Position numbers and translations under genes: made by a program. Under the pieces are notes generated by a model. It had not been told where the DNA came from. It was given only the letters and a program-made list of their open reading frames with translations, and did no database searches. This document shows, in pieces, positions 1 to 64,000 of a DNA stretch of 64,000 bases. The stretch is from Saccharomonospora sp. NB11 (lineage in GTDB: Bacteria > Actinomycetota > Actinomycetes > Mycobacteriales > Pseudonocardiaceae): the NCBI RefSeq assembly GCF_015910535.1, contig NZ_JACBJG010000005.1:1-64000 (forward strand), read 5' to 3'. Each line of letters begins with the position of its first letter. Positions within the stretch are counted from its first letter, which is position 1.

Positions 1-117
1 CTGGCCGGTTACCGACGCCTGACCATCCGCTACGAACGCCGCGCCGATGCCTTCAAAGGCTTCCTCGCCCTCGCCGCCGCACTGACCTGCTTCAAGAAGC
101 TCAAACAAGCCAAGTGA
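1..117 (+). CDS. IS5-family transposase, C-terminal end (partial)
   Basis: The first 38 codons of the window, ending in TGA at 115-117, encode the C-terminal tail of a DDE transposase. The residues RYERRADAFKGF followed by a Leu/Ala-rich helix and FKKLKQAK are typical of IS5-type (IS427-like) elements, where the conserved Tyr/Arg-x-Glu region carries the last catalytic acid. The gene begins outside the window, so intactness cannot be judged. The insertion sequence ends just downstream and interrupts the degraded integrase that follows on the other strand. Identification rests on recognising the C-terminal motif only; the IS subgroup is uncertain. Confidence 0.75.
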   Translation: MAGYRRLTIRYERRADAFKGFLALAAALTCFKKLKQAK

Positions 118-120
118 GAC

Positions 121-1013
121 ACGCTCTAAGTATCCAGTAATATTCCACGCATTTGATCTGTCTTCGTATCCTTTTCCCGACCGACACCCTTCAACGTCGT
201 GTAACTGCTGCGCACCTCGACTATGCCTTCGCGTCCAGGTCGATGCGGGACCAGCGCAGCGCGCAGACTTCACCTCGACGCATGCCCGTGGTCATCACCA
301 GCCACACGAGCGTGCCCCATGCCTCGTCCAACTGGAAAGCCTTCTTTACCATCCGCACGGCCTGCTCCGGTGACGGTGGGTTCGGCTGTGGCGGTGGCTG
401 ACGTGGCCGCTGAGCCACCTTCGCCGGGTTGGACGCGATCCAATCCCAACGCACCGCCGCGTTGAGCACACCACTGGTGATCGCGCGAATCTGGCGGACC
501 GTGGATGACGCCATTGGCTTGCAACCGTGTGACTGCACTGGGCCTTCTTACAGTCGTGCTCGCCTTCCGCCCGGTGTTCGACAGAAAGCTAGCCACTACC
601 GCGAATTCGGCAACGCCGTAGCTCCCCGTACAGCGTTTCGAGCATGCGCGCGTTCAGCTTGCTGACGGACACGTCACCGAGCGCCGGGCGGATGGTGCGC
701 TCGATGTAGCCGACATACCCATGGCGGGTGGTCGGCTCGATGTCCGCCGAGCGCAGCCACTCGTCTATGGCATAGGAGAACGACACCGACGTACTCGGCG
801 CGCGTTGCTGATCGACCTGCGCTTGCAGCCTCGTCAGGGCCTTCTCGGCACGTCGCCGGGCGGCCGTATCGGTACCCCTAATGGTCTTCGAGAGGTAGAG
901 CTCCTTGCCGGTCACCGGATCGACGCCCGAGTAGACCCGCACCTGCAGCGAGTTGCCCCGCTTTCTTATGTTGCTCGTCCGCGTCGATCGACGTCCCCAG
1001 TTGATCGAGCCAT
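121..1013 (-). pseudogene. Decayed tyrosine-recombinase integrase, frameshifted and cut by an IS
   Basis: Reading the minus strand from an ATG at 1013, pieces of an actinobacterial phage/AICE-type integrase appear in several frames. An N-terminal piece MARSTGDVDRRGRA gives way by frameshift to NIRKRGNSLQVRVYSGVDP, an AP2-like arm-binding domain, and then to a SAM-like core-binding domain (SYAIDEWL, YIERTIRPALG). Near 545-590 the frame breaks again inside the Cys/His insert (GEHDCKKAQC). The catalytic domain follows at 538-221 (GMRRGEVCALRW, with the first catalytic Arg). After another break near 220 it resumes (VEVRSSYT, EKDTKTDQM) and stops near 121 beside the transposase. The C-terminal HxxR and Tyr are missing, so it cannot be active. 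It lies directly 3' of a tRNA gene, the usual place for such integrases. Confidence 0.85.
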
Positions 1014-1127
1014 AGGCACAGCGTCCAGCCAGCTCAGCGGGCACGTCAACGAGCTGTCCGTAGACAACACCATGGACAGCCAGCAATGGTTGATCTTGAC
1101 GCCGACCAAGAGCCCTGGTCAGATGTG

Positions 1128-1201
<74 letters not shown>

Positions 1202-1368
1202 CTCGCTGGGGTCCGCGGTGTCCGTCGTTCCCAGCGACCGAACTATAGCGCGCCCGGGGTTGGTGGATCGGGTCTGCTGCTGGTGTGGACGGTTCGTCCT
1301 TCTCGTCCCGAACACGCGCGGAACGTGGCCGCCGTGGCACGCTTCGGAGCCGTCTCTACCCTGATCGC

Positions 1369-2976
1369 GTGACAGAAGTCGGTGAGTTGCTCGCGGGGCG
1401 TTACCGGGTGCAGCGGCAGGTCGGCAGTGGCGCGATGGGCACCGTGTGGCAGGCCGTCGACGAGCGGTTGGGGCGGCCGGTCGCGGTGAAGGAATTGTTG
1501 CTGCAGCCGGGGTTGAACGCCGCCGCAGCGGCTCAGGCTCGCGAGCGCGCCCACCGGGAGGGGCGGATCGCCGCGCGGTTGCAGCATCCGAACGCCGTCA
1601 CCGTGCACGACGTCGTGGAGCACCGGGGGCTTCCGGTGTTGGTGATGGAGTACTTCCCGGCGCGCAGTCTCGCGGACGCGGTGGTGACGGACGGTCCGCT
1701 GACGCCGCGCGCCGCCGCGATCATCGGAACTCAGGTGGCGGCCGCGTTGGCCGCCGCGCACGACGCGGGCATCGTGCACCGGGATGTCAAGCCCGCCAAC
1801 GTGTTGCTCGGCGGGGACGGCACCGCGAAGCTCGCGGACTTCGGCATCGCACACGCCGGTGGGGACGTGACGGTGACGCAGGCCGGCGTCGTCGCGGGCA
1901 CGCCCGCCTATCTCGCACCCGAGGTGGCGCGGGGGCGGCCTGCCAGTCCGGCGTCGGACGTGTTCTCGCTCGGCTCGTTGCTGTTCGCCGTCGTCGAGGG
2001 GACACCGCCGTTCGGGGAGGACGAGGACAACACCCTCGGCGTCCTCTACCGGGTCGCGGGCGGGGCTCCGGCGCGGCCTCGTCGCTCGGGAACGTTGACG
2101 CCGGTGCTCGATCGGCTGCTCGTGGTCGACCCTGCGGGGCGGCCGTCGGCGGCGCAGGCCCGCGACCTGTTGCGCGCGGTCGCCGAGGGGCGCGACCCCG
2201 TGTTGGCGCCGACGCCGGAGGAGTTGACGCAACCACTGCGGCCGGTGAAGGCGCCGCGCCCGCAGGCCGGCGGCACGCGCTTGGACCTGCATCCGCTACG
2301 CGACGTCCCTCCGCCGCCGCCGTCGCTCCAGCCGGAGCCCCCGGTGCTGCAACCGCCGCGACGTTCGCGCCGCACGGTCGCCCTCGCGGTCGGGGGTGGG
2401 GTCGCGGCGGTTGCCACGGCGGTGACGGTCGCGGTCGCCTCCAGCGGCGGAGGCAGCTCCACCGCCGCGCCCATTCCGATCCCGACGCCCCCGACCACGT
2501 CGAGTTCCGTGCCGGTGTCGTCGGCCGACATGCTCACCGTGGTCGAGGACCACTACGCCCAGCTCCCCCACAATCCCCGCGCCGCGTTCGCGATGTTCGG
2601 CCCCGCGCTGCGATTGCAGGGGGAGCAGAACTTCACCGAGGAGTGGTCGAAGGTCCGGTCGCTGACGACGGTGTCGGCGCCGCGTGTCATCGGCGAGGAC
2701 ACCGTGCACGTCGGCGTGCGGCTGACGTTGCGGTCGGGCGTGACCGTCACCGAGTACCACCAGCTCGGCATCGGCCGGGAGGACGGGTCCGTCGTGATCC
2801 TCAGCGACACCCTCCTGCACGCCGAGACCACCACGCCCCCGCCGCCGCCGGAGAAGCCCAAGGACAAGAAGAAGGACGACAAGAAGAAGGAGAAGGACAA
2901 GAAGAAGGAGAAGGACAAGAAGGACAAAAAGAAGGAGAAGAAGAAGCCGAAGAAGGACAAGGACAAGGAACACTGA
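1369..2976 (+). CDS. Membrane-bound Ser/Thr protein kinase with Lys-rich C-terminal tail
   Basis: This is a 535-residue Hanks-type (PknA/B-like) kinase. The glycine loop GSGAMGTVW is at 19-27, the ATP-binding Lys at 41, the HRD loop HRDVKPAN at 137-144, DFG at 157-159 and APE at 183-185. A Pro-rich juxtamembrane stretch (about 280-332) leads to one membrane helix at about 336-357. A roughly 110-residue external domain follows, then a Pro run and a tail of about 40 residues made almost only of Lys, Asp and Glu (496-535). The GTG at 1369 was chosen because the conserved domain begins right after it; an in-frame ATG at 1285 would add 28 poorly conserved residues. The external part has no PASTA repeats, so the sensed ligand is unknown. 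The gene stands alone, with the tRNA behind it and a convergent transporter ahead. Confidence 0.9.
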   Translation: MTEVGELLAGRYRVQRQVGSGAMGTVWQAVDERLGRPVAVKELLLQPGLNAAAAAQARERAHREGRIAARLQHPNAVTVHDVVEHRGLPVLVMEYFPARSLADAVVTDGPLTPRAAAIIGTQVAAALAAAHDAGIVHRDVKPANVLLGGDGTAKLADFGIAHAGGDVTVTQAGVVAGTPAYLAPEVARGRPASPASDVFSLGSLLFAVVEGTPPFGEDEDNTLGVLYRVAGGAPARPRRSGTLTPVLDRLLVVDPAGRPSAAQARDLLRAVAEGRDPVLAPTPEELTQPLRPVKAPRPQAGGTRLDLHPLRDVPPPPPSLQPEPPVLQPPRRSRRTVALAVGGGVAAVATAVTVAVASSGGGSSTAAPIPIPTPPTTSSSVPVSSADMLTVVEDHYAQLPHNPRAAFAMFGPALRLQGEQNFTEEWSKVRSLTTVSAPRVIGEDTVHVGVRLTLRSGVTVTEYHQLGIGREDGSVVILSDTLLHAETTTPPPPPEKPKDKKKDDKKKEKDKKKEKDKKDKKKEKKKPKKDKDKEH

Positions 2977-2979
2977 GGC

Positions 2980-3003
2980 GGGGACGCCGCGTGCGGCGCC
3001 CCC
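2980..3003. terminator. GC-rich hairpin between convergent genes
   Basis: Just after the kinase stop, GGGGaCGCCGC pairs with GCGGCGcCCCC across a 2-nt loop with one mismatch. There is no T run. It sits between the kinase and the convergent transporter gene, so it could terminate either, but without a T tract this is only plausible. Confidence 0.45.
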
Positions 3004-3012
3004 GGGTGGGCC

Positions 3013-4233
3013 TCAGGTCCAGAGCGTGCCGAGCTGGCTCAGCGAGTTCCAGCCGAGATACACGGTGAGCAGCCACGCGGCGACCCCGATGACGACGAGC
3101 CAGCGCGGGTAGCGGTAGCCGCCGAGGAGGTCGCGACGCCGGGCCGCCACCCACATCAGCACGCCGAAGCCGACGGGCAGAATGAGTCCGTTCACCGCCC
3201 CGGCCAGCACCAGCAGTGTGGTAGGCGCCTGGTCGAGCAGCAGGAACGCGGTGGTGGAGATGGCGATGAAGCCGATCACCAGCCAGTTGCGGCGCCGCTT
3301 CAGCACCGGCGAGAACGACACCAGGAACGACACCGACGTGTACGAGGCGCCGATCACCGAGGTCACCGACGCGCCCCACAGGATGATGCCGAACAGGCGC
3401 AGCCCGACCTCGCCCGCGGCCGTCTGGAACGCCTCCGCCGCCGGGTTGGCGCCGGCCAGACTCGCCCCGCCCGCGACGACCCCGAGCACGGCGAGGAACA
3501 GCACCGCCCGCATCAGACCCGTCACCAGCAACGCGGTGATGGAGCTGCGACTGACCTGGGCGACCTGCTCCGGCCCGCTGACGCCCGCGTCGAGAAGTCG
3601 GTGCGCGCCCGCGTAGGTGATGTAGCCGCCGACGGTGCCGCCGATCAACGTGGTGATCACGAGGAAGTCGACCGTGTCGGGCACCATCGACTGCCGCAAC
3701 GCCTCGCCGACCGGCGGGCCGGAGACGACGGCGACGTAGACGGTGAGGGCGATCATGACGAGGCCGAGGACCACGACGAGGCGATCCATCGCCACCCCGG
3801 CGCGCTTGCTGACGAAGATGGCCACGGCGACGAGCGCGGAAAGCGCACCGCCGATCTTGACGTCGAGACCGAACAGCGCGTCGAGGCCCAGCGCGGTGCC
3901 CGACACGTTGCCGATGTTGAAGACCAGCCCGCCGAACACCACGAGCGCGGCCATGAGGTAGCCGAGGCCGGGGAGCACACGGTTGCCGAGATCCTGGGCG
4001 CGCAGGCCGGAGACGCCGACGACCCGCCACACGTTCAGCTGCACGGCGATGTCGACGAGGATCGACACGAGGATGGCGAAGGCGAACGCCGCCCCCAGCT
4101 GCACGGTGAACGTCGTGGTCTGGGTGATGAAGCCGGGACCGATGGCGCTGGTCGCCATCAGGAAGACCGCCCCCAGCAGCGTGCTCTTCGAGACCGCCGA
4201 CGGGGACTTCGTCGCGCCGAGCTTGTCGGTCAT
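3013..4233 (-). CDS. NRAMP-like (YcsG-type) membrane transporter
   Basis: This 406-residue protein has about eleven hydrophobic segments and the LeuT-fold NRAMP architecture. It resembles Bacillus YcsG: SAIGPGFITQTTTFT in the first helix, then QLNVWRVVGVSG and GLVFNIGNVSG. Canonical NRAMP proteins bind Mn/Fe through DPGN in helix 1 and an MPH motif in helix 6. Here helix 1 reads GPGF and no MPH is visible, so transport of those metals is doubtful. YcsG relatives usually sit in 5-oxoprolinase (pxpABC) clusters, but none is present here. The ATG at 4233 is preferred over upstream codons because GGAG lies nine bases before it. The gene is monocistronic and convergent with the kinase. Confidence 0.8.
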   Translation of the reverse strand: MTDKLGATKSPSAVSKSTLLGAVFLMATSAIGPGFITQTTTFTVQLGAAFAFAILVSILVDIAVQLNVWRVVGVSGLRAQDLGNRVLPGLGYLMAALVVFGGLVFNIGNVSGTALGLDALFGLDVKIGGALSALVAVAIFVSKRAGVAMDRLVVVLGLVMIALTVYVAVVSGPPVGEALRQSMVPDTVDFLVITTLIGGTVGGYITYAGAHRLLDAGVSGPEQVAQVSRSSITALLVTGLMRAVLFLAVLGVVAGGASLAGANPAAEAFQTAAGEVGLRLFGIILWGASVTSVIGASYTSVSFLVSFSPVLKRRRNWLVIGFIAISTTAFLLLDQAPTTLLVLAGAVNGLILPVGFGVLMWVAARRRDLLGGYRYPRWLVVIGVAAWLLTVYLGWNSLSQLGTLWT

Positions 4234-4299
4234 CGCAGGACTCCGATCCTCGTGGGTTCGGCACAAGGTACAGAGTTGTTGAACAATCCCGCAAGACTC

Positions 4300-5400
4300 T
4301 CAGAGAACGTTTCCCGGCCACGTCAGCCGCAACACGCCGTCGACGTCCTCGACACCCGTGCCGAACGGCGCGCTGCTGCGAGCCAGCACCGATCGCAGCC
4401 ACTCGCGGTCCCGTGACCCCGCGGGTTGCAGCCGCAGCCGCCGCGCCTGCATCGGCACCATGCGCAGCTCGACCAGGGCCCCGGTGTCCGCGTCGAGCGT
4501 CGGGAAGTAGAGCAGCCGCAGGTCACCGCGGTAGCGCTCGAACCCGCTGATGCCCTCGTAGTCGTCGAGCAGGTCGCCGCACCCGTAGAGCACGAGCCGG
4601 TCCCGATACACCTCGATGGGTCGCGGATGGTGCGAGGAGTGCCCGTGCACGACGTCCGCCCCAGCGTCCACCAACCGGTGCGCGACCGCCACCTGGCGTG
4701 CGCCGACGCCGTAACCCCAGTTGGAGCCCCAGTGCAGCGACACCACGACCAGCGCCCCGTCCCGTTTGGCGTCGGCGACCTGCTCCTCCAGCTCGACCAC
4801 GGCGCCCTCCAGCACGCGCACGCCCGGCTCGCGTGGCCCCGCCGCCCACTCGACGGGCACGCCGCTGGTGGTCGCCGCCGCCGCGAACACCACCACGCGT
4901 CCCTCCCGCGTCGGCACGACGGCGGGCCGGGCGGCCTCGGCGGCGTCGTGCCCCGCGCCGGCCGTGCGCAAACCCGCCCGCGCCAGCACCGCCAGCGTCT
5001 CCGTCAGCCCGCGACGACCGAAGTCGAGCACGTGGTTGTTCGCCAGCACGCACACGTCCGGCCGCGCCACCAGCAACACGGGCACGTTGTCCGGTGACAT
5101 GCGGTAGTGCACCGCCTTGCCGGGCGCGAACGCCCGGGCCCGCGTCACGCTCGTCTCCAGGTTCACGATCCGCGCCGACGGGGCCTCCCGGTCGATCACC
5201 CCCAGCGCGCTGCCCCACGGCCACGAGAACGGCACCGGACGCGGCAACGGCCCGTTGCGTTGCTCCGCCGCGTGCACGTAGTAGCGCGCGTCCCGCACGA
5301 CCGACTCCCGCAGCCGAGGATCGCCGGGATGCGCAAGCACCTGGTCGATCCCTCGCCCCGGCATCACGTCACCGGCGAGGAAGAGCTTCAGCGCTGCCAT
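4300..5400 (-). CDS. CapA-family metallophosphatase-like protein
   Basis: This 366-residue protein belongs to the CapA/PgsA-type calcineurin-like family (COG2843). It shows LFLAGDVMPGRG near the N terminus, NLETSVT, LANNHVLDFG, VVVSLHWGSNW and GHSSHHPRP, which together supply the Asp, Asn and His metal ligands. Family members include the capsule protein CapA of poly-gamma-glutamate export, but most actinobacterial homologues are uncharacterised and this one lacks an obvious N-terminal membrane anchor. The ATG at 5400 follows a GGTGGGGCGG stretch, and upstream ATGs at 5433 and 5436 are possible. No capB/capC partner is nearby, so a role in polyglutamate synthesis should not be assumed. Confidence 0.8.
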   Translation of the reverse strand: MAALKLFLAGDVMPGRGIDQVLAHPGDPRLRESVVRDARYYVHAAEQRNGPLPRPVPFSWPWGSALGVIDREAPSARIVNLETSVTRARAFAPGKAVHYRMSPDNVPVLLVARPDVCVLANNHVLDFGRRGLTETLAVLARAGLRTAGAGHDAAEAARPAVVPTREGRVVVFAAAATTSGVPVEWAAGPREPGVRVLEGAVVELEEQVADAKRDGALVVVSLHWGSNWGYGVGARQVAVAHRLVDAGADVVHGHSSHHPRPIEVYRDRLVLYGCGDLLDDYEGISGFERYRGDLRLLYFPTLDADTGALVELRMVPMQARRLRLQPAGSRDREWLRSVLARSSAPFGTGVEDVDGVLRLTWPGNVL

Positions 5401-5555
5401 CGTCGCCGCCCCACCAACGGGTTCCGATCCCATCATGGGCGCGGCCGACGACGCGGGGGAAGTCGCGCGCCCGACGATGAGCCGTTCGACTCTGTGACCT
5501 CGGCCGAGACCCTTCGACACTGGCAGCGGAGTGGACGCCACCCCGGGAGGACCTC

Positions 5556-6167
5556 ATGACGCACACCAGCGACCCGTTCACCCGCGCGCAGAACACCGCC
5601 CACGAGTGGCTCGCCGGCATCGGCGAGGCGCTCGGCACCCGCGACCGCCGCTACACCTACCGAGTGCTGCGGGCCTGGCTCCACGCGCTCCGTGATCGCC
5701 TCACCGTGGAGGGCGCGGCCCACTTCGCCGCCCAGCTCCCCGAACTGCTGCGCGGCACCTTCTACGACGGCTGGAAGCCGAGCAAGGTGCCGCTGCGCTT
5801 CGACTGCGACGACTGCATCGACCGCATCTCGGCCGAGGCGGGCATCCGACGCGGTGACGTGCGTCGGGCCGTGCGTGGCGTGTCGGAAGGCATGCGGGAA
5901 CAGCTCTCACCGGGCTCGCTCGAACACACCCTGGAGCACCTGCCCCGCGATCTGCGGGACATGTTCGCGCCCGCCCCGGCCGTCCCGAACGCCCGCGCCT
6001 CCTCCGACGACGAGCTTCGCGAGCTGCGCCGCAAGGTCGAATTCCTCGTCGGCGCCGTGATGGATCTGAGTCGGGAGTTGTCCGACCGGGAGCGTTCCGG
6101 ACTCGCCCGCGACCCCGAGGCACTCACGCCCGACGACATGATGCTGCCCCAGCAGGGCCTGTCCTGA
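5556..6167 (+). CDS. DUF2267 domain protein
   Basis: This 203-residue soluble protein is built on the DUF2267 helical fold: repeated AHEWLAGIGEAL / YRVLRAWLHALRDRLTVEGAAHFAAQLPELLRGTFYDGW and a second, similar unit ending LEHTLEHLPRDLRDMF. The tail after residue 150 contains a predicted helix with a heptad pattern (LRELRRKVEFLVGAVMDL). Many actinobacteria encode such proteins in stress-associated loci, but no biochemical function is established. GGGAGGACCTC precedes the ATG and supports the start. It has no close operon partner and is transcribed away from the CapA gene. Confidence 0.82.
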   Translation: MTHTSDPFTRAQNTAHEWLAGIGEALGTRDRRYTYRVLRAWLHALRDRLTVEGAAHFAAQLPELLRGTFYDGWKPSKVPLRFDCDDCIDRISAEAGIRRGDVRRAVRGVSEGMREQLSPGSLEHTLEHLPRDLRDMFAPAPAVPNARASSDDELRELRRKVEFLVGAVMDLSRELSDRERSGLARDPEALTPDDMMLPQQGLS

Positions 6168-6257
6168 CCGACGGCCGGGCGGGTCCGGGTAGCTCCGGGA
6201 CGACGACGGCGTGATCAATACACTGCGTTGACGCTCGTTCAACCAGGAGTCGCCCAC

Positions 6258-7262
6258 ATGCCTGTCCCGGTCATCCGGACCGTTCCCGTCGTCCACCCCA
6301 CCGGCGGCCTCGCCGCGCAGGACGAGGCCCTGGAGGTCGACGGCGTTCCCGATTTCTCCGCCGAGTGGTACAAGGCGGTGCTCGACGGCGCCAATGCCGC
6401 ACCCGGCTGGCTGCAGAGCTTCGCGGTGTTCTTCACCGAAGCCGGGATCGTCGTGTTGGGGCTGCTGTTGCTGCTCGCGTGGTGGCGCGCCCGCAGCGGC
6501 CCGGCGAAGGCCATGGCCGCCGTGGTGTCGGCCTCGGTCGCCACCGTCGCCGCCTATGCCACCAGCGAGATCGCGAAGCTCTTCATCCAGGAGGAACGAC
6601 CGTGCCGGGCGGTGCCGGGTGCCCGCCCGCTGGCCGAGTGCCCGGAGCTGGGTGACTGGTCGTTCCCGAGCAACCACTCGACCATCGCGGGCGCCGCCGC
6701 GATGGGAGTGTTCCTGTGTCTGCGCGGACGCATCGGCATCGCCGCGTTGGGGCTGGGCGCGCTGGTGGCGTTCTCCCGCGTCGTCGTGGGCGCGCACTAC
6801 CCGCACGACGTGGTGGTGGGCTTCGGACTCGGCGTCGCCGTGGTCGCCGCTGCCCTGGCGGTCGCGCCACGCTGGACCGTGCCGCTGGTCGACCGTTACC
6901 GCCCGCACCGCCTCGGTGCCCTGGTACTCGGCCCGGGCGAACCGGCGTCCGCTCCCGCCGCCGAGCCGGACCCCGAACCCGAGGACGCGAAGGTCACGGA
7001 CTACGTCGACGACGCCGACGACCGGGACGACGCGGACCTGGCGGACGAGCCCGAGCCCGCGACGCCGACGGCGGCCAGGACCCGCGCCCCGCTCGACGAG
7101 CTGGACGACGACACCCGGCTGCTCGCACCGACGTCGGTGCGACTCGACGACACCCCGACCCGGCCGTTGCCGCGCACGCCGCACTGGCCCACCCACGACG
7201 ATCAGCGGCGTCGACCGGGGCCACGGCCACCACGCGGGCCGCGGCCGCCCCGACGCCGCTGA
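6258..7262 (+). CDS. PAP2-family membrane phosphatase with acidic tail
   Basis: This 334-residue membrane protein carries the three phosphatase motifs of the PAP2/BcrC superfamily: K-LFIQEERPCR (KxxxxxxRP), SFPSNHS (PSGH-like) and SRVVVGAHYPHDV (SRxxxxxHxxxD). The likely reaction is dephosphorylation of undecaprenyl pyrophosphate or another lipid phosphate at the outer membrane face; substrate assignment is inference. About five membrane helices occupy residues 50-225. The last 110 residues form a low-complexity Asp/Glu/Pro-rich tail. AGGAG nine bases ahead of the ATG at 6258 decides the start. It ends 10 bp from the convergent BCCT gene. Confidence 0.85.
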   Translation: MPVPVIRTVPVVHPTGGLAAQDEALEVDGVPDFSAEWYKAVLDGANAAPGWLQSFAVFFTEAGIVVLGLLLLLAWWRARSGPAKAMAAVVSASVATVAAYATSEIAKLFIQEERPCRAVPGARPLAECPELGDWSFPSNHSTIAGAAAMGVFLCLRGRIGIAALGLGALVAFSRVVVGAHYPHDVVVGFGLGVAVVAAALAVAPRWTVPLVDRYRPHRLGALVLGPGEPASAPAAEPDPEPEDAKVTDYVDDADDRDDADLADEPEPATPTAARTRAPLDELDDDTRLLAPTSVRLDDTPTRPLPRTPHWPTHDDQRRRPGPRPPRGPRPPRRR

Positions 7263-7272
7263 TCGGCGGTTC

Positions 7273-9006
7273 TCAGCTCGGTTCCGGTTCGGACTCCGGC
7301 TCCTGCTTGGGCTTGTCCCCCTGCTGTTGGAGCACCCGGTGTTGCTCCAACAGCAGCCTGGCCCTGCGCGGCAGCAGCTCTTCCTCGGGGATGTCCTTGC
7401 GCATGGCCTTGACCAGGCAATACATCATCACGAACGCGATGAGGAAGAACGGCAGCCCGAGCACCGTGATCACTTGTTCGAGCGCCTGCAACGCCTCCTG
7501 GCCCGTGGCGGCGATCAGCGTCGCGGCCACCACACCCGACAGCACGGCCCAGAAGACTCGCTGGCGGACCGGCGTGTTCGTGGTCCGGCCCGAGGTCAAC
7601 ATGTCCACCACGAGCGACGCCGAGTCGGCCGACGTGGTGAAGAAGATGACGACGATCAACACCGAGAACGCCATCAGCACTTCGCTGGCCGGGAAGTGCT
7701 CCAGGAAGGAGAACAACGCGGCGGCGGTGTCACCCTCCTGCACGACCGGACCGACCAGCGAACCCGGGTCGCTCCACTCGATGTTGATCGAGGACATCCC
7801 GAAGATGCTGAACCAGATGATCGAGAACGCGACCGGCGCGCCGAGCACACCGAGCACGAACTCGCGCACCGTGCGGCCCTTGGAGATGCGCGCCACGAAG
7901 ATGCCGACGAACGGCGCCCACGTGATCGTCCACGCCCAGTAGAACACCGTCCAACTGCCCTGCCAGCCCCAGTCCCCGGCGGGCAGCGTGTCGTTCCAGA
8001 ACGACAACGGCACGATCATGCTCAGGTAGTTGCCGGTGCTCTCGATGACGCCCCGCAGCAGGAACACCGTGGAGCCGGCGAACAGGATGAACAACAACAA
8101 CGCGACGGCCATGCCGATGTTGATGTTGGACAGCCACTTCACGCCCTTGTCGAGACCGGTCACCACGGAGATCGTCGCAATGGTCGTCACCACCGCGATG
8201 ATGAGAATCTGCACCGTGCCGCTGATCTCGATGCCGAACAGGCCGTTCAATCCGCTGTTGATCTGCAACGTGCCCAGGCCGATGGACACGGCCACGCCGA
8301 ACAAGGTGCCGACCACGGCGACCACGTCGATGGTCTTGCCGATCGGTCCGTTGATGCGGTCACCGAGGATCGGGTGGAAGATCGAACTCACCCGGAACGG
8401 CAGTCCCCGCTTGTACGCGAAGTAGGCGAACGCCAACGCGGGCAGCGAGAAGATCGCCCACGTGTGGAATCCGAAGTGATACAACGCGAAGCCGACCGCC
8501 TCGTTCGCCGCGCCCGTGCTCAACGGCGCCGTCGCACCGGCGTCGACCGGCAGCTCCCGCAGGCCCTCCGCGAACTGCTCCGCGGTACCCGCGGTCTCCG
8601 CCAGCTCCCCCACCTCTTCGTGGGCCCCGCTGAACGGCGGGTTCGCGAAGTGGTTGATGGGTTCGGCGACGCCCCAGAACATCAGGATCGTGCCGATGCC
8701 CGCCGCGAACAACATCCCGAACCAGCTCAGGTTGCTGTACTCGGGGCGGGAATCCTTGCCCCCCAAGCGAACGTGGCCGTATCGGCTGCACGCGATCCAG
8801 AGCAGGAATCCCAGGAAAGACGTCACGCCCAGGATGTAGAACCAGCCGAGATTCGTCTTCACCGCGTCGGACGCGGCTCGGAAGATTCCGTCGACTTCGT
8901 CGGTGAACGCGATGGACGCCACGACGAAAATCAAGGCCAACATCGCGGAGCTAAAGAAGATGACGGGATTCGTCCTCAACCCCAGCGCCCGTTCCAACTT
9001 CTTCAG
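7273..9006 (-). CDS. BCCT-family glycine betaine/choline transporter
   Basis: This roughly 577-residue protein has twelve predicted membrane helices, the family motif LFAAGIGTILMFWGVAEP, and the tryptophan-rich signature WTVFYWAWTITWAPFVGIF followed by ARISKGRTVREF. BCCT carriers import glycine betaine, choline, ectoine or carnitine with Na+ or H+; the likely role is osmoprotection, but the substrate cannot be fixed by eye. The start is unusual. A strong GGAGGGAG at 9017-9024 is followed by ATT (9009) and CTG (9006) but by no ATG or GTG at proper spacing. An upstream TTG at 9066 coincides with a -35 box. A TTG at 8997 is another option. The C-terminal tail is charged and Glu-rich. Confidence 0.88.
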   Translation of the reverse strand: MKKLERALGLRTNPVIFFSSAMLALIFVVASIAFTDEVDGIFRAASDAVKTNLGWFYILGVTSFLGFLLWIACSRYGHVRLGGKDSRPEYSNLSWFGMLFAAGIGTILMFWGVAEPINHFANPPFSGAHEEVGELAETAGTAEQFAEGLRELPVDAGATAPLSTGAANEAVGFALYHFGFHTWAIFSLPALAFAYFAYKRGLPFRVSSIFHPILGDRINGPIGKTIDVVAVVGTLFGVAVSIGLGTLQINSGLNGLFGIEISGTVQILIIAVVTTIATISVVTGLDKGVKWLSNINIGMAVALLLFILFAGSTVFLLRGVIESTGNYLSMIVPLSFWNDTLPAGDWGWQGSWTVFYWAWTITWAPFVGIFVARISKGRTVREFVLGVLGAPVAFSIIWFSIFGMSSINIEWSDPGSLVGPVVQEGDTAAALFSFLEHFPASEVLMAFSVLIVVIFFTTSADSASLVVDMLTSGRTTNTPVRQRVFWAVLSGVVAATLIAATGQEALQALEQVITVLGLPFFLIAFVMMYCLVKAMRKDIPEEELLPRRARLLLEQHRVLQQQGDKPKQEPESEPEPS

Positions 9007-9037
9007 AATGATTGATCTCCCTCCATGCAGGCCCGGC

Positions 9038-9066
9038 AAGCTATCGATGATCACAATCCGTGTCAA
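9038..9066 (-). promoter_or_regulatory. Putative sigma-A promoter of the BCCT gene
   Basis: On the minus strand TTGACA (9066-9061) is separated by 17 nt from TAGCTT (9043-9038), which fits the actinobacterial TAnnnT -10 pattern. Transcription would start near 9031, leaving the GGAGGGAG ribosome-binding site at 9024-9017 in the leader. This placement argues against the TTG at 9066 being the start codon. Confidence 0.6.
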
Positions 9067-9575
9067 CCAAACGGGTGATCATCGGCCCGTGGTCCTGCGC
9101 CCACAGGTATCCCGCAACCGCTGGTCGGAAACCTGTGACGAGGGAACCCGCGACGGAGATGTCGATGTGATCACAACCGCCGGGCGGCGGGTGACTCTCA
9201 CCGGGAGTCACCTGTCCGCCACCCGATCGGCGGCCCCCTCCCCGCCCTCGGTCAGCGTTGGGCTGCCGGGCGGACGATGATCTCGTCGACGTCGGCCGGT
9301 GGGCAGATTCGCGACGCTGACGGCGCGCGGGCATCGGACGGGATGACGGCGGCCGCACCTTCTGTCCCGACTGGGACCGCGTCGCAGGGAAAGCGGTTTC
9401 CCTGCCGGAAGCTCGTTGAGGGCTGCCGCCGTATTGCGCGAACTTCACCCGAAGAGGTGATCTCCAGGTCTTTTCGCGTCATGGCCTGAACAGCACTGGC
9501 TTCACCGAACGACGCCCACTCCATCAGGCGCGTCGTCGCCCGCGAAACCACTCAACGAGCGCGAGAGGAAGCTCA
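9067..9575. other. Intergenic region of about 510 bp without a convincing gene
   Basis: This lies between the BCCT promoter and the small DUF4190-like gene. Two opposed short open frames exist (9252-9551 minus, 9277-9489 plus). Neither has a ribosome-binding site, a recognisable domain or the strong third-position GC bias of neighbouring genes. The minus-strand frame could encode a 76-residue peptide from an ATG at 9482, but I would not annotate it. The region probably carries divergent promoters. Confidence 0.5.
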
Positions 9576-9935
9576 GTGACGCATCAAGCGCCAGTTCCGG
9601 CCCAGGCCCCTCACACCGGCCCATGGCCGCAGCCTTACGGCCATCCGCAGCCCTACGGGAACGGCTACCCGCTGTCGGCTCAGTCCCCAGGCGCGTCCGG
9701 GATGAGCATCGCGGGGATGGTTCTCGGCATCGTGAGTCTCGTCGCCCCCATCAGGCTCCTCGCCGTGATCACCGCGCTCGTCGGACTTCCACTGGCTGCG
9801 ACGGGCAACGGCGTGGACAAGCGGAGAGGCGCGAAGAACGGCAAAGCCGTGGCGGGAGTCGTGTGCAACGTCCTCACCCTGGCGTTCGCGGTTCTCCTGA
9901 TCCTGCTTCTCGGGTTCACCGACTACACGCTCTGA
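9576..9935 (+). CDS. Small two-helix membrane protein (DUF4190-like)
   Basis: This 119-residue protein has a Pro/Gln/Tyr/Gly-rich N-terminal 40 residues, then two hydrophobic helices (about 43-75 and 93-115) separated by the basic loop GNGVDKRRGAKNGKAVAG. That is the DUF4190 layout common in actinobacterial membrane proteins of unknown role. The GTG start follows GAGAGGAAGCTCA. A second membrane protein gene begins 44 bp downstream after CAGGAG, so the two are probably co-transcribed. No function can be assigned. Confidence 0.75.
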   Translation: MTHQAPVPAQAPHTGPWPQPYGHPQPYGNGYPLSAQSPGASGMSIAGMVLGIVSLVAPIRLLAVITALVGLPLAATGNGVDKRRGAKNGKAVAGVVCNVLTLAFAVLLILLLGFTDYTL

Positions 9936-9979
9936 CGCCGAAGACCAGCCAACCCATCGCACCAGGAGACAGAGTCCTC

Positions 9980-10495
9980 ATGTCGACCCCCATCCCAGGT
10001 CAGTACGGCTACAACTTCGCCCACCTCGCCATTCCCTACCCCGACGCGACCCACGTCCCCGTCGCTCCGGTCGGCGCGCCACAGCCGACGCATCACCGAG
10101 TGCTGCCGTGGCTCGTCATCGGCGCGGTCGTCGCCGTGGCGGGCATTGCGCTGGCTCTCGTCCTCGCGCTCACGCCGGGCACCATCACCGTCAGCGGCAC
10201 CATGACCGTCCACGGCTACGGCGGAATCGGGTACCAGGACATCCATGACGGAGCCCAGGTCGAGGTGGTGAACTCCAAGCGTGAGGTCATCGCCCTCGGC
10301 CGTCTCGAAAGCAGCGTGGGGTCCGGCGAGTTCAGCTTCACCATTCCCGACGTCCCCGCGGACGAGGACCGCTACGGCGTGACCGTCGGCAACGTCCATC
10401 GCGGCATCGTATGGGCGGACGAGGCCGACGTCATCGACGGAACTCTGTACTTCGGGCTCACCCTCGGCGATCCGGACGATTCGTCGACGTTCTGA
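9980..10495 (+). CDS. Single-pass membrane protein with external beta-rich domain
   Basis: This 171-residue protein has a short cytoplasmic N terminus, one membrane helix (about 46-67, LPWLVIGAVVAVAGIALALV) and an extracytoplasmic domain of about 100 residues. The domain starts TITVSGTMTVHGYGG and resembles small beta-sandwich domains in actinobacterial secreted proteins. I do not recognise a named family. The ATG at 9980 has CAGGAGACAG upstream. The gene follows the DUF4190-like membrane protein and is followed by a strong hairpin, so these two genes form a unit. Function unknown. Confidence 0.75.
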   Translation: MSTPIPGQYGYNFAHLAIPYPDATHVPVAPVGAPQPTHHRVLPWLVIGAVVAVAGIALALVLALTPGTITVSGTMTVHGYGGIGYQDIHDGAQVEVVNSKREVIALGRLESSVGSGEFSFTIPDVPADEDRYGVTVGNVHRGIVWADEADVIDGTLYFGLTLGDPDDSSTF

Positions 10496-10507
10496 GGCCG
10501 GCCACAA

Positions 10508-10540
10508 CGACCCCGGTTCGTTGTCGGGGAACCGGGGTCG
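10508..10540 (+). terminator. Strong hairpin terminator
   Basis: CGACCCCGGTTC at 10508-10519 pairs perfectly with GAACCGGGGTCG at 10529-10540 around a 9-nt loop. It lies 12 bp after the stop of the membrane protein gene. No T run follows, as is common for high-GC actinobacterial terminators. Confidence 0.7.
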
Positions 10541-10633
10541 AGGTGCATATCCACTGTGGACTTTCCGCCGAGCGCGGTCACCGCTGTACTGTTCCTGCGC
10601 GCAATTCGAATGCAGCAGGACGGAGTGGAGCAC

Positions 10634-11042
<409 letters not shown>

Positions 11043-11196
11043 CCGTTTCGCCTGACCGGATCTCTCCGGCCTGACGCGAGATACTCTAGCGCACCCCGTT
11101 TCGGCCCCGCACACCACCCCCCTCCTTCACTGCCCGGCAGGGTGGGGGCCGCTGGGCGACAATGGTGAGAACCTGATCCGCCTCTGGAGGTCCGCG

Positions 11197-11439
11197 ATGA
11201 AGATGTTCCTGGTGGGCGCCGCCGCGGGTTACGTTCTCGGCGCTCGCGCGGGGCGCGCCCGGTACGAGCAGATCGTGCGCACCTACCGCAGACTCGCCGA
11301 TCATCCGGCGGTGCAGGGCGCGGCCGGGGTGGCGCGCGCGAAGTTGGGCGAGAAGGTCGGCGAGCGGCTGCCGTTCACCCACAAGCGGCACGGTGCGGCG
11401 CACAACCCCGACGGGCACGTGTCCTCGAACGCTCGGTGA
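11197..11439 (+). CDS. Small conserved actinobacterial protein (YtxH-like)
   Basis: This is an 80-residue protein beginning MKMFLVGAAAGYVLGARAGRARYEQI, a short Gly/Ala hydrophobic segment with the YVLGARAGR motif found in many small actinobacterial membrane-associated proteins. It is followed by an amphipathic helix. CTCTGGAGG lies seven bases before the ATG. It resembles YtxH-type proteins but has no known activity. It converges on the methyltransferase gene with a 9-bp gap. Confidence 0.7.
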   Translation: MKMFLVGAAAGYVLGARAGRARYEQIVRTYRRLADHPAVQGAAGVARAKLGEKVGERLPFTHKRHGAAHNPDGHVSSNAR

Positions 11440-11448
11440 GGTCGCGGC

Positions 11449-12216
11449 TCAGGACGGAGTGCGCGCCACGACGAAGATCCGCCGGAACGGGAACCACGTC
11501 GTCCCGTCCTCGCGCGGCGGATACGCCTCGTCGAGCAGCGGGGCGAGGTCGCGGCGGAACGCGTCCCACTCGTCGGTGTCGAGAGCGGCGGCGATCGGGC
11601 GCAGCGTCGTCCCGGTGATCCACTCCAGCACCGCGTCGTCGCCCTCCAGCCGTTGCACGTAGGTGGTCTCCCAGGCGTCGACGTCGCAGCCGAGGTCGGC
11701 GAACAGGTCCGCGTAGTCCATCGGTTCGAGCACCGACTCGGTGCCGCGCAATCGCACGTCCCGCAGTCGCTCGGCCCAACGCGGGCTCGCCGCGACCTCA
11801 CGCACGACGCGATGCGAGGGCGCCGCCATGTTGCCGGGCACCTGCATCGCCAGCCACGCCCTCGGAGGCATCGCCTCGACCCACCGGCACAGCACCGCCT
11901 CGTGCTCGGGTACCCAGTGGAGCACGGCGTTGCTCACCACCACGTCCGTGTCGGGGCTCGGCGTCCACTCCGTGACGTCCCGCAGCTCGGCGGCCACACC
12001 GTTCTCGCGCGCCGCCGCCACCATCTCCGGGGAGTTGTCGAACGCCTCCACCTTCGCCTCGGGCCAGCGCCGCGCCAGTTCCGCGGTGAGCGTGCCCGGC
12101 CCGCAGCCGGCATCGACGACGCGACGCGGCCGTTCGGCGCCGACCCTGGCGACCAGCTCCCGGAACGGGCGCGCACGCAGATCGCCGTAGTGCAGATAGA
12201 GCCCCGGGTCCCACAC
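11449..12216 (-). CDS. tam: Trans-aconitate 2-methyltransferase-like enzyme
   Basis: This 255-residue class I SAM-dependent methyltransferase has the start MWDPGLYLHYGDLRARPF typical of Tam proteins. SAM motif I is VVDAGCGPGTLT, with an acidic residue in FDNSPEM and motif IV VVVSNAVLHWVPEH. Tam esterifies trans-aconitate, an inhibitory by-product of aconitase, with a SAM methyl group. Assignment is by overall similarity including the C-terminal WFPFRRIFVVAR; a different small-acid substrate is possible. The GTG start follows GGGAGGTCGTC. It has no operon partner. Confidence 0.82.
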   Translation of the reverse strand: MWDPGLYLHYGDLRARPFRELVARVGAERPRRVVDAGCGPGTLTAELARRWPEAKVEAFDNSPEMVAAARENGVAAELRDVTEWTPSPDTDVVVSNAVLHWVPEHEAVLCRWVEAMPPRAWLAMQVPGNMAAPSHRVVREVAASPRWAERLRDVRLRGTESVLEPMDYADLFADLGCDVDAWETTYVQRLEGDDAVLEWITGTTLRPIAAALDTDEWDAFRRDLAPLLDEAYPPREDGTTWFPFRRIFVVARTPS

Positions 12217-12340
12217 GACGACCTCCCGATGATCGACTCCGACCGCAGTGGCGGGAGAACCGCGGGCCAGTCCTCACTCACGAGGATGCCCACGCCACGA
12301 CACCGGTGACCACCGTGACCGCGAGCGGCCCAGGCGACGG

Positions 12341-12865
12341 CTACTCGCGCGGGCCGCCTGCGAGCTTGGCCGCGGCTTCCTCGGCGATGCTCCGCACGAC
12401 CTCGGGTTCGGTGCCCGGGTCGGGCCGCACCTGCAGCACCACACCGTCGACGCCGGGGAGCTTGCGGACCACGAACCACGCGCCGCCGCCGGGCAGCTCC
12501 TTGCGGTAGCGGGAGCGGATGGAACCCTCCACGCGCTGGCGAACGAGATAGGGAATGCGGCCCGGTTTCGGCAGCACGTGCCGCACGGGTTCCAGGTCGC
12601 GCAGCACGACGGCGTCACCGGCGCGGTCGGCGATCTCGGCCTCCGTCACGGCCAGGGCGTCGCCCCGCCACACCGCCTTGCTGATGCGGTCCCAGCCGAT
12701 GCGACGGGCGCCGTCGGCATCGGGCACCCACAGGCCGAGCGCGCTGACGGCGACGTGCCCGCCGGTGCCGGTGGGTGTCGCGGCGAGCACGTGTTCGTCG
12801 GTTGCCAGCCGTTCGCGGATCTCGTCGGGCACGGTCGGTCCGAAGAGCCTGCGCCACACACTCAC
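12341..12865 (-). CDS. Conserved hypothetical protein next to dnaG
   Basis: This 174-residue soluble protein (MSVWRRLFGPTVPDEIRERL) contains strands resembling a PH-like fold in the middle: VAVSALGLWVPDADGARRIGWDRISKAVW. Such a gene follows dnaG in many Pseudonocardiales and related genomes. It starts with GTG at 12865, five bases after the dnaG stop, so it is likely translated from the same mRNA. The function is unknown. The link with primase is positional only. Confidence 0.72.
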   Translation of the reverse strand: MSVWRRLFGPTVPDEIRERLATDEHVLAATPTGTGGHVAVSALGLWVPDADGARRIGWDRISKAVWRGDALAVTEAEIADRAGDAVVLRDLEPVRHVLPKPGRIPYLVRQRVEGSIRSRYRKELPGGGAWFVVRKLPGVDGVVLQVRPDPGTEPEVVRSIAEEAAAKLAGGPRE

Positions 12866-12869
12866 GCGA

Positions 12870-14771
12870 TCAGTCCCATCCGCCCATCGCCTGTTCCCGC
12901 AACGCCTTGCGGTACTGCTCCAGCGCCACCAAGTCCCCGAACAGCGCGCGGTAATCCTCGGCGGCGTCCACCGGGGACAGCCGCTGCAATCGCGACTTCA
13001 GCTCGCCGATCTGCCTGCCGACGAGGTTCTCCTGCACGGCGGCGAGCACGCTGGACACGTAGCGCACGTCGGACTGTCCCGTCGACCGCAACGGCTCCAC
13101 CGCCAGCTCCGACAGCAGGGACGTGACGGTGGGGTCCTCGGCGTGCGCGGCGGCGGCTTCGAGGAGCGCGGGGCCGGTGAGGCCGCTGCTCGTGCCGCCC
13201 GCCTTGAGGATCGCGCGGTGCACGCCCACGTACGCGGGGTGCACGAAGGCGTCCTCCGGCAGCGCGTCGTACTCCGGCCCGGCGAGCGCGGGTTCCTGTA
13301 ACGCGGCCTTGAGCGACTCGCGTTGCGCGCGCAGGTCGGGGTTGCGCGGGTCGGGACGCTCCAACTGTCGCGGCCGCCGTCCTCCGGTCTGGTCACCACC
13401 TCGGGCGGGTGCGCGGCGGGCGCCGTTGGCCTTGACCGGGGCACCGGCGCTCTCCCGCACGCGCCGGACGACCATGGCCTCGTCCTGCCACCCGACCCAC
13501 CAGGCCAGCTTGGTGGCGTAGCCGTCGCGCTTGGCTCGGTCCTTGATCTGCGCGACGAGCGGAACCGTGCGTTGGAGGGCGGCCACCTGGCCGTCCACGG
13601 AGTCGAGGTCGTAGTCGGCGAGCAGGCTGCGGATGGCGAACTCGAACAGCGGGATGCGACGGGCGACGAGGTCCCGCACGGCGGCGTCGCCCTTGGCCAG
13701 GCGCAGCTCGCACGGGTCCATGCCGTCGGGTGCGACGGCGATGTAGGTCTGGCCCGCGAACGTCTGGTCGCCCTCGAACGCCTTCAGCGCGGCCTTCTGC
13801 CCGGCCTCGTCGCCGTCGAAGGTGAAGATCACCTCACCGCGGAAGGTGTCGTCGTCCATCATGATCTGCCGGAGCACGCGCATGTGCTCCTCGCCGAAGG
13901 CGGTGCCCGACGACGCGACGGCCGTGGGGACTCCGGCCTCGTGCATGGCCATGACGTCGGTGTAACCCTCGACGACCACCACCTGATGGCGACGGGCGAT
14001 CTCGCGCTTGGCCTGGTCGAGGCCGAAGAGCACCTGCGACTTCTTGTAGACGGGGCTCTCGCTGGTGTTGAGGTACTTGGCCTGGATCGGGTCGTCGTCG
14101 AAGAGGCGGCGCGCGCCGAAGCCGACGACGTCGCCGCCGCGGTCCTTGATCGGCCAGACGAGTCTGCGGTGGAAGCGGTCGATGGGGCCGCGTCGGCCTT
14201 CCTTCGACAGTTGCGCCTTGTAGAGCTCGGAAAGTTCGAACCCGCTGCGGATGAGGTGCTTGGTGAGCCGGTCCCAGCCGCCGGGGGCGAATCCACAGCC
14301 GAACTTGGTCCAGGCGGACTGGTCGAATCCGCGGTCGGTGAGGAACTTCCGCGCCGCCTCGGCTTCCGGAGTGGTGAGTTGCTCGGCGTAGAACGCCTGG
14401 GCGGCCTTGTGTGCCTCCACCAGCCGCAGCCGCGAACCTCGGTCGCGGCGCACCGACGTGCCGCCGCCCTCGTAGGTGAGGTGCAGCCCGATCCGGTCGG
14501 CGAGCCGCTCGACCGCCTCGACGAAGCCGAGGTGCTCGATCTGCATCACGAACTTGATGACGTCGCCGCCCTCGCCACAGCCGAAGCAATGGAAGGTGCC
14601 GTGCGTGGGGCGCACGTTGAACGACGGGGTCTTCTCCTCGTGGAAGGGACACAGTCCCTTCAGCGCGCCGCCTCCGGCCCTGCGCAGGGCCACGTATTCA
14701 CCGACGACCTCGTCGATCCGATTGCGGTCACGCACCTGCGCGATGTCGCTCTCCCGGATCCGTCCCGCCAC
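12870..14771 (-). CDS. dnaG: DNA primase
   Basis: DnaG (633 residues) makes RNA primers at the replication fork. The N-terminal zinc-binding domain shows CPFHEEKTPSF and FHCFGCGEGGD (C-x2-H and C-x2-C ligands). The core follows, with the TOPRIM motifs VVVEGYTDVMAM and TFDGDEAGQKAAL carrying the metal-binding acids. The C-terminal domain, which binds DnaB helicase, ends EQAMGGWD. The GTG at 14771 (MAGRIRESDIAQV) matches the usual start of actinobacterial primases; the frame is open a few codons further upstream. dgt lies close by, as in mycobacteria, although an ECF sigma gene and other genes intervene here. Confidence 0.96.
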   Translation of the reverse strand: MAGRIRESDIAQVRDRNRIDEVVGEYVALRRAGGGALKGLCPFHEEKTPSFNVRPTHGTFHCFGCGEGGDVIKFVMQIEHLGFVEAVERLADRIGLHLTYEGGGTSVRRDRGSRLRLVEAHKAAQAFYAEQLTTPEAEAARKFLTDRGFDQSAWTKFGCGFAPGGWDRLTKHLIRSGFELSELYKAQLSKEGRRGPIDRFHRRLVWPIKDRGGDVVGFGARRLFDDDPIQAKYLNTSESPVYKKSQVLFGLDQAKREIARRHQVVVVEGYTDVMAMHEAGVPTAVASSGTAFGEEHMRVLRQIMMDDDTFRGEVIFTFDGDEAGQKAALKAFEGDQTFAGQTYIAVAPDGMDPCELRLAKGDAAVRDLVARRIPLFEFAIRSLLADYDLDSVDGQVAALQRTVPLVAQIKDRAKRDGYATKLAWWVGWQDEAMVVRRVRESAGAPVKANGARRAPARGGDQTGGRRPRQLERPDPRNPDLRAQRESLKAALQEPALAGPEYDALPEDAFVHPAYVGVHRAILKAGGTSSGLTGPALLEAAAAHAEDPTVTSLLSELAVEPLRSTGQSDVRYVSSVLAAVQENLVGRQIGELKSRLQRLSPVDAAEDYRALFGDLVALEQYRKALREQAMGGWD

Positions 14772-14829
14772 TGCCCCACTGTAGAACACCGGCCGTGACG
14801 GAATTCCTGGCCTGGCTCATACTTCGGCC

Positions 14830-15774
14830 ATGGCGGCCGATCACCTCGACACGACACCCGACGCCGAGGCCACCCGCGCGTTCGCCGCGCTGCGGGGACC
14901 GCTGCTCGCGGTGGGTTACCGGCTCACCGGTTCGGTGGCCGACGCCGAGGACGCCGTGCAGGAGACGTGGCTGCGCTGGGCCGGACTCGCCGAGGCCGAC
15001 CGCCGCGAGATCCGGGACCTGCGCGCGTGGTGCACGACGGTGCTCAGCCGCATCTGCCTCGACCGGCTGCGCTCGGCCACCGCGCGGCGGGAACGATACG
15101 TGGGCGAGTGGCTGCCGGAGCCGATCGTGACGCCGCTGGGCGCGCCGCGTCCCGACGACCCGCTCGACACCGTCGTCCGGGACGACTCCGTGCGCATGGC
15201 GGCCATGGTCGTGCTCGACACGTTGACACCACAACAGCGCGTGGCGTTCGTGTTGCACGACGCGTTCGACGTGCCCTTCGACGAGATCGCCGACATCCTG
15301 GGCTGCTCGACCGCCGCGGCGCGCCAGCACGCCTCGCGTGGCCGCCGCGCGGTCGCCGACGCGTCCCCGCCACCGCGAGAGCCGCTGGAGCACCAACAGG
15401 AGGTGCTGGGTCGGCTGGTGACGGCGCTCGCCTCCGGTGACGTGCGCGCGGTCGCCGAGCTGCTCCACCCCGACATCCGGCTGGTCGGCGACTCCGACGG
15501 TCGCGGACGCACGGCCCGGCGCGTGGTCACCGGCATCGACAAGGTGGCGCGGTTCCTGGTCGGCGTGGTCGCCAGCTACCGGCCGGGGGCGTTGGCCACC
15601 GCCCGGCCCGTGCTGGTCAACGGCGACCTCGGCTTTCACGTCCCGGCCGAACCCGGTGGCGGCCGGTACCGGGACCTTGACGAGCACGTGCAGGCCGTCG
15701 CCGTCCACGACGGCCGGATCGTCGCGATCTACGACGTCGTCAACCCCGACAAGCTCACGCGGGTTCCGCGGTGA
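14830..15774 (+). CDS. sigJ: ECF41-family RNA polymerase sigma factor (SigJ-like)
   Basis: This 314-residue protein has sigma-2 (about 20-85, DAEDAVQETWLRW), sigma-4 (about 130-180, DEIADILGCSTAAARQ) and a SnoaL-like C-terminal extension, which is the ECF41 architecture. The ECF41 linker motif WLPEP is present and the C-terminal NPDKL motif is intact. The third family motif, DGGGK/R, is altered to DSDGRGR. In ECF41 the extension itself acts as a built-in anti-sigma or activator. The usual genomic partner, a carboxymuconolactone decarboxylase or oxidoreductase gene, is absent. No clear ribosome-binding site precedes ATG 14830, so a leaderless mRNA is possible. It is divergent from dnaG. Confidence 0.9.
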   Translation: MAADHLDTTPDAEATRAFAALRGPLLAVGYRLTGSVADAEDAVQETWLRWAGLAEADRREIRDLRAWCTTVLSRICLDRLRSATARRERYVGEWLPEPIVTPLGAPRPDDPLDTVVRDDSVRMAAMVVLDTLTPQQRVAFVLHDAFDVPFDEIADILGCSTAAARQHASRGRRAVADASPPPREPLEHQQEVLGRLVTALASGDVRAVAELLHPDIRLVGDSDGRGRTARRVVTGIDKVARFLVGVVASYRPGALATARPVLVNGDLGFHVPAEPGGGRYRDLDEHVQAVAVHDGRIVAIYDVVNPDKLTRVPR

Positions 15775-15870
15775 CATCGGACCGGGTTCCGGCACGCGTC
15801 ACCCGAAGCCCGACGAGGTGGGAACACCGGGAATCCGTGACCTGGCCCTCGCCTCGCCCCGAGGGGTCCG

Positions 15871-17709
15871 TCACGGTGAGGACGGGACAGCCGACGTGAC
15901 ATCGGCGTCGGTGTGGGTGTCGACGAGCGTGCGCACGTCCCACACCCACACGTCACGACGGATCTCACCGGCCCTGCCCAGCAATCCTTCGACCGTCTGT
16001 CGCAACGCCACCTGATGCTCGGAACCACCGATCGGCAACACGACGACGTCGGCCCGCCAGTACCGCAGATCCTCCACCGCGTTGCGGCGGTCCTCGTCGG
16101 TCAGCTCGGGCACCCGACCGGTCTCGTGCACCTTCTGCAGCAGGTAGGTCGTGGCGCGGTACGGCGGCCCGTACCGCCCATCGCCGCCGCCGTCGGGGCC
16201 GACGAAGTAGCCGCCCGCCAACGGGAACTCCAGCCCCGACTCGATCTGCCAGTGCAGCGCGTCGGCGTCGCTCGGGTTCGGCACCGGCACCACCACGACG
16301 GAACCGTCGTCGACGTAGCGGCGCCACTCGCCACCGGTGAAGAACGCCGGGGTCTTGCCGCGTTCACCGACAGCCAGCTCGGTGGGCGCGATCGGCACGA
16401 GTGCGAAGGTGAGGACGCTGAACCACACGATCGCCGCGGCCTGCCGCCAGTCCTGCCGCACCCGCAGCCGCAACACCCGGTCCGTCGCCCGCGCCAGCAG
16501 CAACCCGACGACGGGCACACAGCCGAGCGCGAACCGCGACTCCAGCACCGAGTCGAACAACGGCACGTCGAACAGCAGCATCCACGGCCCCGGGATGGAC
16601 GTGCCCTCGCCGTCCACCACGAGCAACGCCCCCATCGAGATCCACGCCATCCCGAGCATCGTGATCGCGAGCGCGCGCGAGACGACGTCGCGCCACAACG
16701 CCACCGTGAGGACGAGCATCAGGATCACCAGCGGCCAACCGAAGAACGCGTTCTCCTCGGTGGGGTTCATCGCCAACCCGACGGCGCTCTGCTCGTCGCC
16801 CGCCACGGTCTGGGTGGCGAACGCCGTGAACGCGGCGACGTCGTTGCCGCGCAGACCGTGTTCGATACCCGCGTAGCTCTGCGGTCCGAAGAACTGCCAC
16901 CACAGCGGCACCGCAACGATCACCACCGACACTGCCGCGCCCACGCCGATGCCCTTGGCGAGCGGGCGCACCGTCGACAACGCCTCCTCGGGGCGCAGCA
17001 CGGCATAGACGAGCCCGAACACGGCCAGGGTCGTGGCCGCGATGAGCAAGGGTTCCTCGCCGAGCAGAATCTGGTAGCTCACCAGCAGTCCGAGGACGAC
17101 GCCGTTGCGGACGACGCGCTCACCTCGGGCGAGTTTGAGCAGCCACAGCACGATGAACGGCAGCACGAACAGCGCGACGAAGTTCGGATGCGCGTTGCCG
17201 TGGGAGACGATCGAGGGCGCGAACCCGGCGAACGCGGCCCCGATCGCGGCACCGGCGCGTGTGAGGACCAGGTGCCGCGACATCACCCAGTACCACGCGG
17301 CGGCCGTCCCGGCGATGCCGCCGGTGAGCGCGGCCGCCCACGTCACCGTGGGACCGAACAGCACCGTCACCGGCGTCAGCGGGATGCCGAGGCCGAACAT
17401 GGCCGTGTTGGCCATGAGGTTCACGCCGTCAGGAGCGTTCTGCAGCCCGGAGTGGAGCGGGTTCTCCAGGTTCAGCACCGAGTGGGCGGTGACCGCGAAG
17501 AACCACTCCCACATGTTCTGGTCCTGCGCGCTGTTCTGCAGGTACCCCCTCGACAAGTTCATCCACAATGGACGATAGAGGAGGAATGCGGCGAAGACGA
17601 AGAACGACAGGACCGCCGCATCGGCCACCTGCGGCCACGGTATCCGTCTGCCGGCCCCGCGCGGCGTGGGCGTCTCCACGCCGGCGGGAGCCAGCGTGGA
17701 CGCGCTCAC
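15871..17709 (-). CDS. Polytopic membrane protein with external C-terminal domain
   Basis: This 612-residue protein has about eleven hydrophobic helices between residues 28 and 430, then an extracytoplasmic domain of about 170 residues. The helix and loop pattern (YLQNSAQDQNMWEWFFAVTAHSVLN, SHGNAHPNFVALFVLPF) resembles GT-C-type membrane glycosyltransferases and related actinobacterial proteins. An acidic-residue motif in the first loop is suggestive, but I cannot name a substrate. The GTG start at 17709 overlaps the serpin stop in a GTGA junction, indicating translational coupling. The gene converges on the ECF sigma gene. Confidence 0.72.
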   Translation of the reverse strand: MSASTLAPAGVETPTPRGAGRRIPWPQVADAAVLSFFVFAAFLLYRPLWMNLSRGYLQNSAQDQNMWEWFFAVTAHSVLNLENPLHSGLQNAPDGVNLMANTAMFGLGIPLTPVTVLFGPTVTWAAALTGGIAGTAAAWYWVMSRHLVLTRAGAAIGAAFAGFAPSIVSHGNAHPNFVALFVLPFIVLWLLKLARGERVVRNGVVLGLLVSYQILLGEEPLLIAATTLAVFGLVYAVLRPEEALSTVRPLAKGIGVGAAVSVVIVAVPLWWQFFGPQSYAGIEHGLRGNDVAAFTAFATQTVAGDEQSAVGLAMNPTEENAFFGWPLVILMLVLTVALWRDVVSRALAITMLGMAWISMGALLVVDGEGTSIPGPWMLLFDVPLFDSVLESRFALGCVPVVGLLLARATDRVLRLRVRQDWRQAAAIVWFSVLTFALVPIAPTELAVGERGKTPAFFTGGEWRRYVDDGSVVVVPVPNPSDADALHWQIESGLEFPLAGGYFVGPDGGGDGRYGPPYRATTYLLQKVHETGRVPELTDEDRRNAVEDLRYWRADVVVLPIGGSEHQVALRQTVEGLLGRAGEIRRDVWVWDVRTLVDTHTDADVTSAVPSSP

Positions 17710-18824
17710 GGTGTGACGACCCGCGCCAGGAAGTAGAGCGCCCCCGTGGCCTGGTGCCGCACGAGCAGCAGGAACGGCCGGTCCACGGTCACGGTCACCG
17801 GCTCGCCCGCGGGCGCCGATACGATCCCGAACATCGCGGCGGTGGCCGCCGCGCCCTCGATCCCGTCCTCGTCGAGACGCAACACTGCCTGGTGCACCAT
17901 GTCCGACACGACGAGGCGGGGATCGTCGGTGAGCTCGCCGAAGTCCGCGTCGTCCTGGAACATCCGGCTCACGCCCAGCGTGCCCAGCGCCTCCTTCAGC
18001 GCGCAGCCGGTGTCCAGCTTCAACCGGGGGAGGCGCAGCCGCACCATCGCCTCGCGACGCGCGTCGAGCAAGGCTCGCACGGTGGCCGCGTCGAGATCCG
18101 GCTCCGCCTCGGCCAACGGCCGGTCGGGCAGCAGCACCGTGGCGGCGACGCCGCCGACCGCGGGAAGGTCCACGAGCTGCCAACCTGCCGTGGCTGCGTA
18201 CCCGAGGCGCTTCGTCGCGCGCATCATCGGGGTCCGCACGACGCCGGACGGCGAGTGGAAGTCCTCGTCCACCGTGTCCGACGCACGGAAGGCGTCCGTC
18301 CACCCGACCTTCAGGTACAGGGCGTTGACCAGGCTCGCGACCGTGTCGTCGGTGATCGTGCCTTCGGACAGCAACTCGGGAATGAGGTCCCGCGTCGTGC
18401 GGGCGACGTCGGCGTTGATCTCGGCACGCGCGCCTTCGGGATCCTTCACGAAGGATGCCTCGCGCACAGCCGCCGAGGGCACACCGGCGAGAGCGTCGGT
18501 GAAGTCGGACTTGATCGACAACTCGTTCCACACCCACAACGTGTTGGACACGGCGAGCGACGGGGTGTCCTGACCACTGCGTGGCTCGTCGAGCGTGGCT
18601 GCCGCGCCCAGCAACTCCCCGGCCTCGTCGAGGCGGTCGGGGGAGTTCGTGAGCAACGCGGCAGGTTCCTCGGCGGTCTCGCCTCGGGCGGCACGAGCCA
18701 CCAGGGCGAGCGTGCTGGCCACCGAGTACGGCGAGAAGCAGGAGTTCTTCCCGGGCACGGCCAGCGCCTTGTGCAGGGCGAGCGAGAAATCGAAGTGTGT
18801 CGTTGCGACGTCGGAGACGGGCAT
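17706..18824 (-). CDS. Serpin-family protease inhibitor
   Basis: This 372-residue protein covers a full serpin fold: FSPYSVASTLALVARAARGETAEE (helices A-B), VSNTLWVWNELSIKSDF, VNALYLKVGWTDAF and the C-terminal RPFLLLVRHQATGALYFLARV. The reactive-centre hinge at 319-328 (EDGIEGAAAT) matches EEGTEAAAAT, although P14 is Ile and P12 is Gly. Counting 17 residues places P1-P1' at Val335-Ser336, which suggests an elastase-like target. No signal peptide is visible, so it may act in the cytoplasm, where an intracellular protease would be the target. ATG 18824 is used; ATG 18854, overlapping the dgt stop, is an alternative. It lies in one operon with dgt upstream and a membrane protein downstream. Confidence 0.9.
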   Translation of the reverse strand: MPVSDVATTHFDFSLALHKALAVPGKNSCFSPYSVASTLALVARAARGETAEEPAALLTNSPDRLDEAGELLGAAATLDEPRSGQDTPSLAVSNTLWVWNELSIKSDFTDALAGVPSAAVREASFVKDPEGARAEINADVARTTRDLIPELLSEGTITDDTVASLVNALYLKVGWTDAFRASDTVDEDFHSPSGVVRTPMMRATKRLGYAATAGWQLVDLPAVGGVAATVLLPDRPLAEAEPDLDAATVRALLDARREAMVRLRLPRLKLDTGCALKEALGTLGVSRMFQDDADFGELTDDPRLVVSDMVHQAVLRLDEDGIEGAAATAAMFGIVSAPAGEPVTVTVDRPFLLLVRHQATGALYFLARVVTP

Positions 18825-18846
18825 TCCACGACGGTACCGTGGCGCG

Positions 18847-20118
18847 TCAACCATGCCGCCCCAAATGCCAGGAATGCCAGGCCTTGGCCTGGGCATCGGT
18901 GAGGGAGGCGACCTGGTCCACGACCACCCGCAGGCGGGCGGCGTCGTCCGGTGCCGCCTCCCAGGCCGGGCGCAGGTTGACGTCGAGCACCTCGGGTGCC
19001 CGCGTCGGGAGCACCTCGACCAGCTCGGTGAGCAACTGCCGCTGCCCCTCCTGCAGGGCCAGGCGTCGCCGATCGCTCATCACGTATCGCAGGGCGAGCG
19101 CCTTGAGCAGGGCCACCTCGGCCGCCACCTGGTCGGGCACGGCCAGCGACGCCTCGTACCGCGACAACGGCCCCGCCCCGTGTGCCTCACGAGTGCCGCT
19201 GACGGCCGCCGACACGAACCGGCCCACGAGTTCGCTCGTCATGCGCTTGAGCGCCGCATGGGCGGCGGGCGTCCCGTCGAAGGGGCGACGCACCAGCTCG
19301 GCCACGGCAGGCAGGTCGAGCAGGTCCCGCGCCGCGGCCTCGACCGCCGAAGCGTCGAACGTGCAGAAGTGCCTCGCCGCGAGCTCGGCCACCGCCGCGC
19401 GCTCCTGCGCATCCGCCAGCACGGCGAGGGTGATGCGACCGGCCAGCACCCCGTCCTCGACGTCGTGCACCGAGTACGCCACGTCGTCGGCCCAGTCCAT
19501 GATCTGCGCCTCCAGACACGTGCGCTCGCCGGGCGCGCCGTCACGGACCCAGGCGAACGCGTCGAGGTCGTCGGCGTAGACGCCGAACTTGCGTCGGCCG
19601 TCGCGGCGGGGCCACGGGTACTTCATCGCCGCGTCGAGACAGGCCCGGGTGAGGTTCAGGCCGTAGGGTTCGCCGTCCTCACCGAGCACCTTGGGCTCCA
19701 GCCGGGTGAGGATGCGCAACGTCTGCGCGTTGCCCTCGAACCCACCGCACGCGCGCGCCGCCTCGTCCAACGCCGCCTCGCCGTTGTGACCGAAGGGCGG
19801 GTGCCCGATGTCGTGTGCCAGTCCCGCCGTGTCGCACAGGTCCGGGTCGGCGCCGAGGTCCGCCGCGATGCCCCGGCTGATCTGCGCGACCTCCAGCGAA
19901 TGGGTCAGCCGGGTGCGCGGCACGCCGCTCACCTCGGCTCCCTCACCCGGCCCGACGACCTGGGTCTTGCCGGCGAGCCTGCGCAGAGCCGCCGAGTGCA
20001 GGACACGGGCCCGATCACGCTCGTACGGCGAGCGACCGTCGTCCCGCGCTCCGGGCAGCACGGACGACTTGGGCCTCTCGGGGAACCGGCGCTGCGCGTC
20101 GTGCGTGGTGTAGCCCAT
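18847..20118 (-). CDS. dgt: dGTPase-like HD-domain phosphohydrolase
   Basis: This 423-residue protein belongs to the deoxyguanosinetriphosphate triphosphohydrolase-like family. It removes triphosphate from dNTPs and so helps balance precursor pools. The HD motifs are clear: H in [14 protein letters not shown] in [16 protein letters not shown], and a later D in [18 protein letters not shown]. dgt lies close to dnaG in mycobacteria as well. Here it heads an operon with a serpin and a membrane protein gene, which is not the usual context. The ATG at 20118 starts [12 protein letters not shown], the common family N terminus. Confidence 0.93.
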
Positions 20119-20200
20119 GCCGGGGAAGCTTACGGCGAGACGTCGTCGACCGGCACCGTCGACAACGCGCCGACGAGGTCCACCACGTCACCGGTCCAGC

Positions 20201-20233
20201 GGGGTGCTCGGCCACGTCCTCGCCGAGCACCCC
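20201..20233 (-). terminator. Hairpin terminator after metX
   Basis: GGGGTGCTCGG (20201-20211) pairs perfectly with CCGAGCACCCC (20223-20233) around an 11-nt loop, three bases beyond the metX stop. It separates the metYX operon from dgt. Confidence 0.7.
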
Positions 20234-20235
20234 GG

Positions 20236-21363
20236 TCAGTCGTCGAGCAACTCCTTGACCAGCGCGGCCACCTGCTCGGTCTCGATGAGGAACGAGTCGT
20301 GCCCATACGGTGAGGCGATCTCGGCGTAACGCGCGGTCGGGATGTCCTCGGCAAGGCGTCGCACCTGCTCGGCCGGATACAACCGGTCGGAGTCCACGCC
20401 CACCGCGATGGTCCGCGCGGTCACCCGACGCAACGCCTGCCGCACCCCACCCCGCCCACGCCCGACGTCGTGTCCGTTCATCGACCGGGTGAGCAGCACG
20501 TAGCTCGCCGCGTCGAACCGGCGCGCGAGCTTGTCCGCGTGATGGTCCAGATAGGACTCCACCGCGAACCGCGGGTCGTCCTCCCCCTGCCGTCGTCGAC
20601 CGAACCGTTCGTTCAGCTCCTCCGCCGTGCGGTAGGTGGCGTGGGCGATGCGCCGCGCCACCCCGAGCCCCCGATGCGGCCCCTCGCCGGGTCCACCGGC
20701 GTGGTAGTCGCCGCCCTGCCAGTTCGGGTCGGAGAGGATCGCGTGGATCTGCGGGGACGCCCAGGCGATCTGGTCCGCCGACGACGCCGCCGGGCTCGCG
20801 AGCACCATCAGCGCCCCCACGCGCTCGGGCTCCATGACCGCCCACTCCAGCGCCCGCATGCCACCCATCGAGCCGCCCAGCACGGCGGCCCACCGCTCGA
20901 TGCCCAGCCAGTCGGCGAGCTCGACCTCCACCGCCACCTGGTCACGCACCGTGACCTGCGGGAACCGACTTCCCCAGTACCGGCCGTCCGGCGCGACGGA
21001 CGACGGTCCCGTCGTGCCCTGACAGCCGCCGAGCACGTTCGACACCACCACGAACCACTGGTCGGTGTCCAACGCCTTGCCCGGCCCGATCAGCCCGTCC
21101 CACCAACCCGGACTCGGGTGGCCGGGCTCGACCTCCCCCGCCGCGTGACTGTCACCCGTCAACGCGTGCTCGACCAGGACCGCGTTCGACCGCGCGGCAT
21201 TCAATGTCCCCCAGGTCTCGTAGGCCACCTCGACGTCGGGCACCTCCGCACCCGACTCCAGGCGCACCACTCCGGGACGGAACCACTGGCGCCGCCCCGG
21301 CGGATCTCCCGCCCGCCACGCACCGGTGACGGGCGGGAGACCGGTACTGTCCGGCACGCTCAC
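20236..21363 (-). CDS. metX: Homoserine O-acetyltransferase
   Basis: This 375-residue alpha/beta-hydrolase transfers acetyl from acetyl-CoA to homoserine in methionine synthesis. Signatures include VEHALTGDSHAAG, the nucleophile elbow LGGSMGGMRALEW with the catalytic Ser, SDRLYPAEQV with the Asp, and SPYGHDSFLIE with the His. The GTG start overlaps the stop of the upstream sulfhydrylase gene (GTGA), so the two steps that build homocysteine are translated together. A hairpin follows the stop. Confidence 0.95.
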   Translation of the reverse strand: MSVPDSTGLPPVTGAWRAGDPPGRRQWFRPGVVRLESGAEVPDVEVAYETWGTLNAARSNAVLVEHALTGDSHAAGEVEPGHPSPGWWDGLIGPGKALDTDQWFVVVSNVLGGCQGTTGPSSVAPDGRYWGSRFPQVTVRDQVAVEVELADWLGIERWAAVLGGSMGGMRALEWAVMEPERVGALMVLASPAASSADQIAWASPQIHAILSDPNWQGGDYHAGGPGEGPHRGLGVARRIAHATYRTAEELNERFGRRRQGEDDPRFAVESYLDHHADKLARRFDAASYVLLTRSMNGHDVGRGRGGVRQALRRVTARTIAVGVDSDRLYPAEQVRRLAEDIPTARYAEIASPYGHDSFLIETEQVAALVKELLDD

Positions 21364-22658
21364 TGAGCAGCCTTCGCCGCCTGGAATCCGGCTTCGAGGT
21401 CGGCCCTGAGGTCTTCGAGGCCCTCCAGGCCCACCGCGAGCCGCACGAGCCCCGGCGTCACGCCGCTGGCGAGCTGCTCCTCCGGAGTGAGCTGGCTGTG
21501 GGTGGTGCTGGCCGGGTGCACGATGAGGCTGCGCACGTCACCGATGTTGACGAGCTGGCTGTGCAGCTCGGTGCCGTCCACGAACGCCCGACCGGCGTCG
21601 ATGCCGCCCTTGAGGTCGAACGACAGCACCGCACCCGCACCCTGCGGCAGGTACTTCTGCGCCGCCTCGTAGTAGGGGCTCGACGGCAGGCTCGCGTAGT
21701 AGACCTTCTCGACCTCGTCGCGCTGCTCCAGCCACTCGGCCAGCGCCTTGGCGTTGGAGACGTGCCGCTCCATGCGCAGCGACAGCGTCTCGATGCCCTG
21801 CAGGATGAGGAACGCGTTCAACGGGGCGATGGCCGCACCCGTGTCCCGCAGCAGTTGCACTCGCGCCTTCGCCGCGTAGGCGCCCGGACCGAGCGCCTCC
21901 CAGAACTTCAGCCCGTTGTAGCTGGGGTCGGGCTCGTTGAACCCGGGGAACCGCTCGGGGTGCTTGCCGAAGTCGAACGTGCCGCCGTCGACAAGCACGC
22001 CCGCCACCGTGGTGCCGTGCCCGCCGAGGTACTTGGTGGCCGAGTGCACGACGACGTCCGCACCGTGCTCGATCGGCCGCAGCAGGAACGGCGTCGGGAT
22101 CGTGTTGTCCACGACCAGCGGCACCCCGACCTCGTGCGCCACGTCGGCCACGCCCCGGATGTTCAGGACGTTGCTGCCGGGGTTGGCGAGCGTCTCGGCG
22201 AAGAACAGCTTGGTGTTCGGCTTCGCCGCCGACCGCCACTCCTCCAGGTCGTCCTGGTCGTTGAGGAAGGTGACCTCGATGCCGAGCTTGGGCAGGGTGT
22301 GCCGGAAGAGGTTGTACGTGCCGCCGTACAGCGCGGGGCTGACCACGACGTGGTCACCCGCACCCGCGAGGTTCAGCACCGCCGCCGTGGTGGCCGCCGA
22401 GCCGGAGGCGAACGCCAGCGCCGCCACACCGCCTTCGAGAGCCGCGACCCGCTGCTCCAGCACGTCCTGGGTCGGGTTCATGATCCGGGTGTAGATGTTG
22501 CCCGGCTCGGCGAGGCTGAACAGATCGGCCCCGTGCTGCGTGTCCCGGAAGACGTAGGAGGTCGTCTGGTAGATCGGCGTCGCGCGTGCGCCGGTGGCAG
22601 GGTCGGGCTGCGCTCCCGCGTGGATCTGCTTGGTCTCGAACGACCATCCCTGAGTCAC
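21360..22658 (-). CDS. metY: O-acetylhomoserine sulfhydrylase
   Basis: This 432-residue PLP enzyme of the Cys/Met metabolism family converts O-acetylhomoserine and sulfide to homocysteine. Visible signatures are ATPIYQTTSYVF, FASGSAATTAAVLN, VVDNTIPTPFLLRPIEHGAD and the PLP-lysine motif HSATKYLGGHGT. The C-terminal SLIVHPASTTHSQLTPEE is typical. A GGAGGAG directly before the GTG at 22658 fixes the start. It is the first gene of the metYX pair and has its own promoter region, isolated from upstream genes by a long hairpin. The short leader leaves no room for a SAM riboswitch. Confidence 0.95.
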   Translation of the reverse strand: MTQGWSFETKQIHAGAQPDPATGARATPIYQTTSYVFRDTQHGADLFSLAEPGNIYTRIMNPTQDVLEQRVAALEGGVAALAFASGSAATTAAVLNLAGAGDHVVVSPALYGGTYNLFRHTLPKLGIEVTFLNDQDDLEEWRSAAKPNTKLFFAETLANPGSNVLNIRGVADVAHEVGVPLVVDNTIPTPFLLRPIEHGADVVVHSATKYLGGHGTTVAGVLVDGGTFDFGKHPERFPGFNEPDPSYNGLKFWEALGPGAYAAKARVQLLRDTGAAIAPLNAFLILQGIETLSLRMERHVSNAKALAEWLEQRDEVEKVYYASLPSSPYYEAAQKYLPQGAGAVLSFDLKGGIDAGRAFVDGTELHSQLVNIGDVRSLIVHPASTTHSQLTPEEQLASGVTPGLVRLAVGLEGLEDLRADLEAGFQAAKAAQ

Positions 22659-22692
22659 TGGACTCCTCCTTCGAGCTCGGCTGTCACCAGCG

Positions 22693-22740
22693 ACGCTATC
22701 GAGCCCTCGGGTACCACCCAATGTCTCTCATTGCATGAGA
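22693..22740 (-). promoter_or_regulatory. Putative metY promoter with upstream palindrome
   Basis: On the minus strand TTGGGT (22721-22716) and TAGCGT (22698-22693) are spaced by 17 nt, a plausible -35/-10 pair. Immediately upstream, TCTCAT-TGC-ATGAGA (22726-22740) is a 6+3+6 palindrome, placed where an operator would sit. It may regulate methionine synthesis. The factor is unknown. Confidence 0.4.
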
Positions 22741-22772
22741 CGGCCACCTCACTCTTTCGAGTGAGGTGGCCG
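22741..22772 (-). terminator. Perfect 14-bp hairpin terminator
   Basis: CGGCCACCTCACTC (22741-22754) pairs without mismatch with GAGTGAGGTGGCCG (22759-22772) around the loop TTTC, ten bases after the stop of the YdcF/SanA-like gene. It ends the glyS unit before metY. Confidence 0.8.
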
Positions 22773-22781
22773 AAAGCCGTC

Positions 22782-23408
22782 CTACAGACCGAGATCCACG
22801 TGATCGGCGGGGTTCTTCGACACCCGGTAGTACAGCAACGCCGCCGTCTCCCGCAGGATGTAGCGCGCCTGGGTGCTCCGGGTCTGCACGATCGGACCCG
22901 AGTGCGTCGGCGAGGTCGACACCGTCAGCCCGGAGTCCTCCGCCATGATGCCCGCCCGCAACGAGTGCCACGGGTCGCTGACGATCACCACGTGCTTCCA
23001 CCCGCGCTGCGTCACCACGTCGGCGGCGGCCCGGATCGAGCGCAACGTGTCGTTGCCCTCGCCGACCGCCAACAGCGCCTCCGACGGCACGCCCTGCGCC
23101 CGCAACCAGTTCGCGCCCGCCTCGGCCTCGGTGAACGCGTCACCGTCGGCCATGCCACCGGTGGTCACGATCGTCGCGGCGACGCCCTCCTCGTAGAGCC
23201 GCTGCGCGTGCGCCAACCGGGCCTGGAAGATCTCCGACGGCCTGCCGTTGTACTGCGCTGCCCCCAGCACGAGGATCGCGTCCGCCTCGGGACGTTCGTC
23301 CGCACGCGCGACGTGCCAGACGCGGAACGCCGTCCCGCCCACGATCAGCAGGCCCACGAGGACGATCCCGGCGACCGACCTCGTGAACCACCTCGTCAGC
23401 CTCGACAC
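22782..23408 (-). CDS. YdcF/SanA-type DUF218 membrane-anchored protein
   Basis: This 208-residue protein has one N-terminal membrane helix (about 11-28) and a DUF218 domain: ADAILVLGAAQYNGRPSEIFQARLAHAQRLYEEG, VTTGGMADG, SEA near TLRSI, and VVIVSDPWHSLRA. Relatives SanA, YdcF and ElyC act in envelope barrier function in other bacteria, without a settled biochemical activity. It starts with GTG four bases after the glyS stop and so is probably co-transcribed with glyS. The domain should face outside. Confidence 0.8.
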   Translation of the reverse strand: MSRLTRWFTRSVAGIVLVGLLIVGGTAFRVWHVARADERPEADAILVLGAAQYNGRPSEIFQARLAHAQRLYEEGVAATIVTTGGMADGDAFTEAEAGANWLRAQGVPSEALLAVGEGNDTLRSIRAAADVVTQRGWKHVVIVSDPWHSLRAGIMAEDSGLTVSTSPTHSGPIVQTRSTQARYILRETAALLYYRVSKNPADHVDLGL

Positions 23409-23411
23409 GAC

Positions 23412-24800
23412 TCAGCAGCCGATCAGGCGCGCCGCCAGGTACGACTCCAGCTTGTCGATCGCGATGCGCTCCTGCGCCATCGAGTCGCGCTCCCGCACGG
23501 TCACCGCGTGGTCGTCCAGGGTGTCGAAGTCGACCGTCACGCAGAACGGCGTGCCGATCTCCTCCTGCCTGCGGTAACGCTTGCCGATCGACTGCGCGTC
23601 GTCGAAGTCGGTGTTCCAGTGCTTGCGCAACGACGCGGCGATGTCCCGCGCCTTCGGCGTGAGGTCGGCGTTGCGCGACAGCGGCAGCACGGCCACCTTG
23701 TACGGCGCGAGCCGCGGGTCCAGTTTGAGCACCGTGCGCTTGTCGACGCCGCCCTTGGCGTTGGGCACCTCGTCCTCGGTGTAGGCGTCCACGAGGAACG
23801 CCATCATCGGACGCCCCACACCCGCTGCCGGTTCGATCACGAACGGCCGGTAGCGCTGGCCGGACGCCTGGTCGAAGTACGACAGATCCACACCGGAGTG
23901 GTTCGAGTGCGTGGTGAGGTCGAAGTCCGTGCGGTTGGCGATGCCCTCCAGCTCACCCCACTCCTGCCCGGACGAGAAGCCGAAGCGGTACTCGATGTCG
24001 ACCGTGCGCTTCGAGTAGTGTGACAACTTCTCCTTCGGGTGCTCGTAGAGCCGGAGGTTGTCCTCCTTGATACCGAGATCGACGTACCACTTCATGCGCT
24101 CGTCGATCCAGTACTGGTGCCACTTCTCGTCCTCGCCCGGCTCGACGAAGAACTCCATCTCCATCTGCTCGAACTCGCGGGTGCGGAAGATGAAGTTGCC
24201 CGGCGTGATCTCGTTGCGGAACGACTTGCCGATCTGGCCGATGCCGAACGGCGGCTTCTTGCGCGACGTCGTCTGCACGTTGAGGAAGTTGACGAAGATG
24301 CCCTGCGCGGTCTCGGGACGCAGGTAGTGCAGCCCCTCCTCCGACTCGACCGGCCCCAGGTGGGTCTTGAGCATCATGTTGAACTCACGCGGCTCGGTGT
24401 ACTGGCCACGATTGCCGCAGTTCGGGCAGGGCACCTCGGACAGGTCGTCCTCGGACGTCTCGGTGCCGGTGCGCTCCGCGTAGTCCTCGGCGAGCTGGTC
24501 GGCACGGAACCTGCGGTGGCAGGACAGGCACTCCACCAGCGGGTCGTGGAACGCGCCCACGTGCCCCGACGCGATCCACACCTGACGCGGCAGGATCACC
24601 GACGAGTCGAGGCCGACCACGTCCTCGCGGTTCTGCACCATGGTCTTCCACCACTGGCGCTTGATGTTGTCCTTCAGCTCGACGCCGAGCGGTCCGTAGT
24701 CCCACGCCGACCGGGTACCGCCGTAGATCTCCCCCGACGGGAAGACGAAGCCACGGCGCTTGCACAGGTTGACGACGGTCTCAATGGTGTTGGCGGGCAC
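23412..24800 (-). CDS. glyS: Glycine-tRNA ligase
   Basis: This 462-residue class II synthetase of the homodimeric alpha2 type charges tRNA-Gly. Motif 2 lies in [26 protein letters not shown] and motif 3 in [14 protein letters not shown]. The insert CLSCHRRF...CPNCGNRG is a zinc-ribbon-like pair of CxxC motifs. GGAG ten bases before GTG 24800 supports the start [28 protein letters not shown]. As in mycobacteria, it lies next to the smtB/zur pair, but here a sortase and its partner gene stand between them. Confidence 0.96.
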
Positions 24801-24891
24801 TCCACGCTCCGAAGCATCCGGAATGGGTTTTCTCTGGAACTCACAGCGTATCCGGCGAGAAGGCCGAGGGCTCCGGTGGGGAGGCGGGCGC

Positions 24892-25563
24892 TCAGGACCC
24901 GCTGACCAGGCTCGCCGTGACGATGTAGTTGTCCGAGTACCCACCCTCGCCGCCGAGGTACTCCCCTCCGCACGTCACGAGGACCAGGCGGTGAGGACCG
25001 TCCTGCGAGAACAACTGCGGCGCGTAGGCACCGAGCTGGTCCTTGTGCAGCATCGACGCCGCGTCCACCCGGTACGTCCACGTCCGACCGTCCGCATCGC
25101 GCACGGTCACGGCATCACCGGCGGACAGGCGCAGCAGGTCGGCGAACGGACCGGACGCACCGTGCCAGTTGACGTGCCCGGCGACGAGAGCGGCCCCGCT
25201 GTCGTCACCGAAACCGGCACCCCACCACGCGGCGGCCGACACGCCGTCCGGGATCGGCAGCGTGCCGTCGCCGGTGAGGTCCGTCCGGATGAGGGTCGAC
25301 GTCGCCCCGCTCGGCAACCGAACGCTGTCGGGCGGCTGCGTCTCGGGTGCCGTGGATGTGACGGGCGCGCGCTCGTCGCGGGAGTTCGCCGAGGTCCGCG
25401 GCGACGCCGGTGCGGGAACGACCGACTCCTCCCCGGTCTCGTCACCGGTGCCGGAGGTGTCCGGTGCACTGCGCAGGACCGCCAGCCCCGACGTGCACGC
25501 GACCACCGCGAGCACGCCGAGCACGGTGGCGACCCGGCGCCGCCACACCGGCGAGCCGATCAC
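24892..25563 (-). CDS. Class F-like sortase
   Basis: This 223-residue protein has an N-terminal signal-anchor (about 11-30), a Ser/Thr/Pro-rich linker and a sortase domain. The catalytic His lies in ALVAGHVNW (His130) and the Cys in [10 protein letters not shown] (Cys198). Class F sortases usually place the third catalytic residue, Arg, in a YRDN motif near the end. Here the same position reads GGYSDNYIV, so the Arg appears to be Ser210. The start overlaps the upstream gene by 4 bp, so a dedicated substrate or partner is likely. Whether it still transpeptidates is open. Confidence 0.8.
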
Positions 25564-26708
25564 GACCGGGACGACCTCGACTGACGCGCCAGCACCACTG
25601 CGGCGGCTCCCAACACCGCACCACCGGCGAGCAGCCCGAGACCCCAGGCAGTCGCGGAATCCGTCGGCTCGGCGAGCGGGACAGGCTCGACGTCGAGCGG
25701 GGCGGAATCGACGACATCGCCGGGTGCTCCGACCCCGGCCGGAATGGTGACGGGCACCGACGGCGGCGGCGCCGCGGGCTCCGCGCGCCCACCACCACCG
25801 GGAGCGAAGTCACGCGGCACCGAGCAACTCACCCCGCCCAACACGAACGTGGTCCGCACGGTGCGCGGAAGCTGCCGCTGACCCCCCGGTGGGGACGTCG
25901 ACTCCTGCGGCTCCGCCTCCCCGGGCAACGGAGGAGCGAGCCGCTCCTGGCCTACCGGGCGCACGTGGGTGTCGATCTCCACGAGCCAACCCGACACGGC
26001 CGTGACGTCACCGTCGCGCCACTGGTCCTGTCGCAACAGCTCGTCGAAGTCACGCACGGGACGGACCCGGACGTCGGAGGTGGCCTCCTCGTCCTCGCCG
26101 ATCTCCGCCGGCGGCCCGAAGGGCAGCCCTTCCCGCGTCACCTCGCCGCCGTCCTTCGGCAACGGCACGGGCTGCAGCTCGCCGTGGTCGTCCACCAGCG
26201 ACAGCCGCACGGCCGACGCGTCGGTCTCCGGCGACGCGGCCGACGTGCACACGGCCGCCGTGCCGGCGCGGTGCAGCCGCAACACGGTGACGTCGTTGGC
26301 CAGGTCGGTGAGCGAGAAGTCGGCGAGCGCGGTGGCCTCCGGCACCCCGCTGGGCGCCAATCCGGCGCTCACGTCGTGGTGCTCGATGTCGAGCCGGTAG
26401 TTCGGGCCCATCGCCGCCCGCTCGCCGTCGGAGTTCGGCAGGGCCGTGCGGCTCTCGCCCAGCCGAGACGTGCCCGGGGTCAGCGGGGAGCGCTGCGTCT
26501 CGCTGATCACCGACCCACCGGGCCTGCCGTAGCCGTCGTCGGCCACCGACAACGAGGCGACGTTGGCGAACGCCACCGGTCCCGTCTCCGCGTCCACCGG
26601 CACGGTCTCCGCCGCGGCCGTCGGCACGAAGACCATCGAAGCGCCCGCGCACGCCACGACCGCGGAGGCCACCGCGGCGGTCCTCACCGTCGACACGACA
26701 CGACTCAC
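25560..26708 (-). CDS. Secreted surface protein with C-terminal membrane anchor, sortase partner
   Basis: This 382-residue protein has a signal peptide (about 9-33, ending PTAAAE), a large Asp/Pro-rich external region with two Cys pairs widely spaced (VCTSAAS, VSCSVP), a Pro-rich stalk and a C-terminal helix GLGLLAGGAVLGAAAVVL followed by RQSRSSRS. That is the layout of a sortase substrate, but no LPxTG or LAxTG is present; the residues before the helix are PLAEPTDSATAW. The GTG start at 26708 follows GAGGGGGCAAC. The gene overlaps the sortase gene by 4 bp, so the pair is co-translated. The function of the external domain is unknown. Confidence 0.75.
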   Translation of the reverse strand: MSRVVSTVRTAAVASAVVACAGASMVFVPTAAAETVPVDAETGPVAFANVASLSVADDGYGRPGGSVISETQRSPLTPGTSRLGESRTALPNSDGERAAMGPNYRLDIEHHDVSAGLAPSGVPEATALADFSLTDLANDVTVLRLHRAGTAAVCTSAASPETDASAVRLSLVDDHGELQPVPLPKDGGEVTREGLPFGPPAEIGEDEEATSDVRVRPVRDFDELLRQDQWRDGDVTAVSGWLVEIDTHVRPVGQERLAPPLPGEAEPQESTSPPGGQRQLPRTVRTTFVLGGVSCSVPRDFAPGGGGRAEPAAPPPSVPVTIPAGVGAPGDVVDSAPLDVEPVPLAEPTDSATAWGLGLLAGGAVLGAAAVVLARQSRSSRS

Positions 26709-26827
26709 GTTGCCCCCTCGCCTCGTCGCCACAGCCACGCTTGCACGGGATCACGATCCGCACACGAGCACTAGGATGGTAGAGCACCGAGCGAAGGCTG
26801 CAGGACGACCGAGGGCTGGAGAACGAC

Positions 26828-27235
26828 ATGGCGACGGTGGGCTCCGACGCGGCGCGTTCCCCGGCGCCCGACCCCGCTGACCTGGGCGAACAGCACGAGC
26901 CCGCCCGGACGACAGGCCCCGTGCCGCACAGCGTGTCACCCTCGGTGTCCACACTCACTGATGCGGGTGAACTCTTACGAGCGTTGGCCGCACCGGTCCG
27001 GATCGCCATCGTGCTGCAACTCCGGCACGGCCCCCGCTGCGTGCACGAACTCGTGGACGCACTCGACGTGACCCAACCCCTCATCAGCCAGCATCTGCGG
27101 GTGCTGAAGGCGGCCGGTGTGGTACAGGGGGAGCGACGCGGCCGCGAGGTGGTGTACCACTTGGTGGACGATCACCTCGCGCACATCGTCGTCGACGCCG
27201 TTGCCCACGTGCAGGAGGACGCACAGCCGGTATGA
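26828..27235 (+). CDS. smtB: SmtB/ArsR-family zinc-responsive repressor
   Basis: This is a 135-residue winged-helix repressor with a disordered N-terminal 45 residues. The recognition region is CVHELVDALDVTQPLISQHLRVLKAAGVVQGERRGREVVYHL. The C-terminal helix contains the complete alpha5 zinc site D-x-H-x10-H-x2-E (VDDHLAHIVVDAVAHVQE), identical in spacing to SmtB, so it should release DNA when zinc is bound. TGGAGAAC precedes the ATG. The stop overlaps the next gene (ATGA), as in the mycobacterial smtB-furB operon, where SmtB represses its own operon. It is divergent from the surface-protein gene. Confidence 0.9.
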   Translation: MATVGSDAARSPAPDPADLGEQHEPARTTGPVPHSVSPSVSTLTDAGELLRALAAPVRIAIVLQLRHGPRCVHELVDALDVTQPLISQHLRVLKAAGVVQGERRGREVVYHLVDDHLAHIVVDAVAHVQEDAQPV

Positions 27236-27660
27236 GTGCCACCGACATCCCCAACCGGGCCCCGCTGCCGGGCCGGAGAGCGACCAGACAGCGCGCCGCT
27301 GTCGTCGATCTGCTCGCCGAGATCGACGACTTCCGCTCCGCACAGGAACTGCACGACGAACTCCGCCGACGCGGCGAGGGGGTCGGGCTGACCACGGTCT
27401 ACCGGACGTTGCAGTCGCTGTCCGAGGTCGGCGAACTCGACGTCCTGCGCAACGACTCGGGCGAGGCCATGTACCGGCGGTGCTCCGCGCACCATCACCA
27501 CCACGTGGTCTGCCGTCACTGCGGCTACACCGTCGAGGTCGAGGGTCCCGCGGTGGAACGCTGGGCCGAACGCATCGCCTCCGGCAACGGCTTCTCCGAC
27601 ATCCGGCACACGGTGGAGATCACCGGCACGTGCGCCACCTGCACCGAGGCGAGGAAGTAA
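27232..27660 (+). CDS. zur: Fur-family zinc uptake regulator
   Basis: Zur/FurB (142 residues) represses zinc import genes when zinc is plentiful. The DNA-binding domain spans residues 15-80 (RATRQRAAVVDLLAEIDDFRSAQELHDEL, GLTTVYRTLQ). The metal region has SAHHHHHVVCRHCG and TGTCATC, whose two CxxC pairs hold the structural zinc, with His-rich sensing ligands beside them. It overlaps smtB by 4 bp. Together with SmtB this gives opposed zinc control from one mRNA. Confidence 0.93.
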   Translation: MSATDIPNRAPLPGRRATRQRAAVVDLLAEIDDFRSAQELHDELRRRGEGVGLTTVYRTLQSLSEVGELDVLRNDSGEAMYRRCSAHHHHHVVCRHCGYTVEVEGPAVERWAERIASGNGFSDIRHTVEITGTCATCTEARK

Positions 27661-27672
27661 CCGCCCGACACC

Positions 27673-28005
27673 TCACGACCGGGGCCAGTGCGGCCCCAGG
27701 TAGGGCCTCGGGTTCGCCGCCGCCCACCCGTCGAGAATCTTCGCCAACGCGTCGGCCTGTCCTCCACCCGGTGGCGACGTCCGCTTGAGCACGAAGACCA
27801 GCACCACGTCCCGCTCGCCGACGAAGTCGGCCACGTTCTCCGTCACCACCGCCCGCCCCTCACTGCGGGCGGTCGCCGCCACCGTCGCGTCGTCGGCCGC
27901 GCCCAGTCCCACGTCGAACACGTGGACGGCGTCGTGCCCGTAGTCGTCCCGCAACACACGGGCCACCGCCGGCGGGAACATCTCGTCGACGAGGAAGCGA
28001 CTCAC
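27673..28005 (-). CDS. DUF5615 PIN-like toxin
   Basis: This 110-residue protein starts MSRFLVDEMFPPAVARVLRDDYGHDAVHVFDVGL and contains AADDATVAATARSEGRAVVTENVADF. These are the acidic clusters of the Mut7-C/DUF5615 PIN-like nuclease fold found in toxin-antitoxin pairs. It should be an RNase held inactive by the partner gene, which it overlaps by 4 bp. The target RNA is unknown. The pair is inserted between zur and the ybjN-like gene, a junction that is otherwise conserved with mycobacteria. Confidence 0.78.
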   Translation of the reverse strand: MSRFLVDEMFPPAVARVLRDDYGHDAVHVFDVGLGAADDATVAATARSEGRAVVTENVADFVGERDVVLVFVLKRTSPPGGGQADALAKILDGWAAANPRPYLGPHWPRS

Positions 28006-28421
28006 GCGATGAGATCCGCACGACGTTGAGCGGCGAGGCGGCTGCGCTCGGCGAGCTCCCGGTTCCGGTCGATGCGAGCGCGAATCTCGTCGACGTGCTC
28101 GACCGCGTAGTCGACGGCCAACCTGATCAGTCGCGGATGCAGCCCCGTTTCCTCACTCAGGACAGCGATCCGCTCTTCTTCGGGGCCCTCCAGCTCCTGC
28201 AGCCGCGAGATCACTTCCCACACGTCCGGACCGGCGGCCAACGCCGCCCGACGATCGTGCGCGGGACCGCGGAACACGATCCCCGGGTGATCCAACTGCT
28301 GCACACCTTCGAGGATCAAGCGCTCGAGCAGCGCCGTCGCGCTCGTGCCCTCGTGCTCCGCCCGAACCGCCAACACCCGTTTCGCCTCGGCGCTGATCCG
28401 AAACGACGTACTCGATGCCAC
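28002..28421 (-). CDS. Antitoxin partner of the DUF5615 protein
   Basis: This 139-residue protein has an N-terminal ribbon-helix-helix-like stretch (TSFRISAEAKRVLAVRAEHEGTSATALLERLILEGVQQL), then a middle region with HPGIVFRGPAHDRRAALAAGPDVWEVI that resembles the DUF433-type antitoxins paired with DUF5615 proteins. It ends in charged helices. The GTG start follows GGAAGGGG. The promoter region carries three copies of a 9-bp box, as expected for autorepression. It overlaps the toxin gene by 4 bp. Confidence 0.75.
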   Translation of the reverse strand: MASSTSFRISAEAKRVLAVRAEHEGTSATALLERLILEGVQQLDHPGIVFRGPAHDRRAALAAGPDVWEVISRLQELEGPEEERIAVLSEETGLHPRLIRLAVDYAVEHVDEIRARIDRNRELAERSRLAAQRRADLIA

Positions 28422-28439
28422 GACAGAGCCCCTTCCGAC

Positions 28440-28472
28440 GTGTAGCGCGAGTGTAGCGCAGACGCGCTACAC
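28440..28472 (-). promoter_or_regulatory. Triple GTGTAGCGC operator of the toxin-antitoxin operon
   Basis: GTGTAGCGC occurs twice in direct orientation (28440-28448 and 28451-28459, 11-bp period) and once inverted as GCGCTACAC (28464-28472). The array lies 19 bp upstream of the antitoxin start and covers a possible -10 TACACT (28455-28450), with CCGACA 18 nt upstream as a weak -35. The layout suggests autorepression by the antitoxin. Confidence 0.65.
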
Positions 28473-28539
28473 CTGTCGGTCGACGACAGCGACGAGTGGT
28501 CGTCACACGGGGTGATCTCTCCGCAGACCGGCGAGCGGC

Positions 28540-28953
28540 TCAGGAGTCGGTGAGTTCCGAGCGCACCTGGGAGGCCGTGGACACGACGAGCATCAGCAAC
28601 GTGCCCAGCGCGGCGTCGTCCAGACCCTGAGCAGGGAAGGCGTAGCGCAGCGTCAGATCCATGCCGCGTTCGGTGTGGACGATGCCGAGCGTGCCGAACA
28701 GCCCCTGGCCCGCGCGCTCGGCCACGGTCGCGGCCAACGTCGGCTCGTCTGGCAGGTCCCACGCCACCACGCAGGTCAGGCTCAGCACCGACAGCCCCTC
28801 GGCCAGCCGCATCGCCTGCACCACGCACGGCACGTCGGCGTGCGAGAAGGTCAACGCGCCGTCGTCGTCGACCCGCACGTCCAGATAGCGTTCGAGCGCC
28901 CGACGGGCCGAGGCCAGCAGCTCAGCGGTGTCGGCGGCCTCCGAGCCCGTCAT
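28540..28953 (-). CDS. YbjN-domain protein
   Basis: This 137-residue protein has the YbjN / type III secretion chaperone-like fold: [47 protein letters not shown], and [28 protein letters not shown]. Its position after uppS matches mycobacterial Rv2360c. The ATG at 28953 overlaps the uppS stop (ATGA) and has GAGGAG upstream. YbjN affects stress and motility in E. coli, but the actinobacterial role is unknown. Confidence 0.78.
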
Positions 28954-29795
28954 GCGACTCCTCCCCGGTGTGCTGCCGCATCGGCCGCCTTCGCGGCGTC
29001 CACGGCCGCACCGAACCGGCGGTCGCGTTTGGCGTACTCGAGGCACGCCTCCCACAGCTTGCGGCGGTCGAAGTCCGGGAAGAGCGTGTCCTGGAAGACG
29101 AACTCGGCGTAGGCGGACTGCCACAGCAGGAAGTTCGACGTCCGCAGCTCACCCGAGGGCCGCAGGAACAGGTCCACGTCGGGCATCTCCGGCTGGTAGA
29201 GGTACTTCGCGAGCATGCGATCGTCCACCTTGTCCGGATTGATCTTGCCCTCGGCGGCGAGCTTCGCGATGCGTCGCGCGGCGTCTCCGAGTTCGGCACG
29301 ACCGCCGTAGTTGACGCACATCGTCATGTTGAGGCGCGTGTTGTGCCGGGTCTTCTCCTCGGCGTCCTTCAGTTCCTTGATGACGCTGCGCCACAACCTC
29401 GGCGCGCGCCCGGCCCACCGGATTCGCACGCCGATGGAGCCGAGGTAGTCGACCTGCCGACGAATGGTGTCCCGGTTGAAGCCCATCAGGAACCGCACCT
29501 CGTCGGGGCTGCGCTTCCAGTTCTCGGTCGAGAAGGCGTAGACCGACAACCACTTCACGCCCAGTTCCACCGCACCGCTGGCCACGTCGATCATCACGGC
29601 CTCGCCGCGCTTGTGCCCCTCGATGCGCGGCAGTCCACGCTGATTGGCCCACCGGCCGTTGCCGTCCATCACCAGGGCGACATGGTTGGGGACCAACTCG
29701 GGCGGGATGACCGGCGGTCGCGCCCCCGACGGATGCGGATCAGGCTCCCGCAACTCCGTGTGCACTGTCGCGGCCTCGCGTCCCCTGCGCCGCAC
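28950..29795 (-). CDS. uppS: Cis-prenyltransferase (long-chain isoprenyl diphosphate synthase)
   Basis: This 281-residue protein carries the UppS signatures [24 protein letters not shown] (with the catalytic Asp), [12 protein letters not shown], and the C-terminal [25 protein letters not shown]. It extends farnesyl diphosphate with isopentenyl units to make the lipid carrier of cell-wall synthesis. The position matches Rv2361c. The start is uncertain: from 29795 it overlaps recO by 56 bp, while a GTG at 29765 would overlap by 26 bp. Confidence 0.93.
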
Positions 29796-30591
29796 TCGAT
29801 ACCTCCGTCTCGCGGGAATTCGTGTCCGACCCTAACGTGTCCACGATCGACGCCTCACGGGTACGGCGTTCCACGAACGGCAGCGACCGCAACTGCCGCT
29901 CCAGGTGCCACTGGAGGTGCGCGGCGACGAGCCCGCTGGCGTCCCGTCGCACGCCCGGGGTGCTGTTCTCGGCGGTGTCCCAGTCACCGTGGAGCAACGC
30001 GCTGAGCAGGACCAGCACCTCCGGCGCGGGATGTGTGGAGCCCGGCACGCGGCAGTCCTGGCACAGCGACCCACCCACCTGGTAGTTGAACGCGGCGTGA
30101 GGGCCTCGTCGACCGCAACGGGCGCACTCCGTGATGGCCGGTGCCCAACCGGCGAACGCCATCGACCGCAGCAGGAACGCGTCGAGCACGAGCGAGGCGT
30201 CCCGCTTGCCGTCGGCGAGTGCCCGCAACGCCCCGACCACGAGCAGGTAGAGCTTCAGCACCGGCTCGCCCTCCTCGGCGGTGAGCCGGTCGGCCGTCTC
30301 GGCGATGGCGCTGGCGGCGGTGTAGCGCTGGTAGTCGCCCACGATGGGCAGCGCGAACGCGTCGACCGTCTCCACCTGCGTGATGACGTCCAGCGTGCGT
30401 CCGGTGTAGAGCTGCACATCGACGTGCCCGAACGGCTCCAGCCGCGCACCGAAGCGCGACGTGGTCCGCCGCACACCCTTGGCGACGCCACGGACCTTGC
30501 CGTGTCGTCGGGTGAGCAGGGTGATGATGCGATCGGCCTCGCCGAGCTTGTGGACCCGCAGCACCACTCCCGTGTCCCGGTACAGACTCAC
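29740..30591 (-). CDS. recO: DNA repair protein RecO
   Basis: RecO (283 residues) loads RecA with RecR. The N-terminal OB fold ([42 protein letters not shown]) and the zinc motif [25 protein letters not shown] (two CxxC) are clear. The C-terminal 40 residues are disordered and run into the uppS start. It begins with GTG, and an upstream hairpin separates it from the CD225 gene. Confidence 0.94.
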
Positions 30592-30602
30592 GGGTCCATC
30601 GT

Positions 30603-30645
30603 CTCACCGGTGCGGGCCGCACTCCTCTCGGCCCGCACCGGTGAG
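30603..30645 (-). terminator. Perfect 17-bp hairpin terminator
   Basis: CTCACCGGTGCGGGCCG (30603-30619) pairs exactly with CGGCCCGCACCGGTGAG (30629-30645) around a 9-nt loop. It lies 16 bp beyond the CD225 gene stop and just ahead of recO, so recO must have its own promoter or rely on readthrough. Confidence 0.8.
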
Positions 30646-30661
30646 GTCGACAAGGAAGGGG

Positions 30662-31132
30662 TCAGTACCGGCTGTAGGTGATCTCCGGGGCCGACGAAAC
30701 CACCACGATGATCCAGATAATGGACAGAGTCCAGGTCGCCGCACCGATCCAGGTCGCGGTCAGGCACAGCGTCCTCGTCTGCCTCGACGCTTCCTGGGCA
30801 GCGGCCATGTTGCCCATCATCCGGTGAGTGTTCACCTCGTTGGACTTCATGATGGCGAAGATGGCCACGATCCAGAAGAGGAAGATCGTGCCGATGGCCC
30901 ACCCCTTGTAATCCGGGATGTGGGGCCCGTACGGGTTCGCGCCGTACGGCTGACCATACGGCGCCTGCTGCCCGTAGGGCTGCTGCGGATAACCCTGCTG
31001 CTGCGGGTACTGCTGCTGTGCGTACGGTGCCGCCGGCATACCCGCGGACGGCGGACCGTAGGACTGCGCCTGCCCCGGCTGCGCCGGCATCCCTGCGCTC
31101 TGAGGCGTCTGCTGCCCGTACGGGTTCGTCAT
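30662..31132 (-). CDS. CD225/dispanin-family membrane protein
   Basis: This 156-residue protein has a Gln/Pro/Tyr/Gly-rich N-terminal 75 residues (repeats of PQQQGYPQQPYG type) and then the CD225 module. A first hydrophobic segment GWAIGTIFLFWIVAIFAIMKSNEVNTH and a second near the end (TATWIGAATWTLSIIWIIVVV) are joined by the basic/amphipathic loop. The ATG at 31132 has GGGGAGA upstream. Its bacterial role is unknown. It is flanked by era and by a terminator. Confidence 0.82.
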   Translation of the reverse strand: MTNPYGQQTPQSAGMPAQPGQAQSYGPPSAGMPAAPYAQQQYPQQQGYPQQPYGQQAPYGQPYGANPYGPHIPDYKGWAIGTIFLFWIVAIFAIMKSNEVNTHRMMGNMAAAQEASRQTRTLCLTATWIGAATWTLSIIWIIVVVSSAPEITYSRY

Positions 31133-31213
31133 GAAGGTCTCCCCTGTCACAAAACGTTCTGCGACGGGAGCGTACCGCGTGGTAGTCACCCGTGAGCGGG
31201 GAACCGCCCAACC

Positions 31214-32116
31214 TCAGAAGCCGAGCTTGCGCAGCTGCTTCGGGTCACGCTGCCAGTCCTTGGCAACCTTCACGTGCAGGTCGAGATACACCTTGCTACC
31301 GAGCAACGCCTCGATCTGCTTGCGCGCCTTCGCGCCGACCTCCTTGAGCCGGCTTCCCTTGTGGCCGAGGACGATGCCGCGCTGGCTCGTGCGCTCCACG
31401 TACAAGTGCGCGTACACCTCGATGAGGTCGTCGCGGCCCTCGCGGGGGAACATCTCCTCGATCGTGACCGCGATGGAGTGCGGCAGCTCGTCCCGCACGC
31501 CCTCCAGCGCCGCCTCCCGGATCAGCTCCGCCACCAGCGTCTGCTCGGGCTCGTCGGTGAGCTCGCCGTCCGGATAGAGTTCCGGCCCTTCCGGCAGCCG
31601 GGCGACCAGCAGGTCGGACAACGTGTCCACCTGGTACTGCTCGACCGCCGACACCGGAACGAGGTCGGCGAAGTCCATGACGTCCTGCAGCTCCAGCAGC
31701 TGCTTGGCGACCTGCTCCTTGCTGACGAGGTCGGTCTTCGTCACGATGCCGATCACCGGGGTACGACGGGCGATCTTGCTCAGCTCCGCGGCGATGAACC
31801 GGTCGCCGGGGCCGATCTTCTCGTCGGCGGGCACGCAGAACCCCACGACGTCCACTTCGGACCACGTCGCCTGCACCAGGTCGTTGAGCCGCTGTCCCAA
31901 CAGCGTCCGTGGCCGGTGCAGCCCCGGCGTGTCCACGATGATCAGTTGGGCGTCGTCACGGTGGACGATGCCGCGAATGGCGTGCCGCGTGGTCTGCGGC
32001 TTGTTCGACGTGATCGCGATCTTGGTGCCGACCAGCGCGTTGGTGAGCGTGGACTTGCCCGCGTTGGGCCTGCCGACGAAGCAGGCGAACCCGGAACGAT
32101 GCTCGGTCTCGGTCAC
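31214..32116 (-). CDS. era: GTPase Era
   Basis: Era (300 residues) binds the 3' end of 16S rRNA during 30S maturation. The G domain has GRPNAGKST (G1), a TTRHA switch, VDTPGLHRP (G3) and TKTD (G4). The KH domain includes FPREGRDDLIEVYAHLYVERTSQRGIVLGHKGSRLKEVGAKAR. It starts with GTG overlapping the upstream small gene by 4 bp and shares an operon with ybeY and phoH, both linked to RNA metabolism. Confidence 0.96.
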   Translation of the reverse strand: MTETEHRSGFACFVGRPNAGKSTLTNALVGTKIAITSNKPQTTRHAIRGIVHRDDAQLIIVDTPGLHRPRTLLGQRLNDLVQATWSEVDVVGFCVPADEKIGPGDRFIAAELSKIARRTPVIGIVTKTDLVSKEQVAKQLLELQDVMDFADLVPVSAVEQYQVDTLSDLLVARLPEGPELYPDGELTDEPEQTLVAELIREAALEGVRDELPHSIAVTIEEMFPREGRDDLIEVYAHLYVERTSQRGIVLGHKGSRLKEVGAKARKQIEALLGSKVYLDLHVKVAKDWQRDPKQLRKLGF

Positions 32117-32448
32117 TTCACCGTCTCCTGAACCGTCCCCGTCGGATCGGCGCGCAGGATCGGCGCGGTCGGGGTGAGGTCCCGCACCGCCTGCACCGAG
32201 GCGCCCTGCACCAGCGGCTCCTCGGTCACGACCGCCGCCGCCTCCAGCCCTTCGGCCCCACTCGACACCGCCGCCGCCACCGCGGCCTGCAACGCCGTCA
32301 ACTTCAACGACGGCAGGTCCACCGTCGCCGCGGCGTAGGTGCGGCCGTCGGTGTCGCGCACGGCCGCTCCCTCGGCGGCCTGGGTCCTCGCCCGCGTCGA
32401 GCGCGCGAGGACGACGATCTTCTCGTCCTCCGGGTGGAGCTCAGCCAT
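32113..32448 (-). CDS. Degenerate cytidine deaminase-fold protein
   Basis: This 111-residue protein aligns in order with the deaminase fold (EDEKIVVLARSTRARTQAAEGAAVRDTDGRTYAAATVDLPSLKLTALQAAVAAAVSSG). The catalytic HAE and PCxxC zinc ligands are missing: there is no Cys and only one His, near the N terminus. The equivalent mycobacterial gene is Rv2365c, also between era and the CNNM gene. It overlaps both neighbours (4 and 8 bp), which implies tightly coupled translation. An enzymatic role is unlikely; a structural or regulatory one is inference. Confidence 0.78.
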   Translation of the reverse strand: MAELHPEDEKIVVLARSTRARTQAAEGAAVRDTDGRTYAAATVDLPSLKLTALQAAVAAAVSSGAEGLEAAAVVTEEPLVQGASVQAVRDLTPTAPILRADPTGTVQETVK

Positions 32449-33808
32449 GGTTCACTCTCCAGTCGGGTTCGTCGCGCTCCTCGTGGGACACGCGTTCGTC
32501 GTTCTCGTCGGTCGTGCCGGGCGTTCCGGGCCCGATCCTGCGCCCGTCGGCCGCCCGCACGATCACGGTGGTGATCCGCATGCGGCCTCGGCGGTCCTTG
32601 CCACCCTCGGCCCGCAGCCGCAGTCCGTCGATCTCGGCCTCCGCGCCGGGCAGCGGAACCCGCCCGAGCCGCTGCGCGAGCAGACCACCGACCGTCTCGA
32701 CGTCCTGCTCGGACAGGTCCACGCCGAACAGGTCACCGAGATCGTCCACACCCAGCCGCGCGGAGACACGCACCACCTGGTCGTCCACGTGCTCCACCGG
32801 CGGCCGGTCGTCGGTGTCGGACTCGTCGGTGATCTCCCCGACGATCTCCTCCAGGATGTCCTCGATCGTCAACAGCCCGGCTGTGCCGCCGTACTCGTCC
32901 ACGGCGATGACGAGGTGGTGCCGGGACCGCTGCATGTACTTCAGCAGACCGTCCAGGTGCTTGGAGTCCGGCACGAAGTCGGCGGGTGTCATCAGCTCCC
33001 GCACCTCGCGCATCGTGCCGTTCTCCTCGAACGAGGCCTGCACGAGGTCCTTCATGTTCACCAGCCCGACGATGTCGTCCACCGACTCGCCGATCACCGG
33101 GATGCGGGTGAACCCGGTCCGCATGGACAGCGCCAACGCCTGCCGCACGGTCTTGTTCTGTTCGATCCACACGATCTCGGTGCGCGGCACCATCACCTCG
33201 CGTGCCACCGTGTCGCCGAGCTCGAACACCGAGTGGATCATCTCGCGCTCGTCGGTGCCCACGACCCCGCGCTCCTCGGCGAGGTCGACCAGTTCCCGCA
33301 GTTCCGCCTCGGTGGTGAACGGTCCCTCACGGAAGCCCTTGCCGGGCGTGATGGCGTTGCCGACCACGATGAGCAGGCGGCTGAGCGGGCCCAACACCGT
33401 CCCGAGCGCCCGCACCAGACCCGCCGCGGCGAGACCCACGCGATAGGGATGCTGCCTGCCGACCGTACGGGGTCCGACACCGACGATGACGTAGCTGACC
33501 AACACCATGAGCAGCGCGGCCAGCGTCACCGCGAACCACTCCGGCTCCACCCAGCGGAGCATCACCACGGTCACCAACACCGTGGCGGTCAGCTCGCAGC
33601 CCATGCGCAGCAGCAGCAACAGGTTCAGGTGTCGGGTGCGTTCCCTGACCACCTGGACGAGCTGGCGCGACCCGAATCGTCCCTCACGCTCCAGCCCCTC
33701 GGCTCGCGCCAACGAGGCGGAGCTGATGGCCGAGTCGGCCGCCGCGAAGACGCCACCGAGGAACACGAGAAGAACGGCCACGACCAGGATGACGGCCGAC
33801 GACGTCAC
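32441..33808 (-). CDS. CNNM/CorC-family membrane protein with CBS domains
   Basis: This 455-residue protein has a DUF21 membrane domain (four hydrophobic segments within residues 1-150) and a CBS pair (about 200-320, including [42 protein letters not shown] and [29 protein letters not shown]). A CorC/HlyC domain follows. The family is linked to Mg2+ homeostasis and export, and mycobacterial homologues are called hemolysin-like. It overlaps ybeY by 4 bp and the deaminase-like gene by 8 bp. Confidence 0.9.
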
Positions 33809-34356
33809 GATGGCTCCGACTCAGACCTTCCGTCGAGACCCGCCGCGCCGAGCAGCCGGTCGTCGTTGCTGCGCTGGGCGTCCTTCTTGCGCGCAGCCGC
33901 CAGCGTGTCGCGGAACTCGCCGAGGATGCGGTTCTGGAGCCCGAACATCTCCCGCTCCTCCTCCGGCTCGGCGTGGTCGTAGCCGAGGAGGTGCAGCACA
34001 CCGTGGACGGTGAGCAGGTGGAGTTCGTCGAGCAGCGAGTGCCCGGCCTTGTGTGCCTGGCCCATGGCGAACTCCGGGCACAGCACGATGTCGCCGAGCA
34101 ACGCCGGAGACGACTCCACGGCGTCGGGGCGGCGTCCCGGCTCCAGCTCGTCCATGGGGAAGGCCATGACGTCGGTGGGGCCGGGCAGGTCCATCCACCG
34201 CACGTGCAGGTCCTCCATCACGTCGAGCGTGACGAGGACGACCGACAGCTCCGCCAAGGGGCTGACGTCCATCCGATCCAGCGCGAACCGGGCCGCGGAC
34301 ACGATCGACGCCTCGTCGACGTCGACGCCGGACTCGTTGGCGATCTCGATGCTCAC
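33805..34356 (-). CDS. ybeY: Endoribonuclease YbeY
   Basis: YbeY (183 residues) processes the 16S rRNA 3' end. The metal-binding motif [15 protein letters not shown] (H-x3-H-x5-H) and the preceding [12 protein letters not shown] are diagnostic. It lies in the conserved phoH-ybeY-CNNM-era cluster and overlaps phoH and the CNNM gene by 4 bp each. The C-terminal 25 residues are a lineage-specific extension. Confidence 0.96.
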
Positions 34357-35402
34357 CGGCGGCCCCGCCCGTTGGTGTGCGCGTCACCGACGGCCGCGTC
34401 CTGCGTGGCCTGCCACTTCTCGTAGGCGTCCACGATGTCGCCCACCAGCTTGTGCCGCACCACGTCGTGACTCGTCAGCGTCGCGAAATGCAGGTCGTTC
34501 ACGCCCTCGAGGATCTCACGCACCACACGCAGGCCACTGCGCTGACCACTGGGCAGGTCGACCTGCGTCACATCACCGGTGACGACGATCTTCGAGCCGA
34601 AACCGAGACGCGTGAGGAACATCTTCATCTGTTCCGGCGTGGTGTTCTGCGCCTCGTCGAGGATGATGAACGCGTCGTTCAACGTCCGGCCACGCATGTA
34701 CGCCAGCGGCGCGATCTCGATGGTGCCCGCCTGCATGAGCCGGGGGATCGAGTCGGGGTCGACCATGTCGTGCAACGCGTCGTACAACGGCCGCAGGTAC
34801 GGATCGATCTTCTCGTAGAGCGTGCCGGGCAGATAGCCGAGCCGTTCCCCCGCCTCCACCGCGGGACGGGTCAGGATGATGCGCGTGACCTGCTTGTTCT
34901 GCAGCGCCTGCACGGCCTTGGCCATGGCCAGGTAGGTCTTGCCCGTCCCGGCGGGACCGACGCCGAACACCACCGTGTGCTGGTCGATCGCGTCGACGTA
35001 GCGCTTCTGGTTCAGCGTCTTCGGTCGAATGGTGCGCCCGCGCCGCGAGAGGATGTCCATGCTCAGCACGTCGGCGGGCGACTCGGACGCTCCGGCCGAC
35101 AGCATGGCCACCGTCCGGCGCACGGTGTCGGGTGCGAGCTGCTGACCGCGCTTGGCCAGCGTCACCAACTCCTCGAACACCCGCTCCGCGAATGCCACGT
35201 CACTCGGCGCGCCGGTCAACGTGACCTCGTTGCCCCTGACGTGCACGTCCGCTTCGAGCAGGTCCTCGGCCACTCGCAGGTTCTCGTCTCGGGAACCGAG
35301 CAGAACGAGTGCGGCGGCATCGGGGATCGGGAACTTCGACTGTGCCGAAGACTCCTGCGACGCGGCGACTTCGGCAGGTTGCAGCGGTTCGGTTCCGGCC
35401 AC
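34353..35402 (-). CDS. phoH: PhoH-like ATPase
   Basis: This 349-residue protein has an N-terminal KH-like part (residues 25-100) and a P-loop ATPase domain: [18 protein letters not shown] (Walker A), [34 protein letters not shown] (Walker B and sensor). It resembles mycobacterial PhoH1. The family is thought to act with YbeY in RNA handling, which is consistent with its place as the first gene of the operon. The GTG start is at 35402. Confidence 0.93.
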
Positions 35403-35485
35403 GTGGCCTCGGGCCTGCTTTCTGCACGTACGTGCTGGTCGACGACAGTGACGGTCACGTCGATGCTAGTCGCATCGGTCGTGCC

Positions 35486-35509
35486 GGGGCAGGTGAGTTT
35501 ACCTGCCCC
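35486..35509 (-). terminator. Hairpin terminator after the HIT gene
   Basis: GGGGCAGGT (35486-35494) pairs with ACCTGCCCC (35501-35509) around a 6-nt loop, seven bases past the stop of the HIT gene. It separates this gene from phoH. Confidence 0.65.
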
Positions 35510-35515
35510 CTTTCC

Positions 35516-35923
35516 TCACTGGGAAGAACGACCGAACTGACCGAGCTGTTCCCCGCCGAGCACGTGCGCGTGCACGTGGAAGACCGTTTGCCCGGCGTCG
35601 GCTCCGGTGTTGAACACCAGGCGGTATCCGCTGTCGAGCCCCTCCTGCTCGGCGACCTTCGCCGCGGTGGCCACGACGTCGGCGAGCAGCGCCGGGTCGG
35701 CCGCCGCGAGTTCGGCGACCGTGCGGTAGCGCACCTTCGGCACCACCAGCACGTGCGTGGCGGCCTGCGGTGCGATGTCGCGGAACGCCAGCGTCGTGTC
35801 CGTCTCGTAGACGATGTCGGCGGGGATCTCCCTCGCGATGATGCGTTCGAACAGCGTCTCCGAGGTGTCCTGAGTGTCCTGGGTGTCCGCCCCACCCGAC
35901 TCGACGGTGTCGTTGTCGCTCAC
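35516..35923 (-). CDS. HIT-family nucleotide hydrolase (HINT-like)
   Basis: This 135-residue protein has ETLFERIIAREIPADIVYETDTTLAFRDIAPQAATHVLVVPK and the histidine triad GQTVFHVHAHVLGGEQLG (HxHxH). It is of the HINT type, which hydrolyses adenosine phosphoramidates. The first 20 residues are acidic and poorly conserved. It starts with GTG and lies between rsmE and phoH. Confidence 0.92.
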   Translation of the reverse strand: MSDNDTVESGGADTQDTQDTSETLFERIIAREIPADIVYETDTTLAFRDIAPQAATHVLVVPKVRYRTVAELAAADPALLADVVATAAKVAEQEGLDSGYRLVFNTGADAGQTVFHVHAHVLGGEQLGQFGRSSQ

Positions 35924-36261
35924 GGCCCCTCCTCGCGTCGATCACGGCGTCGAAGTGCGTCCGTCACCATGGTCGCTCGATCGTCGTGGGGACGCCGCGG
36001 GGCGGTGCAGCCTGGGGGTAGCTCCACCCGCCACCGCGGCTCCTCCGCCGGACCGAGGGGGAGACGTCCGGCGGGTCCTCGACCCACGCCGGCCTCCCGT
36101 GGACCCGCGCCTTCTCGTCGCACGCTCGCGCAGGTCACCGGCCGTGTGGGCTGAGCACAGAGTAGGGCCCGATTCGGCTCTGTGAAGGGGAAACCGGCAG
36201 AAACGCGAAGGACTTCTGCCACAGGTTCTAGCGCGCGCGTCCGTTCGGCGTATGCGGACGA
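35924..36261. other. Intergenic region of about 340 bp without a convincing gene
   Basis: Open frames cross this interval on both strands but carry no domain or ribosome-binding site. A weak inverted repeat GGCAGAA...TTCTGCC (36196-36220) lies beyond the rsmE stop and may be its terminator. The rest probably holds the promoter of the HIT gene. Confidence 0.5.
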
Positions 36262-37023
36262 TCACGCCCAACGGTCGGTCAGGACCCCCAGCGCCCCGAG
36301 CGTCACCGCAGCCGCTGTGGACGTGCGCAGCACGGTCGGTCCCAACCGGACGCTCCGCGCGCCCGCCTCGGCGAACGCCGCACGCTCCTCGGGCGCGACA
36401 CCACCCTCGGGACCCACCACGAGCAGCACCTCACCGGTGTCCGGCAGGGCCAGCTCGGTCAGGCGATCCGGCGCGGCGCCGTCGAGCACCAACGCGAGGT
36501 CGGCGTTCGCGACGGCCTCGGTCAGCTCCTTGGTGCTCATCGGGTCGCGGACCTCGGGCACCCAGGCCCGGCGGGCCTGCTTGCTCGCCGCCGCCGCGGT
36601 CGCCCGCCACTTGGCGAGCGCCTTCGCCCCCCGAGGACCGTCGTCCCAGCGCGCCACGCTCCGGGCCGCCCGCCACGGGACGATCGCGTCCACACCCGCC
36701 TCGGTGGCGAGCTCCACGGCCAGCTCACCGCGGTCCCCCTTGGCCAGTGCCTGTGCCACCGTGACTCGCAACGCGGGCGCGGGCACGAACCGCACCCGTT
36801 CGACGGTCACCTCCACGGTCGGCCGTCGCCCCGGGTGGACGGCCGACGCCACACAGTCGGCCAGGCCGCCACGGCCGTCGGACAACGCCAGCCGCTCACC
36901 CGCGCGCAACCGGCGCACGGTGACGGCGTGATGTGCCTCGTCGCCGTCGAACTCTGCCGGACCGACCTCCGGCAACGCCGGGACGAGGAAGACCGGTGGA
37001 GTGGTGTCGGTGCCCCCAGCCAT
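36262..37023 (-). CDS. rsmE: 16S rRNA m3U1498 methyltransferase
   Basis: RsmE (253 residues) is a SPOUT methyltransferase. The N-terminal PUA-like domain has DEAHHAVTVRRLRAGERL. The knot motifs are VVGPEGGVAPEERAAF and VRLGPTVLRTSTAAAVTLGAL. It follows dnaJ2 by 26 bp, matching mycobacterial Rv2372c-Rv2373c. Confidence 0.94.
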   Translation of the reverse strand: MAGGTDTTPPVFLVPALPEVGPAEFDGDEAHHAVTVRRLRAGERLALSDGRGGLADCVASAVHPGRRPTVEVTVERVRFVPAPALRVTVAQALAKGDRGELAVELATEAGVDAIVPWRAARSVARWDDGPRGAKALAKWRATAAAASKQARRAWVPEVRDPMSTKELTEAVANADLALVLDGAAPDRLTELALPDTGEVLLVVGPEGGVAPEERAAFAEAGARSVRLGPTVLRTSTAAAVTLGALGVLTDRWA

Positions 37024-37049
37024 GACGGTCGCCGTCTCCCCGGCCGCCG

Positions 37050-38207
37050 TCAGCGGCTCTTCGAGCGCAGCTTGGAGAACAACCCACCCGGCTTGTGACC
37101 GTTGCCCGCCAGGGTGGGCACCTCCTCGCCCCGCAGCCGGGCCAGCTCGCGCAGCAGATCGGCCTGCTCGTCGTCGAGCTTCGTGGGCACCACGACGTCG
37201 ATGCGAATGTGCAGGTCACCCCGGCCGTCCACACGACCGGACGACCGCAGCCTCGGCATCCCGAAGCCGGGCAGCACGATTTCGGTGTTCGGCTGGGTGC
37301 CGGGCTCGATGGTCACCTCGGTCTCGCCGTCGACCAGCGTCTCCATGGGGATCACGGCACCGAGAGCCGCCGCCGTGACGGGCACGCGCAGTCGGCAGTG
37401 CAGGTCGTTGCCCTGCCGTTCGAAGTCCTCGTGCGGCGCTTCCTCCACCTCGACGTAGAGGTCACCGGCGGGACCACCGCCCGGGCCGACCTCGCCCTGA
37501 CCGGAGAGCCGGATACGCATGCCGTCGCCCACGCCCGGCGGAATCTTGGCCGTGACGTCCCGGCGGGCACGCACGCGACCGTCGCCGCCGCACTGCTGGC
37601 ACGGGTCGCTGATGACCTCGCCGTACCCACGGCAGGTGGGGCACGGCCGGGCCGTCACGACCTGGCCGAGGAACGACCGCTGCACGGACTGCACCTCACC
37701 CTGACCACCACAGGTGTCACAGGTGACGACGCTGCCGCCCTCGGCGGTCCCGGCACCCCGGCACCGGTCGCACAGGATGGCCGTGTCCACGGTGATCTGC
37801 TTGTTGACGCCGGTGGCGCACTCCTCCAGCGTCAGCTTCAACCGGATGAGCGCGTCCGAACCCGGCTGCACCCTGCTCCGCGGACCCCGTCCACGCGCAC
37901 CGCCGGTGGCGGCACCGAAGAAGGCGTCCATGATGTCGCCGAGACCGCCGAACCCGGCGAACGGGTCGCGCCCACCGGCGCTCGCCCCGTTGCTCAGCGG
38001 GTCGCCGCCCAGATCGACGATCTTGCGCTTCTCTGGGTCGGACAGCACCTCGTAGGCCGTCGTGACCTCGCTGAACTTGTGCTGCGCGTCCTCGGAGGGG
38101 TTGACGTCGGGGTGCAACTCGCGCGCAAGCTTGCGGTACGCGCGCTTGATCTGCTGTTCGGTCGCGTCCTTCGACACGCCGAGGATGCCGTAGTAATCCT
38201 TGGCCAC
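37050..38207 (-). CDS. dnaJ: Chaperone DnaJ (DnaJ2)
   Basis: This 385-residue type I DnaJ has a J domain with HPD ([13 protein letters not shown]), a Gly-rich segment, a zinc domain with four CxxCxGxG-like repeats ([32 protein letters not shown]) and the C-terminal substrate-binding domain. It is paired with hrcA upstream, the DnaJ2 arrangement of actinobacteria, while dnaK and dnaJ1 lie elsewhere. Confidence 0.96.
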
Positions 38208-38277
38208 CGTCTGCCGTCCTCCTAGAAAGCCTGCACAAGCCTCTCATCCGGGTCGCGCGCCCGGACGGGCGGACCTC

Positions 38278-39303
38278 CTACCGCCCGGACAGGATCCGGC
38301 CCACGTACGTGGCGACCGCGCGCACGGCAGCGATCGTCCCGGGGTAGTCCATCCGGGTCGGGCCGACCACGCCCATGCCCCCCAGCAGTACTTGGTCCGA
38401 GCCGTATCCGATCGACACGACCGAGGTGCTCCGCATCTGCTCGTCCTCATTTTCCTCCCCGATCCGCACGGTGACGGCACCGGGGTTGCGTGCGGCGGCG
38501 AGCAGCTTGAGGACGACGACCTGCTCCTCCAGGGCCTCCAGCACCTGACGCAGCGATCCGGGGAAGTCGGCCACGTTGCGGGTGAGGTTGGCCGTGCCCC
38601 CGAGGACGAGACGTTCCTCCGGGTGCTCGACCAGCGACTCGACGAGCACCGTGCTGACTCTGACCATGACGTCCCGCAGCTCCGACGGCGCGTGTTCCGG
38701 CAGGTCGGAGACCTTCGCCGCCGCGTCGGGCAGCCGATGGCCGGACAGCGTGTTGTTGAGCACGTCCCGCAGCCGCGCGACGTGCTCGTCGCTGATGACG
38801 TCACCCAGGTCCACGGCCCGCTGGTCGACGCGGCCGGTGTCGGTGATCAGGACGATGAGCAACCGCGCCGGGGTCAGCGCGACCACCTCGACGTGGCGGA
38901 CGGTGGAGGTGGTCAACGTCGGGTACTGCACCACCGCCACCTGGCGCGTGAGCTGGGCCAGCAGCCGCACCGATCGACGCAGCACGTCGTCCAGGTCGAC
39001 CGCACCCTCCAAGAACTGCACGATGGCGCGCCGTTCGGCCGCCGACAGCGGCTTGACCTCCGAGAGCCGGTCGACGAACAGGCGGTAGCCCTTGTCCGTG
39101 GGAATGCGACCGGCGCTGGTGTGCGGCTGGGTGATGTAGCCGTCCTCCTCCAACGCGGCCATGTCGTTGCGGACCGTCGCGCTGGACACGTTCAAGTTGT
39201 GCCGGTCGACGAGCGCCTTCGACCCCACCGGCTCGTGATTCGACACGTAGTCGGCAACGATGGCGCGCAGCACCTCGAAACGACGCTCCTCCGTACTGGC
39301 CAC
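38278..39303 (-). CDS. hrcA: Heat-inducible transcription repressor HrcA
   Basis: HrcA (341 residues) has a winged-helix N terminus ([52 protein letters not shown]) and the GAF-like dimerisation region. AAGGAGG ahead of GTG 39303 fixes the start. HrcA normally binds CIRCE (TTAGCACTC-N9-GAGTGCTAA), but I see no good CIRCE in the 237-bp upstream interval, so self-repression is not evident from this sequence. It is followed by dnaJ2. Confidence 0.95.
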
Positions 39304-39540
39304 CGGCGCCTCCTTCCTCGCGTGCTCCACCCACGAGTTTACGTGCGGCTCGGCGGTCTTCGGGCCTCGTGAGGGTCGAAAGCCCCTGGACAGCCGCGGG
39401 AAACGGCGTTTCACCGACGACGCGACGGTCGTCCGGTGATCTCCATTACAGTGCTGACCAGACGCGAGGTTCGTTCAGGTGACGACGACCAACCGATCGA
39501 GGAACACAGGTCGCCCGCGCGCCGAGCCGATACCCGAGAC

Positions 39541-39921
39541 ATGTCCAGGTTTCGAGCGACATTCCTCGCCGCGTGCGCGACCGCTGCCCTCTGTACGGGC
39601 GGCCCCGCGAGCGCCGCGACTCCCGACGCTGCCTTCGTCCTGAGCCTGACCGACGCCAGTGGCGCCACCACCTCCGTCGAGCTCACGTGCGGGCCCACGC
39701 AGGGCAACCACCCGCAGGCCGACACGGCGTGCCGGTCGCTGGAGCAGGCCGACGGCGACTTCTCGCGGCTGCCGTCGAAGTTCCAGAACTGCACGATGAT
39801 CTACTCGCCGGTGTGGGCCACCGCCACCGGGACCTGGCGGGGCATGCCGGTCGACTTCGACACCGAGTACTCCAACCGATGCGTCGCCGACGCCCAGTCC
39901 GGCGGCGTGTTCGCGTTCTGA
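39541..39921 (+). CDS. Secreted subtilisin inhibitor-like (SSI) protein
   Basis: This 126-residue protein has a signal peptide (cleavage likely after PASA-A, about residue 25) and an SSI domain with four Cys in the family pattern: TCGPTQGNHPQADTAC (C50, C64) and NCTMIYSPV...NRC (C84, C113). By alignment with SSI, whose reactive bond lies in CPMVYDPV, the P1 residue is Met86 and P1' is Ile87, expected to fit subtilisin or chymotrypsin-like targets. The ATG at 39541 is used because the signal peptide begins there. A strong bidirectional terminator follows. Confidence 0.88.
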   Translation: MSRFRATFLAACATAALCTGGPASAATPDAAFVLSLTDASGATTSVELTCGPTQGNHPQADTACRSLEQADGDFSRLPSKFQNCTMIYSPVWATATGTWRGMPVDFDTEYSNRCVADAQSGGVFAF

Positions 39922-39951
39922 CGCAACGCCCTCGACGAACCCGTCCGCCCT

Positions 39952-40003
39952 CACGGGAAAGGCCACCGTCCTCGCACCCGGCGAGCCGGTGGCCTTTCCC
40001 GTG
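39952..40003. terminator. 17-bp bidirectional hairpin terminator
   Basis: CACGGGAAAGGCCACCG (39952-39968) pairs perfectly with CGGTGGCCTTTCCCGTG (39987-40003). It lies between the convergent SSI and siderophore-interacting genes and contains short A/T tracts in the stem. Confidence 0.8.
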
Positions 40004-40015
40004 TCAGGGGGCACG

Positions 40016-40813
40016 TCAGGCCATGAAGGCCTTCTTCTCCTGCCGCCACGCCTCGTCGGTGCGGCCCTGCCGCCAGTAGCCGGAGATCGACAGCAACTCC
40101 CGGTCGAGGCCACGCTCGTTCAGCAGGTGCCCTCGCAGGTCACGCACCATGGCTGCCTCGCCGTGCACGAACGCCTGGACCCGGCCGTGACCGAGGTCGA
40201 GGCCACGGACCTCGGCGGCGAGGTCGGCGCCCTCGACGCGCCGCAGCCACCGGAGGTCGACGTTGGCCTTCGTGGCGAGCGGTAGTTGCTCGTCCGCGTC
40301 CTCGACGACCAGCCGGACCGTGGCGGTGGCCTCCGGCGACAGGGCCTCCAGCGAGGCCGCGATGGCAGGCAGCGCGGCCTCGTCACCGACGAGCAGGTGA
40401 TGGTCGACGTCGTCACGAGGCGCGTAGGCACCGCCCGGACCACGCAGCAGCACCTCGTCACCGGGCCGCGCGCCTGCCGCCCACGGTCCGCCGAGCCCCT
40501 CGTCGCCGTGCACGAGGACGTCGAGCGTGAGTTCCGAGGCGTCGGGGTCGTGGTGGCGCACAGTGTAGGTGCGCATGCGGGGCCACGCCTCACGCGGCAG
40601 GGTCGCCTTCACGGCGTCGAGGTCGAAGGGGCCCGGGTACTCGACGCCGGGCACGCGGAACAGGACCTTGACGTAGCAGTCGGTGAAGCCGTTGTGCCGG
40701 AACGCGGCCAATCCCTCACCGCCGCACACGATCCTGATCATGTGGGGCGTGAGCCGCTCGGTACGCACCACCCGGGCCCGGATCAGCGGCTTGCCTTCGC
40801 CTCGTTGCGCCAT
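40016..40813 (-). CDS. Siderophore-interacting protein (ferric-siderophore reductase)
   Basis: This 265-residue FAD-binding reductase of the ViuB/SIP family has IRARVVRTERLTPHMIRIVCGGEGL, RTYTVRHHDPDASELTLDVLVHGDEGLGGPWA (the FAD-binding RxYT) and the C-terminal SGYWRQGRTDEAWRQEK. It removes iron from siderophores by reduction to ferrous iron. An IdeR/DtxR-like box lies about 20 bp upstream of its ATG, so iron repression is expected. No siderophore transporter is adjacent. Confidence 0.92.
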   Translation of the reverse strand: MAQRGEGKPLIRARVVRTERLTPHMIRIVCGGEGLAAFRHNGFTDCYVKVLFRVPGVEYPGPFDLDAVKATLPREAWPRMRTYTVRHHDPDASELTLDVLVHGDEGLGGPWAAGARPGDEVLLRGPGGAYAPRDDVDHHLLVGDEAALPAIAASLEALSPEATATVRLVVEDADEQLPLATKANVDLRWLRRVEGADLAAEVRGLDLGHGRVQAFVHGEAAMVRDLRGHLLNERGLDRELLSISGYWRQGRTDEAWRQEKKAFMA

Positions 40814-40832
40814 CCCCGCTCCTCCGTCGTGG

Positions 40833-40851
40833 TTAGGTATGCCTTCCCTAC
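40833..40851 (-). promoter_or_regulatory. IdeR/DtxR-like iron box
   Basis: The 19-bp site (TTAGGTATGCCTTCCCTAC on the + strand) matches the consensus TTAGGTTAGSCTAACCTAA at 14 of 19 positions, keeping both TTAGG and CCTA ends. It lies between the SIP gene and the divergent ChoD-type gene. Confidence 0.65.
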
Positions 40852-40922
40852 CCTAGACCACAACGACGGAACCACCCGTTCGCTTCATTGCCACACCGCC
40901 AACAGTGGTCGACCGTAGGACG

Positions 40923-42632
40923 ATGACGCGCTTCGACTACGACGTGGTGGTCATCGGCTCCGGATTCGGCGGCAGCGTGAGCGCACTCCGGCTCACCGAG
41001 AAGGGATACCGAGTGGGCGTCCTGGAGGCGGGCAGACGCTTCGCCGACCACGAGTTCGCCCGGACTTCCTGGCACCTGCGCGACTACCTGTTCGCTCCCC
41101 GACTCGGCTGCACGGGCATCCTGCGCCTCACCCCGTTCCGCGACGTCGTCGTGGCCACCGGGGCCGGCGTCGGCGGCGGCTCGCTCGGCTACGGCAACAC
41201 CCTCTACGAGCCGCCCGACGCGTTCTTCGCCGACCGGCAGTGGGCGGGCATCACCGACTGGAAGGCCGAACTCGCCCCCTACTACGACCAGGCCAAACGC
41301 ATGCTCGGCGTGACACCGAACCCCTGGACCTCCCCCGCCGACGAGGTGATGCGGGAGGTCGCCGAGGAGCTGGGCGTCGGCCACACCTACCGGCCCACCC
41401 CCGTCGGCGTCTTCTTCGGCGACGAGACCACCCCGCCGGGGACCCGGTTCAGCGACCCGTTCTTCGGTGGTGCGGGCCCCGACCGCCGCAGTTGCCTCCA
41501 CTGCGGCGAGTGCCTCACGGGATGCCGCCACGGGGCGAAGAACACCACGGTGAAGAACTACCTCTACCTGGCCGAGAAGGCAGGCGCGGCCGTGTACCCG
41601 CTCACGACGGTGACCGAGATCCGTCCGCTGCCCGGCGGCGGCTGGGCCTGTTCGTGCGTCCACACGACCAAGCGCTGGAAGCACCGCCGCCTGACTGCCG
41701 GGCAGGTCGTCCTCGCCGCCTCGGCCCTGGGCACGCAACGCCTGCTGCACCGCATGCGCGACCGGAACGTATTGCCCCGACTGTCACCTCGGCTCGGCGT
41801 GCTCTCCCGCACCAACTCCGAGGCGGTCCTGGCCGCACGCACCACCCGCCGCGGCGCCGAGTACCACCGGGGCGTCGCCATCAGCTCGTCGATGCACCCC
41901 GACGACGTCACGCACGTCGAGGCCGTGCGCTACGGCAAGGGCAGCAACCTGCTCGGCGTGCTCGGCACCGTCCTGGTCGACCCCGTGCCCGGCACGCCCC
42001 GCTGGCGCGCGGGCCTCGCGGAGCTGGTGCGACGTCGGCGTGAGTTGCGCGCCCTGCTCGACCCCCGGCACTGGTCGGAGGAGACGATCGCGTTGCTGGT
42101 GATGCAGTCGCTCGACAACTCCGTCACCACCTACACGCGGCGCGGCCTGTTCGGGCGGAGGATGGTGACGCGGCAGGGCGAGGGCGAGCCGAACCCGACC
42201 TGGATTCCGGCGGGACACGACGTGACGCGTCGGGTCGCGGCCCGGATCGGCGGCATCGCGAGCGGCGGCTGGAACGAGTTCTTCGACCGCCCGCTCACCG
42301 GACACTTCATCGGCGGCTGCGTCATCGGCGACTCGGAGAAGACCGGCGTGGTGGACGCCTACCACCGGGTGTACGGATATCCGGGACTGCACATCGTGGA
42401 CGGTTCGACGGTCTCGGCCAACCTCGGTGTCAATCCGTCTTTGACGATCACTGCACAGGCTGAGCGGGCGATGGCCTTGTGGCCCAACCGCGGCGAGCCG
42501 GACCCACGCCCGCCCCTGTCCTCCACCTACCGAGCGATCGCCCCCGTGCGGCCACGCCACCCGATCGTGCCCACCACCGCCGTCGGTGCCCTTCACCTGC
42601 CCGTTTTCCCGGCGAACCGCAGGTCGCCGTGA
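40923..42632 (+). CDS. choD: GMC oxidoreductase, ChoD-type (putative cholesterol oxidase)
   Basis: This 569-residue FAD enzyme is closely similar in layout to mycobacterial ChoD. The dinucleotide motif is IGSGFGGSVSALRLTEKGYRVGVLEAG, followed by LGCTGILRL, GAGVGGGSLGYGNTLY, CLHCGECLTGCRHGAKNTTVKNYL (a Cys-rich stretch) and the C-terminal GANLGVNPSL-type motif (VSANLGVNPSLTITAQAERAM). Despite its name, activity of ChoD on cholesterol is disputed in mycobacteria. The ATG at 40923 has TAGGA upstream. A TetR gene follows 13 bp later and may regulate it. Confidence 0.88.
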   Translation: MTRFDYDVVVIGSGFGGSVSALRLTEKGYRVGVLEAGRRFADHEFARTSWHLRDYLFAPRLGCTGILRLTPFRDVVVATGAGVGGGSLGYGNTLYEPPDAFFADRQWAGITDWKAELAPYYDQAKRMLGVTPNPWTSPADEVMREVAEELGVGHTYRPTPVGVFFGDETTPPGTRFSDPFFGGAGPDRRSCLHCGECLTGCRHGAKNTTVKNYLYLAEKAGAAVYPLTTVTEIRPLPGGGWACSCVHTTKRWKHRRLTAGQVVLAASALGTQRLLHRMRDRNVLPRLSPRLGVLSRTNSEAVLAARTTRRGAEYHRGVAISSSMHPDDVTHVEAVRYGKGSNLLGVLGTVLVDPVPGTPRWRAGLAELVRRRRELRALLDPRHWSEETIALLVMQSLDNSVTTYTRRGLFGRRMVTRQGEGEPNPTWIPAGHDVTRRVAARIGGIASGGWNEFFDRPLTGHFIGGCVIGDSEKTGVVDAYHRVYGYPGLHIVDGSTVSANLGVNPSLTITAQAERAMALWPNRGEPDPRPPLSSTYRAIAPVRPRHPIVPTTAVGALHLPVFPANRRSP

Positions 42633-42645
42633 GAAACTGCACCGC

Positions 42646-43281
42646 ATGACCACCGAATCCGTGCCCAAGTGGCGGCGGTTGGAGCCCGACCAGCGCCGGG
42701 AGCAGATCTTCACCTGCGCCGCCGAACTGTTCGGAGAGCGTCCGTACGCCGATGTCTCCACGTCGGACATCGCGGCCAGGGCGGGGGTGGCGCGAGGACT
42801 CATCAATCACTACTTCGGCACCAAACGGGAGCTGTATCTCGCCGTGGTACGGCGCGCGCTCAGCGTTCCCTACGGCGCGCTCGCCCAACTTCCCTCAGGG
42901 TCCACAAAGGAGCGTGCCAACGCCGCGGTGGACTGGTTCCTCGACATGGTCGAGGGGCAGGAGAAGATGTGGCTCGCCGCGATCACTCCCGAAGGAATCG
43001 GCCGGGACGTCGAGGTCGAACGCATCCTCGACGAGGCCGACCGCAACGCCGCCGACCGCGTTCTCGAAGCGATGGGTTTCGAGCGTTCCGATCCGCGGTG
43101 GGAGCAGTACAACGCCGTCGTCCGCGCCTACGCGGGCATGGTCAAGGTCGCGGGCCGCGAGTGGCTGGTCCGGGGCACGCTCGACCGCACCCAGGTGCAC
43201 GCCCTGCTCAGCCACGTGCTCGAATCACTCGTCACCGAGGTCCTGCCCGAGCTGGCGACGACGACGGTCAGCGGTAGGTGA
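42646..43281 (+). CDS. TetR-family transcriptional regulator
   Basis: This 211-residue protein has the N-terminal TetR helix-turn-helix (RREQIFTCAAELFGERPYADVSTSDIAARAGVARGLINHYFGTKRELYLAVV) and a helical ligand domain. It lies 13 bp after the ChoD-type oxidase, as a TetR gene also does near choD in mycobacteria (Rv3405c). Control of the oxidase by a lipid ligand is inference. It overlaps the convergent phosphatase gene by 14 bp. Confidence 0.87.
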   Translation: MTTESVPKWRRLEPDQRREQIFTCAAELFGERPYADVSTSDIAARAGVARGLINHYFGTKRELYLAVVRRALSVPYGALAQLPSGSTKERANAAVDWFLDMVEGQEKMWLAAITPEGIGRDVEVERILDEADRNAADRVLEAMGFERSDPRWEQYNAVVRAYAGMVKVAGREWLVRGTLDRTQVHALLSHVLESLVTEVLPELATTTVSGR

Positions 43282-43930
43282 GCAGTTCCGCCGCGTCACC
43301 GTCGAAGTGACCATGCTCGTTGAACGACAACAGCGTGGTCCCGGACCGGCCGGTGACGATCTTCGTGAGACCCGCGTTGACCGTGACCCGGTTCAACGAC
43401 AGGAAACCGGTGGCAGGATCTCCCAAAAGCGCGCCGCACAGCGTCGCGATCACTCCGCCGGAAGTGAAGACGACCGCCCGCGAGCCCTTCGGAAGACTCG
43501 ACACGACGTCGTCGAACGCCGCCCGGACCCGGTCGAGGAACATCGGCCACGTCTCGGCGCACGGGCTCTCCGCACCGGCTTCGACCCACGACCTCAGGGA
43601 CGTCTCCAGCACCTTCTGGTACGCGCGCGGGTCGGCGGTGTCCTGCCCGCTTCCCCCACCATGTCGCGCCACGATGTCGACGTGGTCGTACTCGTTCCAA
43701 CGCGCGTCCGTCTCGACGGCGGGCCCGGAACCGCACTGCGCGAGCGCCACCTCCGCCGTGACGCGCTGTCGGGACAACGTGCCGGAGCGGGCGAGCGACA
43801 CCGCGACGTCGCGGCGCGCGAGTTCGGCGCCGACGGCCCTGGCCTGGGCGTGCCCGAGATCGGACAGCACGTCGTAGTCGGCGGCACCGAACGACGCCTG
43901 GCCGTGGCGAATCAGGTAGACGGCTCCCAT
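43268..43930 (-). CDS. Histidine phosphatase family protein
   Basis: This 220-residue protein has the RHG motif (YLIRHGQASFGAADYDVLSDLGHAQARAVG), a second Arg in GTLSRQRVTAE, an acidic NEYDH and the late His-equivalent region VVFTSGGVIATL, where the usual H of the SHG/THG motif reads SGG. That would remove the second catalytic His unless the alignment shifts. Its substrate is unknown. It is downstream of the SDR gene with an 8-bp gap, so the two are co-transcribed. Confidence 0.8.
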   Translation of the reverse strand: MGAVYLIRHGQASFGAADYDVLSDLGHAQARAVGAELARRDVAVSLARSGTLSRQRVTAEVALAQCGSGPAVETDARWNEYDHVDIVARHGGGSGQDTADPRAYQKVLETSLRSWVEAGAESPCAETWPMFLDRVRAAFDDVVSSLPKGSRAVVFTSGGVIATLCGALLGDPATGFLSLNRVTVNAGLTKIVTGRSGTTLLSFNEHGHFDGDAAELLTYR

Positions 43931-43938
43931 CGGCGGCC

Positions 43939-44694
43939 TCAGACGATCTTCCGGAAGACGCTCGTCGGCAGGACGCGCACGAGCAGGCTGAGCGGAGTCC
44001 AGGGCAACGACGGCACGTAGGCCCTGGCCGGTTCGCGTTCGATCGCCGACACCATCGCCCGCGCGCCCTTCTCGGCACTCGCGATGAGCGGCGTGCCGCC
44101 CGCCTTGCGCTGCGTCATCTCCGACTCGATGTAGCCCGGGAACAGTGTGGTCACGGCGATCGGAGTGCGGTGCAGGTCGGTCCGGATGCCGTCGGCGAGG
44201 GTGGCGATGCCCGCCTTCGACGCCGCGTACGCGGTCATGGTGCGAGGCATGCCCCGCACGGCACTGAACGACGAGACGACGACGAGGTGTCCCGCGTTCT
44301 GCTCGCGGAAGATCGACACGGCGGCCTCGCACTGTGCGAGTCCCGCCACGAGGTTGGTCTCGACCGTCTGCCGGTTGGCGGCGAAGCGGCCCGTCCCGAC
44401 AGGCGCGCCCTTGCCGAGCCCCGCGTTGACGATCACGCGGTCGAGGGTGCCGAGTTCCGCACGGAATTCCTCGAAGACGGTCGCGACACGGTCGTGATCG
44501 TTGACGTCGAGTTCGCGGACGACGACGCGGATGCCGGGGTGCCGCTGAGTGAGCTCCGTGGCGAGAGCGTCGAGCCGGTCGCGACGTCGGGCGCACAACG
44601 CGAGATCACGACCCCGAGCGGCGAACTGGCGGGCCATCCCCTCACCGAGGCCCGCGCTGGCCCCTGTGATCACGATGTTCTTCCGTACGGCCAT
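43939..44694 (-). CDS. Short-chain dehydrogenase/reductase
   Basis: This 251-residue classical SDR has the cofactor motif ITGASAGLGEGMA, NAG in VIVNAGLG, the catalytic Ser in VVSSFSAVRG and YxxxK in TAYAASKAG. Arg residues at LCARRRDRLDAL suggest NADPH preference. The C-terminal FPGYIESEMT is common in lipid-related SDRs. It is the first gene of a pair with the histidine phosphatase. Substrate unknown. Confidence 0.87.
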   Translation of the reverse strand: MAVRKNIVITGASAGLGEGMARQFAARGRDLALCARRRDRLDALATELTQRHPGIRVVVRELDVNDHDRVATVFEEFRAELGTLDRVIVNAGLGKGAPVGTGRFAANRQTVETNLVAGLAQCEAAVSIFREQNAGHLVVVSSFSAVRGMPRTMTAYAASKAGIATLADGIRTDLHRTPIAVTTLFPGYIESEMTQRKAGGTPLIASAEKGARAMVSAIEREPARAYVPSLPWTPLSLLVRVLPTSVFRKIV

Positions 44695-44730
44695 GCAGCG
44701 ACCTTACCCGCACCCTACCCGCTGGTAACA

Positions 44731-44765
44731 AGACCGGCCCGACGCGAGGCGCGCCGGGCCGGTCT
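44731..44765 (-). terminator. Hairpin terminator after the S8 protease gene
   Basis: AGACCGGCCCG (44731-44741) pairs exactly with CGGGCCGGTCT (44755-44765) around a 13-nt loop. On the minus strand it follows the protease gene and is trailed by TTGTT. Confidence 0.72.
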
Positions 44766-44798
44766 GTGCAGGAGGAAAGTGACTCTGCGTTCGTTACC

Positions 44799-45995
<1,197 letters not shown>

Positions 45996-46210
45996 CGGTT
46001 TCCTTCCCGTGTCACCGACAACATCGTGCGACCATGACAGCGCCGGGAGTGGAACCTGGGCAATGATTCACATTTACCAGTTCTGAGCCGTTCGACGGAG
46101 TGACCGTTAGCCCATTCGGACGAGAACTTTCGCGGCGGCTTCCTCACCAGGCGTTACAGGTACTGCTAACGTGTTCTCAGATCGTTATCCAGGGCAGGCG
46201 AGGGGACACG

Positions 46211-46492
46211 ATGAGTAGCGCGACTGCGTTTTCCGAGGAGCTTCGGTTCGCGATCTCGACGAGCGGTCTGAGCCTCGACCGCATCCAGGTGCGTCTCCAG
46301 GAGCGCGGTGTCCCGGTGAGTGTGACCGCCCTGAGCTACTGGCAGTCGGGCAAACGGCAGCCGGAACGGCAACGGTCGTTGCGCGCCGTGTTGGCGCTGG
46401 AGGAGATCCTCGACGTGCCCCCGGGTTCGCTGCTCAGCCTGTTGCCCCCGCCGCGCCCGCGCGGCATCGCGTCCCGCCGCCACCTGAACTGA
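46211..46492 (+). CDS. Small XRE-type DNA-binding protein
   Basis: This 93-residue protein has a helix-turn-helix of Xre/Cro type: FSEELRFAISTSGLSLDRIQVRLQERGVPVSVTALSYWQSGKRQPERQRSLRAVLALEEIL. GCGAGGGGACACG precedes the ATG. A near-palindrome CGTTACAGGTACTGCTAACG lies about 50 bp upstream and could be its operator. The gene is followed by the first 21-bp repeat locus and converges on the acyl-CoA ligase gene. Target genes unknown. Confidence 0.75.
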   Translation: MSSATAFSEELRFAISTSGLSLDRIQVRLQERGVPVSVTALSYWQSGKRQPERQRSLRAVLALEEILDVPPGSLLSLLPPPRPRGIASRRHLN

Positions 46493-46573
46493 CCGGCGTG
46501 TCCGCGCCTCTCGCACGCGTGTCCTCGCCCTGCGACGCCGACATGCGTGCACAGGGCGAGGACACGCCGTTGC
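46493..46573. repeat. 21-bp repeat locus A with hairpin
   Basis: This convergent intergenic region holds degenerate copies of the 21-bp unit, best seen as CGCACGCGTGTCCTC plus GCCCTG (46512-46532), with flanking GGCGTGTCCGC. Part of it forms a 16-bp perfect stem: GCGTGTCCTCGCCCTG (46517-46532) with CAGGGCGAGGACACGC (46552-46567). It probably terminates transcription from both sides. Confidence 0.7.
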
Positions 46574-48190
46574 TCAGCTCAGCGCGTTGCGCAGGACCTT
46601 CCCGGTCGAGTTGCGCGGCAAGGCATCCAGGAACTCCACGTCCCGCGGCACCTTGAACCGGGCGAGGTTCTCGCGGACGTGGTCACGCAGGCCATCGGCG
46701 TCCACCTCGGCACCCTCGCGCAGCACGACGAACGCCTTGAGTCGCTGCCCGAACTCCTCGTCGGGCACCCCGATCACCGCCGCCTCCCGCACGTCAGGGT
46801 GCTCCACGAGCACGTTCTCCACCTCGATGGGATAGACGTTCTCGCCACCCGACACGATCATCTCGTCGTCCCGGCCGTCGATGAAGAGCAGCCCGTCCGC
46901 GTCGAAGTGTCCAACGTCACCTGTGGCGATCAACCCGTCGATCGAGTCCTTGGTCCTGCCGTCCGTGTAGCCGGTGAAGGCCAGTCCACTCCCGACGAAC
47001 ACGCGACCGGTGACGTACGGCCTGGTGATCCGCCGATCCTGTTCGTCGTACAGGGCGACCCGACACCCCAGCGGTGCCCGGCCGACCGTGCCCGGCGCGC
47101 GCGCCCAGTCGCGCGGCGTCGCGACGGTGGCCACGGCGACCTCCGTGGACCCGTAGACGTTGTGGACCACCTCGCCGAACGCCTCCTGCGCCCGGTTGCC
47201 CAGCTCCGGCGAGAGCGCCGACCCGGCGACGAAGATCACGCGCAGGCTCGACGTGTCGTACCGGGACAGCACGTCCGGCCCGAGGTCGAGCATGCGTTGC
47301 AGCATGGTCGGCACCACCACGAGCGCGGTGCAGCGATGCTCCTGGATACCGCGCAGTGTGGCCTCAGGGTCGAATTTCCTCCGCAGCACCACCGTGCACC
47401 CGAGCGCGCACGACAACATGAACTGCGAGATGCCGGTGGCGTGGAACAGCGGAGCCCCGAAGTACGTCGCCTCGCCGACCCGCAGCGGGATGCGGTCGAG
47501 GAACTCCGCCGAGTGCAACGGCGACACCTTCGGACGGGGCGCGCCCTTCGGCGTGCCGGTGGTGCCGCTGGTGAGCAGGACGAACCCACCGGGCTTGTGG
47601 GGCGCGGGCAGCGGCTGATCGTCGCTGTCCGCGATGACGTCGTCGAGCGACGGGATCGCCTGGGTGTCGGAGTCCGTCCACGCGAGATACCGGTCGACGC
47701 CGCTGACGTCACCCAACAGGTCGGTGAACTCCTCGTCGTGGACGAGCACCCTCACGTTCTCGCGCTCGCAGACGGCGGTGAGCTGCGGCTTGGCGAACCC
47801 GGTGTTGAGCAGCAGCACGGGAACGCCGAGCTTGCCTGCGGCGAGCAGGGTCAGCACGAGACCCCGGTGGTCGCGACACAACACCGCGAGCGTCGTTCCC
47901 GGGCGCACCCCACGCCGTTTCCAGCCGCGGGCCAAGGCGTTGGAGCGCAGGTCGAGCTGGGAGAACGTCAGCACGCCACGCTCGTCCACCAGGCCGGGCG
48001 CGTGCGGGGCCCGGCGCGCGGCGATCCGCAACGACCCGGCGAGCGGACCGTAGCGGTGCGTCGCGATCAACGAGCGGATGCCTTCGTCGAGACGAGGTAC
48101 CGGGACGAGCCCGGCGCGGTACAACACCGCAATGCTCCGTACCGTGCGTAGCGCCGCACTCGCGGCGTCGGCCAGCAGTGACGGCCTCAT
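46574..48190 (-). CDS. AMP-forming acyl-CoA synthetase (FadD12-like)
   Basis: This 538-residue ANL-superfamily ligase has the P-loop LLTSGTTGTPKGAPR, the VYGSTEVA region, GLIATGDVGHFDADGLLFIDGRDDEMIVSGGENVYPIEVE and the catalytic Lys near the end (NSTGKVLRN). The substrate is probably a medium- or long-chain fatty acid, by similarity to mycobacterial FadD12; this is inference. GAGGAGGCGCTG precedes the ATG. A 13-bp-arm palindrome lies 23 bp upstream and probably controls the gene. Confidence 0.88.
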   Translation of the reverse strand: MRPSLLADAASAALRTVRSIAVLYRAGLVPVPRLDEGIRSLIATHRYGPLAGSLRIAARRAPHAPGLVDERGVLTFSQLDLRSNALARGWKRRGVRPGTTLAVLCRDHRGLVLTLLAAGKLGVPVLLLNTGFAKPQLTAVCERENVRVLVHDEEFTDLLGDVSGVDRYLAWTDSDTQAIPSLDDVIADSDDQPLPAPHKPGGFVLLTSGTTGTPKGAPRPKVSPLHSAEFLDRIPLRVGEATYFGAPLFHATGISQFMLSCALGCTVVLRRKFDPEATLRGIQEHRCTALVVVPTMLQRMLDLGPDVLSRYDTSSLRVIFVAGSALSPELGNRAQEAFGEVVHNVYGSTEVAVATVATPRDWARAPGTVGRAPLGCRVALYDEQDRRITRPYVTGRVFVGSGLAFTGYTDGRTKDSIDGLIATGDVGHFDADGLLFIDGRDDEMIVSGGENVYPIEVENVLVEHPDVREAAVIGVPDEEFGQRLKAFVVLREGAEVDADGLRDHVRENLARFKVPRDVEFLDALPRNSTGKVLRNALS

Positions 48191-48212
48191 CAGCGCCTCC
48201 TCGTCCCGCGAC

Positions 48213-48244
48213 ACGCCTAACCTACCCGCAAGTAGGTTAGGCGT
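48213..48244. promoter_or_regulatory. 13-bp-arm palindromic operator between divergent genes
   Basis: ACGCCTAACCTAC (48213-48225) is the exact reverse complement of GTAGGTTAGGCGT (48232-48244), with the 6-nt spacer CCGCAA. It lies between the divergent acyl-CoA ligase and polymerase genes, close to the ligase. The length is typical of a TetR-family operator. An iron box is a weaker match. Confidence 0.65.
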
Positions 48245-48283
48245 CGAGCCCGGTATGTCGGTACCCGGGAGCAGACTGACCGC

Positions 48284-49966
48284 GTGCGCATCATTGTCGC
48301 GCGGCAGTCCGACGGCACCTACCTGCTGCGACCCCCACCGTCGGTCAGGACGCCGCCGAACGGGTCGACGACCGGCCTGCCCGCCGCCGATGCCGCCGAG
48401 CTGGTCCGGACGTGGGAGACCGAACACGCTCCCCGCTGGGTGTTTCCCCGCGTCGAGCACGACTACCCACCGCTCGTGGCCCATGGTGTCCGCGTCGGCC
48501 GGTGCCTCGACCTCGCCTTGACCGAGTACCTGCTGCTCGCCCACGCGGGCCGCCATCGCGAGTCCCGCAGTCTCGCCGCCGCCCACGCCCGCGCCCTCGG
48601 CCTGCCGCCTCCCACGGAGACGGCGTCCGACCACCACGACCTCGACGACGACTTCACCCTGTTCGACGTCCACAGCTCCGGCCTGCCACCCGACGTCAGC
48701 CCGGTGGAGGCGGCGGAGGTCGTGCTGACGGACCAGGAACGACGCATGCGGCAACTCGATCACCCCGACCGGATGCGGTTGCTGGTCACCGCCGAGTCGG
48801 CGAGCGCTTTGGCCGCGGTCGAGATGTCCGCCGACGGCCTGCCGTGGCGGGCGGACGTCCACCGTGCCCTGCTCACCGACCTGCTCGGGCCGCGGGTCGC
48901 GGCGGGCCAACGGCCCCGCCGGTTGACCGAGCTGGCCGAGCGCGTCGCGGCGGCGTTCGGGGGCAGGCCGGTCAACCCCGACCACCCGGGCAGCGTCGTG
49001 CGGGCGTTCCGCCGTGAAGGCATCGAGGTGCCGTCGGCCCGGACGCACGTCCTGCGCCGCATCGACCACCCCGCCGTCGCGCCACTGCTGGAGTACAAGG
49101 AGCTGGCGCGTCTGCACTCGGCGCACGGCTGGGCCTGGCTCGACCAGTGGGTGCGCGACGACCGTTTCCGTCCCGTGTACGTCGTCGGCGGCGTCGTGTC
49201 GGGCCGGTGGGCGAGTCGCGGTGGGGGCGCCCTGCAGATTCCGAAGATGCTGCGCGGCTGCGTGCGCGCCGACCCGGGTTGGACACTCGTCGTCGCCGAT
49301 GCCGCCCAGTTGGAACCACGCGTGCTCACCGCGTTGTCCGGCGACCGCGCGCTCGTCGAGGTGTCCGCGTCCGCCGACCTCTACAGCAGCCTCGCCGGTG
49401 CCCTGTTCGGTCGCGCGCCGACCGACGACGACCGCGCCCGCGCGAAGATCGCCATGCTCTCGGCGATGTACGGCGGTACGGCGGGCGAGGCGGCGGCGCT
49501 GCTGGCGTTGCTACGCCGCCGCTTCCCACGCGCCGTGTCCTACGTGGAACGCGCGGCGCGCGAAGGCGAGAGCGGGGGCGTCGTGCGGTCGCGGCTCGGC
49601 CGGACCTCACCACCACCGTCCGACGCCTGGCGCGCGCTCACCGGCGCGGGCGACGAGACCGACGCGCGCAGAGCGGCCCGCGACTGGGGCCGGTTCACGC
49701 GCAACTTCGTCGTGCAGGCGAGCGCGGCCGACTGGACGGCGGTGCTGTTGGCGACGCTGCGCCGGACGTTGCCTGCACCCGCACACCTGGTGTTCTTCCA
49801 GCACGACGAGGTTCTCGTCCACTGCCCCGCCGAGCTCGCACCCCAGGTGGTGAGGTGCCTCGACGACGCCGTCCGCCGCACGACCGCGCTCGTGTTCGGC
49901 CCGGCGTGCCCGGTGCGGTTCCCGATGCCCGCGACGGCCGTGCGGGTCTACGCCGACGCGCCGTGA
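48284..49966 (+). CDS. PolA-related DNA polymerase without 5' nuclease domain
   Basis: This 560-residue protein carries family A polymerase motifs: A in VVADAAQLEPRVLTALSGD (DxxQLEPR for DYSQIELR, catalytic Asp kept), B in RAKIAMLSAMYGG (K kept, usual Phe is Leu) and C in FFQHDEVLV. The N-terminal 200 residues correspond to a reduced 3'-5' exonuclease domain in which I do not see a complete DEDD set, so proofreading is doubtful. There is no 5' nuclease domain. Such proteins are annotated as bifunctional 3'-5' exonuclease/polymerase in actinobacteria, with no clear role. It starts with GTG. Confidence 0.85.
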   Translation: MRIIVARQSDGTYLLRPPPSVRTPPNGSTTGLPAADAAELVRTWETEHAPRWVFPRVEHDYPPLVAHGVRVGRCLDLALTEYLLLAHAGRHRESRSLAAAHARALGLPPPTETASDHHDLDDDFTLFDVHSSGLPPDVSPVEAAEVVLTDQERRMRQLDHPDRMRLLVTAESASALAAVEMSADGLPWRADVHRALLTDLLGPRVAAGQRPRRLTELAERVAAAFGGRPVNPDHPGSVVRAFRREGIEVPSARTHVLRRIDHPAVAPLLEYKELARLHSAHGWAWLDQWVRDDRFRPVYVVGGVVSGRWASRGGGALQIPKMLRGCVRADPGWTLVVADAAQLEPRVLTALSGDRALVEVSASADLYSSLAGALFGRAPTDDDRARAKIAMLSAMYGGTAGEAAALLALLRRRFPRAVSYVERAAREGESGGVVRSRLGRTSPPPSDAWRALTGAGDETDARRAARDWGRFTRNFVVQASAADWTAVLLATLRRTLPAPAHLVFFQHDEVLVHCPAELAPQVVRCLDDAVRRTTALVFGPACPVRFPMPATAVRVYADAP

Positions 49967-49982
49967 CGTGTGTCCACGACGT

Positions 49983-50062
49983 GCGGACACACGTGCGGGA
50001 AGTGCGGACACATGTGCCCAACTCGCGGACACGAGTGCGCAGACGGCGGACACGCCGTGGGA
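49983..50062. repeat. 21-bp tandem repeat locus B (four units)
   Basis: Four head-to-tail units start at 49983, 50004, 50025 and 50046, each beginning GCGGACAC and continuing NNGTGCG before a variable hexamer. The spacing is exactly 21 bp. The array fills the gap between the convergent polymerase and hrpA genes, and its last unit reaches the hrpA stop. Confidence 0.85.
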
Positions 50063-53000
50063 TCAGGGGGCGGCGGCGTCCAGCGCCTTCAGCACCCGCT
50101 TGAACGACACTGGGTAGGCCGTGCCGAGGGTCTGGGCGAAGAAGCTCACCCGCAGCTCCTCGATCATCCACGGGATCTCGGCCAGCTCCGGGCTCGGGTC
50201 CGTGCGGGGCGGGAGCGCGTCGAGCGCCGCCTGGTACTCCTCCCGCAACCACCGGACGTCGCGCAACCGCTCCACATCCCGCGCGGGATCGGACGGCAGC
50301 TTCTCCAACCGGCGCTCGATGCCCCGCACGTACCGGACGAGATGCCCGAGCCGGTCGAAGCCGGTGTCGGTCACAAAGCCCGGGTAGACGAGCGAGGACA
50401 GGTGCGCACGAACGTCGTCGAGCGACTCGGCCAGCGCGTCGCCCTTCATGGACTGGAGGCGGGTCTCCACGTCGTGTGCCGCGCGCAGCACGTCCTCCAC
50501 GACGTGCAGCACGTTGACCACGGTGGCGTTCAACGTGCTCCGCACCCGTTCCAGCAGCGGCGCGAACTCCTCGGCGTCCCACACCGGCCCGCCCGCGTCG
50601 GCCATGAGCTTGTCGACGGCGCAGTTCACGCAGTCGTCGACCAGCTCCGCCACGCCACCGTGCGGGTTACGGGTGAGCACCAGCTTCGACTGGTTCGACA
50701 GGTTGCGGTTGATGTGCTTGCCGGGCGAGGCGACGTTGAGCCGCAACAACCTGCGTGTGCCCCGCCACATCGCCGCCCGCTGCTGGCCCGGGGTGTCGAG
50801 CATGCGCACCGCCACACTGTCGCCCTCGTCGACCAACGCCGGGTACGCCTTGACCTGGTGTCCGCGGCGGCGCGCCGAGAACTCCTTCGGCAGCGTCCCG
50901 AAGTCCGGGGTGCGCAGGCCCGCCCGCTCGACGTCGTCGGCCGCAGCGGAGATCGTCTTGCGCAGCCGGTCGCCGAGCCGGTCGCGCAACGCTTCCAGGT
51001 CCTTGCCCTCGGCGAGAGCGCGACCACGCTCGTCGACCACGCGGAAGGTCATGGTGAGGTGGTCCGGCACCGCCGACCACCGCCACTCGTCGAGCGGCAC
51101 CACCACACCACGCAGCCGTTCCACCTCCCGCGCCAGCACCGGCAGCAACGGGCCGTCGTCCGGCCCCACCGACGCCAACACCTGCCGCGCGGTGTCGGGC
51201 GCGGGGACGAGGTTGCGCCGCAGCGGCTTCGGCAACGACTTGATCAGCGCGGTGACGAGCTCCTCACGCAGGCCGGGCACCTGCCACTCGAACCCCTCCG
51301 GGCGCACCTGGTTCAGCACCACGAGTGGAATGTGGACGGTCACGCCGTCCGCGTCGGAGCCCGGCTCGAACTGGTAGGTGAGCGTGAAGGTCAGCGAACC
51401 CTGCCGCCAGGTGTCGGGGTAGTCGGCCTCGCTCACGTCGTCGGCGGCGTCGTTGACGAGCATGGCCTTCTCGAAGTTGAGCAAGTCCGGCTGCTCGTTG
51501 CGCACCTTCTTCCACCACGTGTCGAAGTGGCGGGCGGAGACGACCTCGGCGCCGATGCGCTGGTCGTAGAAGTCGAACAGGGTCTCGTCGTCGACGAGCA
51601 GGTCACGACGCCGAGCCCGGTTCTCCAGGTCGGCGACCTCCTCCAGCAGCGCGCGGTTCTCGCGGAAGAAGCGGTGCCGGGTCTCCCAGTCGCCCTCGAC
51701 GAGCGCGTGGCGGATGAACAGCTCCCGCGACGTCTCCGGGTCGATGCGGCCGTAGTTGACCTTGCGCCCCACGACCAACGGGATGCCGTAGAGCGTGACC
51801 CGCTCGCTGGCCATGACGGCACCGCGCTTGCGCTCCCAGTGCGGCTCCGAGTAGGTGCGCTTCACCAGGTGCTGCGCCAGCGGCTCGATCCACTCCGGTT
51901 CGACACGCGCGTTGACCCGCGCCCACAGGCGCGAGGTCTCCACGAGTTCCGCCGACGCCACCCACCTCGGCTGCTTCTTGAACAGCGCCGAGCCGGGGAA
52001 CACCGCGAACCGGGCGCCCCGAGCGCCCTGGTAGTCGCCCTTGGCGGGGTCCTTGAGTCCGACGTGCGACAGCAGCCCGGCGAGCAGCGCGGTGTGGATG
52101 CGCTGCGGGTCGGCGGGCAGGTCGTTGGGCCTGATGCCGAGCGGTTTGGCCAACTGCCGTAGCTGGGCGTGGATGTCCTGCCACTCACGGATGCGGAGGT
52201 AGTTCAGGTACTCGTTGCGGCAGAGCTTGCGGAACTGGTTGTTCGACAGCGCCTGCTGCTGCTCCCGCACGTAGTTCCACAGGTTCAGGTAGGCGAGGAA
52301 GTCGGAGTTCGGGTCGGCGAAGCGGGCATGCAACTGGTCGGCGTGCTGCTGCTTCTCCGCGGGCCGCTCCCGCGGGTCCTGGATGGACAGTGCGGCGGCG
52401 ATCACCATGACTTCGCTGACGCAACCCTGTTCGGCGGCCTCCACGACCATCCGCCCCATCCGCGGGTCCACGGGAAGCTGCGCGAGCTGCCGTCCGACCG
52501 GAGTGAGTTGCTTGCCCGACGCGTCGATGGCCCCGAGTTCGGTCAGCAACTGCACGCCCGCCGTGATCTGCCTGCGGTCGGGCGGTTCGACGAAGGGGAA
52601 CGCCCCGATGTCGCCCAACCCCAGAGAGATCATCTGCAGGATCACCGACGCGAGGTTCGTCCGCAGGATCTCCGGGTCGGTGAACTCCGGGCGGGAGAGG
52701 AAGTCGTCCTCGGAGTACAGGCGGATGCAGATACCGTCGGAGGTCCGGCCGCAGCGCCCCTTGCGCTGGTTGGCCGAGGCCTGGGAGATCGGCTCGATCG
52801 GCAGCCGCTGCACCTTGGTGCGATGGCTGTAGCGGGAGATGCGCGCGGTGCCCGGGTCGACGACGTACTTGATGCCCGGCACGGTCAGCGACGTCTCCGC
52901 CACGTTGGTGGCCAGTACGATGCGCCGCCCCCGGTGAGGCTTGAACACGCGATGCTGGTCGGCGGCCGACAACCGCGCGTACAGCGGCAGCACCTCGGTG

Positions 53001-53953
53001 TTCGGCAGGTTCATCGCCTCGATCGCCTCGGCGGCGTCGCGGATCTCACGCTCGCCGGAGAGGAACACGAGGATGTCGCCCGGCCCCTCCGCGCGAAGTT
53101 CGTCGACGGCCGCGCAGATCGCCTGCACCTGGTCGCGGTCGGGGTCGGAATCCGGGTCGTCCGGGTCGACCACCGGCCGGTACCGCACCTCCACCGGATA
53201 CGTGCGCCCCGACACCTCCACGATCGGCGCGTCGTCGAAGTGCCGGGAGAAGCGCTCCGGGTCGATGGTGGCCGAGGTGATGATCACCTTGAGATCGGGC
53301 CTGCGCGGCAGGATGCGCTTGAGGTAACCGAGCAGGAAGTCGATGTTCAGACTCCGCTCGTGCGCCTCGTCGATGATGATCGTGTCGTACTGCCGCAACA
53401 GCCGGTCGTGCTGGATCTCGGCGAGCAGGATGCCGTCGGTCATCAGCTTGACCAACGTGTCGTCGCCCGAGGTGTCGGTGAACCGCACCTTGTAGCCGAC
53501 GGCCTGCCCCAGCTCCGTCTTCAGCTCGGCCGCGATGCGCTCGGCCACCGTCCTCGCGGCGAGCCGACGAGGCTGCGTGTGCCCGATCTGCCCGCGCACG
53601 CCGAGTCCCAGTTCGAGACAGATCTTCGGCAACTGGGTGGTCTTACCCGAGCCCGTCTCCCCCGCGACGATCACCACCTGGTTGTCGCGGATCACCTCGG
53701 CGAGGTCGTCCCGGCGAGCGCTGACCGGCAGCTCCTCCGGGTACGTCACCTTCGGCAGCGACTCGCGGCGACGGCGGAGTCGTTCCTCGGCCCGCTCCAC
53801 GTCGGCGGCGATGCTCGCCAACACGTCGGGCTTCGGCCGACGTGCCTTGCGGAGGCCGTCGAGCCGACGCCCCAACCGGTGCGCGTCGCGCACCATCAAC
53901 TCGGGCAGCCGCGACCGCAGCTCGCGGGCGGTCGGGGGAGACATGGAAGACAT
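50063..53953 (-). CDS. hrpA: ATP-dependent RNA helicase HrpA
   Basis: HrpA (1296 residues) is a DEAH-box helicase. Walker A is GETGSGKTTQ (98-107), the DEAH box is in IIDEAHERSLNIDFLL, and later motifs include SATID and QRKGRCGRTSDG. HA2 and OB regions and the long HrpA-specific DUF3418 C-terminal domain follow. In E. coli HrpA rescues stalled ribosomes. No partner gene is adjacent. The start is at 53953, or possibly ATG 53944. Confidence 0.95.
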   Translation of the reverse strand: MSSMSPPTARELRSRLPELMVRDAHRLGRRLDGLRKARRPKPDVLASIAADVERAEERLRRRRESLPKVTYPEELPVSARRDDLAEVIRDNQVVIVAGETGSGKTTQLPKICLELGLGVRGQIGHTQPRRLAARTVAERIAAELKTELGQAVGYKVRFTDTSGDDTLVKLMTDGILLAEIQHDRLLRQYDTIIIDEAHERSLNIDFLLGYLKRILPRRPDLKVIITSATIDPERFSRHFDDAPIVEVSGRTYPVEVRYRPVVDPDDPDSDPDRDQVQAICAAVDELRAEGPGDILVFLSGEREIRDAAEAIEAMNLPNTEVLPLYARLSAADQHRVFKPHRGRRIVLATNVAETSLTVPGIKYVVDPGTARISRYSHRTKVQRLPIEPISQASANQRKGRCGRTSDGICIRLYSEDDFLSRPEFTDPEILRTNLASVILQMISLGLGDIGAFPFVEPPDRRQITAGVQLLTELGAIDASGKQLTPVGRQLAQLPVDPRMGRMVVEAAEQGCVSEVMVIAAALSIQDPRERPAEKQQHADQLHARFADPNSDFLAYLNLWNYVREQQQALSNNQFRKLCRNEYLNYLRIREWQDIHAQLRQLAKPLGIRPNDLPADPQRIHTALLAGLLSHVGLKDPAKGDYQGARGARFAVFPGSALFKKQPRWVASAELVETSRLWARVNARVEPEWIEPLAQHLVKRTYSEPHWERKRGAVMASERVTLYGIPLVVGRKVNYGRIDPETSRELFIRHALVEGDWETRHRFFRENRALLEEVADLENRARRRDLLVDDETLFDFYDQRIGAEVVSARHFDTWWKKVRNEQPDLLNFEKAMLVNDAADDVSEADYPDTWRQGSLTFTLTYQFEPGSDADGVTVHIPLVVLNQVRPEGFEWQVPGLREELVTALIKSLPKPLRRNLVPAPDTARQVLASVGPDDGPLLPVLAREVERLRGVVVPLDEWRWSAVPDHLTMTFRVVDERGRALAEGKDLEALRDRLGDRLRKTISAAADDVERAGLRTPDFGTLPKEFSARRRGHQVKAYPALVDEGDSVAVRMLDTPGQQRAAMWRGTRRLLRLNVASPGKHINRNLSNQSKLVLTRNPHGGVAELVDDCVNCAVDKLMADAGGPVWDAEEFAPLLERVRSTLNATVVNVLHVVEDVLRAAHDVETRLQSMKGDALAESLDDVRAHLSSLVYPGFVTDTGFDRLGHLVRYVRGIERRLEKLPSDPARDVERLRDVRWLREEYQAALDALPPRTDPSPELAEIPWMIEELRVSFFAQTLGTAYPVSFKRVLKALDAAAP

Positions 53954-54051
53954 ACGGGGGCAAGCTTAACCGGCGGCCGGTGCCGTCCAGCCACCCGTTT
54001 TTCTCGCCGATCAACCGCCGAAATCACCCGAACGGGGTACTCTGCGTTGCC

Positions 54052-54849
54052 ATGAGCCAGCCGTGGCAGCCTCCAGGTCACCAGCCTCCCCAGCAGCCCG
54101 CTTCCGGACAGTGGCCGTCGCAGGCCGACCCGACGCAGGGCTACCACCCACAACAGGGCGCGTACCCACAGCAACCCCAGCCGGCGCCCGGCTACCCACC
54201 ACAGCCCTACCCCGTACAGCAGTACCCGGGGCAGCAGTACCCAGGACAGCCGTACCCCGGACAGCCGTATCCCGGGGCGATGCCGGGCCAGCCCTATCCC
54301 GGTGCGCCGATGCCGGGCCAGTTCCCACCCGGCATGACGGCTTCCGGACCGCTCACGTCGGCGGGGTGGGGAGCCATCCCCGCGATCCTCGGTGTGGTGG
54401 CGAGCGCCATCGGCCTGCTGGTGCTGCCCTGGGTCAGCGTCAGCGGGGTCACCTTGAGCTTCCTGGACCTCACGTCGATGCCCACCGAGAACCTGTTCAC
54501 GCTGCCCGACATGTACGTGGCGTGGCTGGCGTTCGTCGTGCTCGCCCTCCAACCGCTGTACCCACTGCTGTGGACGCTCGGCGCGATCCGCACGCAGAAG
54601 GCGGCCAACCTGGTACAGGGCTGGCCCCGAACGCAGCTCACGCACGCCACGTTCACCGGGTTCCGGATCCGGTTCGGTGTCAGCGCCTTCATGTGCGTCC
54701 TGCTCCACGGCCTCGGCATCCTGACCCTGTACGAAGGCCAATTCGACGTCGCGGGAGCCGGCCCGTGGGTCGTGCTGGGCGGCGCAATCCTGACCACTGT
54801 GGGCACCGTCATCGGCCCGCGCAAGGGTCCCGGGCTGCCGCCGGCCTGA
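54052..54849 (+). CDS. Membrane protein with Pro/Gln/Tyr/Gly-rich N terminus
   Basis: This 265-residue protein has a disordered first 105 residues containing repeats of the type YPGQPYPGQ and QQYPGQ, then four hydrophobic segments (about 110-130, 155-180, 210-232 and 240-260) including GVVASAIGLLVLPWVSVSGVTLSF. I recognise no named family. Such low-complexity leaders are common among actinobacterial membrane proteins. It is divergent from hrpA. Function unknown. Confidence 0.72.
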   Translation: MSQPWQPPGHQPPQQPASGQWPSQADPTQGYHPQQGAYPQQPQPAPGYPPQPYPVQQYPGQQYPGQPYPGQPYPGAMPGQPYPGAPMPGQFPPGMTASGPLTSAGWGAIPAILGVVASAIGLLVLPWVSVSGVTLSFLDLTSMPTENLFTLPDMYVAWLAFVVLALQPLYPLLWTLGAIRTQKAANLVQGWPRTQLTHATFTGFRIRFGVSAFMCVLLHGLGILTLYEGQFDVAGAGPWVVLGGAILTTVGTVIGPRKGPGLPPA

Positions 54850-54853
54850 CCGG

Positions 54854-56017
54854 TCAACGCCGCACGAGCGCCGTGGGGGACAGCTCGCGCACGCTGCGGT
54901 GTCCGGACAGTCCGAGCGTGAGATCGAGGTCGGCGAGCAGGCTGCGCACCACGTGCCGCACGCCGTCCTCCCCTCCCAGCGCCAACCCGTACACGTAGGG
55001 CCGTCCCAGCAGCACCGCCTTCGCGCCCAGCGCGAGCGCCTTCACGACGTCGGCGCCGGTGCGGATGCCGGAGTCGAACAGCACGTCGAGCCGGTCCCCC
55101 ACCGCCTTCGCGATCTCAGGCAACACGTCGAGCGACGCCACCGCGCCGTCGATCTGACGGCCGCCGTGGTTCGACACCACGATGCCGTCCATCCCGGCGT
55201 CGGCGGCGCGGCGGGCGTCGTCGACGTGCTGGATGCCCTTCAACACGATCGGCCCGTCCCAGTGCTCACGCAGGAACGGCAGGGCGTCCCACCCACGGTC
55301 GGTCCCGGTGATCATGGAGATCCACCGCAGCACCGCCATGGCCTGGTTCTCCTCGGGCGGCGCGTCGAGCCGTGACCGGAACACCGGGTCGGAGAACGGC
55401 ACGGCCGTGCCCTCGGCCTTGAGGAACGGCAGGTAGCCGTTGTCGAGGTCGCACGGCCGCCACCCGAGCGACCACGTGTCGAGCGTGACCACCAGGACCC
55501 GGTAGCCGTTCGCCCTGGCACGAGCGAGGATGCTGCCGCACACGTCGGGGTCGTTCGGCCAGTACAACTGGAACCAGCGGGACCCGTCCCCGGAAGCCTC
55601 TGCGGTGTCCTCGATGCTCGTGGACGACGCCGTGGACAACACGATCGGCACGCCCAACCCGGCCGCGGCGCGTGCGGTGGCCCGTTCGGCGTCGGGATGC
55701 ACGATCGACTGCACGCCCACCGGCGCGAGGACGACCGGCGCGGGCACCGTCTCCCCCAGCACGGTGGTGGACAGATTCCGCTCGGTGGCGTCGGTGAGCA
55801 TGCGCGGCACGATGCCCCACCGGTCGAACGCCTCCCGGTTCGCCCGGGCCGTCGCACCGGAACCCGCGCCTCCGGCGACGTAGTGGAACGGCCCCGCGTC
55901 GAGCACGCGTTCGGCGGCGGCCTCCAGGCGCGTGGCGTCGGTGGTGAACGCGGGCGGGTTCCCGCCGTACCCCTGCAGGTAGAGCTCACTCTGGTAGTGC
56001 CCGAACCGCTCGCTCAT
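54854..56017 (-). CDS. FMN-dependent alpha-hydroxy acid oxidase (lactate monooxygenase family)
   Basis: This 387-residue FMN enzyme is similar to lactate 2-monooxygenase: FHYVAGGAGSGATARANREAFDRWGIVPRML, VLAPVGVQSIVHPDAE, STASSTSIED, IVLKGIQHVDDAR (Lys), and the catalytic His in VVSNHGGRQIDG with DSGIRTGADVVKALALGAKAVLLGR. The gene could encode lactate oxidation to acetate or oxidation of another alpha-hydroxy acid. GAGGAGGCGCGG precedes ATG 56017. It is divergent from the MerR-clamp gene, 85 bp away, so shared control is possible. Confidence 0.9.
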   Translation of the reverse strand: MSERFGHYQSELYLQGYGGNPPAFTTDATRLEAAAERVLDAGPFHYVAGGAGSGATARANREAFDRWGIVPRMLTDATERNLSTTVLGETVPAPVVLAPVGVQSIVHPDAERATARAAAGLGVPIVLSTASSTSIEDTAEASGDGSRWFQLYWPNDPDVCGSILARARANGYRVLVVTLDTWSLGWRPCDLDNGYLPFLKAEGTAVPFSDPVFRSRLDAPPEENQAMAVLRWISMITGTDRGWDALPFLREHWDGPIVLKGIQHVDDARRAADAGMDGIVVSNHGGRQIDGAVASLDVLPEIAKAVGDRLDVLFDSGIRTGADVVKALALGAKAVLLGRPYVYGLALGGEDGVRHVVRSLLADLDLTLGLSGHRSVRELSPTALVRR

Positions 56018-56102
56018 CCGCGCCTCCTCGCGCCGTGTCGCCGTCGTGCCGCGCCATCCTACGGTTGACCTTCGAGCCGGTCGAAGCCCCAGACTCGGCG
56101 TC

Positions 56103-57131
56103 ATGGACACGATCAGTGCCTTCGCGCGGCGCGTCGGGCTCACTCCGAGCGCGCTGCGCTTCTACGACGACTGCGGCGTCCTGCCGCCCGCCCGCGTGGA
56201 CCCTGACACCGGCTACCGCTACTACAGCGCCGATCAGGAACACGCGGCCGCGCTCCTGCGCACCCTCCGGCAGGCCGAGGTGCCACTCGCCGACATCACC
56301 GCCGTGCTCACAGGTGCTCCGTCCGTGGCCCGCGACGTTCTCACCGCACACGCCCGGCGGTTGCGGGCCCGCGCCGACTCCGCGCACGCGGCGGTCGAGG
56401 CCGCCCTGCGGATGGTGGAGCTGCCCACCCACGGCGAGGTGTCCGTCGGTGGTGCGGAGCTCGCGAGCGCGATCCGCCAGGTGCAGTCCGCGGCCGCGCG
56501 CTCCGGCGACATCGCGGAACTGCGCTGCGTGCTCGTGGAGTGGACCGCCGAGGTGCTGCGGCTGGTGGCCACCGACCGCTACCGCCTCGCGGTGCGCGAG
56601 CTCGTGCCGACGTCGGTGGTGGGACCGGCGAACCACGTACTCGTCCCGGTCGACGCGCTGGTGGACGCGCTGCCGTGGGCGGTGCGCCACGACGTCGTGC
56701 GGTGCGTACTCGCCTCGGACGGCGCGCGACTCGTCGCGCAGCGCTCCGACGGCGACCCGGCGGAGTTGCCGCTGCCCTCGGTCGACGGGGAGTTCCCCGA
56801 CCACCGCCTGCTGCTCGACGCGCTGCCCGCGCGGGAGTGCCGGGTCGTGACCGACCGCGTCGCGCTGCTCGACGCGCTCGCCGCCGCCGACGGCACCGTC
56901 GTGGTGGAGACCGCCGCCGAGGCGGTGCACGTGGGCGAGCGCACCGTGCCCGCCGTGTGCTCGGGAACGGCACGGCTCGGCTTCGATCCCACCGTGCTCG
57001 CGCCCGCGGTCGACGCCGGTGTCGGCCCCGACGTGCTGCTGGAGATCGTCGCCCCCGACCGGCCCACGATCGTCCGTTCCGCCGACCAGGGCAGTTTCAC
57101 CACACTCGTGATGCCCGTGCTCCTCGACTGA
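56103..57131 (+). CDS. MerR-type regulator fused to beta sliding-clamp domains 2 and 3
   Basis: This 342-residue fusion begins with a MerR winged helix (2-70: ISAFARRVGLTPSALRFYDDCGVLPPARVDPDTGYRYY) and a helical linker (about 75-105). Residues 108-342 match DnaN domains 2 and 3: LRLVATDRYRLAVREL (150-167, the TDxxRL cleft motif), LPSVDGEFPDHRLLLDALP (223-241, like SKLVDGRFPDYRRVL) and the C-terminal FTTLVMPVLL (332-341, like YVVMPMRL). Domain 1 of the clamp is missing and the MerR part takes its place. The peptide-binding cleft of the clamp lies between domains 2 and 3, so it could be retained. The natural target and partner are unknown. A TPR gene follows 19 bp later. Confidence 0.87.
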   Translation: MDTISAFARRVGLTPSALRFYDDCGVLPPARVDPDTGYRYYSADQEHAAALLRTLRQAEVPLADITAVLTGAPSVARDVLTAHARRLRARADSAHAAVEAALRMVELPTHGEVSVGGAELASAIRQVQSAAARSGDIAELRCVLVEWTAEVLRLVATDRYRLAVRELVPTSVVGPANHVLVPVDALVDALPWAVRHDVVRCVLASDGARLVAQRSDGDPAELPLPSVDGEFPDHRLLLDALPARECRVVTDRVALLDALAAADGTVVVETAAEAVHVGERTVPAVCSGTARLGFDPTVLAPAVDAGVGPDVLLEIVAPDRPTIVRSADQGSFTTLVMPVLLD

Positions 57132-57150
57132 CCCGAAAGGACCCACCACA

Positions 57151-57630
57151 GTGGACACGAACAACCCCGTCGTGCGCCTGTGCGCCGAAGGCATGCGCGC
57201 CGAGGCGGACGGGCGGGCCGACGACGCGCGAGCGCTGTTCGAGCGCGCCTGGGCGGAGGCGAGCGACGACTACGAGTCGTGCGTGGCCGCGCACTACCTC
57301 GCGCGCCACCAACCCACGATCGCCGACGAGCTGCACTGGAACCAGGTGTGTCTCGACCTCGCCGACGCCGTGACCACCTCCGTCGGCCCGCTCGCCTCCG
57401 CGGTCGCCGCGTTCTACCCGTCGCTGCACGCGTGCCTCGCACGCTGCCACCGTGAACTCGGTGACCTCGACGCCGCGGCCACGCACTACCGTCGAGCCGC
57501 CGACCACCTCGACGCGCTGCCGCCCGGCCCGTACGCCGACGAGCTCCGCTTTGCCGTGGCCGACGGTCTGCGCGCCGTCGGCGCGCCCGGGCCGGATGCC
57601 GCGCACCGGGCTACGGACGCGACTGGTTGA
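57151..57630 (+). CDS. TPR-like protein downstream of the MerR-clamp fusion
   Basis: This 159-residue alpha-helical protein has TPR-like repeats: LCAEGMRAEADGRADDARALFERAWAEASDDYES and a second set CLARCHRELGDLDAAATHYRRAADHL. The sequence YESCVAAHYLARHQPTIADELHWNQ is a conserved block of a widespread actinobacterial family of unknown function. The GTG start follows GAAAGGACCC. It is 19 bp from the fusion gene and should be co-transcribed. It overlaps the convergent DUF4231 gene by 20 bp. Confidence 0.75.
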   Translation: MDTNNPVVRLCAEGMRAEADGRADDARALFERAWAEASDDYESCVAAHYLARHQPTIADELHWNQVCLDLADAVTTSVGPLASAVAAFYPSLHACLARCHRELGDLDAAATHYRRAADHLDALPPGPYADELRFAVADGLRAVGAPGPDAAHRATDATG

Positions 57631-58114
57631 CCACCACCGCCGGGAAGCTCAGGTCCTGGAAGAACACCTGCGCTTCCTCCCCCCGAATCTCGCTCAGCGT
57701 CGACAGGAAGGCCTGGGTCGCGGCGACCACCTCGGCGTCGCTGAGGTGGTTCTCGGCGGCCAGCGTGGTACGCCACTTCCAGTACTCGGTGGTGATCGTG
57801 CGCTCGGTGTTGCGCAGCAGGACCCACGACTGGTCCCACCGGTAGAAGGTGTGCAGGCCCGTGAGGACCGCGACGGCCACGCCCGCCGCGGAGATGGCGA
57901 ACGGTTGCCCGTCGAACTCCGCGTTGGCGAGCAGGGGGAGCGCGGAGCCGATCAGGATGACCAGGATGCCGCTGAGCCGATAGAACCGGCGATGCCAGCT
58001 CGCGCGCGCGTTGTAGAACGCCCGGATTCGCAGTACGTACTCGTCCACGGCGGCGATGAGGCCCTTCTCCGCGACGTCCGGCAGGGCCGACGAAAACGGT
58101 GGCATGAACCTCAT
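57611..58114 (-). CDS. DUF4231/SLATT-like membrane protein
   Basis: This 167-residue protein has an N-terminal helix with YVLRIRAFYNARASWHRRFYRLSG, two hydrophobic segments (about 40-60 and 68-88) and a C-terminal cytoplasmic helix region (WKWRTTLAAENHLSDAEVVAATQAFLSTLSEIRGEE). This is the SLATT/DUF4231 layout, in which two helices precede a cytoplasmic tail. Such proteins occur near nucleotide-signalling defence systems, but none is seen here. GGAGCTGCCGG precedes ATG 58114. Confidence 0.72.
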   Translation of the reverse strand: MRFMPPFSSALPDVAEKGLIAAVDEYVLRIRAFYNARASWHRRFYRLSGILVILIGSALPLLANAEFDGQPFAISAAGVAVAVLTGLHTFYRWDQSWVLLRNTERTITTEYWKWRTTLAAENHLSDAEVVAATQAFLSTLSEIRGEEAQVFFQDLSFPAVVVNQSRP

Positions 58115-58422
58115 CCGGCAGCTCCTTCGATGATCGACGTGGGCGGCCCCGGAGTGTGGGCGGCGGGTCACGCGCCGCGTCACTGCGCGATTCGTGAGGC
58201 GATTGAAGCGAATTTCCGCTGGTGACGGCAACGCGTTCGCCGTGATTCGCGCCTCCCGAGCACGGTTACCGACGCGTCAGGGGGCCAAGGTCGGGCTCCG
58301 ATCAGCCGGCCGTGTCTGATTTGCAACGTTGCCGACGAGATCACATCGAAGCCGGAAACACCGGGGGCCACTCCGTGGTTGGTGGTGGTCGGGACCAACG
58401 ATCGAGACGCACAGGAGGTCAG
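58115..58422. other. Divergent promoter region of about 310 bp
   Basis: No gene is convincing here. The interval separates the DUF4231 gene from the exporter gene. It holds a 10-bp palindrome GCAACGTTGC (58323-58332) with flanking T's, resembling a LacI-family half-site pair with central CG. AGGAGG of the exporter lies at 58413-58418. Confidence 0.45.
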
Positions 58423-59667
58423 GTGGCCGGAAGCACGGCGGTGAACGAGGTTCGAACGACGCACACGTCCTCGACCCCACGCACCCGGCCTCCTCGTACC
58501 GCCCGCTACGCCCTGCTGCTCGGAGGGCTGACCGCGTTCGGTCCGCTGTCCATCGACATGTACCTGCCGGCGTTGCCCGTGATGGCGGGCGAGCTGAACT
58601 CCACCGACACGCAGTTGCAACTGACGCTCGCCGTGTTCCTCGTCGGCCTCGGCGTCGGACAGCTCGTCGCGGGTCCGCTGTCCGACGCGTTCGGTCGGCG
58701 GCGGCCTCTGCTCGTCGGCGTGGTGGTGTTCGCGGTGGCGTCGGCCGTCGCCGCGCTCAGCCCGTCCGTGCCGGCGCTCGTCGCCGCCCGGGCCGTGCAG
58801 GCACTCGGTGCCGCCACCGGCATGGTCATCGCACGCGCCGCGGTGCGCGACCTCTACTCGGGCGTGGCGATGGCGCGGTTCTTCTCCACGCTGATGCTCG
58901 TGACGGGCGTGGCGCCCGTGCTCGCACCGCTGCTCGGCGGGCAACTGCTGCGCTGGACGTCGTGGCGAGGCATCTTCGTGACCCTCACCGCGTTCGGCGT
59001 CGTCCTGCTCGTCGTCGCCGCGCTCGCGCTGCCCGAGACCTTGCCGCGCGGTCAGCGCCGGTCGGCCCGGCCCGGCGACATCGTCCGCACGTACGCGGCA
59101 CTGCTGCGCGACCGGATCTTCGTCGGGCACGCGCTCACCGTGGGCCTGGCCTTCGCCGCGATGTTCGCCTACATCTCCGGCTCCAGCTTCGTGTTGCAAC
59201 ACCACTACGGTCTCTCGCCCGCCGAGTACGGCGTCGTGTTCGGCCTCAACGGTGTGGGCCTCGTGCTCGTCGGGCAGCTCAACGGCAGGCTCGTGAGCCG
59301 CTTCGCTCCCAAGACACTGCTGCGGACGGGACTGACGGCCGCCATCGTCGGCGGGCTCGGCATCGTGGCAGCCGCCGCAGCCGACGCGTCGCTGCCGTTG
59401 TTGCTGCTGCCGCTGTTCGTCACGGTGTCGTCGGTGGGGATGGTCGGGCCGAACGCCACCACGCTGGCGCTGGCCGACCACCCGAACTCGGCCGGTTCGG
59501 CCTCGGCGTTGCTGGGCCTGGTGCAGTTCCTCGTCGGGGGTGGCACGTCGCCGATCGTCGGGCTGCTCGGAGGGTCCGCGCTGGCGATGGCCGCCGTGAT
59601 GGCGACGGCCGCCGCTGCGTCGCTCACGGTGTCCATATCGCTCACGCGGGCGTCGTCGGCGCATTAA
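58423..59667 (+). CDS. Bcr/CflA-family drug-resistance MFS transporter
   Basis: This 414-residue protein has twelve predicted helices. The family motif LTAFGPLSIDMYLPALPVMAGELNSTDTQLQLTLAVFLVGLGVGQLVAGPLSDAFGRRRPLLVG holds the MFS motif A (GPLSDAFGRRRP). The second half contains ADHPNSAGSASALLGLVQFLVG, typical of Bcr/CflA. Substrates of this family include bicyclomycin, chloramphenicol and dipeptides; here it is unknown. GTG 58423 is preceded by AGGAGGTC. Confidence 0.88.
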   Translation: MAGSTAVNEVRTTHTSSTPRTRPPRTARYALLLGGLTAFGPLSIDMYLPALPVMAGELNSTDTQLQLTLAVFLVGLGVGQLVAGPLSDAFGRRRPLLVGVVVFAVASAVAALSPSVPALVAARAVQALGAATGMVIARAAVRDLYSGVAMARFFSTLMLVTGVAPVLAPLLGGQLLRWTSWRGIFVTLTAFGVVLLVVAALALPETLPRGQRRSARPGDIVRTYAALLRDRIFVGHALTVGLAFAAMFAYISGSSFVLQHHYGLSPAEYGVVFGLNGVGLVLVGQLNGRLVSRFAPKTLLRTGLTAAIVGGLGIVAAAAADASLPLLLLPLFVTVSSVGMVGPNATTLALADHPNSAGSASALLGLVQFLVGGGTSPIVGLLGGSALAMAAVMATAAAASLTVSISLTRASSAH

Positions 59668-59737
59668 ATCGGTCGAATCGATCACCCGGCTTGATTTTTC
59701 GGACTACAGTCCTTGCGGATGTGTTGAAGGGGGCTGG

Positions 59738-59953
59738 GTGAATTCGCGCGACGAGTGGGCTGTCCCCTGCCGCGATTTGGCCGGGAGACGCCGCGAGCTG
59801 ATGGTGTTCGTCAACGCGGGGCGCGTCGTGCTCGTCGCACCGCCGGGCGAGGCCGCGGTGCTGAACTCACTGGACGTCGGCAGGCTCCGAGCCGCGCTGC
59901 GCGACGCGGTGATGCTCGCCGACGACGCCCCGGACGTGGCGCCGGACGACTGA
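59738..59953 (+). CDS. Small conserved hypothetical protein
   Basis: This 71-residue acidic protein starts MNSRDEWAVPCRDLAGRRRELMVFVNAGRVVLVAPPGEAAVLNSLDVGRLRAALRDAV. It appears as a single small alpha-beta unit. GAAGGGGGCTGG precedes the GTG. Small proteins of this kind are common in Pseudonocardiaceae, but I know no function. The 21-bp repeat array C follows its stop directly. Confidence 0.6.
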   Translation: MNSRDEWAVPCRDLAGRRRELMVFVNAGRVVLVAPPGEAAVLNSLDVGRLRAALRDAVMLADDAPDVAPDD

Positions 59954-59957
59954 CCCC

Positions 59958-60067
59958 GGGCGTGTCCGCGCCCCTCGCACGCGTGTCCGCACCTCCCGCA
60001 CGCGTGTTCGCCCGGCCCGCACGCGTGTCCGTACCTCCCGCACGCGCGTCCGCGATTCCCGCATGTC
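59958..60067. repeat. 21-bp tandem repeat locus C (four full units and flanks)
   Basis: Full units start at 59976, 59997, 60018 and 60039, each CGCACGCGTGTCCGC (with one or two changes) plus a variable hexamer such as ACCTCC. The period is exactly 21 bp. Partial units lie on both sides. The array stands in the 142-bp gap between two same-strand genes, and its orientation is opposite to locus B. Confidence 0.87.
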
Positions 60068-60095
60068 GACCGTCGAGCGCGGCTAGCCTCACGAC

Positions 60096-60761
60096 ATGAC
60101 TGCAGACCGGTGGTCCGAGGTCGACCACTACTTCACCCGAACGCTCGCCCTCCACGACGACGTCCTCGACACCGTGCAACGGTCCGCCGCCGAGGCGGGC
60201 CTGCCCGACATCGCCGTCACGGCGAACCAGGGGAAACTGCTGCACCTGCTGGCGAAGCTCGTCGGCGCACGACGCATCCTGGAGGTCGGAACGCTGGGCG
60301 GCTACTCCACCATCTGGCTCGCCCGCGCTCTCCCGGCCGACGGACGGCTGGTGACCATCGAGGCCGACCCCACCGCCGTCGACGTCGCCCGACGCAACAT
60401 CGAACGCGCGGGACTGGCGGAGAAGGTGGAGATTCGCGAGGGAAAGGCCCTCGACGTGCTGCCCACGCTGGAGCCGGATCATCCGCCCGTCGACCTGGCA
60501 TTCATCGACGCCGACAAGGTCAACAACCCGCGTTACGTGCGGTGGGCGCTGGAGTTGTCCCGGCCCGGCAGCGTGATCGTCGTGGACAACGTCGTGCGGG
60601 ACGGCCGGGTGATCGAGGAAGGCAGCGACGACGCGTCGGTGCGTGGCACGCGGGAGGCGATCGAGCTGCTGCGTGAGGAGCCGCGGCTGGACGCCACGGC
60701 GCTACAGACGGTCGGGGTGAAGGGCTACGACGGGCTGGCTATCGCTCTCGTCGTGAGCTGA
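60096..60761 (+). CDS. SAM-dependent O-methyltransferase (catechol-type family)
   Basis: This 221-residue protein is an O-methyltransferase of the caffeoyl-CoA/catechol class (family 3). SAM motif I is RRILEVGTLGGYSTIWLA, with motif II VTIEADP. The metal-binding region is FIDADKVNNPRYVRWAL and VVDNVVRDG. The substrate is unknown; actinobacterial homologues are often annotated only by family. It stands between repeat loci C and D. Confidence 0.9.
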   Translation: MTADRWSEVDHYFTRTLALHDDVLDTVQRSAAEAGLPDIAVTANQGKLLHLLAKLVGARRILEVGTLGGYSTIWLARALPADGRLVTIEADPTAVDVARRNIERAGLAEKVEIREGKALDVLPTLEPDHPPVDLAFIDADKVNNPRYVRWALELSRPGSVIVVDNVVRDGRVIEEGSDDASVRGTREAIELLREEPRLDATALQTVGVKGYDGLAIALVVS

Positions 60762-60774
60762 TGACGCCGACACC

Positions 60775-60852
60775 ACACCGGCGTGCCCGCGAACTGCGAT
60801 CACGCGTGCGCGACGTGCGGACACGCGTGCGCAGAGCGCGGACACGCCGGTG
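60775..60852. repeat. 21-bp tandem repeat locus D
   Basis: Units GCGATCACGCGTGCG (60796) and GCGGACACGCGTGCG (60817), each with a hexamer, are in exact 21-bp register and are followed by a partial unit GCGGACACGCCGG (60838). A divergent unit lies upstream. The array lies between the convergent methyltransferase and glyA genes. Confidence 0.83.
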
Positions 60853-60856
60853 GAGG

Positions 60857-62119
60857 TCAGGCGTACAGGGGGTGCTTCTCCGCGAGGGTCGCGACGCGGG
60901 AGCGCAGCTCCTCGCGGCGGGCGTCGTCGAAGCCCGGCCGCAGCGCGGCGGCGATGATGTCGGCGACCTCGGCGAAGTCGTCGGCACCGAAGCCGCGCGT
61001 GGCCAGCGCCGGCGTGCCGATGCGCAGCCCCGACGTCACCATCGGCGGACGCGGGTCGAACGGCACGGCGTTGCGGTTCACCGTGATGCCGATGTCGTGC
61101 AGCCGGTCCTCGGCCTGCTGCCCGTCCAGCTCGGAGTTCACGAGATCCACGAGCACCAGGTGCACGTCGGTGCCACCCGTGAGCACCCGGACCCCGGCCG
61201 AGGCGCAGTCGTCGGCCGACAGCCGCTCGGCGAGGATCTTCGCGCCCGCCAGCACGCGCTCCTGCCGCTCCCGGAACTCCTCGCTCGCCGCGATCTTCAG
61301 CGCGACCGCCTTGCCCGCGATGACGTGCTCCAGCGGACCACCCTGCTGACCAGGGAACACCGCCGAGTTGATCTTCTTGGCGTACTCCTGCTTCGACAGC
61401 ACGATGCCGCCACGCGGACCACCCAACGTCTTGTGCGTGGTGGTGGTGACCACGTCGGCGTAGGGCACGGGGCTCGGGTGCAGACCCGCCGCGACCAGAC
61501 CGGCGAAGTGCGCCATGTCGACCATGAGCTTGGCGTCCACGGCGTCGGCGATGCGCCGGAACTCGGCGAAGTCGAGCTGCCGCGGGTAGGCCGACCAACC
61601 GGCGATGATCAGCTTCGGCTTGTGCTCGGTGGCGAGCCGCTCCACCTCGGCCATGTCGATCCGGCCGGTCTCGCGGTCGACGTGGTAGGCGACGACGTTG
61701 TAGAGCTTGCCGGAGAAGTTGATCTTCATGCCGTGGGTGAGGTGCCCACCGTGCGCGAGGTCGAGCCCGAGGATGGTGTCACCCGGGTTCAGGAGGGCGG
61801 CCATGGCGGCGGCGTTGGCCTGCGCACCCGAGTGGGGCTGCACGTTGGCGTGCTCGGCCCCGAAGAGCTCCTTCGCCCGAGCGATGGCGAGGTTCTCGAT
61901 GACGTCGACGTGCTCACACCCGCCGTAGTAGCGGCGACCGGGGTAGCCCTCGGCGTACTTGTTGGTGAGCACCGAGCCCTGCGCCTCGAGGACGCCGACA
62001 GGCGCGAAGTTCTCGGACGCGATCATCTCCAGCGTCGTCTGCTGGCGATGCAGCTCGGCGGCGACCTGCGCGGCGACCTCCGGGTCGACCGTGGCGAGGT
62101 CGGCGTCGAACGAATTCAT
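60857..62119 (-). CDS. glyA: Serine hydroxymethyltransferase
   Basis: GlyA (420 residues) interconverts serine and glycine with tetrahydrofolate. The PLP-lysine motif is [15 protein letters not shown]. Other signatures are [34 protein letters not shown] and [13 protein letters not shown]. It directly follows gcvH (1-bp gap), so glycine cleavage and serine synthesis are co-expressed: one glycine yields methylene-THF, which GlyA uses to make serine. Confidence 0.97.
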
Positions 62120-62120
62120 G

Positions 62121-62513
62121 TCAGCCCTCCTGAATCAGTGCGGCGTAGGCGTCGGCGTCGAGCAGCTCCGGCACCGACTCGGCGCGGACCTTGAACAGCC
62201 AGCCCGCGTCGTAGGGGTCGGAGTTTACGGTCTCGGGCGAGTCCACGACGGACTCGTTGATCTCGACGACCTCGCCGGTCACCGGCGCGTACAGCTCGCT
62301 GACGGACTTGGTCGACTCGATCTCGCCACACACCTCACCCGCCGTGACGGTACTACCCGTCTCCGGAAGGTCGACGAAGACCACGTCGCCCAGCGACTCG
62401 GCCGCGAACGCGGTGACGCCGACCGTCACGATCTCGTCACTTCCGGTGCGAAGCCACTCGTGCTCGCGGCTGTAACGAAGGTCCTGCGGGATGTTCGTGG
62501 GCGTCTGGGACAA
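62121..62513 (-). CDS. gcvH: Glycine cleavage system H protein
   Basis: GcvH (130 residues) carries the lipoyl arm that shuttles the aminomethyl group between GcvP and GcvT. The lipoylated Lys is in [18 protein letters not shown]. The start [21 protein letters not shown] and the end [11 protein letters not shown] are typical. It sits 5 bp after gcvT. Confidence 0.96.
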
Positions 62514-62518
62514 CGGAG

Positions 62519-63643
62519 TCAGCCTTTCGTGGAGGGACGCTTGTAGAAGGGCAGGGACACGACGTCGACGGTGGCCGCACGGCCGCGGACGTCGACGGAC
62601 AGGGTCGTTCCGGGCTCGGCGACGTCCCGGGCGACGTACGCCATCGCGATCGGGTAGCCGAGCGTCGGCGACAACGCACCACTCGTGACCTCGCCGACCT
62701 CACGGTCACCGTCGAGGACACGGTAGCCGTGACGCGGGGCACGCCGCCCCTCGCCACGCAGACCCACCAGGACGACGTCGGGCTCGCCGACGCGCTCCAG
62801 GGCGGACCGGCCCACGAAGTCGCCGGGCTTGTCGAACTTGACGATCCGGCCGAGGTTGGCGTGGAACGGGGTCCGTTCGGGGGTCAGCTCGTTGCCGTAC
62901 AGGGGCATCCCCGCTTCGAGGCGGAGCGTGTCGCGGCACGCCAGGCCCGCGGGCACCAGGCCGTGGGAGGCGCCGACCTCGGCGAGCCGCCGCCACGTGT
63001 CGACGGCCGCGGTGGGACCGTCACCGGTGTCGACGAACAGCTCGAAGCCGTCCTCGCCGGTGTAACCGGTGCGGGCCAGCAGCACCTCGTGTCCGGCGAC
63101 GGTGGCGCGCATGCTCGCGTAGTAGCGCAACCCGTCGAGCTCGGCGCCGGTGGCCTCGGCCACGACGGCCGCCGAGGCCGGACCCTGCACGGCGACGAGC
63201 GCGGTGCGGGCGCTGAGGTCGGTGACGGTCGCGTCGAACTTCTCGCTCCGCTCACGCAGGGCGTCGAACACCAGCGCGGCGTTGCCCGCGTTGGCGACCA
63301 CGAGGTAGCGCTCCTCGGCAAGGCGGTAGACGACGAGGTCGTCGAGCACACCGCCGTCGACGTCGCACAGCATCGTGTACCGCGCGCGACCGACCGCGAC
63401 GGCCGACAGGGTGCCGACCAGCGCGTAGTCCATCGCCTGCGCGGCCTCGGGGCCGCTGACCTCGATCTCGCCCATGTGCGAGAGGTCGAACTGACCGGCC
63501 GCCTCGCGCACCGCACGGTGCTCGGCCAGGTCGCTGGAGTACCGGACGGGCATCGACCAGCCCGCGAACTCGGTGAACGACGCACCGAGTTCGGCGTGCA
63601 CGTCGTGCAGTGGGGTGGTCGACGGCTGAGACGTTGCGGTCAC
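62519..63643 (-). CDS. gcvT: Glycine cleavage system T protein (aminomethyltransferase)
   Basis: GcvT (374 residues) releases ammonia and forms methylene-THF. Signatures include [61 protein letters not shown] and the C-terminal [20 protein letters not shown]. Its GTG start overlaps the upstream gcvP stop by 4 bp. Confidence 0.96.
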
Positions 63644-64000
63644 GACACCGAACCTGCGCTTTCGTAGGAGGAGACGGGCGGACAGGAGCAGACGAGATTG
63701 CGGTCGCCGTAGGCGCCTTCGATGCGCCGGACCGGAGACCAGTACTTGCCCTTCGGCGAGGTGTGGCCCGGGTACACGGCGGTGCGCCGGTCGTAGGGCA
63801 GAGTCCAGTCCCCGGCGAGCTGCTCGGCGGTGTGCGGAGCGTTGCGCAACGGGCTGTCCTCGACCGGCCAGGTGCCGTTGGCGACCTCGTCGATCTCCCG
63901 GCGGATGGCGATCATCGCCTCGCAGAACCGGTCGAGCTCGGCGAGGTCCTCGCTCTCGGTGGGCTCCACCATGAGCGTGCCCGGCACCGGGAACGACATC
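63640..64000 (-). CDS. gcvP: Glycine dehydrogenase (P protein), C-terminal part
   Basis: The last 120 or so residues of GcvP, the PLP decarboxylase of the glycine cleavage system, are present: [69 protein letters not shown]. The upstream part lies beyond the window, so the gene start, any glycine riboswitch and the PLP lysine cannot be seen. It heads the gcvP-gcvT-gcvH-glyA operon. Confidence 0.95.

Follow-up and report, generated by a model that had tools for sequence, protein, structure and literature searches.

The window analysed here is a 64,000-nucleotide stretch of the genome of Saccharomonospora sp. NB11, and at 56103..57131 its forward strand carries a gene with an ATG start whose 342-residue product joins a MerR DNA-binding domain to two thirds of a sliding clamp. 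The N-terminal winged helix (residues 1-70, 56103..56312) matches Pfam MerR_1 across residues 3-70 (9e-14; 51.8 bits against a cut-off of 21.6), recurs in 49 of 49 relatives, and comprises helices 4-11, 15-23, 43-57 and 62-70 in the predicted structure model; sequence matches to this part are to the BmrR, BrlR, EcmrR and TipA chains. A single helix follows in the model (residues 73-104, 56319..56414) and is a putative dimerisation coiled coil - in the MerR family, a long helix after the winged helix serves antiparallel dimerisation. The remainder aligns with domain 2 (residues 109-233, 56427..56801) and a shortened domain 3 (residues 234-342, 56802..57128) of the replicative clamp DnaN, both by hhalign and by VIA fold matching, which covers the families on the VIA list. 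Close fold matches to this part are the griselimycin-bound clamp structures 5ah2 and 5agu. Domain 3 has alignment gaps at E. coli clamp positions 271-274 and 293-301 by hhalign, and the fusion scores 40.7 bits against the curated DnaN family TIGR00663, far below its cut-off of 137.65. The same genome also encodes a full-length DnaN, which at 323.5 bits is over that cut-off. Pfam, hhalign, VIA and the structure model thus confirm what the first-pass annotation had read from the letters, namely a MerR winged helix joined to DnaN domains 2 and 3, and its further claim that clamp domain 1 had been replaced holds as well: domains 2 and 3 alone align, with MerR in place of the N-terminal part. A sequencing artefact or frameshift joining two separate parts is ruled out, since the frame and both domains are intact in 49 of 49 aligned relatives.

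Judged by the alignment, the residues of the clamp's head-to-tail dimer interface are not retained in the fusion. I272, L273 and E298 (E. coli numbering) fall in alignment gaps, the E304 column is aligned and kept in 0% of 89 fusions, and the interface residues of domain 1 are absent. Retention in the 89 fusions is 0% for K268 and 6% for R269, two residues that we take to act in the DNA channel.

The pocket of the clamp has been treated differently. Subsite II of this pocket accommodates the conserved Gln of clamp-binding motifs. We took as pocket residues those of the E. coli clamp listed in the accessible portion of a review (PMC11139829) and carried them onto the fusions by the hhalign alignment. 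The subsite I segment TDRYRL (residues 157-162, 56571..56588; E. coli T172-L177) is conserved in the profile of 89 fusions at 0.99 (T), 0.99 (R), 0.94 (Y), 0.97 (R) and 0.93 (L), and MPV (residues 337-339, 57111..57119; E. coli M362-M364) at 1.00, 1.00 and 0.93. Kept as in actinobacterial DnaN are L155, T172, R174, Y/F175, R176, L177, P242, L360, M362, P363 and V364; the changes are N320 to D, Y323 to V and frequent loss of R365, with positions 152, 246, 247 and 344 variable. In the window's own subfamily, D295, V298 and L340 replace N320, Y323 and R365 in subsite II. Among columns near-invariant in DnaN (at least 13 of 14 actinobacterial sequences), retention in at least 90% of the 89 fusions is seen for 10 of 14 in the pocket and 12 of 61 outside it (Fisher P 0.00037), and mean conservation is 3.48 bits in pocket columns against 2.70 in the rest of the clamp part (P 0.0025), both statistics treating related sequences as independent. 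The four pocket columns short of 90% are E. coli positions 152, 247, 320 and 365, and several of the 12 retained non-pocket columns adjoin pocket residues in sequence. Across the three subfamilies described below, the positions of L155, T172, R174, Y175, R176, M362 and P363 are the same in all 15 sequences and P242 in 14 of 15. Subfamily C, whose pocket is more like that of DnaN, has N320 in four of five, F or Y at 323 in five of five and R365 in five of five.

That the core of the pocket is kept and the interface features are lost suggests that selection has held the pocket and given up the features needed to form a ring. The alteration of subsite II in turn argues that the ligand of the fusion would differ from the classical Q-type motif. 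Of the earlier proposal, a retained pocket is supported at subsite I, most of which is kept in the 89 fusions. Subsite II is altered, with N320, Y323 and R365 having given way, and the most conserved surface is a family-specific segment that DnaN lacks, so that the reading of clamp motifs by the fusion is at most a possibility.

Two stretches make up this second surface: VGPDVL (residues 307-312, 57021-57038) and RSADQGSFTTL (residues 325-335, 57075..57107), with each residue at 0.98-1.00 in the 89 fusions and the wording mostly unlike DnaN. The segment, which was picked post hoc, has the highest mean conservation in the protein, at 4.19 bits (the MerR domain averages 3.46), and selection may accordingly act on a site other than the pocket. 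Strands in the model run 310-315, 322-326 and 332-336; from this order, the loop that precedes 310 and the one that follows 326 would meet at the sheet edge remote from the pocket, and the two stretches may form one patch, possibly a contact site for the MerR domain, the second subunit of the dimer or the protein encoded downstream. Subfamily B has a related version, R-SAD-x-G-DLTTLAMP; subfamily C is without the segment and has RRPDDEDTFSLLMPVR there.

Upstream of the fusion lies a promoter/operator element (56065..56095, forward strand) made up of TTGACC (56065-56070), a 19-bp spacer and CAGACT (56090-56095), and inside the spacer is a perfect inverted repeat, CTTCGA-N5-TCGAAG, with six-base arms and a five-base loop (56070-56086). 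As the ATG at 56103 comes seven bases past the -10 element, the transcript is likely to be leaderless or nearly so. At 95 of 96 loci (the exception is L028) TTGACC[TC]T is present within 160 bases upstream of the fusion, corresponding to 86 distinct sites. In an ungapped stack of these sites the -10 element has its A and its T in every sequence (100%), which supports the 19-bp spacer; an automatic -10 search matched 33 of the 86, every one at 19 bp, and the start codon stands 38 bases after TTGACC in 70. When a stricter operator pattern was run over both strands of the 80 named loci it gave 60 matches, 59 of them no more than 160 bases upstream of a fusion (in 57 loci) and the sixtieth at L086, where the fusion is incomplete and its extrapolated start lies 242 bases downstream of the match. 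The same layout is present in 11 of 11 loci of subfamilies B and C. Subfamily C loci L144-L148 carry an operator variant, TTGACCCTCGACC.

The window's promoter thus has the overlong spacer (19-20 bp) with dyad of MerR-type promoters, and spacer, dyad and conservation together point to autoregulation, with the fusion controlling its own promoter in an arrangement typical of MerR. Strain NB11 (G000) has one exact operator site, at the fusion's own promoter, plus two with one mismatch, and nine of 21 related genomes have one exact match each, all at the fusion promoter. With up to one mismatch, the 21 genomes contain 56 sites against 13 for a reversed control pattern, and there may be a weaker regulon beyond the fusion's own promoter. 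No RNA element was found in 55500-58500 at Rfam gathering score.

Nineteen bp past the fusion, a gene with a GTG start (57151..57630, forward strand) encodes a TPR-type protein that, on adjacency and fold evidence, is a likely operon partner. Its TPR matches fall slightly under Pfam cut-offs, VIA likewise returns TPR matches, and the model is helical with pLDDT 89.2; no clamp motif is evident in it by eye. We counted neighbours by tblastn because a crude gene-call cluster (cluster 1) seemed to mix the dehydrogenase described below with spurious antisense frames. The TPR-type gene lies 11-156 nt downstream of the fusion on the same strand in 61 of the 80 named-genome loci and is absent in 19, and none was found beside subfamily C fusions. 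In one relative with a 99% identical fusion (G128, L088), a deletion corresponding to window 57184-57574 takes out the greater part of the TPR gene, and the fusion frame is open. Of 30 loci in genus g64 (L218-L247), 28 have a paralogue of the TPR gene immediately after ung (uracil-DNA glycosylase) and in the same orientation, which suggests a link to repair. A further TPR-type paralogue, at L201, faces a gene for NAD-dependent DNA ligase in convergent orientation, and L210 appears alike.

On the other side, an FMN-dependent alpha-hydroxy-acid dehydrogenase/oxidase gene (54854..56017, reverse strand, ATG at 56017; Pfam FMN_dh 2.7e-127) is divergent from the fusion across a common 85-bp intergenic region, and adjoins it in only 8 of the 80 named loci. 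Relatives having both genes carry TAGGAT between them, by eye a candidate -10 element of the dehydrogenase. Clustering of genes in the 6-kb flanks of fusions yielded no recurrent drug-export or resistance gene. Elsewhere in the window, GC-rich tandem repeats of about 21 bp and similar wording (ACGCGTGTCCGCACCTCCCGC and the like) lie at 49979-50054, 59960-60054 and 60788-60847, mainly between genes.

The first-pass annotation had anticipated similar fusions in other actinobacteria, and these are plentiful. A scan of named genomes with peptide patterns from the window's fusion, which favours close relatives, retained 80 of 83 loci, in genera that include Saccharomonospora, Prauserella, Amycolatopsis, Saccharopolyspora, Streptomyces, Streptosporangium, Nocardiopsis, Actinoallomurus and Microlunatus. 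Within the family to which the strain belongs, at least 45 of 200 genomes have a match that starts no later than residue 5 and extends to 338 or beyond (the full tally of 117 includes MerR-only matches). Genus g64, presumably Streptomyces, has a match in 66 of 150 genomes, and in 63 of these it begins by residue 3 and reaches at least 327. Across the phylum, with five candidates scored per genome, 11 of 396 genomes have a match over both parts, all in the same class, and most of the 104 matches are DnaN itself. An origin from a mobile element was considered and rejected: the phage collection had a single match, limited to the MerR part, and plasmids gave 11 records, four covering at least 80% of the query. 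NCBI annotates the plasmid relatives as 'MerR family transcriptional regulator' and nothing more. In several relatives (G001, G006, G007, G204 and G212; L212-L217), two or three full-length DnaN-like genes score above the family cut-off.

We built a tree of 51 sequences (20 of the 89 fusions, 10 distant fusions, 15 DnaN and 6 second DnaN), the root of which is unplaced. The window's subfamily and subfamily B (100/99) fall in one clade (99/98); subfamily C is on a separate long branch on the DnaN side, where the grouping of DnaN with second DnaN is weak (86/65). A single fusion event may or may not lie behind all subfamilies.

Starting from what is established - the fusion, its fold, the selective retention of the pocket, the loss of dimer-interface residues, the conserved promoter element and the gene pairing - we propose that the protein is a MerR-family transcription factor that regulates its own gene and has half a sliding clamp (domains 2 and 3 of DnaN) as its C-terminal effector. 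It would pair with a second copy via the helix after the winged helix, and the dimer would sit on the inverted repeat in the 19-bp spacer of its own promoter. The clamp part would no longer encircle DNA and would act as a receptor, with a ligand - either a protein that has a clamp-binding motif or a small molecule that mimics one, for example a peptide of the griselimycin type - docking in the retained pocket. Binding would alter the shape of the dimer such that RNA polymerase could use the promoter, and the outcome would be more regulator and, presumably, more TPR-type protein. We consider it very probable that the protein is a MerR-type factor that regulates itself and has an effector domain of clamp fold; the whole account, including gating by a pocket ligand, falls a little short of an even bet. 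The preservation of much of the pocket, and of the gene in many actinobacteria, suggest that the fusion may sense clamp-binding proteins or antibiotics.

Other explanations start from the same observations. The clamp fold could be a ligand or partner domain that works via VGPDVL and RSADQGSFTTL, perhaps with the TPR protein or a small molecule as its binding partner, and the pocket would then be a structural remnant. The exceptional conservation of a segment mostly unlike DnaN, chosen post hoc as it was, its related form in subfamily B, the frequent adjacency of the TPR gene and the altered subsite II all fit such a reading, yet subfamily C lacks the segment and has N320, F/Y323 and R365 in most members, and a remnant should not hold its pocket columns better than other columns invariant in DnaN; we regard it as unlikely, if deserving of attention. 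A dedicated antibiotic sensor, in which the half-clamp is a drug-target decoy that detects DnaN-binding peptides of neighbours and turns on a protective gene, like TipA or BmrR, would suit the antibiotic-rich soil genera in which the fusion occurs and the close fold match to griselimycin-bound clamps. Actinomycetes make such clamp-targeting peptides: griselimycin and mycoplanecin are, in the accessible text of PMC10817943, small peptides filling both pocket subsites of DnaN, and their producers have a second DnaN gene of the GriR/MypR type for self-resistance. The altered subsite II of the fusion sits badly with ligands that occupy both subsites, however, and the sole recurrent operon product is the TPR-type protein rather than any drug exporter or resistance determinant, which makes a sensor of this kind rather improbable.

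It is highly improbable that the fusion still acts on the replisome, joining or poisoning the normal clamp or bringing clamp clients to the operator instead of sensing them. Retention of the pocket and a normal dnaN in the same genome would allow it, whereas the dimer-interface residues are lost and a single strong exact-pattern site per genome fits a local switch better. Divergent regulator-target gene pairs are usual for MerR proteins, and the shared 85-bp intergenic region could mean that the fusion controls the dehydrogenase gene and senses a metabolite, its clamp origin being incidental; against this, the promoter element is near-universal and the dehydrogenase is a neighbour at one locus in ten, so that we rank this reading as the least probable.

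The clamp-derived regulator that we favour can be set beside several known systems. GriR and MypR, as described in the accessible text of PMC10817943, resemble it in being second clamp-derived genes besides the housekeeping dnaN, with the clamp pocket as the drug site, and differ by that description in being DnaN-encoding self-resistance genes, whereas the fusion is a partial clamp on a regulator. With DnaN itself it has the domain 2 and domain 3 fold in common, along with most of subsite I and the C-terminal MP segment, but the fusion is without domain 1, has interface residues in gaps, has lost K268/R269, scores far under the family cut-off and bears a DNA-binding domain. BmrR, TipA, EcmrR and BrlR have in common with it a winged helix, a long helix, a C-terminal effector-type domain and a dyad in a 19-bp promoter spacer; the effector domains of regulators of this type are GyrI-like, TipAS or metal-binding, whereas that of the fusion consists of two replicative sliding-clamp domains. 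Our searches of open-licence literature turned up no description of a MerR-clamp fusion.

The familiar inputs of MerR factors are metals, oxidants and small drugs, and a member of the family that carries the replicative clamp's fold and its pocket would add a new kind of signal to those that bacterial transcription responds to. As griselimycins target the clamp pocket, the fusion could be a ready-made reporter with which to find clamp ligands. It also makes testable the question of whether cells have a dedicated sensor for clamp occupancy or clamp-targeting antibiotics. We tentatively suggest, while judging it somewhat less likely than not, that free clamp-binding proteins or pocket-filling antibiotics directly set a small, LexA-independent, TPR-containing stress operon through this clamp-derived receptor, which would allow these actinobacteria to read the state of replisome and repair, or clamp-directed chemical warfare.
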